Origin: a virus
IMG/VR virus record: IMGVR_UViG_3300017995_000002
Location: 1-39,407 of that record
Reading direction: 5' to 3' (one strand)
Length of the DNA stretch: 39,407 nt
In this document: positions 1-39,407 of the stretch, one piece after another
Layout: each line of letters begins with the position of its first letter
Numbering within the stretch: position 1 is the stretch's first letter
Program-made: the position numbers and the translations under genes
The notes under the pieces: generated by a model
The model's database searches: none
What the model was told of the DNA's origin: nothing
Seen by the model: only the letters and a program-made list of their open reading frames with translations

Positions 1-117
1 CGCCGCTCGCCGCGAAGGCCGGGCCGCCGTCGGCTTCCGTGCCACTCCCTGAGAAGGTCTCGGCGCCAGCTCCAGTGAACGCCGGGCCGCCGTCGTGCTC
101 GGCGCCCGTGCCGCTGA
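1..117. repeat. Terminal direct repeat, left copy (circular closure)
   Basis: Bases 1-117 are identical to 39291-39407. The open frame of the 419-aa repeat protein continues in phase across the join, so the repeat most likely reflects overlap at the closure of a circular or circularly permuted genome rather than a physical terminal repeat. It lies inside a 63-bp tandem repeat array, so the number of repeat units at the join may be mis-assembled. Confidence 0.9.
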
Positions 118-883
118 AGTTGAGGGCGCCGGAAGCCACGAAGGCCGGGCCGCCGTCATGTTCGGCGCCCGTGCCGCTGAAGTTTTGCGCGCCCGTTCCA
201 GTGAACGCCGGGCCGCCGTCGTGCTCTGTGCCAGTGCCGGTTATCGGGATCAGGCTGGCGTCGCCGATCGCGACCAGCCAGTTATCCCAGAAGTTGCCGC
301 CCGTAACCGTCCACTGCGTGCTGTAGGTTCCTGTCGCCGACACGATCCGGTAGGCGCCCTCGGTCATTGGGACGGATCCAACGGGCGCGCCGCTCGATGC
401 AATGCTTATGAAACTGTTCGTGGGTCCGCTGCTATAGGAATCAGCCGGGCTCGTCAGGTTCGCCAGCAGCAGCACGTTGGCGTAGGTCGTGACCAGGCTC
501 TGAGTCGGCGCGGTATTGGCGTTGCCGCCCAGGTTGGTAACCGGGCGCCCATTGAGGCTCGTACCCAGGCCTGACCATTCCGAATACTTGCCATAGATGA
601 AGCTGACACTTCCGCTCGTCTTGATGGTTACCGCGGTCGACGCCGACGCGCTAACCACTCCGATCCACAGCTCAAGCTGGCTCTCGTCGCCGGTGATGGC
701 GAACAGGTTCGACCAGGCCACATTGGTCTGGTCGATTTCGGTGATGTGGGCGCCCCCAGTACATCCGCAGTCCATCAGCAGGATGTGGCCACTTGTGGGC
801 GTCTGCGGCGCGTTGAAGGCGAGCTGAGTTACGCCCGTCGTCGTCGTGCGGTGAAACGCGGACGTGATGTTGCTAATCGCCAT
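1..883 (-). CDS. Repeat-containing virion-type protein, N-terminal part (gene crosses the join)
   Basis: The ATG at 883 follows the stop of the 134-aa gene (900) by 16 bases. The frame stays open to base 1 and continues in phase at 39290, ending at 38914, giving 419 aa in total. The first 210 or so residues are Ser/Thr/Gly/Asn-rich and beta-like (start MAISNITSAFHR), typical of phage surface or fibre proteins. Five degenerate 21-aa repeats containing FSGxGAExDGGPA follow. The C-terminus holds a lysine cluster (KKRKKKKKRK) and ends acidic then hydrophobic (DEEEDLLLLGWL). It lies between portal and MuF genes, so a head decoration or fibre role is inferred. I do not recognise a family. Confidence 0.75.
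   Translation of the reverse strand, partial: MAISNITSAFHRTTTTGVTQLAFNAPQTPTSGHILLMDCGCTGGAHITEIDQTNVAWSNLFAITGDESQLELWIGVVSASASTAVTIKTSGSVSFIYGKYSEWSGLGTSLNGRPVTNLGGNANTAPTQSLVTTYANVLLLANLTSPADSYSSGPTNSFISIASSGAPVGSVPMTEGAYRIVSATGTYSTQWTVTGGNFWDNWLVAIGDASLIPITGTGTEHDGGPAFTGTGAQNFSGTGAEHDGGPAFVASGALNFSGTGAEHDGGPAFTGAGAETFSGSGTEADGGPAFAASG
18..269 (-). repeat. 63-bp tandem repeats (DGGPA protein repeats)
   Basis: The 14-mer GCCGGGCCGCCGTC starts at 18, 81, 144 and 207, and at 39245 before the join, exactly 63 bp apart. Each unit encodes one 21-aa repeat with DGGPA. The units are diverged outside the core, so they were not created solely by misassembly. Five units are present per circular genome. 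Confidence 0.85.
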
Positions 884-899
884 CGGCCGCCGACGGCGC

Positions 900-1304
900 C
901 TAATGCTCTTTGGCCTGGTAGGTCAGCGAGGTAACGGACACGGTCGCGCCGGTCTGGATGGCTGTCGAGTTGAGATTCAAGTCTGAGCCAGACGTGCCAA
1001 CCGAGCCATCACAGACCACAGTCGTGCCGTCCGACTTGAGGCAGCGAAACCAAACTGCGGTCCCAGTCGCCACGGCCGTGCCTGATGCGATCGCGTTGGC
1101 AGTAGCGATGCCGGCAACGGCCGAGCCGAAAGCTGGATTGCCAAAAGTGAGCGTAGCGAGCAAGGTCTGCGACGTAACGGCCGTGTTGGCGTTCGCCGGC
1201 TGTGGCGTCGTGTAAATTTCAAGCGTGCCGCCATTGAGCAGCGCGGTGAGCGCGTTCGCTTCTGCGTTCGCGGCTGTGTCAGAGATGTAGGCGTTACTGG
1301 CCAT
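900..1304 (-). CDS. Small phage structural protein (134 aa)
   Basis: The protein begins MASNAYISDTAANAEANALTALLNGG and continues with a beta-rich, Ala/Thr-rich sequence (QTLLATLTFGNPAFGSAVAG). This layout is common in small phage virion proteins encoded near portal genes. No catalytic motif or membrane segment is visible. It overlaps the 3' end of the portal gene by 11 bases and is followed by the repeat protein at 883, so all three are co-transcribed. A decoration or head-fibre role is inferred from position. Other family members are known to me only as hypothetical phage proteins. Confidence 0.75.
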   Translation of the reverse strand: MASNAYISDTAANAEANALTALLNGGTLEIYTTPQPANANTAVTSQTLLATLTFGNPAFGSAVAGIATANAIASGTAVATGTAVWFRCLKSDGTTVVCDGSVGTSGSDLNLNSTAIQTGATVSVTSLTYQAKEH

Positions 1305-3435
1305 CGTCTACCTCTTCGATTCTCTCGATACGGCCGTCTTTGTCGCGGTGAACGACTTGCGACCGTCGAGCGGCTCGCGGCGTTTCGATTTTCACGTTTA
1401 CGGGCGTCGGCTGCTGAGGCCTGCCTGATCGCTCCAATAGCCTTCTGCCGACTTGGCTCAACATGGTCGCCGCGGAAACCAGCGACTCTTTGTTGCTCGC
1501 CTGCGGCTCGGTCGAGTCTGCCGGCGGGCCGGCCGCGGCTGGTGCCGGCGTCACTTGGCCAGGCGCTGCAGCCGGCGGCGTTGGCGGCGGCGGCTCGTCC
1601 TCTTCCTCTGTGCGGTCGATGATGTCCTTATAGGCCTTCTCAGGGTACATCGCCTCAATTAGCTCTTCGGCGTTGTCGATGCCAGGCAGAGCTTTCATCA
1701 GCGCGAAAATGCCGGCGCGCTCGTCGATGCCGTGCACGCCGCCCATTTTGTCGCCGAGCGTGAGCGCCTGCACAATAGCCTGGACGATTTGCAGCATGTC
1801 GCCCTCGCGGATGGCTGGGAACGTCACCATGACGTTGATGGCCGCCGGCTGCGCCGGCTTCGCAGCCTTCGCCTCAAGGACCGTGACATACCGCATCTGG
1901 CCATCAACTAGCCTGCGCTCGCGCTCGCGGATGACCAGGCCGGCGATGTCACGTTGGCTCATTTCGCGGCGCCTCAGAGCTTCGCGCAGCTTGCCCGAGG
2001 GCGCGGCTTTGCTCACGCCGAGCACATACTTTCCGATGACAGCCAGGTCCTCGCGCCAGGCGTCCTGCTTTGCCAGGAAGGTCAGCTCGGTAGGCCGGTC
2101 GAGCGTCGTCGCGGTCGCGAGGTTCCCCGTCGACACATCGGCCATGAAGGTCTCGGGAACGCCGACAACCATGCACACCATGAGCTTGAGCTGGCGGACT
2201 TCCTCGGGGTTGGCGCCAACGCCGCGCTGCTGGAAGGGCGACACCTTGGTGCCAGTGCCCGACACGAAGGTCGCGCCGGCGACGGCCGGCGGGTTGGTGT
2301 CCCAGATGGGCGCCTGCGGCCCGATGGTGGTCTCAAGCTGCTGCTTCAAGCCCTCGATGGCTTGCTGGCCGCCCTTGGTCGTGACGGTCATCGAATACTG
2401 CGCGAGCGCCTTCTGCACGGTCGTGCAGGCTTCCAGGAACCTGCGCGCTTCCTTGGCCCAGTCAAGCGCCGGGTAAATGATCGGACAGCCGAAACGCCAC
2501 TTGCTGACCTTGCCGCACTTGCGGTGATAGATGGGCGTGTCCCACATCACAGGGAAGCTGCCGATTCTGTCGGGCTTCGCCTTGGGCTCGTAGCCGATGG
2601 CCGGATACCAGGCTTCCTTGGTCTGCGTCGACACCTGGCCGTTAGCGCTGTCGAAGTTGCGCTCAGTCCAGAGCCGGCGGTACAACCAGGGCGTGTCCGC
2701 ATCGTCCGGGTCGGTGATGATGTCGAGCACTTCGGTCGCGTCGATGGTGCGCACGTCGACGCTGCCGGTGTTGTCGGTGTCAGGGAAGAAAATCCAGAAC
2801 AAGTTGCCGTCGTAGTACTTCTGCTCTTCGGCCTCAGTGAGCGCGATCGGGCCGAGCGTGCGGGCGTTACGCTCAAAGAACTCCTGCAGCACTTCGTTGG
2901 CGTCCTCGTCGTCTGAGGTGACCTCGACGCCGCGGCCGAACACATAAGTGCTCGCGATCTGAATAACTCGCCGGATTAACGGGTTTTTGATGAAATACAG
3001 CCGCGAAATGAGCATGATTTGCTGGATGCCCCAGCGGCTGAACTCCATCCAGCTGAGATTGATTTCACGGCGCCACTCGACGTTTTGCAGCGCCAGCTCG
3101 ACGTCGCCAAAGGCGCCCTGGCTCACAATCGGATTCGCCTCGCGGACTTTGACACCGGACAGCGTCGGGTGTTCGGCCAGGGCCACGCGGCTGCCCTCGG
3201 GAAGCCACGGCCCAGCGCCAGCCATCTGGCGCGCCTCGACCAGCTCGCAGGCACGCTCTAAGTTTTCCTGGTAGTTGCGCGCCTCGATGACGCGCTTGTC
3301 GCTGAAGGCCTCGACCAGGGCGTTCTTGAGCGCGCGCGATTCCGGCGTCTCGGTTGGCTGGCGTGGAGTGAGACGGCGTGCCGTGCGGACAAGCAAGCCG
3401 TAGAGGAAGCCTTTAACCCGCAGTTTGATGGTCAC
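1294..3435 (-). CDS. Portal protein
   Basis: 713 aa, GTG start at 3435 (VTIKLRVKG). The dodecameric portal forms the DNA entry channel at one capsid vertex and docks terminase. Portal-family features include a core with YFIKNPLIRRVIQI, a wing/stem region with WxLYRRLWTERNF, and the conserved segment VPETFMADVSTGNLATATTLDRPTELTF near residue 440, where the family carries a comparable G-N-x-x-T-A motif before the crown. The long C-terminal tail is Pro/Ala-rich (EEEDEPPPPTPPAAAP) and then basic. The gene is separated from TerL by the glycosyltransferase island rather than being adjacent, which is unusual. Downstream genes overlap it. Confidence 0.9.
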   Translation of the reverse strand: MTIKLRVKGFLYGLLVRTARRLTPRQPTETPESRALKNALVEAFSDKRVIEARNYQENLERACELVEARQMAGAGPWLPEGSRVALAEHPTLSGVKVREANPIVSQGAFGDVELALQNVEWRREINLSWMEFSRWGIQQIMLISRLYFIKNPLIRRVIQIASTYVFGRGVEVTSDDEDANEVLQEFFERNARTLGPIALTEAEEQKYYDGNLFWIFFPDTDNTGSVDVRTIDATEVLDIITDPDDADTPWLYRRLWTERNFDSANGQVSTQTKEAWYPAIGYEPKAKPDRIGSFPVMWDTPIYHRKCGKVSKWRFGCPIIYPALDWAKEARRFLEACTTVQKALAQYSMTVTTKGGQQAIEGLKQQLETTIGPQAPIWDTNPPAVAGATFVSGTGTKVSPFQQRGVGANPEEVRQLKLMVCMVVGVPETFMADVSTGNLATATTLDRPTELTFLAKQDAWREDLAVIGKYVLGVSKAAPSGKLREALRRREMSQRDIAGLVIRERERRLVDGQMRYVTVLEAKAAKPAQPAAINVMVTFPAIREGDMLQIVQAIVQALTLGDKMGGVHGIDERAGIFALMKALPGIDNAEELIEAMYPEKAYKDIIDRTEEEDEPPPPTPPAAAPGQVTPAPAAAGPPADSTEPQASNKESLVSAATMLSQVGRRLLERSGRPQQPTPVNVKIETPRAARRSQVVHRDKDGRIERIEEVDDGQ

Positions 3436-3450
3436 GTTGGGGGAAGTGTA

Positions 3451-3621
3451 TCACAGCTGGCCGGCGAGCGGCCCGCATCTGAAGTTATTCGTGACACATC
3501 GGTAGTAGTCGACGGGATCAGGCAGCTCGCCGCACTTGCGGACGATGATGTCGTCGCCAGGTTGCGGCGGCGGACACTGAAACAGGCTGCCGATCCACAC
3601 CGCGAATGCCAGCCAGGTCAT
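3451..3621 (-). CDS. Small Cys-containing membrane-anchored or exported protein
   Basis: 56 aa starting MTWLAFAVWIGSLFQC. The ATG overlaps the stop of the preceding 59-aa gene as ATGA, which fixes this start over an in-frame codon 15 bases upstream. One hydrophobic segment (residues 2-14) is followed by Cys16 and a soluble Cys-containing part (VRKCGELPDPVDYYRC, RCGPLAGQL). The arrangement resembles a short exported or lipoprotein-like outer spanin, but SLFQC is not a good lipobox. The neighbouring two-span membrane protein suggests a lysis or membrane role. Function unknown. Confidence 0.6.
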   Translation of the reverse strand: MTWLAFAVWIGSLFQCPPPQPGDDIIVRKCGELPDPVDYYRCVTNNFRCGPLAGQL

Positions 3622-3797
3622 CGGAAGAGCAGCCACCAGGCCAGTACCAGGAACGCCAGCAGCGGCATGATGCCGCGCCAGATTTCCAGCGGCGCGTTGG
3701 TGTCGTTCGGGTCGAAGTCGCCGCGGAAGACCACGTACATCGCATGCAGGAACACGATGAGCAGCAAAGCTCCGAGCGATCGCGCGGCCAAGATCAT
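3618..3797 (-). CDS. Small two-span membrane protein, holin-like candidate
   Basis: 59 aa, start MILAARSLG, overlapping the glycosyltransferase stop as ATGA. Two hydrophobic helices (about residues 4-24 and 42-58) are separated by an acidic loop (RGDFDPNDTNAPLEIW), and the chain ends in Arg. Size and topology fit a class II holin, but this is not specific and there is no lysin beside it; the predicted lysin is at 19.8 kb. It could also be an accessory membrane protein of the glycan-modification island. Confidence 0.6.
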   Translation of the reverse strand: MILAARSLGALLLIVFLHAMYVVFRGDFDPNDTNAPLEIWRGIMPLLAFLVLAWWLLFR

Positions 3798-4690
3798 ACG
3801 ATTCCGAAAAGATCCAGCCCGCGGAAAGTGTCGCGGCCGTGCTCGTGCACGAAACGCTCGCACTCGGCGATTTGCCAGGGCTCGCGGTCGACGTCGAGCC
3901 ACTCGGCCATCAGCTCTTTGTAGGGCTCAACCCAGGCCGGCGGCACGGGTGCGTATGCCCACGGTCGCCCCGTAAGGTTGTAGATGGCCTGGTTGTAATA
4001 GTCGTCGATTTCCTTGGTCGACTTCTCAGGCCAGCGCAGCCGCTCGACCATTTTATAGAGGGCGTGCTTGGCGCGCAGTCGCCGCTCGCTCGCGCCCCAC
4101 AAGTGCAGGATGCCGCCCTCGCGGTGAGTGATGGGCTTGTAAGGAACGAGCTGCAGCCCCATCGGCTCGCGATGGTGGTAGCGGTCGCCGGCCCAGTGCA
4201 GCCTGGGCGTGTCCTCGAATGCCACGGTCGTCGAGCGCTCACCCCACAGGCCGTTAAGGTGGTACTGGTGCACGCCGCCGCGCAGGTTGAAGAGCGGCAG
4301 CTCAAGCCGGCGCTGCACCAGCTGGCGCGGGTTGAAGCGCTCTATCCATCCACGGATGTTCGGCAGCTGGTTGGCGGTCAGGACTTCGTCGGCGTCGACG
4401 AGCGCGATGTGCGTGGCGCCGGGCCCATCGGGCGCGTCTGGCCGGCCTTTAATGCGCGCCAGCTCCAGCAACGCCTGGCGATGTTCCATTTCATCCCACG
4501 GCCGCCGGTCGGTCCCTACCACGGTGACACGGTTGGTTGCCGTGGCCACGCGGATGGCGATGTCGTGTGAGTTGTCAGTGCAAGCGTGCAAGAAGACGAC
4601 GACCTCGTCACACCACATCAGCGCGACGCGCAGGCTGAGGCCGAGACACCAGCCCTCGTTTCTAACAGGCATTAAAGCGACGAGCTTCAT
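3794..4690 (-). CDS. GT2-type glycosyltransferase
   Basis: 298 aa, start MKLVALMPVRNEGWCL, chosen because its ATG overlaps the upstream stop as ATGA. The N-terminus has the GT-A hallmark of family 2 enzymes (VALMPVRNE), followed by a nucleotide-binding fold and the DxD-type metal motif in HIALVDADE (residues 99-102). A His/Trp-rich acceptor half follows (LHWAGDRYHHREPMG, GGILHLWGASERRLRAK). It probably transfers a sugar from a nucleotide-sugar donor; the acceptor is unknown. It is the last enzyme of an island of several glycosyltransferases and two FkbM-type methyltransferases, so the products may act together on one glycan. Confidence 0.85.
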   Translation of the reverse strand: MKLVALMPVRNEGWCLGLSLRVALMWCDEVVVFLHACTDNSHDIAIRVATATNRVTVVGTDRRPWDEMEHRQALLELARIKGRPDAPDGPGATHIALVDADEVLTANQLPNIRGWIERFNPRQLVQRRLELPLFNLRGGVHQYHLNGLWGERSTTVAFEDTPRLHWAGDRYHHREPMGLQLVPYKPITHREGGILHLWGASERRLRAKHALYKMVERLRWPEKSTKEIDDYYNQAIYNLTGRPWAYAPVPPAWVEPYKELMAEWLDVDREPWQIAECERFVHEHGRDTFRGLDLFGIV

Positions 4691-4893
4691 ATTAGAGTGT
4701 AAGGGCACTTCTTGTCCTGCCCTGCTGCCGCGCGCTCCCACGGCGGGCGACCATTCTGCAGAATGTGCTCATCGCAGTCGACACAAAACTGGTCAGGCTC
4801 GCGGCCTGGTCGCGTTACGGCTTGTTCTCCATTCATCTGGCGACCACAGCAGCCGCAGAAGTTCACGTCTGGGTACTGCTCGGTTTGGCTCAT
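4687..4893 (-). CDS. Small zinc-finger-like protein
   Basis: 68 aa (MSQTEQYPDVNFCGCCGRQMNG). Two CxxC pairs, FCGCCG and FCVDCDE, spaced about 23 residues, form a likely four-cysteine zinc site. The ATG overlaps the sigma-factor stop and its own stop overlaps the glycosyltransferase start, so it is translationally coupled to both. Its proximity to a sigma factor makes a regulatory role possible, but small zinc ribbons of unknown function are common in phages. Confidence 0.65.
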   Translation of the reverse strand: MSQTEQYPDVNFCGCCGRQMNGEQAVTRPGREPDQFCVDCDEHILQNGRPPWERAAAGQDKKCPYTLI

Positions 4894-5414
4894 AACACAT
4901 CTTCCAGTCTGCGCACGCCGCGCAGGGCCAGCTCGGCCCGAAGCTGGTCGAGCGCCTTGTGCTCCAACACGCAGGCGCGGCTTCCCAGGCTGCGCAGTCC
5001 GATGGCGGTCGAGACTTCGGCCTGGCTGAAGTCTTTGAAGTAACGCAGCTTGATGATAGTCTGCAGCCGCGGCGGAAGTGACTCCACAGCTGCCAGCAAA
5101 ATGCTCGATGTCGGCGATGGCGTCATCACGACCGAGACGTCGACGTTTTCAATCCGTTCCGACGCTCGGGGTGAGTCGTGACGGGTCTTGTCACGGCTGA
5201 GCATGTCAGCCATCTGGCCGCGCACTCGGTGTTTCGCGAATGCCCAGAATGGGACCTTGCGGCTAGCATCGAAGCGCATCGCGGCCTTGACGAGCCCCCA
5301 CACTGCCGCGCTCTCGAAGTCCTGCAGCGGCGTGTGCAGCGTACTCGCATAAGCTATCGAGGCTTCCTTGAGAGCTTGACTCATGTGCTCAGCCGCCAGC
5401 TGTGCGTTTCTCAT
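4890..5414 (-). CDS. RNA polymerase sigma-70 family factor
   Basis: 174 aa. Residues 32-74 match sigma region 2 (DFESAAVWGLVKAAMRFDASRKVPFWAFAKHRVRGQMADMLSRD), including the core-binding helix and the -10 recognition helix with the FAKHRVRGQM signature. A short variable linker (75-105) replaces region 3. Residues 111-162 match region 4 (LPPRLQTIIKLRYFKDFSQAEVSTAIGLRSLGSRA), with a helix-turn-helix. The two-domain layout and size resemble group 3/4 or FliA-like factors. It overlaps the FkbM gene by 26 bases. It probably redirects host core polymerase to phage or glycan-related promoters; its targets are unknown. Confidence 0.85.
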   Translation of the reverse strand: MRNAQLAAEHMSQALKEASIAYASTLHTPLQDFESAAVWGLVKAAMRFDASRKVPFWAFAKHRVRGQMADMLSRDKTRHDSPRASERIENVDVSVVMTPSPTSSILLAAVESLPPRLQTIIKLRYFKDFSQAEVSTAIGLRSLGSRACVLEHKALDQLRAELALRGVRRLEDVL

Positions 5415-6009
5415 CGTCTAAGACGATTAGTGTATCCCAGTGGCCGCGGCCCGTCCCTTGGATGCTCAGCTCGTGCTGCACGACGCGATAGCCGAACGTG
5501 GCGAGCCGAGCGAACAGCTCCGAGTAGTACGTGCCGTCGCGGATGTCGGGCTTATCCCAGTCGTGAAATTCGACGCTGATCTGCCGCGCGATCGGGCCGG
5601 GCCACTCGTTCAGCACATCGAACTCGGCGCCCTCGATGTCGAGCTTAACCAGGTCCCAAGGGACGCCGAGCTGGCAGATACTGATGCACATAACGTCGAG
5701 TTTGCGCATGTCGTAATACTGTGGCAGCTCGGACAGGAAGTTGCCGTGCCCGGTCGAGCCCATGAAATAGCCAGAAGTCTCGCGCGGTTTTCCCACCAGA
5801 GCGACGCGGCGAAAGTACACGCCCCTGAGGTCAGCCGGCGGCCCCATCATTTCCGGGTCGGGGTCGAGCGCAAGAATCGTACCATTCGGCCGTAGGTTGA
5901 AAATGCCGCGGGTGAAGTCGAAGTCTCGACACCCGGCGTCGAGCGTGCGCGGCGTCCACGGCAGCAAGTCGACGTCGATGGTGTGGCTGGCGATGTTTTG
6001 AAGGTTCAT
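5389..6009 (-). CDS. FkbM-type SAM-dependent methyltransferase
   Basis: 206 aa from MNLQNIASHTIDV; the ATG overlaps the upstream stop as ATGA. Motif I is DAGCRDFDF (residues 24-32), followed by acidic motif II ILALDPDPEM. The FkbM hallmark VKLDIEGAEFDVL lies mid-protein, followed by SVEFHDWDKP. Such enzymes usually O-methylate sugars or carboxylates. Its place among glycosyltransferases suggests methyl capping of a phage- or host-directed glycan, which is inferred. A second FkbM-type gene lies at 7258-7860. Confidence 0.85.
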   Translation of the reverse strand: MNLQNIASHTIDVDLLPWTPRTLDAGCRDFDFTRGIFNLRPNGTILALDPDPEMMGPPADLRGVYFRRVALVGKPRETSGYFMGSTGHGNFLSELPQYYDMRKLDVMCISICQLGVPWDLVKLDIEGAEFDVLNEWPGPIARQISVEFHDWDKPDIRDGTYYSELFARLATFGYRVVQHELSIQGTGRGHWDTLIVLDDEKRTAGG

Positions 6010-6470
6010 AATGGCAAGTCTAGCTGCAGCCAGTCCTCGTATTCGCCAGTAGTCTTCAGCTCGGCGAAGTCTGCGCGCAGCGTCTGGCTTTCGAGCCAAA
6101 TGGCGTACTCCAGAGGCGTGCGCAGGCGCCACACGCTACCCAGCTCCCCGCTTGCTGAAGTCTCCCGTTCGAGCTGGTCGCCCGCTTCGTCGAGCACTGG
6201 CGTCAACATCCCGAGGTCTTTCATGTCTGAAAACCGCGCGCTGATGCTCTGGTACAGCTTCCCGAACCGTGTAACGTACTCGTCGGCAGTGGAATTGCGT
6301 CGCCCCTCGGCATCACAGTGCGGCGAACCATGCAGAAGCCAGCGCTGGATGCGGTAAATCTCATTTGCGCGCCGCGGCTTGCTCGGGTTGGCCTTCGTGC
6401 TGTGCGGCTCGCCGCCGTGCTTGCCGGCCGTGATGTCCTCGGCAAGCTCTTCCGGGTCGAAACTCAGCAT
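6006..6470 (-). CDS. Hypothetical phage protein, possible DNA-binding fold
   Basis: 154 aa (MLSFDPEELAEDITAGKHGGEPHSTKANPSKPRR). A polar, helix-rich sequence follows (ANEIYRIQRWLLHGSPHCDAEGRR, YVTRFGKLYQSISARFSDMKDLGMLTP), then VWRLRTPLEYAIWLESQ. The middle could form a winged-helix-like module, but I cannot assign a family. It sits inside the glycosyltransferase/methyltransferase island between a DxD glycosyltransferase and an FkbM gene, overlapping the latter by four bases. Confidence 0.6.
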   Translation of the reverse strand: MLSFDPEELAEDITAGKHGGEPHSTKANPSKPRRANEIYRIQRWLLHGSPHCDAEGRRNSTADEYVTRFGKLYQSISARFSDMKDLGMLTPVLDEAGDQLERETSASGELGSVWRLRTPLEYAIWLESQTLRADFAELKTTGEYEDWLQLDLPL

Positions 6471-6481
6471 GCCTTGGTCGC

Positions 6482-7261
6482 TCAGAAGTCCCCCCTGCTT
6501 TGCCCAAGGTTGCGGTACTTCGAGCCGTACACACCAGGCAAGTGCGAACGTGTGCCGGCCTGCACGAAGACCTGCGGGTAGGCGTCCTCAAGTTTGTACG
6601 TCCCGTTCCACTCCCGTGGCCAGCCGGCCTGGTCTGGTGTTCTGTGCAGCGGAATCTTCCAGTCGAGCGCGACCAGGCTCAACACTGACTGTTCGGCGCT
6701 GTGCCGGATAACTTCGCGGTCCTCAGGATTTGGCTCATGGAATTGACAGCGCTCGTCGAGGCTGAAGTGCTGCCAGCGTTCCAGGAACGGCTGCCAGTTC
6801 CACTCGGCCGCAAACAGTTGGAAACGGCCGCAGGCGAGCGCTGTATCCAGCTGTGGCTCGACGCCCATGGCGCGCCAGCATTCCGCCCGAGTAAAAAAGC
6901 GATGGTTGCAGCCTTGCTCTTCAAACAGCATCACGCCGCGCTGGCGGGCGTGCTCGAAAAGCCCGCGCAGGTCAGCGATTGGGTAAGTGTCGGCGTCGGT
7001 GTACAGCACGACGTCGCCCGGCTGGCGATGGCGCAGCTCTTCGCCGATAATGTAGGGCTTCCAACTGCACCAGCCGAAGCCCATAGCGGGACGGCGGTCA
7101 AATATCCAGCGGTTCGCCATATAGAACTTGGTGCGCTTCATCAGCCAGCGGTCATCGTAGACCATGACCTCGTCGGCGCCGAAGTCGCGCGCACGTTCTA
7201 CTATGAGCTTGGTCGACTCGTCGAACTCCGGGCCGCTGAAGGTGATATAGACGTTGCTCAT
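6482..7261 (-). CDS. Glycosyltransferase (GT-A fold, DxD)
   Basis: 259 aa beginning MSNVYITFSGPEFDESTKLIVERARDFG. The DxD motif is DVVLYTDADTYPI (residues 88-92), preceded by GFGWCSWKPYII, which is typical of enzymes acting like capsular or lipopolysaccharide sugar transferases. The C-terminal half carries HRTPDQAGWP and a His/Trp-rich acceptor pocket. Its ATG overlaps the upstream FkbM stop (ATGA). It likely transfers a hexose in a short glycan chain with the neighbouring enzymes; donor and acceptor are unknown. Confidence 0.8.
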   Translation of the reverse strand: MSNVYITFSGPEFDESTKLIVERARDFGADEVMVYDDRWLMKRTKFYMANRWIFDRRPAMGFGWCSWKPYIIGEELRHRQPGDVVLYTDADTYPIADLRGLFEHARQRGVMLFEEQGCNHRFFTRAECWRAMGVEPQLDTALACGRFQLFAAEWNWQPFLERWQHFSLDERCQFHEPNPEDREVIRHSAEQSVLSLVALDWKIPLHRTPDQAGWPREWNGTYKLEDAYPQVFVQAGTRSHLPGVYGSKYRNLGQSRGDF

Positions 7262-7860
7262 TTCCCGAACACCGCGTTAGTGCCGTTCGAGTAGAGCAGT
7301 TTGTAGCCGCGCGTGGTCGCAAGCTCGGCCAGCTCGACCAGGCGGCCATCGTGCTCGACACAGCAGCAGTCAGGCTCGGCGCCGGATTCAAGCATCGCGC
7401 GGAAGAGGTCGACGCTCAAGCCCTCGGCGTCGATGTTGACGAACTGGAAGCCGCCCCACCAGTTGTTGATTTGCGCCCAGGTTATCGGCACCACGATCAT
7501 GCGGCCGAAGAAACCGCCTTTTTCTTTCCACAGCTCGTACACGGTTTTGCTCGACGTGCTTACGCTGTCGGCTGTTATCCACATGGACGTGGGAACGGAT
7601 CCGAGAGACACGGCCGCGGCGACGACTTGTACGCCCGAATCCTCGTCGCCGTATTCTTTGAGCTGGCCGAGCAGAGCGTTAGGCGACGGGTCGATGACGA
7701 CACCCGACCAGCCGCGCTCAAACAGTGCGCGCGTGTTGCTGAAGACTTTCGGGTCCCAGGCGCCGATGTCCAGGAACCGCGGCGTCTCAGACCAGGGCTG
7801 TTTGAAGTACTTCAGGATGGCTTGCTCTTCGTCGTACTGGCTGAAGGTGTCGGGATACAT
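7258..7860 (-). CDS. FkbM-type methyltransferase
   Basis: 200 aa (MYPDTFSQYDEEQAILKYF). The SAM-binding motif I is FLDIGAWDPKVFSNT (residues 29-43), followed by acidic VVIDPSPNAL (motif II). The FkbM-type core is FQFVNIDAEGLSVDLFRAM. The start QDEEQAI is typical of FkbM enzymes of capsule and O-antigen clusters. It overlaps the next gene upstream by a TGATG junction and the glycosyltransferase downstream by ATGA. Methylation of a sugar within the same pathway is inferred. Confidence 0.85.
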   Translation of the reverse strand: MYPDTFSQYDEEQAILKYFKQPWSETPRFLDIGAWDPKVFSNTRALFERGWSGVVIDPSPNALLGQLKEYGDEDSGVQVVAAAVSLGSVPTSMWITADSVSTSSKTVYELWKEKGGFFGRMIVVPITWAQINNWWGGFQFVNIDAEGLSVDLFRAMLESGAEPDCCCVEHDGRLVELAELATTRGYKLLYSNGTNAVFGK

Positions 7861-8060
7861 CAGACCTCCCTCTCGAAAATCAGAACGTACTGCAGGCCGC
7901 CGGCTTCAGAAAACGCGGCCACCAGCCGCCATTCGGCCAGTTCTTCGTCTTCCATCAGCCGGCGAAGGGCCGCGCTATCGTAGCAAAACTTGACGCGGCG
8001 CTGGTAGGCTGTCGGCCGCGGCGCCGGCAGCAGCTTGATGGGCTTGTCTGGCTGTGCCAT
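7860..8060 (-). CDS. Small hypothetical protein
   Basis: 66 aa from MAQPDKPIKLL; the start is fixed by a TGATG overlap with the upstream stop. The sequence is basic in the middle (RRVKFCYDSAALRRLMEDEELAEW) and ends GGLQYVLIFEREV. It has no membrane segment or known motif. It is translationally coupled to the FkbM gene downstream. Function unknown. Confidence 0.6.
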   Translation of the reverse strand: MAQPDKPIKLLPAPRPTAYQRRVKFCYDSAALRRLMEDEELAEWRLVAAFSEAGGLQYVLIFEREV

Positions 8061-8293
8061 CAGATACCCTTGAGCCCGTAACGGTCGCGAGCCGTCGCCG
8101 GCGCGCGCTCTCGCCACTTCTGAGGCAACGCTGGCTTGCCCTGCTGCTTTTTGCGCCAGTGCTCGGCTTGCTCGCTGATTTTGAGCTGCCGCCAGAGCAA
8201 AAGCGACATCCCGCGAAAATCGGGATCCACTTCGCTCATCGGCGTGTTCGGCGTGTTCGGCGGGTAGAGCTGGCTGAGCTGCGTCGGTATCAT
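8060..8293 (-). CDS. Small hypothetical protein (77 aa)
   Basis: MIPTQLSQLYPPNTPNTPMSEVDPDFRGMSLLLWRQLKISEQAEHW, ending basic. The ATG overlaps the stop of the zinc-finger glycosyltransferase-like gene. The C-terminal half is helical and Lys/Arg-rich (RKKQQGKPALPQKWRERAP). No recognised domain; likely an accessory of the same operon. Confidence 0.6.
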   Translation of the reverse strand: MIPTQLSQLYPPNTPNTPMSEVDPDFRGMSLLLWRQLKISEQAEHWRKKQQGKPALPQKWRERAPATARDRYGLKGI

Positions 8294-9120
8294 GCGAGCG
8301 GCTCGTAGCCCGGGAAGCCGGCGGCCTTGCGCTCTGCAAACAGCGTCTTGCTGCGCTCCCAGTCGCTCAGCTTCGGATCGTTGATGGCCTTTGCCCAGGC
8401 TGGCTCATTCTCGCGGTCGCCGCGGCTCGTGCGCGCCCAGTGCTGGTGATAGTGGATGAGGTCGCGCCGTTGCCACAGCACGCCCAGTTTACGCGCGACG
8501 CATTGCAGCTCTTCGTCGGCGAAGTTGTGGAAGTACGCCTCGTTCAAGGGACCACGTCCGCCGTTCGCTCGCCGGCAGAAGTCGCGGCCGAGCCAGGGCG
8601 AGCCACAGATGCGGTCGAGTAGTGCCGAGCGCCCAGAACCGCTACAGTCCTCGCAGTTGGTGTAGGTCGGGCCTTCCCTCAAGATGCGGTTATACCAGCC
8701 GCGGCCGCCACACGTGGTGCAAGATCCTTCGCCCCAGCGGTCGCCCGTCGGCTGCATCACGCCGAAGGTCTCAATCTCACATGGGCCACATCCGAAGTCG
8801 CACGGCTGCTTGAGGCAGCCGAAATGCTTGGTGCACTGCTGGGCGATTTCCTCGGCGTCGTGCGCCAGGTCAGGGACGTAGTCGTCGCCGCCGGTGACAA
8901 ACCACTGAGCCGCCGGATCCAGCTCCATGGCAATCTTGACCAGCAGGTTGACGCTGCGCGGCCAACCCAGGTAGGCGTCGACCCAGCAGATTTTATCGGC
9001 AATGGTGTCGCCGTCGGCTTCCTCCCGGGCGACGATGATTTTATAGCCCATCTGGCGCCATTTGCCGAGCGTGCCTTCCTCAGGCGTGCGCTTCGAGGGA
9101 ACACAATACCACACAGACAT
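8290..9120 (-). CDS. Glycosyltransferase-like protein with inserted DnaJ-type zinc module
   Basis: 276 aa. N-terminus MSVWYCVPSKRTPEEGTLGKWRQMGYK and the motif WFVTGGDDYVPD (residues 73-84) resemble phage-encoded GT-A-like proteins, as does the C-terminal half (CGSPWLGRDFCRRANGGRGPLNEAYFHNFADEELQCVARKLGV, then HYHQHW). Between TFGVMQPTGDRW and CGSPWLGRDF sit two CxxCxGxG-type motifs, CTTCGGRG (134-141) and CEDCSGSG (156-163), as in the DnaJ cysteine-rich domain. Upstream Cys residues (CLKQPCDFGCGPC) could add a site. The insertion is unusual for a glycosyltransferase. Coupled to neighbours by TAATG and ATGA overlaps. Confidence 0.75.
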   Translation of the reverse strand: MSVWYCVPSKRTPEEGTLGKWRQMGYKIIVAREEADGDTIADKICWVDAYLGWPRSVNLLVKIAMELDPAAQWFVTGGDDYVPDLAHDAEEIAQQCTKHFGCLKQPCDFGCGPCEIETFGVMQPTGDRWGEGSCTTCGGRGWYNRILREGPTYTNCEDCSGSGRSALLDRICGSPWLGRDFCRRANGGRGPLNEAYFHNFADEELQCVARKLGVLWQRRDLIHYHQHWARTSRGDRENEPAWAKAINDPKLSDWERSKTLFAERKAAGFPGYEPLA

Positions 9121-9866
9121 TATTCATACCCCAAGAGCAGCTCGAACAGCCCCGCGGTTTCAGGCGATAGCCGCGACCAGTCTTTGTTGCGCTGGCCGCG
9201 CATGTCGAACTCAACCGGGCCGGGCTTGCTCATATTTCCGTCGTGCCGCTCGGCTATCATCAGCGGCTCTTTCAGAAGGCAGGCTGTAGAAACGGCAACC
9301 TTGACGCCACACTGCTGATACCAGGCCGTGTCCTCACCGACCGACTTGTTAGGGAAGTGGTGCTGGGCCCAGAAGTCGCGCCAGTAGCAAAGCGACGTGC
9401 CTAGCGCGTAGCTGTTCGACTTGTAAAGCCACGCCGAACCGTCTTTACGATCGTAAAACGGCATCACACTGAAGCCGACGACCTCGCGCGGCTCTTCGAG
9501 CAGCCCGGCGGCCATCAACTGCGTGACCTGCACGTCCATACGATGCGGCGCGCTCCAGTCGTCGGAATCCCAGTGCATAAGGATGTGGGCGCCGTTGGCT
9601 AGCTCGCCGGCAAGGTTGCGAAGGCTGCCGATGGTGTCGGTCGAGCTGCGCACCACGTGCACAAAGATGACGTTGGCGTCGCGGACTTTGGCGAACATCG
9701 TCGGGTTGACCTTGAAAGGTTCGCGGCCGTTGTCAAGCACCAGCAGGGTTTTGTACTCGTAGGTCTGCGCCAGGAAACACTCGATGGCGCGCTCAGTGTA
9801 AGCCTGGCGGTCAGCAGTGAGCAGCGTCGCGCAGACCATCGGCGGCGTGTCGTTCGTCCACTTCAT
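9120..9866 (-). CDS. GT2-type glycosyltransferase
   Basis: 248 aa from MKWTNDTPPMVCATLLTADR; this ATG overlaps the MazG-like gene's stop, favouring it over an earlier in-frame codon. Classical family 2 features are the N-terminal strand and AIECFLAQTYEYKTLLVLDNG, and the DxD motif ILMHWDSDDWSAP (residues 100-103). VGEDTAWYQQCG is the likely catalytic-base region. First of the glycosyltransferases in the island. Donor and acceptor unknown. Confidence 0.85.
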   Translation of the reverse strand: MKWTNDTPPMVCATLLTADRQAYTERAIECFLAQTYEYKTLLVLDNGREPFKVNPTMFAKVRDANVIFVHVVRSSTDTIGSLRNLAGELANGAHILMHWDSDDWSAPHRMDVQVTQLMAAGLLEEPREVVGFSVMPFYDRKDGSAWLYKSNSYALGTSLCYWRDFWAQHHFPNKSVGEDTAWYQQCGVKVAVSTACLLKEPLMIAERHDGNMSKPGPVEFDMRGQRNKDWSRLSPETAGLFELLLGYE

Positions 9867-10210
9867 TCGTCGGCGTCCTTCCGGCCGCAAATATCCAGCA
9901 TAAACCGGACAGCCATGGCGCCGAGCTGCATGGCTTCTTTGCGCATGCGCGTCTCGCTGCGTTTCTTCGGCCGCTTCCACACTTCGAGCTTCAGCTCGTC
10001 GAACTCTTCGTATATGATGGCGAGGCCTTCGTGTGCTGACTTAAACCGGCCGTACTTGCGGACGGCGCGCGCCAGCTCTTTCTCCAGGTCGCGCAGCTCG
10101 CGGGCGTAAATCTTCGGCATTTGGATCAGTCCTTTCTGAGGCTCATAGCGGGCGTACTGCATGCGACGACGAACGTCGGCGAGAAGCGCGGTCGCTTGGA
10201 TAGCGCGCAT
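9863..10210 (-). CDS. MazG-like nucleotide pyrophosphohydrolase-family protein
   Basis: 115 aa from MRAIQATALLADV; the ATG at 10210 lies just downstream of a predicted promoter, so I prefer it to an in-frame start at 10270. The all-helical sequence contains KYGRFKSAHEGLAIIYEEFDELKLEVWKR and then MRKEAMQLGAMAVRFMLDIC. This is the ExxE ... ExxQ/E pattern of phage MazG-like proteins, which hydrolyse non-canonical or alarmone nucleotides. Metal ligands would be Glu residues in IIYEEFDE and Glu in RKEAMQ. First gene of the glycosyltransferase operon. Confidence 0.65.
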   Translation of the reverse strand: MRAIQATALLADVRRRMQYARYEPQKGLIQMPKIYARELRDLEKELARAVRKYGRFKSAHEGLAIIYEEFDELKLEVWKRPKKRSETRMRKEAMQLGAMAVRFMLDICGRKDADE

Positions 10211-10224
10211 AGTGGTGTGTTCGG

Positions 10225-10254
10225 ATTCTACACGAGGCCTGCGCACTTGTGCAA
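10225..10254 (-). promoter_or_regulatory. Predicted promoter A with palindromic/tandem operator
   Basis: Minus strand: -35 TTGCAC (10254-10249), 18-bp spacer, -10 TAGAAT (10230-10225) preceded by TG. The spacer begins AAGTGCGCAGG, shared with promoters C and D. It lies between the MazG-like gene (10210) and the plus-strand cassette. The predicted transcription start leaves a 5' leader of under 10 bases. Confidence 0.6.
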
Positions 10255-10334
10255 CTGCCTTTGGTACCATGACTGTGGGCTGGTTCGCGGGTTATGCCGC
10301 AGCGCTTAGACATGCTCGCAAGGGCCAGCCCATC

Positions 10335-10350
10335 AAATCGGGCTGATCTG
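10335..10350. repeat. 16-bp direct repeat, copy 1
   Basis: AAATCGGGCTGATCTG, identical to 10593-10608, which covers the last codons of TerL. The two copies flank the plus-strand gene, suggesting that the gene was inserted with duplication of the TerL 3' end or deleted/gained by recombination between copies. Confidence 0.85.
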
Positions 10351-10604
10351 TGAGCAGAGCGATAGCGCGTCTTTATGTCGACATGCAAGAGGGTTGCAGT
10401 CCAGAGGTCGGCCACTTTCTTGTGACCAAAGGAGCGCGCGGGTTCGGATCAGCTTACTTGATCCTGGCAGCACGAGAGTCGCGCCGGACTCCTCGACGCT
10501 TCTACTTGCGTTGTCAGCGTGGGTATACGCCTCAGGAAGCAATTGCTTCTGGCCAATGGTGGGAGTTGCGATGGTACAGCCGCAACCGCGCTAAATCGGG
10601 CTGA
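10350..10604 (+). CDS. Plus-strand small phage protein (moron-like)
   Basis: 84 aa, GTG start (VSRAIARLYVDMQEG), encoded against the genome's main direction and overlapping the 3' end of TerL by 14 bases. The central segment GSAYLILAARESRRTPRRFYLRCQR and the ending GQWWELRWYSRNR match a pattern I recall from small hypothetical phage proteins of Proteobacteria (xAYLVLxxRxVxRRxPxxY ... WxxxWYxR). No function is known to me. Because it is convergent with TerL and bounded by a 16-bp direct repeat, it looks like an independently acquired gene. An upstream plus-strand promoter is not clear. Confidence 0.55.
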   Translation: MSRAIARLYVDMQEGCSPEVGHFLVTKGARGFGSAYLILAARESRRTPRRFYLRCQRGYTPQEAIASGQWWELRWYSRNRAKSG

Positions 10605-12060
10605 TCTGAATCAGGCCGCCCATCGTGTAGGTCTGCTCCCGCGGCACGATGTGACAGAAGGCCAGGATTTCGGCTTCCGCTCTGTCGGGTGAACTAACTC
10701 CACGTTTCCGCGCGTCTTCCTTGGGCTCGACCTCGATGAGCCCGCGGCTGGTCTCGTGGTACATCACGCCTGAGAGCTGCGCCTCGGTCTCTTCGTCGAG
10801 GGTGTCGGCCACGTGGCAGACGTAATCTGCTTTGTACATATCGCGCAGCCGGAAGTAGGCCTCGGCTTTGGCGTTCTTGAACTGCTCAGGGTCGAGCGGC
10901 ACGCGGCCGCCATTGAAGCCGAAGACCTCGAAGCCCAGGTCCGCCAGGTGCAGCGCGAAGTTGTAGCCGATACCGACGATGTCAACGACAACCGGGCCGA
11001 GCCGGTAGGGCTGGTTTCGCTTGAGGTCGTTCAGCCACTTGGCGACGGCGCCGCGCGGGTCAGCTTCCGACCAGGCGCCGCGGGCCACTATGATGCCGTT
11101 CACCCGCCCGCACGCGGTCGTTTCGTCGTCGCCCGGGCCGGCCACGTCGATGCCGACTTGGATCCATGAGCCCGTTTCTCGCGCCCTAGTCAGCTCGCGG
11201 TCGGTCGGTTCACGCCTGGCGCGCTCAATCCATTCGAGGCTGAAGACGGCGTACTCCGACTGGCTCGGGAACTCGCCCAGCACGCGGCTGATGTAGCGCG
11301 GATTGTTCGGTCCCCATCGGATGAACTTGTCGAGCACCCACCAGCGGGTGACCAGGTACGGCACGGGCGCGTATTCGAGCTGGTCTGCCGGCAGCGCCTG
11401 CAGCTGCTCGATGGTGAACGGCCGGCCGGTGTCCGGGTTAAGCAAGTTCGGCGTGTCAAAGGCTGAAATGGTGATGCAATTGGTCGCCGCTCGGCCGCGG
11501 GTGAAGTCCTCGAAAAACGGGCCGCTCGGCACGGTCGGGTTTCCGAGCTTGATCTGCCGCACGCGGCCGGCTGACCGGATGCCCTCGACCGCGTCCCAAA
11601 CGTCGGCGCCGATACCGGGCGACTCGTCGGTGATGATAAGCACGTCCTTGCCGTGGAAGCCTTGGGCGTTGACGCCTTTGGACGCGCTGAAGCCCAGGCC
11701 GTAACGCTCTTCGTTGATGCGCAGGCCGGTCGTCGAACACTCAGGTAAACGCAATAGAGAGCGTTGCCTGGCTAGCTCGATTTCCTCCCACATCAGTTTG
11801 ACCTGGCGCAGTGTCGGCGCGATGGTAAGCACCTTGCCGCTTTCATACCTGGCCAGGTGGTGAAGGACGCAGCCGGAAACGGCGTAGGTCTTCCCTGAGC
11901 CGTGGCAGCCCTTCACCGCGGTCGATCGGCTGGCGGCTGCCGCGATAGCTATTTGCTCTTGGCGAGCCCACAGCGACCGCCGCAGAATGGCCTGCTGGAA
12001 TCCTACGGGCTCGCGGCTGTAGGTCTCGAGTTGTTCTCGACTATACGCTGGAGCTGCCAT
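10591..12060 (-). CDS. terL: Terminase large subunit
   Basis: 489 aa. The ATPase/nuclease motor packages DNA into the prohead. Walker A is GCHGSGKT (residues 51-58), Walker B VLIITDE (140-146) with the catalytic Glu at its end. An RNase H-like nuclease follows, with acidic motifs in VGIDVAGPGDDET and VVVDIVGIGYN and the late AEAYFRLRD motif. Length is normal for the family. It overlaps TerS by 20 bases. The last codons are duplicated 258 bp downstream (10335-10350), where a plus-strand gene intervenes before the next minus-strand gene. Confidence 0.95.
   Translation of the reverse strand: MAAPAYSREQLETYSREPVGFQQAILRRSLWARQEQIAIAAAASRSTAVKGCHGSGKTYAVSGCVLHHLARYESGKVLTIAPTLRQVKLMWEEIELARQRSLLRLPECSTTGLRINEERYGLGFSASKGVNAQGFHGKDVLIITDESPGIGADVWDAVEGIRSAGRVRQIKLGNPTVPSGPFFEDFTRGRAATNCITISAFDTPNLLNPDTGRPFTIEQLQALPADQLEYAPVPYLVTRWWVLDKFIRWGPNNPRYISRVLGEFPSQSEYAVFSLEWIERARREPTDRELTRARETGSWIQVGIDVAGPGDDETTACGRVNGIIVARGAWSEADPRGAVAKWLNDLKRNQPYRLGPVVVDIVGIGYNFALHLADLGFEVFGFNGGRVPLDPEQFKNAKAEAYFRLRDMYKADYVCHVADTLDEETEAQLSGVMYHETSRGLIEVEPKEDARKRGVSSPDRAEAEILAFCHIVPREQTYTMGGLIQISPI
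10593..10608. repeat. 16-bp direct repeat, copy 2 (within TerL 3' end)
   Basis: AAATCGGGCTGATCTG on the plus strand; on the minus strand it encodes the TerL C-terminal residues QISPI and reaches into its stop codon. Exact match to 10335-10350, 258 bp away. Confidence 0.85.
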
Positions 12061-12499
12061 TGCTGGCCAGCGCCCTGCCGATCGCGTCCCAGGCTTCGAG
12101 CGGTATCAGCTGCGCGCCATCCTTGCCGGTGTGCTCGATCGTCTGATGCTCCCGGTAGATACGGGGGTCGAGAGCCTTCAGCTTGAACATGAGCAGCACG
12201 TCCGAGTACCTGAGGTGATGGCCCACCACTTTGCCATCGTGATAAACAGCTTCTTCCGTGCCATGCACGGCGCGCCGCACTACTTCATCTTCAAGAACCA
12301 TCTGGGCGACGGCTTTTGCTTTCTCGAACTCAGCGGCATAGTCGGGGTCGGTCTTGAGCCATTCCCAATGGTTCCAGCGGTTAATGCCAGCGGCCTCGGC
12401 CGATAGGCCGATGTGCGCCGTCCTCTCGAAGGCAGCCAGGAAAGCACCCTGGTGCATCTTTTTTCGCTGTTGGGTTTCGTTGGGTTCTTCGTCACTCAT
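12041..12499 (-). CDS. terS: Terminase small subunit
   Basis: 152 aa (MSDEEPNETQQRKKMHQGAFLAAFERTAHIGLSAEAAGI). An N-terminal helix-turn-helix (residues 20-50, AFLAAFERTAHIGLSAEAAGINRWNHWEW) is the expected DNA-recognition domain. An oligomerisation helix (AEFEKAKAVAQMVLEDEVVRRAVHGTEE) and a conserved LRYSDVLLMFKLKALDPRIYRE segment follow, typical of phage TerS proteins with this fold. Directly upstream of and overlapping TerL; its start overlaps the GIY-YIG gene stop as ATGA. Confidence 0.9.
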   Translation of the reverse strand: MSDEEPNETQQRKKMHQGAFLAAFERTAHIGLSAEAAGINRWNHWEWLKTDPDYAAEFEKAKAVAQMVLEDEVVRRAVHGTEEAVYHDGKVVGHHLRYSDVLLMFKLKALDPRIYREHQTIEHTGKDGAQLIPLEAWDAIGRALASNGSSSV

Positions 12500-12816
12500 G
12501 CTGCGACAATCGACGCCTCCACATCGGCTGGAATTTCCTCACCGAACCATCTGAGCAATCCCCAGACCTGGTCCTCAGGAAGGTCGAACCACTCCCCCCG
12601 AACACGCCATCTTCTGAGAGAGCGCTTGAGGCGAGTCTCGGTCTCTCGGGTCGCTGGTTTGAGAGCAATCACGCGCACCTGAAAAGGCAAGTGGTTCTGA
12701 ATGTCGCTCACCCGACGCGGAAAGTTGCCGCTGAAGCCGACCTTGAAAAGATCGAAGCGTTGTACCCACAGCAGATAAACGAGAGGTTGTGGTTTAAGGT
12801 AATCTTCAGGTTGCAT
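12496..12816 (-). CDS. GIY-YIG / T5orf172-type nuclease-like protein
   Basis: 106 aa. LVYLLWVQRFDLFKVGFSGNFPRRVSDIQ is the GIY-YIG-like core: first strand VYLLW (13-17), second motif FKVGFSGN (24-31), conserved Arg 34/35. It is followed by a Glu-containing helix (ETETRLKRSLRR, Glu58/Glu60) and GEWFDL, as in the T5orf172 / MUG113 subgroup. These enzymes nick or cut DNA with the GIY Tyr and downstream Arg/Glu. The gene precedes TerS with a 4-base overlap, so a role near packaging or branched DNA is possible. Promoter B lies immediately upstream. Confidence 0.75.
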   Translation of the reverse strand: MQPEDYLKPQPLVYLLWVQRFDLFKVGFSGNFPRRVSDIQNHLPFQVRVIALKPATRETETRLKRSLRRWRVRGEWFDLPEDQVWGLLRWFGEEIPADVEASIVAA

Positions 12817-12831
12817 GGTGGTGTAACTGGA

Positions 12832-12861
12832 AGTCTACAACCGACTTGGGCAGGTGCGCAA
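12832..12861 (-). promoter_or_regulatory. Predicted promoter B (GIY-YIG/terminase unit)
   Basis: Minus strand: -35 TTGCGC (12861-12856), 18-bp spacer, -10 TAGACT (12837-12832) preceded by TG; the same TGTAGACT occurs in promoter D. The flank after -35 (ACCTGCCCAAG) is the most diverged of the four copies. The ATG at 12816 is 16 bases below the -10 box. Confidence 0.55.
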
Positions 12862-12864
12862 GTC

Positions 12865-13188
12865 CTAGCCTATGTCGCCGACGCGCGTCGCGAGAGCCTG
12901 CATCTGGTCGTGCAGGCCTTCTAGGCGTGTCGTGTTGGCCTCGTGCATCGCTTCAGCCTCTTTCCGTGGCAGGAAACCGTTTGCCATGGTTGCCATGATC
13001 TGCAGGTGTAAGTCGGCCTGCTCTTTAATTAGCTCGGCGCGAAGGTTGGCGACCTGCAACTGGATGCCCGCCAGGTCCTTCTCGAAGGCGACCTTGAGCT
13101 GGTTCATGCCGCTACGCAGGCTCAGGTTTAAGACCACCATCGCGACTGCGGCCAGCGCCGTGATTATCTCGAACATCGAGAACGTCAT
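12865..13188 (-). CDS. Membrane-anchored coiled-coil protein
   Basis: 107 aa from MTFSMFEIITALAAVAMVVLNLSL; the ATG at 13188 is preferred because sequence before it is low-complexity and hairpin-rich. One N-terminal transmembrane helix (about 5-24) is followed by a long amphipathic coiled coil (MNQLKVAFEKDLAGIQLQVANLRAELIKEQADLHLQIMATM and TRLEGLHDQMQALATRVGDIG). The layout resembles small phage membrane proteins of unknown role (spanin-like i-spanin or replication anchors). It sits next to the candidate origin, so a membrane-tethering role for replication is possible but unproven. Confidence 0.65.
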   Translation of the reverse strand: MTFSMFEIITALAAVAMVVLNLSLRSGMNQLKVAFEKDLAGIQLQVANLRAELIKEQADLHLQIMATMANGFLPRKEAEAMHEANTTRLEGLHDQMQALATRVGDIG

Positions 13189-13213
13189 AGCCTGGGAAAA
13201 CTGTAGCACACTA

Positions 13214-13243
13214 CCCCCAAACGAGGGGGACGCCGGAAGGCGT
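13214..13243 (-). other. Two adjacent hairpins in the leader of the 12865-13188 gene
   Basis: CCCCC (13214-13218) pairs with GGGGG (13225-13229), and ACGCC (13230-13234) with GGCGT (13239-13243), giving two back-to-back short stems. There is no T-run, so not an intrinsic terminator. It could be structured 5' leader RNA or a protein site; low confidence. Confidence 0.35.
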
Positions 13244-13289
13244 TCGGGTGTTTCAGGATCCACGCAAACCGGATAAGACTTTCTGCTGC

Positions 13290-13491
13290 TGCTATTTACA
13301 CCCTAAGAACAGTATTAGTAGGTACTGTGGAAAACTCGGCTTTTTGAGCGCAAACCCGCTGCTGTCAGTGGTTTAAGCTGTGAGGATTTCTGTGAACGAG
13401 CAGTGGAAAAGCGGCCGTTTTTTCCACAGTTCAGGCGCGGCGGCTGTTTTTTCCACAGCCGTCCACAGCTTTTGCACTGGCTTTTTCCACA
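13290..13491. other. Candidate replication origin with DnaA-box-like repeats
   Basis: Exact TTTTCCACA (fits DnaA-box consensus TTWTNCACA) occurs at 13420-13428, 13449-13457 and 13483-13491 on plus, and at 13326-13334 on minus; 13402-13410 differs by one base. A locally AT-rich stretch (about 13290-13335, including TATTTACACCCTAAGAACAG) flanks them. The right-hand boxes overlap the 3' end of the 13431-13709 gene. Clustering of five boxes in about 165 bp is unlikely by chance in GC-rich DNA. No phage initiator, helicase or polymerase is visible elsewhere. Confidence 0.5.
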
Positions 13492-13709
13492 GCTGGCGGC
13501 TTCCGGCGCCTGTTTGGCTTGAAAAATAAGACAGTTGGCTCAGGTTCGACCTGTTCAAATCCTGTGAATTTCTCGACCAGGCGAGCGATCGCGGCCGGCT
13601 TCTGGCTCGTCGGCAGCAGGGTAACTTCCTTGTGCTCGCACGCCCCGTCATCGCCGCAGATGAAGCAACACCGCGGCCGTAGCTGTCTGACCGTTTGCCG
13701 GCGTCTCAC
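13431..13709 (-). CDS. Small Cys-containing protein
   Basis: 92 aa, GTG start at 13709 overlapping the upstream TGA (GTGA). CCFICGDDGACEHK holds Cys pairs and a His that could bind zinc, followed by PTSQKPAAIARLVEKFTGFEQVEPEPTVLFFKPNRRRK. The C-terminal KASAKAVDGCGKN is encoded by DnaA-box-like repeats, so this end may be constrained by DNA function rather than protein. Family unknown. Confidence 0.55.
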   Translation of the reverse strand: MRRRQTVRQLRPRCCFICGDDGACEHKEVTLLPTSQKPAAIARLVEKFTGFEQVEPEPTVLFFKPNRRRKPPAVEKASAKAVDGCGKNSRRA

Positions 13710-13900
13710 CGCTCGCCTTTGGCCAGCGCGACGTCCTCGCGTCCGGCTTGCCAAAACTCGCGCTTGAGCTGCTCGACCTCGGCTGGCGTGAGCTGGCCCA
13801 TGGTAAGCCGGCGCCTGAGCTGCATCCACAGCGCCCGCCGACGCCGATCAAATGACAGGTAGCGCATCAGCGCCGCGCGCTGCTCGAGTGGGTATCTCAT
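13706..13900 (-). CDS. Small basic helical protein
   Basis: 64 aa from MRYPLEQRAALMRYLSFDRRRR; the ATG overlaps the VRR-NUC stop (ATGA). Highly helical and charged (WMQLRRRLTMGQLTPAEVEQLKREFWQAGRED). The basic first half suggests nucleic-acid binding. No family recognised. Coupled to the VRR-NUC-like gene upstream and a GTG-start gene downstream. Confidence 0.6.
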   Translation of the reverse strand: MRYPLEQRAALMRYLSFDRRRRALWMQLRRRLTMGQLTPAEVEQLKREFWQAGREDVALAKGER

Positions 13901-14286
13901 CGGCGTCGCTGCAGGCCGCTGGCCGCATACCAGGCTTTGAAGGCCTCGAAGGTCGCCTCGAAGTCGACGCCAGCGAGCAACACCAGAGCGCCGCGGGCGC
14001 GTTCGGCCAGAATCCAGTCGAGCTGGTTGGCCTGGGCTTTGGTGGCCACTTTCCGCCCGGGCCACATCCGCTTCCATTCGATCCAAAGCACTTGGGCTAA
14101 TCCGCCACAGGTTTGGGTGGGCCAGTAGCGGATGTACAGCCGGTCTGCCATCCCTTTTTCGCCGAAGCCTTTACCCCACTCGCGCCGGCTGACTGGGTCG
14201 GTCTTGAGCGTCCGCCAGCCGTCCCAGGCCAAGAAGTCCGAGCAGGTGCGCTCCAGGTCCTTTTCGAGTTGTGCCGGCCCCCTCAC
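13897..14286 (-). CDS. VRR-NUC-like (PD-(D/E)xK) nuclease
   Basis: 129 aa, GTG start. Features of the VRR-NUC fold: early Glu (QLEKDLE), G-x-x-D (GEKGMADRLYIRYW, Asp48), the catalytic pair WIEWK (Glu70, Lys72) and a following Gln helix (KAQANQLDWILAERARGALVLLAG, Gln84). Such enzymes cleave branched or structured DNA and act as Holliday-junction resolvases in phage recombination/packaging. It sits in the early region next to the SSB-like and Gp157-like genes. Assigned from motif pattern; identity within the superfamily is uncertain. Confidence 0.7.
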   Translation of the reverse strand: MRGPAQLEKDLERTCSDFLAWDGWRTLKTDPVSRREWGKGFGEKGMADRLYIRYWPTQTCGGLAQVLWIEWKRMWPGRKVATKAQANQLDWILAERARGALVLLAGVDFEATFEAFKAWYAASGLQRRR

Positions 14287-14543
14287 ATTACGCCCTCGTC
14301 AAAACGGTTTGCCTGTTCTCGCAGCAGCTTGATGATGTCTTTCCGGTCAGCGCCGTTTGAAATGTAATTGCATCGACCTTCTTTTTCTCCAAACGGGAAG
14401 ACCAGCAAGACGAAGCCGGTAGAACGGTCAGCGCCGCGGGTGTCGCCATTAAAGAGCTGATCCAGAGCGCGCGCGACCTTGTTCATTTTCTCTATGTGCT
14501 CTGGCTCGATGGGGCCGCTGCCGAGCCTGTTCTGGTCAGCCAT
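14283..14543 (-). CDS. Conserved hypothetical phage protein (86 aa)
   Basis: MADQNRLGSGPIEPEHIEKMNKVARALDQLFNG followed by TGFVLLVFPFGEKEGRCNYISNGADRKDIIKLLREQANRFDEG. The FVLLVFPFGxxEGRCNYISNGADR block recurs, as I remember it, in many phages and prophages of Proteobacteria as an uncharacterised protein. It overlaps the VRR-NUC gene by four bases. No catalytic residues obvious. Confidence 0.75.
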   Translation of the reverse strand: MADQNRLGSGPIEPEHIEKMNKVARALDQLFNGDTRGADRSTGFVLLVFPFGEKEGRCNYISNGADRKDIIKLLREQANRFDEGVM

Positions 14544-14747
14544 TCAGTTTGCCTCCATGAAACGCGACACCATCGCGACGGCACACTGCTCCGAGCAAAG
14601 GTGCTGGACGCCATTCACCGTGGCCAACTGTTCGCTCCAGGTGCGCAGTTTGAAAACGCCGCCCATGTTTTCTTCCAGCAGCCACCAGTGATTCGTCTCT
14701 TTCTTGGTCGCCCCGCACACGTCGCAGATGTGGCTGATCTTCTGCAT
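14544..14747 (-). CDS. Small zinc-finger-like protein
   Basis: 67 aa (MQKISHICDVCGATKKETNHWWLLEENMGG). CDVC and CSEQC (HLCSEQCAVAMVSRF) form a likely four-Cys zinc knuckle with a Trp-rich middle (HWWLLEENMGGVFKLRTWSEQ). It overlaps the start of the downstream gene region closely and belongs to the operon headed by the gene at 15253. Probably DNA- or protein-binding; function unknown. Confidence 0.65.
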   Translation of the reverse strand: MQKISHICDVCGATKKETNHWWLLEENMGGVFKLRTWSEQLATVNGVQHLCSEQCAVAMVSRFMEAN

Positions 14748-15253
14748 CAGTCGCTTTCCGCGGACGTCGCCTTGCGGCGTTCGTCGCCTGCCAAGTCGTT
14801 CTGCTGGTCACTGGGCTGCAGGTCCATCTTGGTCTGCTGGATGTAGCTCACGACCAGGCTGGCCTTGGCTTCGCCGGCGTTGGTGATGTACTCTTCCAGG
14901 TATCGACACGCCTGCTTATCGGCGAAGGCAACCTTGAAGCGCAGCTCGATGCGGTGACCCTTGCCCTTGTGGCCTTCCAGCTCCAGGCGGAAGACCTCGA
15001 AGCCGCCGACTGCGGTCGCGTCGAAGCCCAGCTCCCACTTTGAGAGCGGGCCGTCTTTGGGCTTCAACACCACGTGCGTCGCGGCCAGGTTGCCTTCGAG
15101 CTTCGCGCTCGTGACGCCGTCAGGGATGCCGTTCCAGCCCATCGCGTCGCCGACGGCTTTCGGGAAGGTCGAGGAAAACTGAGCGTGGCCGCCCTTGTGG
15201 CCGCGGTTAAAGGATTCGAGTTTGACGGTCGGGAAGAGGATAGTGTCAGACAT
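14747..15253 (-). CDS. Hypothetical early protein (168 aa)
   Basis: MSDTILFPTVKLESFNRGHKGGHAQFSSTFPKAVGDAMGW and a mixed alpha/beta sequence (EGNLAATHVVLKPKDGPLSKWELGFDATAVGGFEVFRLELEGHKGKGHRIELRFKVAF). It ends with an acidic, Gln/Asp-rich tail (QPSDQQNDLAGDERRKATSAESD). No domain recognised; a nucleic-acid-binding OB-like fold is possible. First gene after promoter C, whose -10 box lies 8 bases above the ATG, so the transcript may be leaderless. Confidence 0.7.
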   Translation of the reverse strand: MSDTILFPTVKLESFNRGHKGGHAQFSSTFPKAVGDAMGWNGIPDGVTSAKLEGNLAATHVVLKPKDGPLSKWELGFDATAVGGFEVFRLELEGHKGKGHRIELRFKVAFADKQACRYLEEYITNAGEAKASLVVSYIQQTKMDLQPSDQQNDLAGDERRKATSAESD

Positions 15254-15260
15254 AGGTTAG

Positions 15261-15290
15261 ATGTTACATCGGAGCTGCACACTTGCGCAA
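15261..15290 (-). promoter_or_regulatory. Predicted promoter C
   Basis: Minus strand: -35 TTGCGC (15290-15285), 18-bp spacer, -10 TAACAT (15266-15261) preceded by TG. The flank AAGTGTGCAGC matches promoters A and D. The plus-strand core ACTTGCGCAAGT is a 12-bp palindrome. The following ATG (15253) begins at about the predicted transcription start. Confidence 0.6.
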
Positions 15291-15406
15291 GTACATCGAG
15301 TACCACCAGCGAGCGGCTGAGGCCGGGCCAGTCCCGAGGCCTCACCAGGTTCCTCGGGCGTTCGGCGCCTTACGGCGCGCCTGTAGCCGCTCACTCGTAA
15401 TACTAA

Positions 15407-15446
15407 GCGGGCCAGCCCTCCACCCCCGTGGTTTTAGCCGGCCCGC
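15407..15446 (-). terminator. Structured hairpin, possible terminator before promoter C
   Basis: GCGGGCC (15407-15413) pairs with GGCCCGC (15440-15446), with a nested CCAC/GTGG hairpin (15420-15423, 15428-15431). On the minus strand it is followed by TTAGTATTA, only weakly U-rich. The 242-bp stretch 15254-15495 holds no gene; this hairpin and promoter C are all I can see in it. Confidence 0.4.
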
Positions 15447-15495
15447 CGTCTCCGAGGCGCCGGCGATGGGACGCGGCGACGCCTTCGAGAGCTTG

Positions 15496-15753
15496 TTAAG
15501 CCGCCGGCTTGTCAGGCGGCAGCGGGTAAAGTCGAATGCCGGTGTAGTCTGGAATGATCGCGCTGGCCACGTAGCGGCCTTTGCTCTGCGCTTCATTAAG
15601 ACCCTTGAACTTGTCGGGCGGCACCTTGTGATACTCCCACAGCGCGCCCGACTTGTATCGGACTTCCAGGCTCCGGCCTGGTTCGTCGTAACCATAGCTC
15701 GCGACGTTCGACGAGCCCTCGACTTTGATGTGCCAGGATGTATCTGGTTCCAT
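15496..15753 (-). CDS. KTSC-domain protein
   Basis: 85 aa from MEPDTSWHIKVEGSSNVASYGYD; this ATG lies one base past the Gp157-like stop. The KTSC signature is SSNVASYGYDEPGRSLEVRYKSGALWEYHKVPPDKFKGLNEAQSKGRYVAS, i.e. the SSxIxxIGYD start, VxFxSGxxYxYxxVP, and the final SKGRY. KTSC domains occur in phage and lysyl-tRNA synthetase-associated proteins; biochemical role unclear, nucleic-acid binding suspected. Last gene of the early transcription unit. Confidence 0.8.
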   Translation of the reverse strand: MEPDTSWHIKVEGSSNVASYGYDEPGRSLEVRYKSGALWEYHKVPPDKFKGLNEAQSKGRYVASAIIPDYTGIRLYPLPPDKPAA

Positions 15754-15754
15754 G

Positions 15755-16375
15755 CTATTCGACCTCCAGACGGACAGACCCTTCACGCAGCTCGCAGCCA
15801 GGCACGCCATCGCCGCGCTTCAGCGCTTCCTTGATGGCTGACTTACTGGGCTCGCGGTTGACTGTGGCTGTGGCCAAGCCAGGATTCGCGGCACAGAGCT
15901 GATTCCACAGCGAAGCGTTCAAGGTCACCGTAACACGCTGATAGACCTCTGGCACCAGCTCGGGCTGCCGGATGTCGACGCTGGCCGGATTCTTGCGGAT
16001 AGCCAAGGTCGACTGCTGGCCTTCGATTTTCTTGAAGCCCATCAGCTGCATCACGCGCAGCACGCCGGATTTGATACGGTCGTGCCGCTGCTCCCAGGCA
16101 TCGGCCCGCTCTTTGAGCCGCTTGGCTTCCGCCTTCAGGGCTTCGGCACGTGTCTCGCACTCGCGCAGGTAGCTCGCGATGCCGTCAGCCTTCTTGACTT
16201 CGCGCTTGATATACTCCTCAATCTGGCGGTCGACCGTGGCGAGCGTTTCGGCCTGCTCGGCCGGCGTCATGTCCGCGTCCGTCACCGTGTCCTCGCGGAA
16301 GCGCAGCAGGTCCAGCAGCTCGGTTTCGATTTGATAGAGCGACAGGTTAGCGCTGCTCACGGCTTCGCACTCCAT
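15755..16375 (-). CDS. Siphovirus Gp157-like protein
   Basis: 206 aa. N-terminus LYQIETELLDLLRFREDT, central coiled coil (about 45-110: DRQIEEYIKREVKKADGIASYLRECETRAEALKAEAKRLKERADAWEQRHDRIK) and the conserved LMGFKKIEGQQSTLAIRKNPASVDI match the Gp157 family, which in streptococcal phages is linked to host-range or resistance and found in replication modules with SSB. Acts probably with the SSB-like protein two genes upstream. Overlaps its upstream neighbour by 29 bases. Confidence 0.85.
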   Translation of the reverse strand: MECEAVSSANLSLYQIETELLDLLRFREDTVTDADMTPAEQAETLATVDRQIEEYIKREVKKADGIASYLRECETRAEALKAEAKRLKERADAWEQRHDRIKSGVLRVMQLMGFKKIEGQQSTLAIRKNPASVDIRQPELVPEVYQRVTVTLNASLWNQLCAANPGLATATVNREPSKSAIKEALKRGDGVPGCELREGSVRLEVE

Positions 16376-16583
16376 TCTCGGCGATGTAGGCGTTGACCGC
16401 CCGCATCGTCATGGCTTTGCAGAAGGTGTGCAACGCCTCGGCGATGCGCTCGGCTTCCTCGGGGAAACACTCGGCCTTCTGCGAGCAGAAAAAGTCGCGC
16501 GACTCGTAGTTGCCGACGTTGAGCTTGAAGCTGAACGAGCGCGTAATTTCAATGATGCCTGATGGTGGCCTGCGGTCTTCCAT
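16347..16583 (-). CDS. Hypothetical early protein (78 aa)
   Basis: MEDRRPPSGIIEITRSFSFKLNVGNYESRDFFCSQKAECFPEEAERIAEALHTFCKAM. A good ribosome site, AGGAG, precedes the ATG by seven bases. ITRSFSFKLNVGNYESRDFFCSQKAE resembles a beta-rich piece shared by phage proteins encoded beside SSB and Gp157. Function unknown. The gene overlaps Gp157 by 29 bases. Confidence 0.7.
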   Translation of the reverse strand: MEDRRPPSGIIEITRSFSFKLNVGNYESRDFFCSQKAECFPEEAERIAEALHTFCKAMTMRAVNAYIAENGVRSREQR

Positions 16584-16592
16584 GTTTCACTC

Positions 16593-17105
16593 CTAAAATG
16601 GCACGTCATCGTCGGTGATGTTGCCGAAGTCCTGCTCAGGCGCTTGGTCTTCGGGCTTCCGGTCGACCACCCGAATGTAGTCGCGCGGCGTCAGCACAGC
16701 CATGCCCTTGGGCAGCCGCATCACGCTGGTGACATTAGCGTAAATCGAGCCGGCTTTGTTCTGGTGGATGATGTTCACCAGGCACGGCTTGTCGATGACG
16801 GTTTCAACGTCAAAACCCTGCAGCTCTTCCTCGGTGAACTGGCGGCCGCGCCAGCTTTCGAGCACCTTGCGCAAGCCGGCCTTTTCGTGCAGGCTGAGCG
16901 TGAAGCGCTGCTGCACCAGGAACGGCTTGCCGTCCTCCATGTTTTCGTCGATCTGCCAGACAATGCGGATTTTGTGTTGCTTCTTGCTCTTGCCGCCGTA
17001 GTTGACCTCCAGCGTCCCGAGGTCGACCACGTCGACACAGACGGCTGCGTGAGCGCCCTCTGGCGCCGGGATGAACGTCGGCCCTGCTTTCGCGATTATC
17101 GCCAT
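16593..17105 (-). CDS. Phage SSB-like protein with acidic DDDVPF tip
   Basis: 170 aa from MAIIAKAGPTFIPAPEGAH, with AGGAG about ten bases before this ATG; an earlier in-frame start would overlap the upstream gene extensively. A beta-rich OB-type core (VCVDVVDLGTLEVNYGGKSKKQHKIRIVWQID, GKPFLVQQRFTLSLHEKAGLRKVLESWRGRQFTEEEL) matches phage replication proteins often annotated as ssDNA-binding. The last residues, NITDDDVPF, reproduce the bacterial SSB C-terminal tip (DDDIPF) that recruits host repair and replication enzymes. Presumably coats phage ssDNA during replication. Confidence 0.8.
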   Translation of the reverse strand: MAIIAKAGPTFIPAPEGAHAAVCVDVVDLGTLEVNYGGKSKKQHKIRIVWQIDENMEDGKPFLVQQRFTLSLHEKAGLRKVLESWRGRQFTEEELQGFDVETVIDKPCLVNIIHQNKAGSIYANVTSVMRLPKGMAVLTPRDYIRVVDRKPEDQAPEQDFGNITDDDVPF

Positions 17106-17335
17106 GTTTTTAAGCTCCTCGTGTCTTCGTTGCCATCGTTGAAACTCGTCTCGGTCCCAGTTCCTCTCCGTTTCCTGCGGCCACCAGGGCCGCTCTCGAA
17201 GTCTGGCCATAACTCACCTAGTTCGCGCTCGTCTCGAAGTTGCTCAGCCCGTTCCCAGGCCGCGGCGCGGCGCCGGAACGCCGGCGAAACCGCAGGCGTG
17301 TCCTGGCCGAAATACAGGTCGTAATCATGTCCCAT
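17096..17335 (-). CDS. Hypothetical early protein (79 aa)
   Basis: MGHDYDLYFGQDTPAVSPAFRRRAAAWERAEQLRDERELGELWPDFESGPGGRRKRRGTG. Helical and charged with a basic linker. It overlaps the HNH gene by 11 bases and the SSB-like gene by 10. No family recognised. Supported mainly by consistent spacing in the operon. Confidence 0.5.
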   Translation of the reverse strand: MGHDYDLYFGQDTPAVSPAFRRRAAAWERAEQLRDERELGELWPDFESGPGGRRKRRGTGTETSFNDGNEDTRSLKTWR

Positions 17336-17699
17336 GCACCAATTGTCGGCGAAGGATTCGGAGCGGCCAATAGCCTAAAAGTACTGAACTTCTCGAGCGG
17401 CCGTGGTGCCTGGCGTGGCAGCGGCTGCATAGCGTCTCGAGGACTTCCAGGTGCTCGTGCTCGTGCCACGGGTAGGCGTAGCTCCGATGGTGGATTTCGA
17501 GGGCCTGCGTCGAGCCACAACGCCGGCAGCGGTAACCGTCTCTCGCAAGCGCCAGGCGCCGGCAGCGCGCCCAGTGAGCGGTCGATAGATAGTCAGCATA
17601 GGCGCCCTGGTAGACGCCGCCACGGCGCCCGCGTGGCCACATGAGCCACATCACGGCCGCCCAGGCCACCAGCAGCAGGAAAGCGACGGCAGACGCCAT
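17325..17699 (-). CDS. HNH endonuclease with N-terminal transmembrane segment
   Basis: 124 aa. Residues 2-20 are strongly hydrophobic (ASAVAFLLLVAWAAVMWLM), followed by basic RGRRGG, i.e. a membrane anchor. The HNH domain is YLSTAHWARCRRLALARDGYRCRRCGSTQALEIHHRSYAYPWHEHEHLEVLETLCSRCHARHH: zinc Cys pairs CRRC and CSRC, catalytic HH and the final HxxH/N region. HNH nucleases of phages commonly serve in packaging or as homing/mobile enzymes; this one lies in the early region rather than next to terminase, and a membrane anchor is unusual. Confidence 0.75.
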   Translation of the reverse strand: MASAVAFLLLVAWAAVMWLMWPRGRRGGVYQGAYADYLSTAHWARCRRLALARDGYRCRRCGSTQALEIHHRSYAYPWHEHEHLEVLETLCSRCHARHHGRSRSSVLLGYWPLRILRRQLVHGT

Positions 17700-17786
17700 A
17701 AAGTCCCTCAGGTACGGGCCTTGGACGCCAGGCGGCAGACGGTGTGCGAGCGCCCAGGCGAGACACGTGGCCCGTGCCTCAGAGGC

Positions 17787-18206
17787 TTACAGGTCGTTGT
17801 AAATCCCGACCTCGGTCTGCAGGTACTGCAGCTTCCCGATGATTTTCGAGAGCGCCAGCGCGTCGGAGTGGCGACTTTCGCGGTCTGCAAATTCGACCTG
17901 CTGCTGAAGCCGCATCATCACGCGGACGATTTTGGAGACCTCGGCTGCTTTGAAGGTGATCGGCTGGCGCATCCACTGGCCGTATGCGGGGTCGCCGTGG
18001 ATCCGGCGAAGCACGGCGCGCCGCTCTTTCTCGACATCCGATAAGTATGCCCCCAGCTCGATGTCCTCTTCGCTGATGCCCTCTTCTGCGCAGATTTCAG
18101 CCGCGCGATACGGGTAGAAACAGTTAAACAGGTGTTGCGCGCGGGCGACCGGATTGCCGTTCGCCCAGGTCTCCGGCGGATTGTAAGTGGTGTTTGTTTG
18201 TCCCAT
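17787..18206 (-). CDS. Hypothetical first gene of the early region (139 aa)
   Basis: Start MGQTNTTYNPPETW at 18206, just downstream of the terminator; the frame is open further upstream but that part would read through the terminator hairpin. The body is helical (NPVARAQHLFNCFYPYRAAEICAEEGISEEDIELGAYLSDVEKERRAVLRRIHGDPAYGQWMRQPITFKAAEVSKIVRVMMRLQQQVEFADRE). No recognised domain. Bases 17700-17786 downstream hold no gene that I can support. Confidence 0.65.
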   Translation of the reverse strand: MGQTNTTYNPPETWANGNPVARAQHLFNCFYPYRAAEICAEEGISEEDIELGAYLSDVEKERRAVLRRIHGDPAYGQWMRQPITFKAAEVSKIVRVMMRLQQQVEFADRESRHSDALALSKIIGKLQYLQTEVGIYNDL

Positions 18207-18255
18207 GGCCAATAGTCCCATCGGAACGTGCCCCACGCAATAGACCGAAAGTACC

Positions 18256-18286
18256 AAAAAAACAGCCAGCGGGTTGCCGCTGGCTG
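18256..18286 (-). terminator. Intrinsic (rho-independent) terminator
   Basis: A perfect 10-bp stem (CAGCCAGCGG 18263-18272 with CCGCTGGCTG 18277-18286), 4-base loop, followed on the minus strand by seven T (18262-18256). It ends transcription of the tail/lysis genes and insulates the early region. The strongest terminator in the window. Confidence 0.9.
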
Positions 18287-18397
18287 GTCTCCCAAAAGTT
18301 GACTGCAGGAAATGCGATAAGCACAGGTCACATAGGCCGGCTCGATTTGCTGAGGCGCCCGCCGGAAGGCTCCGAAGTTGGTTACGCTCGAAGCCTA

Positions 18398-18556
18398 TCA
18401 CCAGTCGAGCTGGTCGTCAAGGGTTTCTTCGGCCGCTGGCTCGGCTGGCGCCGGCCGGGTGACCCAGCGCTCGCGCCCCATGGCGTCGCGCTCTTTGAAG
18501 GTCTCGACTGGGCCGCTCGTGATGTCGTCGTCGTACACTTCGTCGCCAGCCATCAT
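18398..18556 (-). CDS. Very small acidic protein (52 aa)
   Basis: MMAGDEVYDDDITSGPVETFKERDAMGRERWVTRPAPAEPAAEETLDDQLDW. Too small for most gene callers but its ATG overlaps the upstream stop as ATGA and it ends just above the terminator. Acidic ends and a basic core; no family recognised. Last gene of the late unit. Confidence 0.6.
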   Translation of the reverse strand: MMAGDEVYDDDITSGPVETFKERDAMGRERWVTRPAPAEPAAEETLDDQLDW

Positions 18557-18747
18557 TGTTGGGCCGCCAGTCCGAGCGTCTCGACGACGTGCTGCCAGGC
18601 CTCATGCAGGGTGTGAAAGTCGCCGGCGAGCACCCAGGCGGCGACAAAGAGCAGCACAACCAGCAACGCGGGCGTGACCCAGTGCGGCTGCTGCAGCCGT
18701 TCGCTCTCGGCTTCGCGGTATTCATCGAGTGAGTTGTAGGTCTTCAT
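18553..18747 (-). CDS. Small single-span membrane protein
   Basis: 64 aa from MKTYNSLDEYREAESERLQQPHW; a later start than the longest frame, chosen because the preceding residues look non-coding. One transmembrane helix (about 25-42, TPALLVVLLFVAAWVLAGDF), soluble amphipathic C-terminus (HEAWQHVVETLGLAAQQ). Near the lysin gene, so a holin-like or inner-spanin-like role is possible. Confidence 0.55.
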   Translation of the reverse strand: MKTYNSLDEYREAESERLQQPHWVTPALLVVLLFVAAWVLAGDFHTLHEAWQHVVETLGLAAQQ

Positions 18748-18817
18748 GGCCCATAGTGGCATGGAGTCCTGGAACTTGAAATGGGAGAAAGGTCCTAAGT
18801 GTACGGGGCAAATCACC

Positions 18818-19384
18818 TTACTGGTGCGAGTCGCCCTGGCTCATCCGCCAGACAACACCGTCATAGACCAGCAGGTAGATGCGGCCAGGCTGCAGCAGCG
18901 CGCCGCAGCTCGTCGTGCCGTCTGAGAGCTTGATGGCGACGGGTCCGAGCCCGCTGATGCTGAGACTGGTCTGGCTGTTCGATTGAGTGTCAGGGATGAG
19001 AAACACCCAAGCACCGCGGGTGTAGCTCTGCCAGGCCGAGCCCGTTGTGCAGGTGTAGGCGACCGTGCCGTTTCCGCTGATGCAGGTATGGTCCGGGTTT
19101 TCGATGCCCTGGTTGCGGCTCTGAATAAATGCCGTGTTGTAGTCAAACAGAATGTCAGTGCCACTGAGTGAAGGATTGGCGACCGCAGACGCGATCACGC
19201 CAGAGCCACTACGCAGGTTGATGACGCCACCTGTTGCTACAGGCTTGCCATCCACCAGGATTGTGATGGTGCCAGATGCGGCTTGCGCCTGGCCTGGCGG
19301 CGCTGGCGGCTGCCCAGACAGGGCGACCGCCAGCAGGAGCGTGAAGACAGCCCAGAAGGGCCAGTCCCGCTTTAGAAGAGCCAT
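18818..19384 (-). CDS. Exported protein with a tail-fibre-like motif
   Basis: 188 aa. N-terminus MALLKRDWPFWAVFTLLLAVALSGQPPAPP has a signal-peptide-like hydrophobic stretch. The C-terminal part, TRGAWVFLIPDTQSNSQTSLSISGLGPVAIKLSDGTTSCGALLQPGRIYLLVYDGVVWRM, matches a motif widespread in phage tail fibres (TxxxLxIxGLGxxAIKxxDG ... GxxYxLxYDGxxW). The combination of a signal sequence and this motif is odd: a Sec-exported fibre-like domain could modify the host surface. An alternative is that the N-terminal hydrophobic part anchors it in the virion. Confidence 0.65.
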   Translation of the reverse strand: MALLKRDWPFWAVFTLLLAVALSGQPPAPPGQAQAASGTITILVDGKPVATGGVINLRSGSGVIASAVANPSLSGTDILFDYNTAFIQSRNQGIENPDHTCISGNGTVAYTCTTGSAWQSYTRGAWVFLIPDTQSNSQTSLSISGLGPVAIKLSDGTTSCGALLQPGRIYLLVYDGVVWRMSQGDSHQ

Positions 19385-19393
19385 CGGAGGAAC

Positions 19394-19792
19394 CTACTTA
19401 ACCACGACAGTAGCCTTGCCAGGAGCGGCGGGAGGCGAAAAGGGTATCGTCGCGCTCGACTCGGGCGAGGGCGCGGACGTACCTCCAGGGCCGATTGCCA
19501 CTTCCACGTAGAAATAGGTGGTCCCTTCCACGAGTGGATTCGAGGTTGTGCCGGAGTCGACGTAGGTGTAGGTCGTCTGGCCAGAGACGAACGGCACGCT
19601 GCCGATACAGACCGTGCATGCAGCCGTGTTGGTGGTCGGCACAACAGGCTCGGCGCCCGACGTCGTCGAGCGCAGGATTCCGAAGCTCGTTACCGTGCCG
19701 CCGCCCGTGCCAGCAGGGAAGGTCAAGGTTACGGAGTGCTGCGCCAGCAGCACTGTTGTGCAAAACAGAAATGCGATGAGCAGTTTTTTCAT
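19394..19792 (-). CDS. Secreted Fn3-like protein
   Basis: 132 aa from MKKLLIAFLFCTTVLLAQHS, a convincing signal peptide (Lys-rich n-region, hydrophobic core, likely cleavage after LLAQ). The mature part (SVTLTFPAG, FGILRSTTSGAEP, TYTYVDSGTTSNPLVEGTTYFYVEVAIGPGGTSAPSPESSATIPF) has the strand pattern of a fibronectin type III domain. Comparable signal-plus-Fn3 proteins are common in Acidobacteriota. GGACT precedes the ATG by about ten bases. Likely acts outside the cytoplasm. Confidence 0.7.
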   Translation of the reverse strand: MKKLLIAFLFCTTVLLAQHSVTLTFPAGTGGGTVTSFGILRSTTSGAEPVVPTTNTAACTVCIGSVPFVSGQTTYTYVDSGTTSNPLVEGTTYFYVEVAIGPGGTSAPSPESSATIPFSPPAAPGKATVVVK

Positions 19793-19805
19793 AAAGTTGA
19801 GTCCT

Positions 19806-20300
19806 TTAACTTTCTGCCGGCGGCTGCGCGCGAGCTGCCTGCAGCGCGGCGACGATGTGCGGGTTAGCAATCATCTGCGTGAGCGTCACGTAATAGCTGG
19901 GCGAGGTCGAGTAGTACGCGCACATTACGCGGATGTAGGTCTGAGCGTCGCCGTCGACCAGATAACGGTTGAATGCCGCCCGGTAGGGCTTGCCCGTGCT
20001 GAGCAGCACGGCGTGATCCTCAAAGGCCTCAGCGAGCGAGCTGAACTGCCGAAACGGCTGCTGCTCTTGCTCAGGCGTGCCGCCGATGACCTCGGTCGTT
20101 TCGGCCTGGACGGCCGGCTGGCCAGGCAGAGCTTTGATGCCGAATGGGTTGTTGCTCCCGGGCGGCATCTTGGCGCCCCATTCGCTTTCAAGCGCCCACT
20201 GGGCGAGCGTGAGCGCCGCGGGAACCTTCGAGCTGGCCTCGGTCGCGATCGCGAGCGGCGCCGCGGCGTCGAGGTTGGCTTGCTCTTCTGGCGTCAACAC
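19806..20300 (-). CDS. Endolysin, glucosaminidase (GH73-like) type
   Basis: 164 aa, GTG start. LTLAQWALESEWGAKMPPGSNNPFGIKALPGQP holds the GH73/FlgJ signature with catalytic Glu38 in ALESEWG and the SNNPFGIKA substrate loop. The body continues FRQFSSLAEAFEDHAVLLSTGKPYRAAFNRY, as in that family. It would cleave the beta-1,4 bond after GlcNAc in peptidoglycan for lysis. It has no signal peptide, so it needs a holin. Neighbours include small membrane and exported proteins. Confidence 0.85.
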   Translation of the reverse strand: MLTPEEQANLDAAAPLAIATEASSKVPAALTLAQWALESEWGAKMPPGSNNPFGIKALPGQPAVQAETTEVIGGTPEQEQQPFRQFSSLAEAFEDHAVLLSTGKPYRAAFNRYLVDGDAQTYIRVMCAYYSTSPSYYVTLTQMIANPHIVAALQAARAQPPAES

Positions 20301-20302
20301 CG

Positions 20303-20695
20303 TCAGCTCGCCGGCTTCGCTGTGTCGACAATCTTGAAGGTTGTCTTGAGGTCGCTGAAGGCCTGGTAAGCTCCGACCTGCAGGTTAATCGCTTTCTGCA
20401 GCGCTGGCCCGTCATAAGTGAGCAGCTTGCCTTGGGACTTCAGTATCTCCTGGGTCAGAGCGAGCGCGGCGTCAAAGCCGTCCTGCGCCAGTTGCAGCTT
20501 CGCCGGGCCGCCGCCGACAGGGCTCTGCAGCTCCCCCGTCTGTATCGCCGTCTGGGTCGCTGTCACGAAATGGTCGACGGCGGCAATAGGCACAGCGAAC
20601 TGAGGGAAAGCGACCTCGGCGATAGGCGCTGCGATGTGCTCGGCCACGCCTAGCACGTGGCCGATTCCCTTCAGGATAGAGACGAAGCTCGGCAC
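20303..20695 (-). CDS. Hypothetical late protein (130 aa)
   Basis: GTG start (VPSFVSILKGIGHVLGVAEHIAAPIAEVAFPQFAVPI), one base after the preceding stop. The first half is amphipathic/hydrophobic; the rest is helical and soluble (GPAKLQLAQDGFDAALALTQEILKSQGKLL). No family recognised. Encoded immediately before the lysin; a membrane-active role is possible. Confidence 0.6.
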   Translation of the reverse strand: MPSFVSILKGIGHVLGVAEHIAAPIAEVAFPQFAVPIAAVDHFVTATQTAIQTGELQSPVGGGPAKLQLAQDGFDAALALTQEILKSQGKLLTYDGPALQKAINLQVGAYQAFSDLKTTFKIVDTAKPAS

Positions 20696-20696
20696 C

Positions 20697-21206
20697 TTAA
20701 ACCTGCGGCAGCCGCTTGCCGGCGTCTTCGAGAATGGTGGCCGTGACTTTCTGCACGGCCTGGTCGATGCCGAGGCCGTTCTGGAAATTGCTCCAGTTCG
20801 ACATGCTGCCTTGGAAAAGCGTGTTGTACCACTTCTGCAGCTCGGTGATGTCACCCGAGGCGAGCGCGGCGAGCAGCGCCCGATAGGCCGGCCCGATGAG
20901 ATAGTCGGGCTGCACGAAGCCGCCGCCGGTGAACCGGCCGACGAATGCCATCGGCGCCGCATTCGAGTCGAGCTTATCGAGAGCTGTCTCGACTGCGATG
21001 GTCACGTGCTGCAGGTCCTCGGTTTCGGTCTGAGTGTAGGAATAGCAGCCGGTCGCCTCAATGGTCATGCCGTTGAACAGCGCCGGCAGCTGGCCGTTAG
21101 CGGCCTCGATGGCCGGATACTCGATGTTGTTGGTCGCCGTCTTCGAGGCCCAGTTACCTGGGTCGTCGTGACCGTTGAGCGGTGGGTGTTGCATGATTGT
21201 CTCCAT
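20697..21206 (-). CDS. Hypothetical late protein (169 aa)
   Basis: METIMQHPPLNGHDDPGNWASKTATNNIEYPAIEAANGQLPALFNGMTIEATGCYSYTQTETEDLQHVTIAVETALDKLDSNAAP. Mixed alpha/beta, no membrane span. It overlaps the 3' end of the RHH gene by 53 bases; an alternative start at 21194 would shorten the overlap. No known domain. Confidence 0.6.
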   Translation of the reverse strand: METIMQHPPLNGHDDPGNWASKTATNNIEYPAIEAANGQLPALFNGMTIEATGCYSYTQTETEDLQHVTIAVETALDKLDSNAAPMAFVGRFTGGGFVQPDYLIGPAYRALLAALASGDITELQKWYNTLFQGSMSNWSNFQNGLGIDQAVQKVTATILEDAGKRLPQV

Positions 21207-21411
21207 TGGATTTATTACGTCTTCGGCGTCTGCGGTCAGGTTGAATTACTCGCGACAGATAAGGCTTACGTCTCAGCTCTAGCAGTGCGTGCGCCACACC
21301 GAAGCTGACCACGGCGCCGACGGTCGTTTTCGTTCGGCGCGCCACGTTGACCAGCTCGGCGTGTTGCGAGTCTGTAACGAAACCGCTCACCCTGACCATG
21401 TCCGTCTGCAT
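21154..21411 (-). CDS. Ribbon-helix-helix-like regulator
   Basis: 85 aa (MQTDMVRVSGFVTDSQHAELVNVARRTKTTVGAVVSFGVAHALLEL). An N-terminal beta strand (MVRVSGFVT) followed by two helices (DSQHAELVNVARRTK and TVGAVVSFGVAHALLELRRK) is the RHH plan; the C-terminus is a very basic tail (RRRRRRNKSN). RHH proteins bind tandem 7- to 8-bp operator repeats. Promoter D, with TGCGCAAG/TGCGCAG repeats, lies immediately upstream, suggesting autoregulation. The predicted transcription start almost coincides with the ATG. Confidence 0.6.
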   Translation of the reverse strand: MQTDMVRVSGFVTDSQHAELVNVARRTKTTVGAVVSFGVAHALLELRRKPYLSRVIQPDRRRRRRNKSNGDNHATPTAQRSRRPR

Positions 21412-21419
21412 CAGGCCAC

Positions 21420-21448
21420 AGTCTACAGGAAACTGCGCACTTGCGCAA
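21420..21448 (-). promoter_or_regulatory. Predicted promoter D with tandem 8-bp repeat
   Basis: Minus strand: -35 TTGCGC (21448-21443), 17-bp spacer, -10 TAGACT (21425-21420) preceded by TG. Just after -35, TGCGCA is repeated with an 8-bp step (TTGCGCAAGTGCGCAG). It lies between the baseplate stop (21449) and the RHH gene (21411). Confidence 0.65.
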
Positions 21449-23794
21449 CTAGGTAACGAGCACAGCCGTCGTGACCACGACCGTGGCGTCTGAGAAATGA
21501 TTGCTCCCCGTGACGCCGTGTATCTGGATGGCCAGGATGTCGCCTTGCTTCACCTGCAGGTTGCTGAAGTAGAGCGTGGTCGGGCCGATCTGGTTGGCCT
21601 GCAGGTCTAGCTCGCCCGTGCCGCTCGCGTTGATGAGCAGCTCGACGCCATAGGCGCCTTGAGTCGCCGGATTCTGGCAGAAAAAGGTGAGCGAGAGCAC
21701 CAGCTCGACGGTGTGCTGCACAACGTACTGCTGCGCCAGCACACCGACCGACGTATAGCCCGGGTTGGTGATGCCCGGGTAGCTCGGCGCGAGCTGCCAG
21801 GCGTAGTTGTTCCGGTTGGCGGGCTGTGGCAGCTGGCTCTGGTTCAGGATCTGCGCAAAGAACTGCGCGGCGTCCTTGCCGAGGTACTCGCCCGAGACCA
21901 CAGCCACGGTGTAACGGAAGAACGTCTTGTCGACGTCCTTCATCTGCACCTGGGTTATCAGTCCGAGGGTCAGATCGACGGGCGGCGTGGTCTGCTGGAT
22001 TGACTGCGACTGGCCTGGCATCAGCCCGTCACGGTCGGTCATGTAGTCGACCTCGTAAGGAATCCCTGAGCCATAGCGTGCGAGCAGCGCCTCGGCATAG
22101 AGCAGCTGGGCCGCCGGGTCGGTCATCGTGGTGGGCACCTGTTGGATGTCCTCGTAGACGCCCGTGTTGCCTTCGATGGCGGCACGCGCAGCGATTTGCG
22201 CATCGTTCTGGACCCAGATAATCGGCGACACCTGGGTCGCGTAGGAAACGATGAGCACGTCGGTCGACTTGATCGGCGGGTTGCTCGTGTTCTGCTCGAC
22301 GAAGTCGCCGCCCGGGAAGCCGCCCTGCGGCGGGTCCCAGGCCCACTGCCAGCCGACGGTCGACGGCAGATGCGCGGCGATGTCAAGGATGCTCGCGACC
22401 TTCTGCGGGTTGCCGTTCAGCGTGACCACGGGCGTCGCGTTGATGAAGTCGAGGGTAAAGAACACGATGCGATGGCCGTCGGGCGGTTGCGGGCCGTTCG
22501 GGAACGGGCCAGGGTGGGCGGCCGAGAAAATGTCAGACCAGAGCGAGCCCGAGCCCGACGAACCGCGGACGCCCTGCTTGTTCCGGTAGGTCGTGCGGTC
22601 GTATGTAATAGTCATCGACTCGGCCAGGGTGTTGCCGTCGTTATCGGCGATGTTGAAGGGCGCCACGCCGATGCGATCGCCGGCCGGGAAAAACCGGATA
22701 GTCATAAAGGCGTCGACCTCAAAGTCCCAGCCGGTGAGCGAGCTGAGAGTGTTGAACGCCTGGCGGATGGTGACCCAGTCAAACAGCTGGTTACCAAGGT
22801 CGACGCCCGGGTCGCCGTCGACGGTGTTGTAGCTGAAGCCGTCAGCCGCCAGTGTCAGGTCGAGAATGTCGCTCACGATCGACTGCAGCGTCGTCGGGCC
22901 GGTGTAGTACTTGCCGATGTACCGCCGGTCGAGCAGGCTCGAAAAGTCGGACGCTGTCACCTGGCCGCCCGAGCCGTTGGCTGTCGAGCCCATGAACATC
23001 GAGCCTGAGAGCGCCATAAACTGACCCTGCGCCGGCTTCTCGATGTAGCCGCCGAAGACGCGCACGGTGTTGCGATAGATGAGAACCGTCTGGCCGACTT
23101 GCGGAAGGTTCGCCGGGTTTCCGGTCGGATCCCAGAGCCCAAACTGCGCCGTACCGACCTGGCTCACGTTGAGCGTCACCTGCAGCGTGTTGACAACCAG
23201 CAGGTCGGTCTGGTCGACGCCGTCGATGAAAAGCGTAAACGGGCGCAGCAGCAGGGCGCCCGAGCCAAAGGCCAGGTCGATCTGCAGGCTCTCGACGCCT
23301 GTTATCTGCGTCGTGAGCGTCCCCTGGTTGAAGGTGACGGTGATGGCGAGGCTGGTCGTTCCGGTCAGGAACTGCGGCGGCGCCGTCGGGTGAAGCGCCA
23401 GCGGGTAAGGCTTCGGCGCTTTGGTGAACTCTAAGACCTCGTCGTACTGCAGCGTGCGCTTCAGCCGCGGCGGCGGGATAGGGATGCTCGCCGGCGGCGA
23501 AGGCGGCGAGTACAGCGCCGGCGGAAACGGCCGCGGGCCGACGGTGAACTCTTCTGGCTCAAGCTGCTGCAGCCAGGGCACGTGCAGCTGAGGCGACTGA
23601 GTCAGTGAGAGGTATTCGTTAAGCTCCAGCTCATTGAAATAGACGGGCGTGTCTTCCTGGATGAGCCGCTTGAGCTTGCGGCCGAGGCCAGGCGGCAGTG
23701 GCGGGGGAACTGGCGGCGGATAGAAGGCGGGCGGGTAGGGTGTCCGCCCGCGCGGGCGTACTGGTTCGTCAAGCCGTATGCGGTTGACGCGCAC
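21449..23794 (-). CDS. Baseplate / tail-tip hub protein with Pro-rich N-terminus
   Basis: 781 aa, GTG start. The N-terminal ~135 residues are proline-rich with three related motifs (TPYPPAFYPPP, PRPFPPALYSPP, PKPYPLALHPTAPP). The middle (FIDGVDQTDLLVVNTLQVTLNVSQVGTAQFGLWDP, VGQTVLIYRNTVRVFGGYIEKPAQ) matches hub-type (gp27/gpD-like) beta domains. A region around 540 (AIEGNTGVYEDIQQVPTTMTDPAAQLLYAEALLARYG) and a C-terminal beta sandwich follow. It lies after the spike and beside other tail genes, so it probably forms the tail tip. Confidence 0.75.
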   Translation of the reverse strand: MRVNRIRLDEPVRPRGRTPYPPAFYPPPVPPPLPPGLGRKLKRLIQEDTPVYFNELELNEYLSLTQSPQLHVPWLQQLEPEEFTVGPRPFPPALYSPPSPPASIPIPPPRLKRTLQYDEVLEFTKAPKPYPLALHPTAPPQFLTGTTSLAITVTFNQGTLTTQITGVESLQIDLAFGSGALLLRPFTLFIDGVDQTDLLVVNTLQVTLNVSQVGTAQFGLWDPTGNPANLPQVGQTVLIYRNTVRVFGGYIEKPAQGQFMALSGSMFMGSTANGSGGQVTASDFSSLLDRRYIGKYYTGPTTLQSIVSDILDLTLAADGFSYNTVDGDPGVDLGNQLFDWVTIRQAFNTLSSLTGWDFEVDAFMTIRFFPAGDRIGVAPFNIADNDGNTLAESMTITYDRTTYRNKQGVRGSSGSGSLWSDIFSAAHPGPFPNGPQPPDGHRIVFFTLDFINATPVVTLNGNPQKVASILDIAAHLPSTVGWQWAWDPPQGGFPGGDFVEQNTSNPPIKSTDVLIVSYATQVSPIIWVQNDAQIAARAAIEGNTGVYEDIQQVPTTMTDPAAQLLYAEALLARYGSGIPYEVDYMTDRDGLMPGQSQSIQQTTPPVDLTLGLITQVQMKDVDKTFFRYTVAVVSGEYLGKDAAQFFAQILNQSQLPQPANRNNYAWQLAPSYPGITNPGYTSVGVLAQQYVVQHTVELVLSLTFFCQNPATQGAYGVELLINASGTGELDLQANQIGPTTLYFSNLQVKQGDILAIQIHGVTGSNHFSDATVVVTTAVLVT

Positions 23795-23806
23795 AGCTAG
23801 AGGCTA

Positions 23807-24277
23807 CTAGCCGCCCATTTCTTCGACGAGAACGCCGCCCGACAGGTGAACGGTTCCGCTCACCGTGCTGAGCAGCTCGAAGACAAACGACTCGCTCGGC
23901 CCGACCACGGGCGGCCGCGGGAACATATAGTCGTAACCCGAGAACACGTTACAGGCGTTCTCTTCGAGCACGGCGGCCGTGCCGTTGGTCGTCGCCTTGG
24001 TCGTGTTGTTAATCAGCGCGGTGAAACTCGCCGACGAGTCGCCAGGGTCCATCGGCCGCGGCGTGTCGCTAGAGCCGCCCGATCCATCGGTGACGGTCGC
24101 CGGCAGAAAGCGAGCGCGCAGCGATAGCTGCTGGTTGGTGGGCGCCGTCGTGTCCGTCGCCGAGGTAAAGATGCGCAAGATGCGCAGCATTTTGCCGGCG
24201 GCGCCTTTGACCTGTACCAGGTCCTGCGGCGACGAGACCGAGATTTGCTCAAAGGTCACTGCGTAAGTGCGTGCCAT
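23807..24277 (-). CDS. Tail-associated structural protein (156 aa)
   Basis: MARTYAVTFEQISVSSPQDLVQVKGAAGKMLRILRIFTSATDTTAPTNQQLSLRARFLPATVTDG. Beta-rich, small-residue-rich; no motif for catalysis. The sequence style (ARTYAVTFE...VSAPQDL) is shared by small phage proteins encoded beside baseplate genes. It follows the spike gene with a four-base gap. Role inferred from position. Confidence 0.7.
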   Translation of the reverse strand: MARTYAVTFEQISVSSPQDLVQVKGAAGKMLRILRIFTSATDTTAPTNQQLSLRARFLPATVTDGSGGSSDTPRPMDPGDSSASFTALINNTTKATTNGTAAVLEENACNVFSGYDYMFPRPPVVGPSESFVFELLSTVSGTVHLSGGVLVEEMGG

Positions 24278-24281
24278 GGTT

Positions 24282-25688
24282 TTAGTAATTCTCCTCTGTG
24301 ATGACTTCTGTCCGATTCAATGCGAAAACGTAGTTGGTCGTCGAGCCGCCGCCGCCGGCAGTCTGCACGGCGCCGATGTCGATAGAACCTGAGCCCGCGA
24401 GATTTCCCTCGAAGCCTGCGCCACGGCACGCGCCGCCGGCGCCAGCGCTCGCGTTCAATCCGAAGTCCGTACCGACGTTGTTGAAAGGGTTGCCGGTCAG
24501 CGTGATGTCGGAAGCGTCGGCTGTGTAGCCGTTGAGCGCCGCGGTCGAGTTGTTCCAGTAAGCGTTGTTCTTGAACACGTAGATGTACACGCTCGCGCCG
24601 TTGGCGTTGATGCCATAGCCCGTGTTTTGCGTGTACAGTGAGTTGATGCTGATGAGGTTGAACGGGTCCGCCGTGCTGTTGACGAAGACGCCGTCCGCGC
24701 CGTTCTTGACCACGTCGGTGTTAATCAGCACGAGGGCGCCGGTCGTCGAGCCGTTATCCCACATGACGCCATGCGACGTGTTGTTGTAGATGACACAGCG
24801 CTCCAGGACAGTGTTTCCGCCATCGACAGGGCGGACGCAGCGCCAGCCCGAGCCGCCATTATCGTGGATAAAGCAGCCGACAGCCGTCGCTACAGAAGTG
24901 ATGACACCGTGCGAGGTGCAGTTTTTAATCTCGCAGTTGGTCAGCATGAGGTTGCGAAAATCATAGTCGACGTTGTAGTCGCCGTTGATGCCCACAGCGA
25001 AGCCGTCGAAGATGCAGTTATCGGCGCCGATGCCGTAGGCAATCCCGGTGTCAGCGTGCCAGGCGTCGGCCTTCGTGCCGGCGGTGTTGGTGAAATGGAT
25101 GTTTTTGAACAGCAGACTTTTGGACAGGCCGAGATTGAGCAGCCTGGTCGAGTTGGTGGCCGTCGTCCAGGTCACGCGGCCGTTGTCTGTGCGCGTCGAC
25201 GTGTAACCGATGATGCGGATGCCGGCGTTCTCGGTCGAATGGAAAGCGTCGGGCGTGGTGACCGTGTAGCTGCCGGTTGCCTTCATGTACGCGGTGTTGC
25301 CGTTGGTGAGGTTCGCGAAAAACTTCGTTACCGTGGCGAGCGCGCCGCCCACTGCATACGTGCCGCCGGTCGTTCCGGCCGCCGCCGGCGAACGGTCGAG
25401 AGTCGCGGCGCCGCCCGAGACGCTCACGATTTCGTAAAAGCCCAAGGTCCAGCTGCCGCCGGCCGAGATGTTGATGAGGTTACCGACGTCGGTCGCTACG
25501 AAGCTATGGCTGGCGCTCGTTACCTTGGTATTGGTGATGGCGTCGACGGCCAAGTCGGTCGCGTTGTACTGCGCCGAGTTTTGCTGGCTGTAGTCGGTTC
25601 CGCTGGCGCCAGCGACAAAGCCGCCGCCGTTGGTGTCGGCGCCGACGGTTGGCCGGATTTCCCAGACTGTCGCAGCCGGTAGCGCCAT
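24282..25688 (-). CDS. Right-handed beta-helix tail spike / fibre protein
   Basis: 468 aa. Start MALPAATVWEIRPTVGADTNGGGFVAG, typical of phage spike proteins. Residues ~150-420 show repeated short strands and Asn/Gly turns (NAGIRIIGYTSTR, NCIFDGFAVGI, LTNCEIKNCTSHGVI, FIHDNGGSGWRC, RCVIYNNTSHGVM), the pattern of a parallel beta helix as in pectate-lyase-like spikes. It likely binds, and possibly cleaves, a surface polysaccharide; catalytic acids cannot be assigned. Ends in GGGGSTTNYVFALNRTEVITEENY. Confidence 0.75.
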   Translation of the reverse strand: MALPAATVWEIRPTVGADTNGGGFVAGASGTDYSQQNSAQYNATDLAVDAITNTKVTSASHSFVATDVGNLINISAGGSWTLGFYEIVSVSGGAATLDRSPAAAGTTGGTYAVGGALATVTKFFANLTNGNTAYMKATGSYTVTTPDAFHSTENAGIRIIGYTSTRTDNGRVTWTTATNSTRLLNLGLSKSLLFKNIHFTNTAGTKADAWHADTGIAYGIGADNCIFDGFAVGINGDYNVDYDFRNLMLTNCEIKNCTSHGVITSVATAVGCFIHDNGGSGWRCVRPVDGGNTVLERCVIYNNTSHGVMWDNGSTTGALVLINTDVVKNGADGVFVNSTADPFNLISINSLYTQNTGYGINANGASVYIYVFKNNAYWNNSTAALNGYTADASDITLTGNPFNNVGTDFGLNASAGAGGACRGAGFEGNLAGSGSIDIGAVQTAGGGGSTTNYVFALNRTEVITEENY

Positions 25689-26108
25689 CTATCCCACCAG
25701 GGCGAAGATTTTGTCCGTGCCCGTCGGAAACGCAACATTGATGTCGGCGCCCGACGGCGTTATCGGCAGCCCGCTGTAACTGTCGAAGTAGGCGACCAGC
25801 GTCGAGGTCGCCGGATTGCCGGTGTCAACGAAGAGCACGAAGGCGCCGGCGGCCGGCCCAGCCGGAACGGCAGAAAACACTGTGTTGCCGGCGTTGAATA
25901 TGCCATTGCTAACGCTGGGCGTGGTGAGCTGCGCGCTGATGGCGATACGGTCGCCGGCCGCGATCGCGCTCAAGAACTGATCCGACGCGCTGTAGACGTA
26001 ATGACCGGCCGCGATGTTGACCAGGCACAGTTTCAGGTTTGCCGTGAGCAAGTCGACGGCGCCTGACAGGGTTTGCTGCTTGTAGTAGTTATACGATGCG
26101 TCCGCCAT
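25689..26108 (-). CDS. Small tail-tip structural protein (139 aa)
   Basis: MADASYNYYKQQTLSGAVDLLTANLKLCLVNIAAGHYVYSASDQFLSAIAAGDRIAIS... The Y/K-rich N-terminus followed by LSGAVDLLTANLKLxLV is a recurring beginning of small phage tail proteins encoded between tape measure and spike. Beta-rich. It overlaps the tape-measure stop by one base. Function is assigned by position. Confidence 0.7.
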   Translation of the reverse strand: MADASYNYYKQQTLSGAVDLLTANLKLCLVNIAAGHYVYSASDQFLSAIAAGDRIAISAQLTTPSVSNGIFNAGNTVFSAVPAGPAAGAFVLFVDTGNPATSTLVAYFDSYSGLPITPSGADINVAFPTGTDKIFALVG

Positions 26109-29100
26109 TATTGCCTCGTGATTCTCACGCCCATCGACTGCAGCTTGCTCACCATCGCGTTAGCCATTGTATCAGCAAGGTTCTGGCTGGCAGCCTGGCC
26201 TACGATCGTAGAGCCAGACAGGTCGACCGAGATGTGCATGATCGGCTGGTTGGGTGTGTTCGGCACCAGGCCGTACAGCCAGGGCGTGAGCTGCTCGGCC
26301 GACAGGCTGCCGATGCCCTGGTTCGGGCCGCCGATAGTTGGGACCGTCGTCGACGGCGTTCCCAGTGTGCCAATGGCGCCCTGGCCAGGCCCAAGCGCGG
26401 CGACCGTTTTTGCGACCGCGGTCGATAGACTCGTCACTCCCTGAGCCGCCACTGCCAGAGTGCTCGACGCTGCCGACGCCGTCGTCGCGAGCAGCGTCGT
26501 CGAGCTGGCGGCCGCGGTCGTGGCAGTGGCCAGAGTGTTGGTGGCCGCGGTCACGTTCAGCGCCGCATCCAGCTGCTTGCCGGCGGCCAGCACTGCTGCA
26601 TCAGCGACCGTCTTCAACTGAGCATAGGCGGCCGTTCCGACGGCGGCGTTGGCTTGCTCTTCGAGCATGTTGGCGGCCTGAGCTGCGTCGATGGCGTCGG
26701 TGAGTGTGCTCGCGATCTTGGTGGCCGCGGCCGAGACAGCTGTAGCGGCGGTCGTTGCCGTGGTCGACGTGTCCCATGGTTTCCCGGTGATGGGGTTGAG
26801 CTGGCCGGCTTGAGTCGCCTGGTAGAGGTTCTTGGCCGCCTGCAGCGGGTCCCAGGTTATCGTTTCGCTTGTGCCGCCCGCCGGGCCGCCCACCCAGCCG
26901 GCGCTGGTCGGCATGGTGATCTGCTCACCGGGTGTCAGGCTCATGTTGAGGCCGCCAATGGGCGCATTCATGCTTTGGTCGAGCATTGAGCTGAGGCTCT
27001 GCACCTGGCCGGCGGCGCTAGTGGCGGCTGAGCCGATCTGGTTAATCGCGTTCGTCGCGGCCGTTCCGTTGGCTGCCAGGTTGACCAGCTGGCCGTTGAC
27101 CACCTGCAGCGCGGCGCCGAACTGCGTGGCGCCGGCGGTCGCGGATGGAAAAGCGCTGCCCACCTGCACCAGCTGGCCGTTGACGAGCGCGAGCGAGGTA
27201 GCGAACGTGCTCACGCCCTCAGCTGCCGCTGGGAAGGCGCCCCCGAGCTGCACCCACTGGCCGTTTATCATCTGCAGCGAAGTCGCAAAGGTCGACACCG
27301 GGCCGTTTGCCTGGGTGAAGGCCTGCGCCGAACCGTTGACGGCCGCAGATAGCCCCTGGTGCGCAGCCGTGAGGGTCTGCACGGTCGTGACCGCGGTCTT
27401 ATGTGTGCCGTTCAGCGTGTCGGCCGCCTGCTGCGCTTTCTTGAGATACGTCTCATAGGTGCCCAGGCTGATGCTGCCTTCCTCGTAGAGCGAGCGCGCC
27501 TGAGCCAGCAAGGTGTTGGAGTTGGCGAACTCCAGGTTAGCTTTCGACTGCGCGGCCGTAATCTCGGCCATGGCCGCGGCTTGCGACAGCACGCCGTTGT
27601 TTGCGTCCATCTGCGCCTTGACATACTTGTCGGTCGCGTCGATGAGCTGGTTGAGGCTCGCCGTGTTGTTGTCATACGCCTGCATCACGGCCTGCAGGTA
27701 GGTCGTCGCGTTGGCGAGCGTGACCTGCATCTGCTGGTAGTCGTTCTGCGCGATGAGCAGCGCGGTGTGAGCGTTTTGTAGGCCGCCGTTCAGCTCTTCC
27801 TGCGCCTTGTTCATGGCGTTGAGCGCGTTGGTGTACTCGACGGCGTTGGCGTCGCCATTGGCCATGTCCTGCACTACGGCCTTGAAGTAGGTCTCGGTGT
27901 TGGCCGCATTGATGGCCAGCTTTTCTAAATCCGCGTCGACCAGCGAGAGCGCTGTGCCGAATACCTGCAGGCCGCCGTTGGCATCTTCCTGGGCTTTGTT
28001 GAGCGCGTCGAGCGCCTTCACGTATTGCGACCAGGAAGCCGTGCCCGTGTCGACAGCCTGAACTGTGGCCGCTAGGTCGGTCGCGGCGTTGGCCACAGCC
28101 ACACTCGCCTTCCTGTAATCGTCCTGCACCATCAGCAGCGCTGTGTGGGCGTTCTGCAGGCCGCCGTTGGCGTTCTCTTGCGCAGTGTTGAGAGCCTTCA
28201 GCGCCGCCTCGTACTGAGCCGCGCTGACCTTGCCGGCGGCGAAGGCAGCCGCTACGGCGTTGAAGTCGGTCTGCGCCTTCTGCGCGATCGCAGAGAGCGC
28301 GTTAATCGCCTGGCCGGCGGTCGAAGCCGCGGCCGTGGTCGATGCGCCAACGGTCTGCATGCCGGCGCCCCAGGCGCCGCCGATCGCGGTCGCGCTGTCA
28401 GAAAACTCTTTTTGCGCTAATCCCAGGAATTGCGTCGCGGCCGTGTTGATTTTGTCGGTCGCGTTCTTAACGTCTTCAGGGATTCTGGCGAAATTGCTAG
28501 TAAATACATCGCTCAGAACTTCGCCTATCCCTGTAAAGGATGCGATGAGCGTCTGAGCCATCGCGATGCCCAGGTTGGTCACCTGGTTGATGACGCCCAT
28601 CACGGCTAGGAAGCCGGTCTCGACGACTTCGATGAGCACTTTGGCCGCGGCGGCCAGGCCTGTGAAACCGTCGGCCGCTTTGCCCATCGACTGCCAGGCA
28701 GACTCGAGGGCGTTCTTAACCGTGTTCCAGGTGCCCGCGACACCGGAAGCCGCGGCGGCCGCGTCGCCGGCGTTCTTGGTCAGCTCGGCCGAAGAGAGAA
28801 CGGCCGCGCGCTGCGCCTCATCGAGACCCTTGAAGGTCTGCGTGAGCACGGTCGCCGGCACGCCCGCCATGCCCATGGCCTGCGCTACAGACTCGACGTT
28901 GAGCCCGATGGTCAGCAAGCTGCGCGCCATGAGCGTCCCCGAGTTGACGATCATGTCGAAGCGTTGCGCCGCGGTGTCGAAGTTGGTATTCATGGCCGCG
29001 GCGCCGTCGGCGATCGCGGTCAACATGGTGGGCATCGACTCGAGCGAAATGCCCAGAGCGGCGAGCTTCTGCTGCGCAGCGATCGCGGAATCCTGCGCCA

Positions 29101-29725
29101 CGCCGAGCGCGTCGGCGAGCTGTTTGGCGCTGTCGATCGCGGCGAGCGCGGCCTGCTGGTTTCCGAGGATAGAGCCTAAGGCCAGCTGCGCGCGCTGCAG
29201 GTTGCCGTAAGCGTCGACCATGTCGGTGATGGCCGTCTTGACCAGGTAGAGGGCGCCGACGCTGGCGGCCAGGTTGCCGAGGAAGCTCTGATTGGCCTCG
29301 TCTGCCTGCTGCGCCGCGGCGCCCATGCCCATATAGCCCTGCATGGCCGTCTGGGTCGCGGCGCCCATGTTGAGAGCGGCCTCGGATGCGTTGCCGGCGT
29401 AGGTGACAAACAGCTGTAGCTGCTCATTGACTGCCGGCAGCTCGGTGAGCGGCAGCTCGGCGAAGAGGCTCATCTGCTCGCCGAGCGCTTCGACTGGCCC
29501 CATGGCCTCGCCGGCGGCGGCCGCAAGCATCTGCAGGTCCGAGGCAACGCCGGCGGTCGCCGTCTCGATGCTGGTGAGAGTGACGCCCAGGCCTGCGAAA
29601 GCGTCGTCTAACGCCGTGGTCATCCCAGCCGCGGCTTCTGGGATGTTGTTGAGAGCTTGCTCGAGCGGCGAAATATCGCCGCCGACTGAGATTACCAGGT
29701 CGCCGATGCCGGATAGGTCAGCCAT
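26108..29725 (-). CDS. Tail tape measure protein
   Basis: 1205 aa, the longest gene, in the standard place after the tail chaperones. Ala/Gln/Thr-rich and mostly helical. Membrane-like helices occur mid-protein (VLIEVVETGFLAVMGVINQVTNLGIAMAQTLIASF). Four 63-aa repeats (DNA 28189-27434) and three shorter ~28-aa repeats (GPVSTFATSLQMINGQWVQLGG type, about 27310-27050) stretch the ruler. The length predicts a tail of moderate size. The ATG at 29725 overlaps the preceding chaperone frame. Confidence 0.9.
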   Translation of the reverse strand: MADLSGIGDLVISVGGDISPLEQALNNIPEAAAGMTTALDDAFAGLGVTLTSIETATAGVASDLQMLAAAAGEAMGPVEALGEQMSLFAELPLTELPAVNEQLQLFVTYAGNASEAALNMGAATQTAMQGYMGMGAAAQQADEANQSFLGNLAASVGALYLVKTAITDMVDAYGNLQRAQLALGSILGNQQAALAAIDSAKQLADALGVAQDSAIAAQQKLAALGISLESMPTMLTAIADGAAAMNTNFDTAAQRFDMIVNSGTLMARSLLTIGLNVESVAQAMGMAGVPATVLTQTFKGLDEAQRAAVLSSAELTKNAGDAAAAASGVAGTWNTVKNALESAWQSMGKAADGFTGLAAAAKVLIEVVETGFLAVMGVINQVTNLGIAMAQTLIASFTGIGEVLSDVFTSNFARIPEDVKNATDKINTAATQFLGLAQKEFSDSATAIGGAWGAGMQTVGASTTAAASTAGQAINALSAIAQKAQTDFNAVAAAFAAGKVSAAQYEAALKALNTAQENANGGLQNAHTALLMVQDDYRKASVAVANAATDLAATVQAVDTGTASWSQYVKALDALNKAQEDANGGLQVFGTALSLVDADLEKLAINAANTETYFKAVVQDMANGDANAVEYTNALNAMNKAQEELNGGLQNAHTALLIAQNDYQQMQVTLANATTYLQAVMQAYDNNTASLNQLIDATDKYVKAQMDANNGVLSQAAAMAEITAAQSKANLEFANSNTLLAQARSLYEEGSISLGTYETYLKKAQQAADTLNGTHKTAVTTVQTLTAAHQGLSAAVNGSAQAFTQANGPVSTFATSLQMINGQWVQLGGAFPAAAEGVSTFATSLALVNGQLVQVGSAFPSATAGATQFGAALQVVNGQLVNLAANGTAATNAINQIGSAATSAAGQVQSLSSMLDQSMNAPIGGLNMSLTPGEQITMPTSAGWVGGPAGGTSETITWDPLQAAKNLYQATQAGQLNPITGKPWDTSTTATTAATAVSAAATKIASTLTDAIDAAQAANMLEEQANAAVGTAAYAQLKTVADAAVLAAGKQLDAALNVTAATNTLATATTAAASSTTLLATTASAASSTLAVAAQGVTSLSTAVAKTVAALGPGQGAIGTLGTPSTTVPTIGGPNQGIGSLSAEQLTPWLYGLVPNTPNQPIMHISVDLSGSTIVGQAASQNLADTMANAMVSKLQSMGVRITRQ
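27434..28189 (-). repeat. Four 189-bp (63-aa) repeats in the tape measure gene
   Basis: Units 28189-28001, 28000-27812, 27811-27623 and 27622-27434 each begin with (N/V)xAQxxxNGG and are 63 residues long; units 1-3 are most alike (GGLQNAHTALL in 1 and 3), the fourth is diverged. They probably arose by tandem duplication and would lengthen the tail by a constant step per unit. Confidence 0.8.
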
Positions 29726-30484
29726 GCTTGCGCGCCTTTATCGCCTCGGTGAAGTCCCTCAGCATGGCGATTTGCTGGGCGACGGTCTGGGTACGGTACG
29801 GCCCGGCGCCGCGGTCGGCTCGCGGGTCAGCGACTGCGTCTGGAGTTGGGCGCCTGGGCATGAAGTCTTCCAGCTCATAGGGCGACAGCTTTTTCTTCTC
29901 GTCACGGTGAGCGTTGGCGTACATCGTGGCCAGCAGCGCCACGCGGCGATCGCGCCGCTCTTCAGCTGCCAGGTGCCGCTTCCAGAGCACGTCCAGCTCG
30001 CGCATGGTGAGCGACCAGAAGACCGCCGGCGCCAGGCCCAGGTCGTAGAGGCCCAGAGCCATCAGCTCAAGCCAGCGGTCCTCGAAGCCGTCTAACTCGG
30101 GCTCGTCGGCGGGGTTGGGATACCATTCGCCGGCGCCGCGCTCTGGATTTCCGGCTGCAGCCTGGCTGCCGCTTGTGCCGCCTCCGGGGAAACTTTTTTT
30201 TGCGCTTCGACGACCTTTTCGACGTAGAGCGGCAAGTCCGCCAGGTCGATCAGCTTCGCGATGTCCTCGGCCGGCAGGTCCGCCTCGTGCGCGATCGCAG
30301 CTGACATCATGTGCGGGATGCGCTCCAGCGCTTCGGCGCCCTTCAGGTCTGAGCGCGTAGCCAGGTCGATTTTGTGATTTTTCCAGAGCTGCACGATGTC
30401 GTACAGCCTGAACTTCAACGTGTAAGTCTTGCCCCCGAGCGTGACCTTGGGGTTTTCGGTTGGTGTGGTGTTGAGGTCTGACAT
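29718..30484 (-). CDS. Tail assembly chaperone, -1 frameshift (gpGT-like) product
   Basis: Predicted 255-aa fusion: residues 1-97 as in the short chaperone, then -1 slip at the A-run (30194-30200) into the overlapping frame that starts SFPGGGTSGSQAAAGNPERG and ends at 29718. The extension includes LMALGLYDLGLAPAVFWSLTMRELDVLWKRH and ALLATMYANAHRDEKKKLSPYELEDFMPRR, typical of the T part. Lambda-like phages need both forms for tail assembly around the tape measure. No independent start is evident in the extension. Confidence 0.75.
30092..30484 (-). CDS. Tail assembly chaperone, short (gpG-like) form
   Basis: 130 aa (MSDLNTTPTENPKVTLGGKTYTLKFRLYDIVQLWKNHKIDL). TLGGKTYTLKFRLYDIVQLW is typical of the chaperone family: a beta hairpin followed by helices (HMMSAAIAHEADLPAEDIAKLIDLADLPLYVEKVVEAQKK). 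It precedes the tape measure gene and shares its first 97 codons with the frameshift product. In-frame translation ends at 30092. Confidence 0.85.
   Translation of the reverse strand: MSDLNTTPTENPKVTLGGKTYTLKFRLYDIVQLWKNHKIDLATRSDLKGAEALERIPHMMSAAIAHEADLPAEDIAKLIDLADLPLYVEKVVEAQKKVSPEAAQAAARLQPEIQSAAPANGIPTPPTSPS
30194..30200 (-). other. Programmed -1 frameshift slippery site
   Basis: The minus-strand sequence is CAA AAA AAA G, an eight-A run (30201-30194); the heptamer A AAA AAA allows both codons to slip back one base. It lies near the end of the short chaperone and exactly where the overlapping frame becomes open. Confidence 0.75.
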
Positions 30485-30512
30485 TGGGCACTATTTTACA
30501 CCAGCGGCGCCG

Positions 30513-30824
30513 CTACGGTTTGAAGAACTTCCGATAGATGCCCTCTTGCATGAAAATCTGCAGGATGAAGTGGCTCGCGCCGTTGATCATCACAGCCAGA
30601 GGTGGCCACTTGATGAGGAAAAAGCCGCCGCCTTCCAGGTCGCCCATGATGCTGATGGTGACACCGGCCGCAGCGATCGCGGCAGCCACGACTGAGACGA
30701 TGCGGTTGGCGGTGTCGCTGTGCTCATTGAGCCAGGGAAACCACGCGGTACGCTTGACGAGCTGCAGCAGCCAGACCAGCACGACTGCTATAGCGACCTG
30801 ATGGCCAAAGGTTGTGTCTGTCAT
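30513..30824 (-). CDS. Holin-like membrane protein
   Basis: 103 aa from MTDTTFGHQVAIAVVLVWLLQLVKRTAWFPWLNEHSDTANRIVSVVAAAIAAAGVTISIMG. The ATG at 30824 is preferred over an in-frame TTG at 30833. A first membrane helix (about 8-24), the conserved WFPWLNExSDxxNRIVS block and a second helix (44-62) match a phage holin-like group; a third hydrophobic patch (LIKWPPLAVMINGASHFIL) follows. It lies between tube and chaperone genes, unusually far from the lysin at 19.8 kb. Other roles in tail assembly are possible. Confidence 0.65.
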   Translation of the reverse strand: MTDTTFGHQVAIAVVLVWLLQLVKRTAWFPWLNEHSDTANRIVSVVAAAIAAAGVTISIMGDLEGGGFFLIKWPPLAVMINGASHFILQIFMQEGIYRKFFKP

Positions 30825-30893
30825 AGTTGGCAACGATGCGCGGGCGCGCCCACCACTAAGCGCGCCCTCTGCGCAACGCCTCAGCCAGGAAGG

Positions 30894-31322
30894 TTAGGCC
30901 AAGAAGTTGGGCTGACCGACCGCCTCGAACGTGACCGAGGCTTCGATGACGCCCGCCACGGGCTCGGTCAGCGAAAACTTGCTGATGTAGGCCTGGAAGG
31001 TGTACTTGGTCGCGTCCTGGTCGGGGAACACGATGCGCCAGTTGCTCAGCACGCGCCCGGTGAATAGCGCCAACAAGCTGCGGTGGCCGCCGTCGTCGGG
31101 AACGAAGTACAGCTTGAAGGCAAGCTGGCCGGCGTCGAGCAACGTGGTGATTTTTTCGCGCCACGGTACAGTGGTCGAGTGGCTGGTCACGTCCACCACG
31201 GTCGCGGCGAGACCGAGGCCCGTGATGTCGCCCACGTTGGCGATGGTGGTGTAGTTGGGCGGCGAGCTGGAATCCGCCAACTGAATCAGGGTATTGATGG
31301 CCGGAACGGCAATCGGTGTCAT
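30894..31322 (-). CDS. Major tail (tube) protein
   Basis: 142 aa (MTPIAVPAINTLIQLADSSSPPNYTTIANVGDITGLGLAATVVDVTSHSTTVPWREKITTLLDAGQLAFKLYFVPDDGGH). The GLGLAATVVDVTSHST..WREKI...LLDAG.L.F.LYF.PDD block and the late KYTFQAYISKFSLTEPVAGVIEASVTFEAVGQPNF are standard for siphovirus tube proteins. It is the first tail gene after the connector genes. Confidence 0.9.
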   Translation of the reverse strand: MTPIAVPAINTLIQLADSSSPPNYTTIANVGDITGLGLAATVVDVTSHSTTVPWREKITTLLDAGQLAFKLYFVPDDGGHRSLLALFTGRVLSNWRIVFPDQDATKYTFQAYISKFSLTEPVAGVIEASVTFEAVGQPNFLA

Positions 31323-31338
31323 TGCTTAGTTGTTCTCC

Positions 31339-31806
31339 TTACTGGTCTTGAAACCAAAACTGCACGTCGATGCGCAAGCGAGCGAGCGGCGGCTGAGTGT
31401 TGGGCTCGACTTCCATGCGCGAGTCGTAGCTAAAAAAGTTGCCGCGGTCGACGGGCGGCGAGCCTGATGGAAAGAAAAAGTCCGAGCCGCGGAAGGCCGC
31501 GAGCACGGCCGCGTCGATCTGGCCGAGGGTGAGCGTCGAAGTCGCTCCGGTCGCCCAGAAAGTAAGCTGGAACCGCGCCCGGCCGGCTGAGGCCTGCTGA
31601 GCGAGCGGCGTGTGTACGAACAGGCGCGGGCTCGAGATTCGCTGGTAGACACCCGCAGGGTAGGCGAGGGCGCCTGCTCCCGTGACGTTCTGCTGTGGCA
31701 GCTGCTTGTCGTAGAAAGCGACATTTCCGCCGGCGTCGACTGCCAGCAGAGCTTGGACGCCGGCGTTCCCAGCAATCGCAGTGTAGAGTTGTTGCTCAAG
31801 GGTCAT
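31339..31806 (-). CDS. Tail terminator-type protein (DUF3168-like)
   Basis: 155 aa. MTLEQQLYTAIAGNAGVQALLAVDAGGNVAFYDKQLPQQ, later PRLFVHTPLAQQASAGRARFQLTFWA and RLRIDVQFWFQDQ, follow the LxxxlYxxLxxxxxVxAlv ... VxFQltfwA pattern of tail terminator proteins that cap the tube and join it to the head. ATGA overlap with the gp10-like gene upstream; 16 bases before the tube gene. Confidence 0.75.
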   Translation of the reverse strand: MTLEQQLYTAIAGNAGVQALLAVDAGGNVAFYDKQLPQQNVTGAGALAYPAGVYQRISSPRLFVHTPLAQQASAGRARFQLTFWATGATSTLTLGQIDAAVLAAFRGSDFFFPSGSPPVDRGNFFSYDSRMEVEPNTQPPLARLRIDVQFWFQDQ

Positions 31807-32258
31807 CGTCTCCGCGCCGCTACGCTCGCCATTGCGGCATCCAGCTCTGTATACACGCTCTCTTTGATGGCCGCGGCCGCCTCGTCCTGCTTGTTGTCGA
31901 AGGCCGGCCGCATGTAAGGCTGCGCCGCCTGATGGTAGTCGCGCCCGAGGCTGTCTTTATCGAAGAAACCGTACTCGATGCGCCGCGCATAGGCCGGGTC
32001 AAAGCCGTACTTGTTGTCAGCCGGAACAAAGGGCGCCACCTGCATCGTGTAGCGGGTGTCGGTTGACTCGAACTCTTGGGCGTGGATGTGGTCGCGCAAA
32101 TTGCCCGTGTCGACCGGCACCAGCGCGCGCGCTTCCTCGACGAACAGGTTGGCCGCTTCAGGCGTCCCTTCCTTGAGTCCTTTCATGGCGCCGCGGATGA
32201 GGTACTTGACTTTGAGCGTGAGCGTGTCGACGCCTTCCATACGCACGATGAGCTTCAT
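31803..32258 (-). CDS. HK97 gp10-like head-tail joining protein
   Basis: 151 aa from MKLIVRMEGVDTLTLKVKYLIRGAMKGL; the ATG overlaps the upstream stop (ATGA). The family signature is EARALVPVDTGNLRDHIHAQ, followed by VAPFVPADNKYGFDPAYARRIEYGF and AAQPYMRPAFDNKQDEA. Such proteins complete the head-tail interface. Encoded in the expected order between head-closure and tail-terminator genes. Confidence 0.85.
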   Translation of the reverse strand: MKLIVRMEGVDTLTLKVKYLIRGAMKGLKEGTPEAANLFVEEARALVPVDTGNLRDHIHAQEFESTDTRYTMQVAPFVPADNKYGFDPAYARRIEYGFFDKDSLGRDYHQAAQPYMRPAFDNKQDEAAAAIKESVYTELDAAMASVAARRR

Positions 32259-32653
32259 AGGGTGTAAATCCTCACCGCGCAGCGCGTCTGGTTGTGCGTA
32301 GAATCGTGCTCGACCGCCATAATCTCGTAGCGGGTGCCATCGACCAGCACGGTGTACTGCTGCAGCACGGCCGGGTAGTAGCTGCCGAGCAGCAAGTGCC
32401 GCAGGTTGATGGTGTCGAACTCCATCGGCATCCGCCGGACGCCGCCCTGGTCGGGCCGGAAGGCGCTTTGTACTGAGAGCTGGCACTGGATGTTGACCAG
32501 GCCCGCGACGTTGACCCAGTCCGCCAGGTCAGGCTGGCCGGTCGAGCTGACTGTGTTGGTGCGCTGCTGGAAGGTAGCCGTGCTTATCATGGCGCCGGCT
32601 TGCCGCGCTGTGGGCATCACAGACAGAAACTCGTAGGTGAGGTCCTGTCTCAT
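32255..32653 (-). CDS. Head closure-like protein
   Basis: 132 aa from MRQDLTYEFLSVMPTARQAGAMISTATFQQRTNTVSSTGQPDL. ATGA overlap with the connector gene. The core DWVNVAGLVNIQCQLSVQSAFRPD and YTVLVDGTRYEIMAVEHDSTHNQTRCAVRIYTL matches phage head-closure (gp16/stopper) proteins: small beta barrels preventing DNA leakage. Position supports this. Confidence 0.7.
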   Translation of the reverse strand: MRQDLTYEFLSVMPTARQAGAMISTATFQQRTNTVSSTGQPDLADWVNVAGLVNIQCQLSVQSAFRPDQGGVRRMPMEFDTINLRHLLLGSYYPAVLQQYTVLVDGTRYEIMAVEHDSTHNQTRCAVRIYTL

Positions 32654-33132
32654 ACGCCACTTTGCCTTTGTACCTGAGCCCAGAAGCGATCGCGGAAGCT
32701 CCAATAGGTGGGGCACTGTTCGATGATGGCCATGGCGCCCGACTCGTCGTCGACCTGGCGATAGGAGTCAGCCTGGGTGTGGAGCGCATCGGCAGCCTTG
32801 GAAGCGTCGAGCTTGACGTCCAACATCTGCTGGATGCCAGCCAGGCGCGCCTTGTTCGACGCAATGGAGTCGAGCAGCATGGCCGCAATGCGCAGGTAGG
32901 AAACCGGCGTCGGCGGAAGGTTCCGGCCTTGAGCGCCCGAGTAGAACATCGAGCTTTGCCACTGGTAGCCCTGCGCCAGGGTAGCCAGGTTGATTTCCTC
33001 GTCCGCAAAAATGTAGATCGGTGTGATGCCGTCGGCCGCAAACTGCTGGGTGTCGGAGATGAGCAGCCGCGGTATGTCGATCGGCGGGTTCACCGTCGGC
33101 GGGCTGGCCAAAGGTCCATAGCTGAAGCTCAT
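32650..33132 (-). CDS. Head-tail connector (adaptor)-like protein
   Basis: 160 aa from MSFSYGPLASPPTVNPPIDIPRLLI. The earlier in-frame start would add an improbable hydrophobic lead. DEEINLATLAQGYQWQS... and LRIAAMLLDSIASNKARLAGIQQMLDVKLDASKAADALHTQADSYRQ form the helical bundle common to adaptor proteins that ring the portal. It follows the capsid gene by 78 bases. Confidence 0.75.
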   Translation of the reverse strand: MSFSYGPLASPPTVNPPIDIPRLLISDTQQFAADGITPIYIFADEEINLATLAQGYQWQSSMFYSGAQGRNLPPTPVSYLRIAAMLLDSIASNKARLAGIQQMLDVKLDASKAADALHTQADSYRQVDDESGAMAIIEQCPTYWSFRDRFWAQVQRQSGV

Positions 33133-33210
33133 AAGCAAAAACAACAATGCCGCGCTGCCCGGACACCCGAACGGCAGCGCGGCACGCATCCCAGGAAACG
33201 TCCCCGCCGG

Positions 33211-34602
33211 TTAGCTGCCGGCGCCAGTGGATCCGACTACCGAGCGGCCGTCGATTTGCGCCGCGCCCATGACCGTGACAATTTTCATGTCCTGATCCAT
33301 GGTGTAGAAGTCGCCCATCATCGGCTCAACGCCGCCGCCGATGCGCTGCGTGTTCGGAACCTTCTGGTAAATCTGCGGCGTCTCGAAGCCCTGCAGCCAT
33401 CCGACCTCGACGGCCGGGCGCATCTGAGCCATTGGGTCCATCACGATGAACCAGAGGGTCTGCTTGATGTTGCCAGCCGCGCCCGAGGCCACGATCGGGA
33501 TATAGGGGTCGAGCACCAGCTCCATGTTTTGCAGCGCCCAGTTGCCCACCTGGACGAGCTGCGCCGGGAAGTTGGCCGAGCTGAGCGTGCCGCCTTCGAC
33601 GGCCACGTAGCTGGTCAGCATCGTCTTCAAGTTCTGGGCGGTCGCGGTCAAGCTGGGACCGTAGACCAGGATGGGCTTGCCGGTCATCAGGATGGGGTCG
33701 CCGCCCGAGTCGAGCATGCCAGCCAGCACCTTGAAGGCGTCCTGGATGCCTTGGATGCTCAGCGGCGGGTTGTTGGAAGCCGCCCCGTAGGTGGTCGTAA
33801 TGAGGTTCTTGTAACCAGAGCTGAACAGGGTCGAGCTGAGCCCAGAGCTGCCAACAAACTGCGAAGTGATGAACTTGTGGATACCGCGGTTTCCGGCGAT
33901 GGCCAGGCGGTTCGACAGGTCCTTGAAGATGCCCAGGTCGTCGTTGACGAACGCCCGCCAGTTGACCGAGGTCATCGCATGGTAGAGCTTGGGCTGGTAC
34001 TGGATGGGCGCGGTCGAGGTCGTCGGCCCGTAGGTGGCGCCGTCCTGCGGGGTCGGGCCATAGAGAGCGCGCTGAGGCGGCGGCGCCGCGGCGTCCATCG
34101 CGGTCAGCGGCGTGACGACGCCGTCGAGCAAGTAGCGGCTCACGATGCGGAAGTCGCGCAGCGTGTGAATCTTCACCAGCCCTTTGTTGGGGATGGGATA
34201 GGCGTTATAGAAGCCGTAGTACATGCGGTCGAGCACGTCGACAAAGAGCGACTGGTAATCGGTAACGCTCATCGTTTCGCGCAATCCCAGCAGATTACGG
34301 CCGCCCGGGTCGCCATAAAGGCCCGGGTACTTTTCGATCAGGTGCGCCACGGCCCATTCGTTCTTGGGCCGCATGGCTTCCTTGACCAGGAACGGGTCAA
34401 CGCGGCCAGCGAGGGCGTCGGCATAGAGCCGAGCAGCCGCGCGGACGCGACGCTCTTGGACGGCGCCGGCCTCGCGCTGTGCCGCGGCGAAGCCCATGGC
34501 GCCCAGAGTGCCGTTGACTTCGCCCTGGTTCGAGAACTGATACGGCAGCGCGGGAAGGTTCTCGCCCTTCAATCCCGCGGCTTGAAAATCGAGTTGCATC
34601 AT
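33211..34602 (-). CDS. Major capsid protein (Mu gpT-like / HK97 fold)
   Basis: 463 aa (MMQLDFQAAGLKGENLPALPYQFSNQGEVNGT). Capsid-like segments include TMSVTDYQSLFVDVLDRMYYGFYNAYPIPNKGLVKIHTLRDFRIVSRYLLDGVVTPL, WRAFVNDDLGIFKDLSNRLAIAGNRGIHKFITSQF and LVLDPYIPIVASGAAGNIKQTLWFIVMDP, consistent with the HK97-fold Mu-T-type family. It follows the protease and decoration-type genes in the usual order. Expected to be the most abundant virion protein. Confidence 0.85.
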   Translation of the reverse strand: MMQLDFQAAGLKGENLPALPYQFSNQGEVNGTLGAMGFAAAQREAGAVQERRVRAAARLYADALAGRVDPFLVKEAMRPKNEWAVAHLIEKYPGLYGDPGGRNLLGLRETMSVTDYQSLFVDVLDRMYYGFYNAYPIPNKGLVKIHTLRDFRIVSRYLLDGVVTPLTAMDAAAPPPQRALYGPTPQDGATYGPTTSTAPIQYQPKLYHAMTSVNWRAFVNDDLGIFKDLSNRLAIAGNRGIHKFITSQFVGSSGLSSTLFSSGYKNLITTTYGAASNNPPLSIQGIQDAFKVLAGMLDSGGDPILMTGKPILVYGPSLTATAQNLKTMLTSYVAVEGGTLSSANFPAQLVQVGNWALQNMELVLDPYIPIVASGAAGNIKQTLWFIVMDPMAQMRPAVEVGWLQGFETPQIYQKVPNTQRIGGGVEPMMGDFYTMDQDMKIVTVMGAAQIDGRSVVGSTGAGS

Positions 34603-34635
34603 GCCCCCTTGTGAAAGTGTTCGGCCGCCTCGTGT

Positions 34636-35040
34636 TTAGCCGCCGGTCGTGATTTCGACGTTGGCCGCGGTGTCGGTCGCGCCAGCGCTGACAGCGACAT
34701 AGTTCGGGTCGAGATTGCCGAAACGGGTATTGCTCGAATTGGCGTCGATGGTCAGCCCGGTGGTCACGTTGGTGGTCGAGTCGAGCGTGCCGGTGGCGTA
34801 CAGCGCATCGCCCGGGTTGATTTTGTGCGTCGTCTGCGGCGACTCGGCTGTCTGGCCGACGACAGTCGTGGCAAACGTGCCGTTGAGCAAAAAGGTAGTG
34901 CCGCCGGTCAGGCTCGAATAGTCGTCGAGCGCGAACGCCGGAATGACGCCCAGCAGAACCGGGTCGCCGCTTTTGACCGTGGTCGGGCACAGCGCAAAGC
35001 GCCGGCTCGTCGGAGTCCCTGTAAAGACCTGGTTTTTCAC
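34636..35040 (-). CDS. Capsid decoration-type protein (DUF2190-like)
   Basis: 134 aa, GTG start (VKNQVFTGTPTSRRFALCPTTVKSGDPVLLGVIPAFALDDYSSLTGGTTFLLNGTFATTV). KSGDPVLLGxIPAxALDxxxS and the Thr/Asn-rich C-terminus match small proteins next to Mu-T-type capsid genes that decorate the shell (DUF2190 style). It starts just below the protease stop. Confidence 0.75.
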   Translation of the reverse strand: MKNQVFTGTPTSRRFALCPTTVKSGDPVLLGVIPAFALDDYSSLTGGTTFLLNGTFATTVVGQTAESPQTTHKINPGDALYATGTLDSTTNVTTGLTIDANSSNTRFGNLDPNYVAVSAGATDTAANVEITTGG

Positions 35041-35041
35041 G

Positions 35042-36673
35042 TTAGGCTACCTCTCTCCCGCGGGCCGCAAACTTCGCGGCCTCCTTGGGCAGGCCCAATT
35101 CCTCGAAGACCTCGCGGAACTCGCGGCGGTCCTGCTTCGCCGCTTCCTTCAGCCGCTTAGCTTCCTTGGGCTTCAGCACGGGCTGGCTGCCCATGCCGAC
35201 GACGCGCACGCCGGTCTCAGAGAGCACGGCGCCGATGCGCTTGCACTCGGCTTCGATGCGCTCGACCAGCTTTTTGGCGTCCAGCTCGCCGGCGGCGGTC
35301 GCTGGGATCCCTTGCGCCAGTACGTTGTCGATAACGTACTGCTTGGCACTCTCGCGCAGGCTCACGCCGGCGAGCGCGCGGTTTGCTTCGACGATCGCGT
35401 CGCCGCGCAGAGCGCGCTCACGCAGCGGGCCAGTCGATTGGTCGATTAGCTTCTGTACTTCCTTGAGGTCCATGTCAGCTCCTTGCTGCTGGGATTCGGC
35501 GCCGCGCGCCGCTTCGGTTAAAATCATTCCGCCGGCGCCGGCGCGGGTAACCACGTCGACCGACTCGGCGCTGGTTAGCTCGCTCAACACCGGCAGCCCG
35601 TCTCGCTTCGTGCCGCTCTCGGCTTTGCCTGAGGCGCGAATGCTCATCCCGACGTGGGCCGCTTTTTCCTCAACCATCTGCCCGTGGTCTGCAAAGACCT
35701 TCATGCGAGCGTAGAGGCCTGGCCCTTTGGCGTGCGACTCCTGGTAGGCGGCGTCGGTCGTGAGCACGCCGGCGAGATTCGCCACGTCGCCCTCAGGCCG
35801 CTGAGCTTCCTCGGCCGCGGTCGGGTGGTTGAGGTACACGTGCGTGCCAGCTTTGAAAACCTTCGGGCCGTCACGCTGCAGCACTTCCTTGGGATAGAAA
35901 GCTGAGCTGCCTTTGCCGGGCGCGATGAGCTTGATTTCATAGTCGGCCTTGGCTTCCTTGAGGACGATGGTTTCCATCGTGGTGGCCGACTCAACCAGGC
36001 GAAGCCCCCCGGGATCCGACCCTACGCCAGTTGCGTGTTTTGACTCCTTGGAGTCGTCGCCGCCGTTCTGCCAGGACTTCGGCAAATACTTGGTCCAGCC
36101 CTTTTTCTTGGCGATGCGGATGATGTTCGCCTTGAGGGTCGAAATGCCGAAGTTGGCCGAGCCCGCACGCCCCATCGAACGAACCGCGGCCATGACGTCG
36201 CCCGGCTTCAGGATCGGGAAGCTCTGGCCTTTGCCGGCGAAGCTGCCAGCGTCGGCCCCGGCGCGCTCGGCCTTACTGATGAAACGCTCGTAGAGCGGCA
36301 GCTCGGTGTACAGCTTGTCGCGCTTGAAGGCCGACTCGAGTGAGGCGTAATGGTCTTCGTCGTCGGCTTCCTCTTCGTAGCTGGTGCGCGGCATGACGTC
36401 GACGGCGTTTTCGACGTCGATCGCGGCCACCTGCTTGCCGTTGGTGGTGGAGAACTCATAGGCCGCCTTCATCAGGTTGCCGTTGCAGCTGTAAATCACG
36501 TCGCCCGACTGGTCATCGCCGAAGATGTCGACGATGTAGTAGTACTCGTCGTTGTCAGAGCCGATGTCGCGCAGGGCGTCGGAGAGCCGGCTGCAGATGT
36601 CTCGCTGAGAAAGCTGGGTCGCGTCTTCCTGAAGCCGGAAGGCAACCGCCTGGAAACCTTCGGTAAGCCGCAT
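35042..36673 (-). CDS. Prohead maturation protease / scaffold-type protein
   Basis: 543 aa. An N-terminal region of unknown role (residues 1-215, with KPGDVMAAVRSMGRAGSANFGISTLKANIIRIAKKKGWTKYLPKSW) precedes the protease-like domain (YEIKLIAPGKGSSAFYPKEVLQRDGPKVFKAGTHVYLNHPTAAEEAQRPEGDVANLAGVL... MVEEKAAHVGMSIRASGKAESG ... ESVDVVTRAGAGGMIL). A coiled scaffold-like C-terminus follows (LIDQSTGPLRERALRGDAIVEANRAL, then EAKRLKEAAKQDRREFREVFEELG). HVYLNHP and GMSIRASG/VDVVTRAGAGG are typical of Mu-I/U35-like maturation proteases. The first head gene behind the divergent promoter. Confidence 0.8.
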   Translation of the reverse strand: MRLTEGFQAVAFRLQEDATQLSQRDICSRLSDALRDIGSDNDEYYYIVDIFGDDQSGDVIYSCNGNLMKAAYEFSTTNGKQVAAIDVENAVDVMPRTSYEEEADDEDHYASLESAFKRDKLYTELPLYERFISKAERAGADAGSFAGKGQSFPILKPGDVMAAVRSMGRAGSANFGISTLKANIIRIAKKKGWTKYLPKSWQNGGDDSKESKHATGVGSDPGGLRLVESATTMETIVLKEAKADYEIKLIAPGKGSSAFYPKEVLQRDGPKVFKAGTHVYLNHPTAAEEAQRPEGDVANLAGVLTTDAAYQESHAKGPGLYARMKVFADHGQMVEEKAAHVGMSIRASGKAESGTKRDGLPVLSELTSAESVDVVTRAGAGGMILTEAARGAESQQQGADMDLKEVQKLIDQSTGPLRERALRGDAIVEANRALAGVSLRESAKQYVIDNVLAQGIPATAAGELDAKKLVERIEAECKRIGAVLSETGVRVVGMGSQPVLKPKEAKRLKEAAKQDRREFREVFEELGLPKEAAKFAARGREVA

Positions 36674-36684
36674 CCTGATTCCAG

Positions 36685-36713
36685 AGCATAATCGGGTGAA
36701 CTTGTTTCAGCAA
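36685..36713 (-). promoter_or_regulatory. Predicted promoter for head genes
   Basis: Minus strand: -35 TTGCTG (36713-36708), 17-bp spacer, -10 TATGCT (36690-36685). The ATG at 36673 is 12 bases below, so the leader is very short. Its -35 box abuts the -35 of the plus-strand promoter. Confidence 0.6.
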
Positions 36714-36730
36714 GGGAGTTTGTGTAAAAT
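36702..36730 (+). promoter_or_regulatory. Predicted plus-strand promoter, leaderless start
   Basis: -35 TTGTTT (36702-36707), 17-bp spacer, -10 TAAAAT (36725-36730). The ATG at 36738 coincides with the expected transcription start, and no ribosome site precedes it, so the mRNA is probably leaderless. Confidence 0.65.
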
Positions 36731-36737
36731 CTACAAC

Positions 36738-37028
36738 ATGGCCGCTGAGCTGCTGACAGAGGCTCCCGTCATTCGAGCACACGACTTGTGCTTCACCTGC
36801 GCCAGTAATCCGCGAGCGCGAAACAGCTCGTACTGCTTGGAGTGCTGGAGTAAGTACTTTAGAACCTACAGGAAAACGTCAAAAGAGAATACCCAGCAGC
36901 GCCACATGGTTCGCGGCGCCGAGCTGATGCGCCAGGCGGTCCTTCGGGCGTTTCAGAACATCGACAAGCTCGAAATGAACGGCCGCACTGCGGTCGAGAT
37001 TGTCCGCGGGATCCAGCTGGAGCTGTGA
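36738..37028 (+). CDS. Plus-strand zinc-ribbon protein, candidate regulator
   Basis: 96 aa from MAAELLTEAPVIRAHDLCFTCASNPRARNSSYCLECWSKYFRTYRKTSKENTQQ. CFTC and CLEC, 16 residues apart, form a zinc ribbon; the following basic helices (WSKYFRTYRKTSK) suit DNA binding. The helical C-terminus (GAELMRQAVLRAFQNIDKLEMNGRTAVEIVRGIQLEL) may oligomerise. One of only two plus-strand genes, divergent from the head operon with an abutting promoter and convergent with the 98-aa virion gene. It could regulate the adjacent promoters; that is inference. Confidence 0.7.
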   Translation: MAAELLTEAPVIRAHDLCFTCASNPRARNSSYCLECWSKYFRTYRKTSKENTQQRHMVRGAELMRQAVLRAFQNIDKLEMNGRTAVEIVRGIQLEL

Positions 37029-37044
37029 CGTTCCACGTGGAACG
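37029..37044. other. parS-like perfect 16-bp palindrome
   Basis: CGTTCCACGTGGAACG, perfect over 16 bp, between two convergent stop codons. The central 14 bp, GTTCCACGTGGAAC, equals the core of bacterial chromosomal parS (ParB-binding) sites as known in pseudomonads. No T-run, so a poor intrinsic terminator. No ParA or ParB gene is visible. Only one copy is seen. Confidence 0.6.
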
Positions 37045-37045
37045 G

Positions 37046-37342
37046 TCAGGGCAGGTAGGTGATGGCTACCTTGTCGCTTCCGCTCGCACCATAGACGTAA
37101 ATCGTCGTCAGGTCGTAGCGGCCCTGGTCGAAGTCGACTCGCGGGAAGATGAGACTTGTCCCTTTCGCGATCGTGGCGCCGCGACTCGCTCCGACGTTGG
37201 AATCTCCGACGCGCACGTCGGCGCCGTTCGTGCTCGGCGCGGTGAACTGTATCCAGGTGGCCAGAGCCGGCGCGGTGTTCGTTGAGACCGCCGTGGCCGT
37301 TCCATTCGGCGTGATGTCAGCAATCGTCTGAGGGACGTTCAT
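37046..37342 (-). CDS. Small virion-type protein (98 aa)
   Basis: MNVPQTIADITPNGTATAVSTNTAPALATWIQFTAPSTNGADVRVGDSNVGASRGATIAKGTSLIFPRVDFDQGRYDLTTIYVYGASGSDKVAITYLP. Beta-strand-rich and small-residue-rich; similar short proteins follow MuF genes in phages and are probably capsid fibres or decorations. Preceded by the MuF gene, followed by the plus-strand gene in convergent orientation. Confidence 0.7.
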   Translation of the reverse strand: MNVPQTIADITPNGTATAVSTNTAPALATWIQFTAPSTNGADVRVGDSNVGASRGATIAKGTSLIFPRVDFDQGRYDLTTIYVYGASGSDKVAITYLP

Positions 37343-37355
37343 GGCCGGAAGTATA

Positions 37356-38684
37356 TCACTGTTCCGGCGTCGCCTGGTAGCTCAAGCTGCAGCGGCAGTT
37401 TGGATGCGCCGGCGGCTCGAAGTCGCCGGTGTCGAAGGGCGCCTCGGAGTCGATGAAGCCGGCGTCTGCGTTCATTTGGCAGTCGTCGCAAGCGTCGGGC
37501 TCGCAGTCCCAGCTCTTCTCAACCGGGCCGTTGCCGCCGCGCCAGTCGGTCACGTAATCGCGGCTGCCGCCGTGGTAAGCCTGCGAAACGGAGTCTAGCG
37601 CGACGGTCTCGGAGCGTGGCACCTGGTCTGCCGGCGCGTCGGTCCAGCTGTTGAACTCTCGCTGCACAGCCTGCACAAGGGCGCCCAGGCTCATGCTGGC
37701 CGCGGTCGCGGCGTCAATGGCCGTGCCAATGCGTGCGACGCTGGTGTCGTCGACGCCGGCGTCGGTCGCCTGCAGGTAGCCGTCATCCGGGCCAGGCAGC
37801 GCCGGCAAGGCCGGCGGCCGTTTCGCTTCCTTGGCGACTGCGAGCTGTGACAGCGCGAAGCGAGCGCCGGCTTTGTAGGCCTTCAGCCGGATAGCGCGAG
37901 CCGTCTTCTGGAACTTCTCATCAGGTCCAGCAATGGCGAGCTGCGCAAACTGCTTTATCATGCCGTAGTCGACCAGTAGGTTGCCGCCCTGCTTCTTGAT
38001 GGCCTTGACGCAGCGAACACGCTGGCGCGCCCAGCGATCGCGCAGCGCGTCGCGATAGGCGCCGACGAGCGGGTCGATTACGGCCGCCTTCTCAGCTCGC
38101 AGCAGGTGCTCGGCGAGGCGAAGGGTCTGCTGAGCAAATTCGGTTTCGAGCGACTCGCCGACTGGGTTTTCGACTTTCTTCGGGTTGGTTCCCACCAGGT
38201 GCGCGGCCAGCTTCGGGTTGACATACCAGCGAAACGCCGACTCCGCAGTGTTGATGTAGCTCACCGCGCCGTGGTGGTACGGCCACTTCTCGTTCTGAAA
38301 ACAAAACGCGACATCAGCGAGCAGCTGCTGGATGAGCGGCCCGTGCGTCACGACCAGCACGCTCACCTGGCCGTCTTCCTCGTCCTGTTTCTTTTCAGCT
38401 TTAGAAGCCGCGGCCAGGATGGCCTTCCAGGCCTTCGCTGGCGTCGAGTCGGGCTGCAGCCGGGCGTCAATGACCAGCGGCGTGTCGCCGCGCCGCACTT
38501 CCTGGGCAGTCTCAAGCGCTCGCGGAAAGTCGCTGCTGATGATGACGTCGGGGTTGACCTCGGCCAGCTTCATGAACTTTCGCATGACCTTGGCCTGGCG
38601 CCGGCCGACGTCGTCGAGCCGGCGGGTCGAGTCCATCTGCGGACCTTCGTCCGTCAGACAGTGCCGCATCAAGTAGAGCTTCAC
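37356..38684 (-). CDS. SixA-like histidine phosphatase fused to MuF head morphogenesis domain
   Basis: 442 aa, GTG start. Residues 1-155 match the histidine-phosphatase (SixA/phosphoglycerate mutase) superfamily: LYLMRHCLTDEG with Arg7-His8 (RHC in place of RHG), DxTRRLDDVGRRQA, SDFPRALETAQ (Arg55), VLVVTHGPLIQQLL (His114). All four catalytic residues (R7, H8, R55, H114) are present. From about 175 on, helices and the C-terminal motif (DCEPDACDDCQMNADAGFI ... GDFEPPAHPNCRCSLSY) are Mu gpF-like (PPxHPNCRC). MuF proteins are minor head proteins that enter with the capsid and can carry toxic or enzymatic domains. The GTG is overlapped by a CACTTGCGCAAGTG palindrome. Confidence 0.85.
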   Translation of the reverse strand: MKLYLMRHCLTDEGPQMDSTRRLDDVGRRQAKVMRKFMKLAEVNPDVIISSDFPRALETAQEVRRGDTPLVIDARLQPDSTPAKAWKAILAAASKAEKKQDEEDGQVSVLVVTHGPLIQQLLADVAFCFQNEKWPYHHGAVSYINTAESAFRWYVNPKLAAHLVGTNPKKVENPVGESLETEFAQQTLRLAEHLLRAEKAAVIDPLVGAYRDALRDRWARQRVRCVKAIKKQGGNLLVDYGMIKQFAQLAIAGPDEKFQKTARAIRLKAYKAGARFALSQLAVAKEAKRPPALPALPGPDDGYLQATDAGVDDTSVARIGTAIDAATAASMSLGALVQAVQREFNSWTDAPADQVPRSETVALDSVSQAYHGGSRDYVTDWRGGNGPVEKSWDCEPDACDDCQMNADAGFIDSEAPFDTGDFEPPAHPNCRCSLSYQATPEQ

Positions 38685-38923
38685 TTGCGCAAGTGTACAA
38701 CAGCTACGGCCGGAACGGGTTCCCAGTGGCGGATTTGTTGCGCCTGGTCGAGGGTGACGAGCTTACCAGGCGCCAGGCTGATAATCGTCGGCCGCCATTC
38801 AGTGCCGCATTTCGGACACTCCCAGGTGTCGACCGTGTCGAGCTTGCCGTCTCGCAGGTCCTTCGAGATTCGCCTGGTGCAGCAGTCGTCTGGATGAACC
38901 GTGTTAAGTAGCATCACAGCCAT
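38681..38923 (-). CDS. Zinc-ribbon protein (80 aa)
   Basis: MAVMLLNTVHPDDCCTRRISKDLRDGKLDTVDTWECPKCGTEWRP. CC (14-15) and CPKCG (36-39) give a likely zinc site; the rest is basic and hydrophobic (TIISLAPGKLVTLDQAQQIRHWEPVPAVAVVHLRK). Overlaps the 3' end of the repeat-protein gene by 10 bases and the phosphatase-MuF start by four (GTGA junction). Function unknown; possibly a virion or packaging accessory. Confidence 0.65.
   Translation of the reverse strand: MAVMLLNTVHPDDCCTRRISKDLRDGKLDTVDTWECPKCGTEWRPTIISLAPGKLVTLDQAQQIRHWEPVPAVAVVHLRK
38682..38695. promoter_or_regulatory. 14-bp palindrome CACTTGCGCAAGTG, possible fifth operator
   Basis: Perfect palindrome with the same TTGCGCAA core as promoters A-D, but inside codons (HLRK) and over the GTG start of the phosphatase-MuF gene, without a recognisable -10 box. 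It may be an operator within a transcription unit or a chance match. Confidence 0.35.
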
Positions 38924-39290
38924 CCCAGCAAGAGCAGGTCCTCTTCCTCATCGGCCATTACATCACGCTCAAAGGCTGGCGCTGGCTGAACTTCTCGAAA
39001 CACTGCTGGTGCTGGCGCCGGCAGCGCGCGAGCAGAGATGAGCATAGTGGCGTCTGGTGTCCGAAGCTCGCCGGCGCCGGAAAGCGCAAAGCCAGCGCTC
39101 GCAAGCTGGCCGGTGGCTTCGACTGGCTCAGGTTGCGGCTTGCGCTTTTTTTTCTTCTTGCGCTTTTTTGGTTTCGCGCCGTCGAAGACTGGCAGTAAGC
39201 CGCCGCCCGTAGCGATGAGCACGACCATTCCAGTGCCAGCAAGCGCCGGGCCGCCGTCGCTTTCCGTAACCGCGCCGCTGAACGTGACGG
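38914..39290 (-). CDS. Repeat-containing virion-type protein, C-terminal part
   Basis: Continuation of the gene that begins at 883 and crosses the circular join. This part encodes the last DGGPA-type repeats, the basic stretch (KPKKRKKKKKRK) and the acidic/hydrophobic tail, and stops at 38914. The stop overlaps the start of the downstream 80-aa zinc-ribbon gene (38923) by 10 bases, so the two are translationally linked. A lysine-rich segment next to an acidic tail in a virion-module protein could contact DNA or another capsid protein; that is inference only. Confidence 0.7.
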
Positions 39291-39407
39291 CGCCGCTCGC
39301 CGCGAAGGCCGGGCCGCCGTCGGCTTCCGTGCCACTCCCTGAGAAGGTCTCGGCGCCAGCTCCAGTGAACGCCGGGCCGCCGTCGTGCTCGGCGCCCGTG
39401 CCGCTGA
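39291..39407. repeat. Terminal direct repeat, right copy
   Basis: Exact second copy of bases 1-117. Removing it gives a 39,290-bp circular unit. See the left copy for the assembly caveat. Confidence 0.9.

What the first reader, a model, noticed from the sequence alone, without database searches (positions are those of the whole stretch)
37356..38684. SixA-like phosphohistidine phosphatase fused to a MuF head protein
Residues 1-155 hold all catalytic positions of the histidine-phosphatase superfamily (R7, H8, R55, H114), with RHC replacing RHG, and the C-terminus carries MuF motifs (CxxC and PPAHPNCRC). MuF proteins with effector domains are known, but these are usually C-terminal toxins or other enzymes. 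An N-terminal SixA-like phosphatase could be packaged and injected to reset host phosphorelay or PTS signalling, or may act on nucleotides. I know of no description of this fusion.
Basis: partly seen in the sequence, partly recalled or inferred. Interest (0 to 1): 0.85.

Follow-up and report, generated by a model that had tools for sequence, protein, structure and literature searches.

The report
Phage head protein carrying a phosphatase
A group of uncultured phages carries an apparently working SixA-type phosphatase on the front of a protein that normally sits inside the virus head at the DNA gate, which suggests, but does not yet show, that the phage delivers a signal-erasing enzyme into the bacterium it infects.

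Summary
The 442-aa minus-strand ORF (38684..37356, GTG start) is a SixA-type histidine phosphatase (residues 1-157) joined by a flexible linker to a MuF minor-head domain (about 300-440). Both halves are supported by profiles, predicted fold and gene neighbourhood. It is not a one-off: IMG/VR holds about a dozen distinct fusions, and R7, H8, R55 and H114 are invariant in 18 phosphatase domains down to 25% identical. In related phages the same position between portal and head protease can instead hold MuF without phosphatase, a stand-alone SixA, a SixA with the MuF zinc motif inserted, or MuF with a PGM-like phosphatase that looks catalytically dead. A small Zn-ribbon gene precedes many of the SixA genes. 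No cultured phage searched (INPHARED) and no paper found has this fusion. MuF-borne enzymes are a known kind of predicted injected effector; the SixA cargo and its N-terminal position are new to it. Best reading: an active phosphatase placed in the head by MuF and ejected with the DNA to strip phosphohistidine from host proteins. Packaging, ejection and substrate are inferred. 'RHC' is only a lineage variant; most relatives have RHA.

The parts
37356..38684 (-). SixA-MuF fusion gene, 442 aa, GTG start (stop codon at 37356-37358)
38214..38684 (-). SixA-type histidine phosphatase domain, residues 1-157 (R7, H8, R55, H114)
   Evidence: Pfam 1.3e-13; TIGR00249 best NCBIfam hit, 51 bits, below its 74.5 cut-off; fold Z 20.1 to 1ujb
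38094..38168 (-). flexible linker, residues 173-197, pLDDT under 50; possible processing site (inference)
37359..38144 (-). helical part plus MuF domain, residues 181-442; MuF core about 300-438
   Evidence: phrog_2468 and phrog_2662; separate model pLDDT 85.7, pTM 0.80, matches minor capsid and head morphogenesis proteins in BFVD
37389..37490 (-). MuF zinc-type motif CxxC ... PPAHPNCRC, residues 399-432
   Evidence: near-invariant in A4 and A9
38681..38923 (-). 80-aa Zn-ribbon gene (CPKCGTEW...IRHWEP) overlapping the fusion start by 4 nt; conserved neighbour of the SixA gene
37046..37342 (-). 98-aa conserved small head-module gene downstream
   Evidence: counterparts by position in L001 and others; no significant family match
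35042..36673 (-). head maturation protease, used as the locus anchor for relatives
   Evidence: phrog_15531 1.4e-31, 52 relatives
34636..35040 (-). probable head decoration protein
   Evidence: position; phrog_122 E 0.13 only
33211..34602 (-). major capsid protein
   Evidence: Pfam Phage_capsid_4 1.2e-15
1294..3435 (-). portal protein; upstream of the fusion once the contig ends are joined
   Evidence: phrog_10963 3.9e-57; 117-bp terminal repeat
10591..12060 (-). terminase large subunit
   Evidence: phrog_2 9e-20

Best explanation
The gene makes a two-part minor head protein. The C-terminal MuF part docks on the portal inside the procapsid, as SPP1 gp7 does, and carries along an N-terminal, catalytically competent SixA-type phosphatase on a flexible linker. 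A few copies are packaged, leave the head with the DNA (perhaps after the linker is cut by the head protease) and act in the newly infected cell. There the enzyme forms a phospho-His8 intermediate and removes phosphate from phosphohistidine proteins such as HPr/NPr-type carriers, HPt domains or nucleoside diphosphate kinase, resetting host signalling or metabolism at the start of infection. Shown here: the fusion, its recurrence, the SixA fold, strict conservation of the catalytic residues, and purifying selection. Inferred: packaging, ejection, processing, phosphohistidine as substrate, and the particular target.
For: Fusion in the window, L001, L002, L006, L008, L011, L012, L014, L023/L024, L030, L044, L036-L038, L042/L043 and L080. 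R7, H8, R55 and H114 invariant in 18 domains with pair identity down to 24.7%. Foldseek top hit E. coli SixA, E 1.6e-8, TM 0.82 on the target; VIA Z 20.1, 150 of 156 residues, no cap domain. SixA (TIGR00249) is the best NCBIfam family for every SixA-type copy tested, and L026 and L051 pass its cut-off. dN/dS of the phosphatase 0.10-0.27 in the closest pairs. The head-protease tree holds a clade in which all 14 readable members carry SixA, fused or solo. MuF biology: SPP1 gp7 binds the portal, enters the procapsid in few copies and supports infection (PMC6316719); MuF is fused to many enzymes predicted to be injected (PMC5512222). SixA in E. coli is reported to act on NPr, ArcB (in vitro), PfkA and Ndk (PMC7948535, PMC12934123), and its His8 is essential.
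Against: No virion proteomics or enzyme assay exists. L025, L026 and L029 have a stand-alone SixA at the same locus without a detectable MuF domain in the fetched stretch, so the enzyme need not be MuF-borne to be kept. The window protein is below the SixA equivalog cut-off, and the superfamily acts on many substrates. One lineage (L033, L046, L054) has a histidine-phosphatase domain in its MuF protein that has lost RHG and the second His, so such a domain can have a non-catalytic role. The host is unknown.
Confidence: 0.45

Rival explanations
1. The phosphatase is active but works in the producing cell during the late phase or head assembly. It is made with the head genes and acts on a host or phage protein there; the MuF fusion is a matter of gene adjacency or of locating it at the portal, not of delivery.
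For: Stand-alone SixA genes at the same head-module position in L025, L026 and L029, with no MuF domain nearby; a conserved Zn-ribbon gene upstream of both fused and solo forms.
Against: Fusion to the portal-binding MuF domain is kept in most of the clade, and MuF-linked enzymes are otherwise predicted to be injected (PMC5512222).
Confidence: 0.22
2. The phosphatase is active and perhaps delivered, but its substrate is a small molecule (nucleotide, defence signal or sugar phosphate), so it acts as an anti-defence or metabolic enzyme.
For: The superfamily includes many small-molecule phosphatases (PhoE, RosC and MutT1-type domains are among the fold matches); CobC is a frequent second NCBIfam match; MuF-borne 2H phosphoesterases have been proposed to degrade nucleotide signals (PMC5512222).
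Against: Compact SixA-type fold without a cap; SixA is the best family for every copy tested; no PADLOC match.
Confidence: 0.22
3. The domain is a structural or binding module of the head without relevant catalysis.
For: The degenerate PGM-like domain in L033, L046 and L054 lacks RHG and the second His yet persists.
Against: All four catalytic residues are invariant in 18 SixA-type domains and present in L080; stand-alone copies keep them too.
Confidence: 0.08
4. The fusion is an assembly or frame artefact, or the MuF half is misidentified.
For: Pfam Phage_Mu_F is sub-threshold for the window protein (15.7 against 29.6 bits).
Against: Recurs in many independent contigs; both Pfam cut-offs passed within L006 and L036; the MuF-half model matches minor capsid and head morphogenesis proteins; correct neighbours portal, protease and capsid.
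Confidence: 0.02

Closest known systems
E. coli SixA phosphohistidine phosphatase (PDB 1ujb)
   Same: Compact fold (Z 20.1 over 150 of 156 residues), same catalytic set in the same register
   Different: Here it is the N-terminal part of a phage head protein; RHC instead of RHG; 51 bits, below the SixA equivalog cut-off of 74.5
SPP1 gp7 / Mu gpF (MuF minor head proteins)
   Same: C-terminal MuF domain with CxxC and PPxHPNCxC motifs, gene beside the portal and head protease
   Different: gp7 and gpF carry no such cargo; among cultured viruses Methanoculleus virus L4768 has a 269-aa MuF gene without phosphatase at this position
MuF polymorphic toxins and MuF-enzyme fusions (EFV ADP-ribosyltransferase, Apk2, PBECR, 2H, RelA/SpoT, PRTase, zeta)
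   Same: An enzyme joined to MuF, predicted to be delivered from the head
   Different: The toxins have MuF N-terminal and the toxin C-terminal with an immunity gene; here the enzyme is N-terminal, is a SixA-type phosphatase, and no fusion-specific immunity-like gene was seen. 'phosphatase' does not occur in the main text of either the polyvalent-protein or the MuF-toxin survey
Salmonella phage record OR850995 (3,660 bp)
   Same: SixA-like stretch, 27-34% identical
   Different: Short unannotated record with no MuF match; possibly host DNA (inference)

Membership tests
Histidine phosphatase superfamily, branch 1 (PF00300) | Pfam gathering score reached | tested here: met
   51.4 bits against 21.7; 12 of 12 fusions match at 1e-3
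Histidine phosphatase superfamily, branch 1 (PF00300) | Catalytic R-H, second Arg and second His | tested here: met
   R7, H8, R55, H114 invariant in 18 domains; third residue of RHG is C or A
Histidine phosphatase superfamily, branch 1 (PF00300) | Superfamily fold | tested here: met
   Foldseek and VIA-align to many members, Z up to 20.1
SixA (TIGR00249 equivalog) | Score over curated cut-off 74.5 | tested here: not met
   Window 51.2 bits; relatives L026 79.9 and L051 77.7 pass. Filed as SixA-type, not as a SixA equivalog
SixA (TIGR00249 equivalog) | Compact single domain without cap insertion | tested here: met
   150 of 156 residues of 1ujb aligned to model residues 1-161
SixA (TIGR00249 equivalog) | Phosphohistidine phosphatase activity | not testable with these tools
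   needs an enzyme assay
MuF / Phage_Mu_F (PF04233) | Pfam gathering score reached | tested here: not met
   Window 15.7 against 29.6; homologous fusions L006 (31.5) and L036 (42.8) pass
MuF / Phage_Mu_F (PF04233) | Homology to head-morphogenesis families and MuF-type fold | tested here: met
   phrog_2468 2.3e-6, phrog_2662 1.4e-8; BFVD minor capsid and head morphogenesis matches of the isolated half, E about 1e-5
MuF / Phage_Mu_F (PF04233) | Gene beside portal, before protease and capsid genes | tested here: met
   L002 and L006 directly; window through its 117-bp terminal repeat
MuF / Phage_Mu_F (PF04233) | Protein in the virion, bound to the portal | not testable with these tools
   needs virion proteomics
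MuF polymorphic toxin | MuF N-terminal, toxin C-terminal | tested here: not met
   enzyme N-terminal, MuF C-terminal in every fusion
MuF polymorphic toxin | Immunity gene downstream | tested here: inconclusive
   the small downstream gene has counterparts also in loci with solo SixA, so it is not specific to the fusion

The most novel reading that the evidence does not exclude
A phage-delivered phosphohistidine phosphatase: a virion-borne enzyme that erases host histidine phosphorylation (PTS carriers, HPt relays or Ndk) at the moment of DNA entry, in a lineage that keeps SixA at the head locus as a fusion, as a separate gene or with an inserted zinc motif, often next to a dedicated Zn-ribbon partner.
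Probability: 0.33. Interest if true: 0.85.

Novelty: new variant of a known kind. Interest (0 to 1): 0.6.

Why it matters
MuF proteins are a known carrier for predicted injected phage enzymes, but the catalogued cargoes are mostly toxins and nucleic-acid or nucleotide enzymes. A SixA cargo would mean that phages target histidine phosphorylation, the basis of two-component relays, PTS control and Ndk, as soon as they enter. It also shows cargo on the N-terminal side of MuF, and a natural series of architectures (fused, solo, inserted, degenerate) at one locus with which cargo function can be tested.

Tried and rejected
Genome scans for prophages failed: A1 and the head protease A3 gave no relatives in genome contigs, so hosts are unknown; the genome search cannot draw relatives for a virus record; no tRNA in the window. 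Hidden frameshift restoring RHG in L033 and L054: the other frames hold a different conserved short ORF, not an RHG motif, so rejected. RHC as a functional signature: rejected, Ala in 13 of 18 domains. Known defence family: no PADLOC match. PDB fold comparison of the MuF half gave only helical-bundle look-alikes, Z under 10, uninformative. Literature searches for phage SixA or histidine phosphatase with MuF, capsid or virion found no description of the fusion.

Full report
Observation. The window is a virus record of 39,407 bases. The ORF at 38684..37356 on the minus strand reads 442 aa from a GTG that overlaps the stop of the upstream small gene by four bases. Its first 157 residues match Pfam His_Phos_1 (1.3e-13) and E. 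coli SixA (phmmer 6.5e-6, residues 1-157, R7, H8 and R55 in identical register). Its C-terminal part matches head-morphogenesis families (phrog_2468 over 198-436, phrog_2662 over 303-438). Pfam Phage_Mu_F itself is below its cut-off for this member, but the homologous fusions L006 and L036 pass both Pfam cut-offs in one chain.

Structure. An AlphaFold2 model from twelve fusions (A4) has mean pLDDT 79, with a low-confidence linker at 173-197. Foldseek's best solved structure is SixA 1ujb (E 1.6e-8), and VIA-align gives Z 20.1 with 150 residues aligned out of 156. The MuF half modelled alone (A9, pLDDT 85.7, pTM 0.80) finds minor capsid and head morphogenesis proteins in BFVD; against the PDB it finds only generic helical bundles.

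Relatives. Scans of IMG/VR found fusions in L001, L002, L006 and, through the head protease next door, L008, L011, L012, L014, L023/L024, L030, L036-L038, L042/L043 and L044, then L080. Several of these are near-copies, so the number of distinct fusions is about a dozen. In 18 phosphatase domains (A5) with pair identities from 24.7%, only 14 of 165 columns are invariant and they include R7, H8, R55 and H114. In the closest pairs dN/dS of the phosphatase is 0.10-0.27. The window's phosphatase half is 60.7, 67.5 and 61.9% identical to L001, L002 and L006, against 37-39% for the MuF half. That is the pattern of a working enzyme under selection, not of a relic.

One locus, several architectures. 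Between portal and head protease, related phages carry MuF without a phosphatase (L010, L016, L020, L022, L031, L034, L035, L047, L053), a stand-alone SixA (L025, L026, L029), a SixA with the MuF zinc motif inserted before its last conserved segment (L049-L051), or a MuF with a PGM-like domain that lacks RHG and the second His (L033, L046, L054). On a tree of the head protease, a clade of 20 rows (support 86/95, under the starring threshold) contains 11 fusions, 3 solo SixA, 5 rows whose contigs stop too early to tell and a second copy of the window, and no MuF without a phosphatase; the L036/L042 fusions lie elsewhere on the tree. One gain with losses and several gains cannot be told apart. 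A small Zn-ribbon gene (DxCC...CPxCGxEW...IRHWxP) directly precedes the phosphatase gene in the window, L001, L002, L006, L012, L025, L029, L044 and L080; the pattern was not found in L010, L022 and L053, nor in L036, L042, L049 and some others. The pattern is ad hoc, but it suggests a two-gene cassette in the main lineage.

Genome context. The window ends share an exact 117-bp direct repeat, so the record is probably a complete circular map of 39,290 bp, although the repeat lies in a 63-bp tandem array. Read that way, the portal (3435..1294) precedes the Zn-ribbon gene and the fusion, as seen directly in L002 and L006, followed by a 98-aa gene, head protease, a probable decoration protein and major capsid.

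Known context. MuF proteins such as SPP1 gp7 bind the portal and are placed inside the procapsid in few copies; gp7 is not needed for assembly but only about 25% of virions lacking it are infectious (PMC6316719). MuF is fused to many enzymes predicted to be injected (PMC5512222), and MuF toxins carry the toxin on the C-terminal side (PMC5576092, PMC12226406). The word phosphatase does not occur in the main text of the polyvalent-protein or MuF-toxin surveys, no paper was found for this fusion, and INPHARED phages show only the MuF half or weak unrelated phosphatase matches. Among cultured viruses, Methanoculleus virus L4768 resembles the MuF and protease genes and has a bare 269-aa MuF gene at this place. 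SixA in E. coli dephosphorylates NPr and Ndk, with ArcB (in vitro) and PfkA also reported; its targets share no obvious motif (PMC7948535, PMC12934123).

Interpretation. The best reading is delivery of a SixA-type phosphatase by MuF docking at the portal. Shown: fusion, recurrence, fold, conserved catalytic set, purifying selection. Inferred: packaging, ejection, linker processing, phosphohistidine substrate, target. Against a simple delivery story stand the solo SixA genes without MuF; for the substrate, the sub-cut-off SixA score of this member leaves small molecules open. The claim 'it is a SixA' is therefore not made; 'SixA-type phosphatase' is. I rate it a new variant of a known kind (MuF-borne enzyme), with the SixA cargo and its N-terminal position as the new elements.

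Noticed in passing
L008:1573-3594 and L034:3220-4902: Insertions split the MuF motif exactly between HPN and C of PPAHPN|CxC; the L034 insert matches an intein splicing domain weakly (PF14890, 1.3e-4, below cut-off), the L008 one has no Pfam intein match and is called intein-like from its sequence only.
   Followed up: partly
L033:346-1962, L046:2434-4050, L054:3078-4679: MuF proteins with an inserted PGM-like histidine-phosphatase domain that has lost RHG and the second His; a conserved short ORF (about 70 aa) runs in another frame just before it.
   Followed up: partly
L049:5567-6406, L051:3744-4586: SixA-like phosphatase with the MuF zinc motif (CxxC...PPLHPNCTC) inserted inside the phosphatase domain, before its last conserved segment.
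   Followed up: partly
window 38681-38923 (-): Small Zn-ribbon gene conserved next to SixA genes whether fused or solo; possible partner protein.
   Followed up: partly
window 1-117 and 39291-39407: Exact 117-bp terminal direct repeat within a 63-bp tandem array encoding GTGAEHDGGPAF-type repeats; the record is probably complete.
   Followed up: partly
window 3794-4741 and 5389-6132 (-): Phage genes with weak glycosyltransferase (PF13704) and FkbM methyltransferase (PF05050) matches between portal and terminase.
   Followed up: no
OR850995.1 1192-1647: A 3,660-bp record named Salmonella phage carries a SixA-like stretch; it may be host DNA.
   Followed up: no
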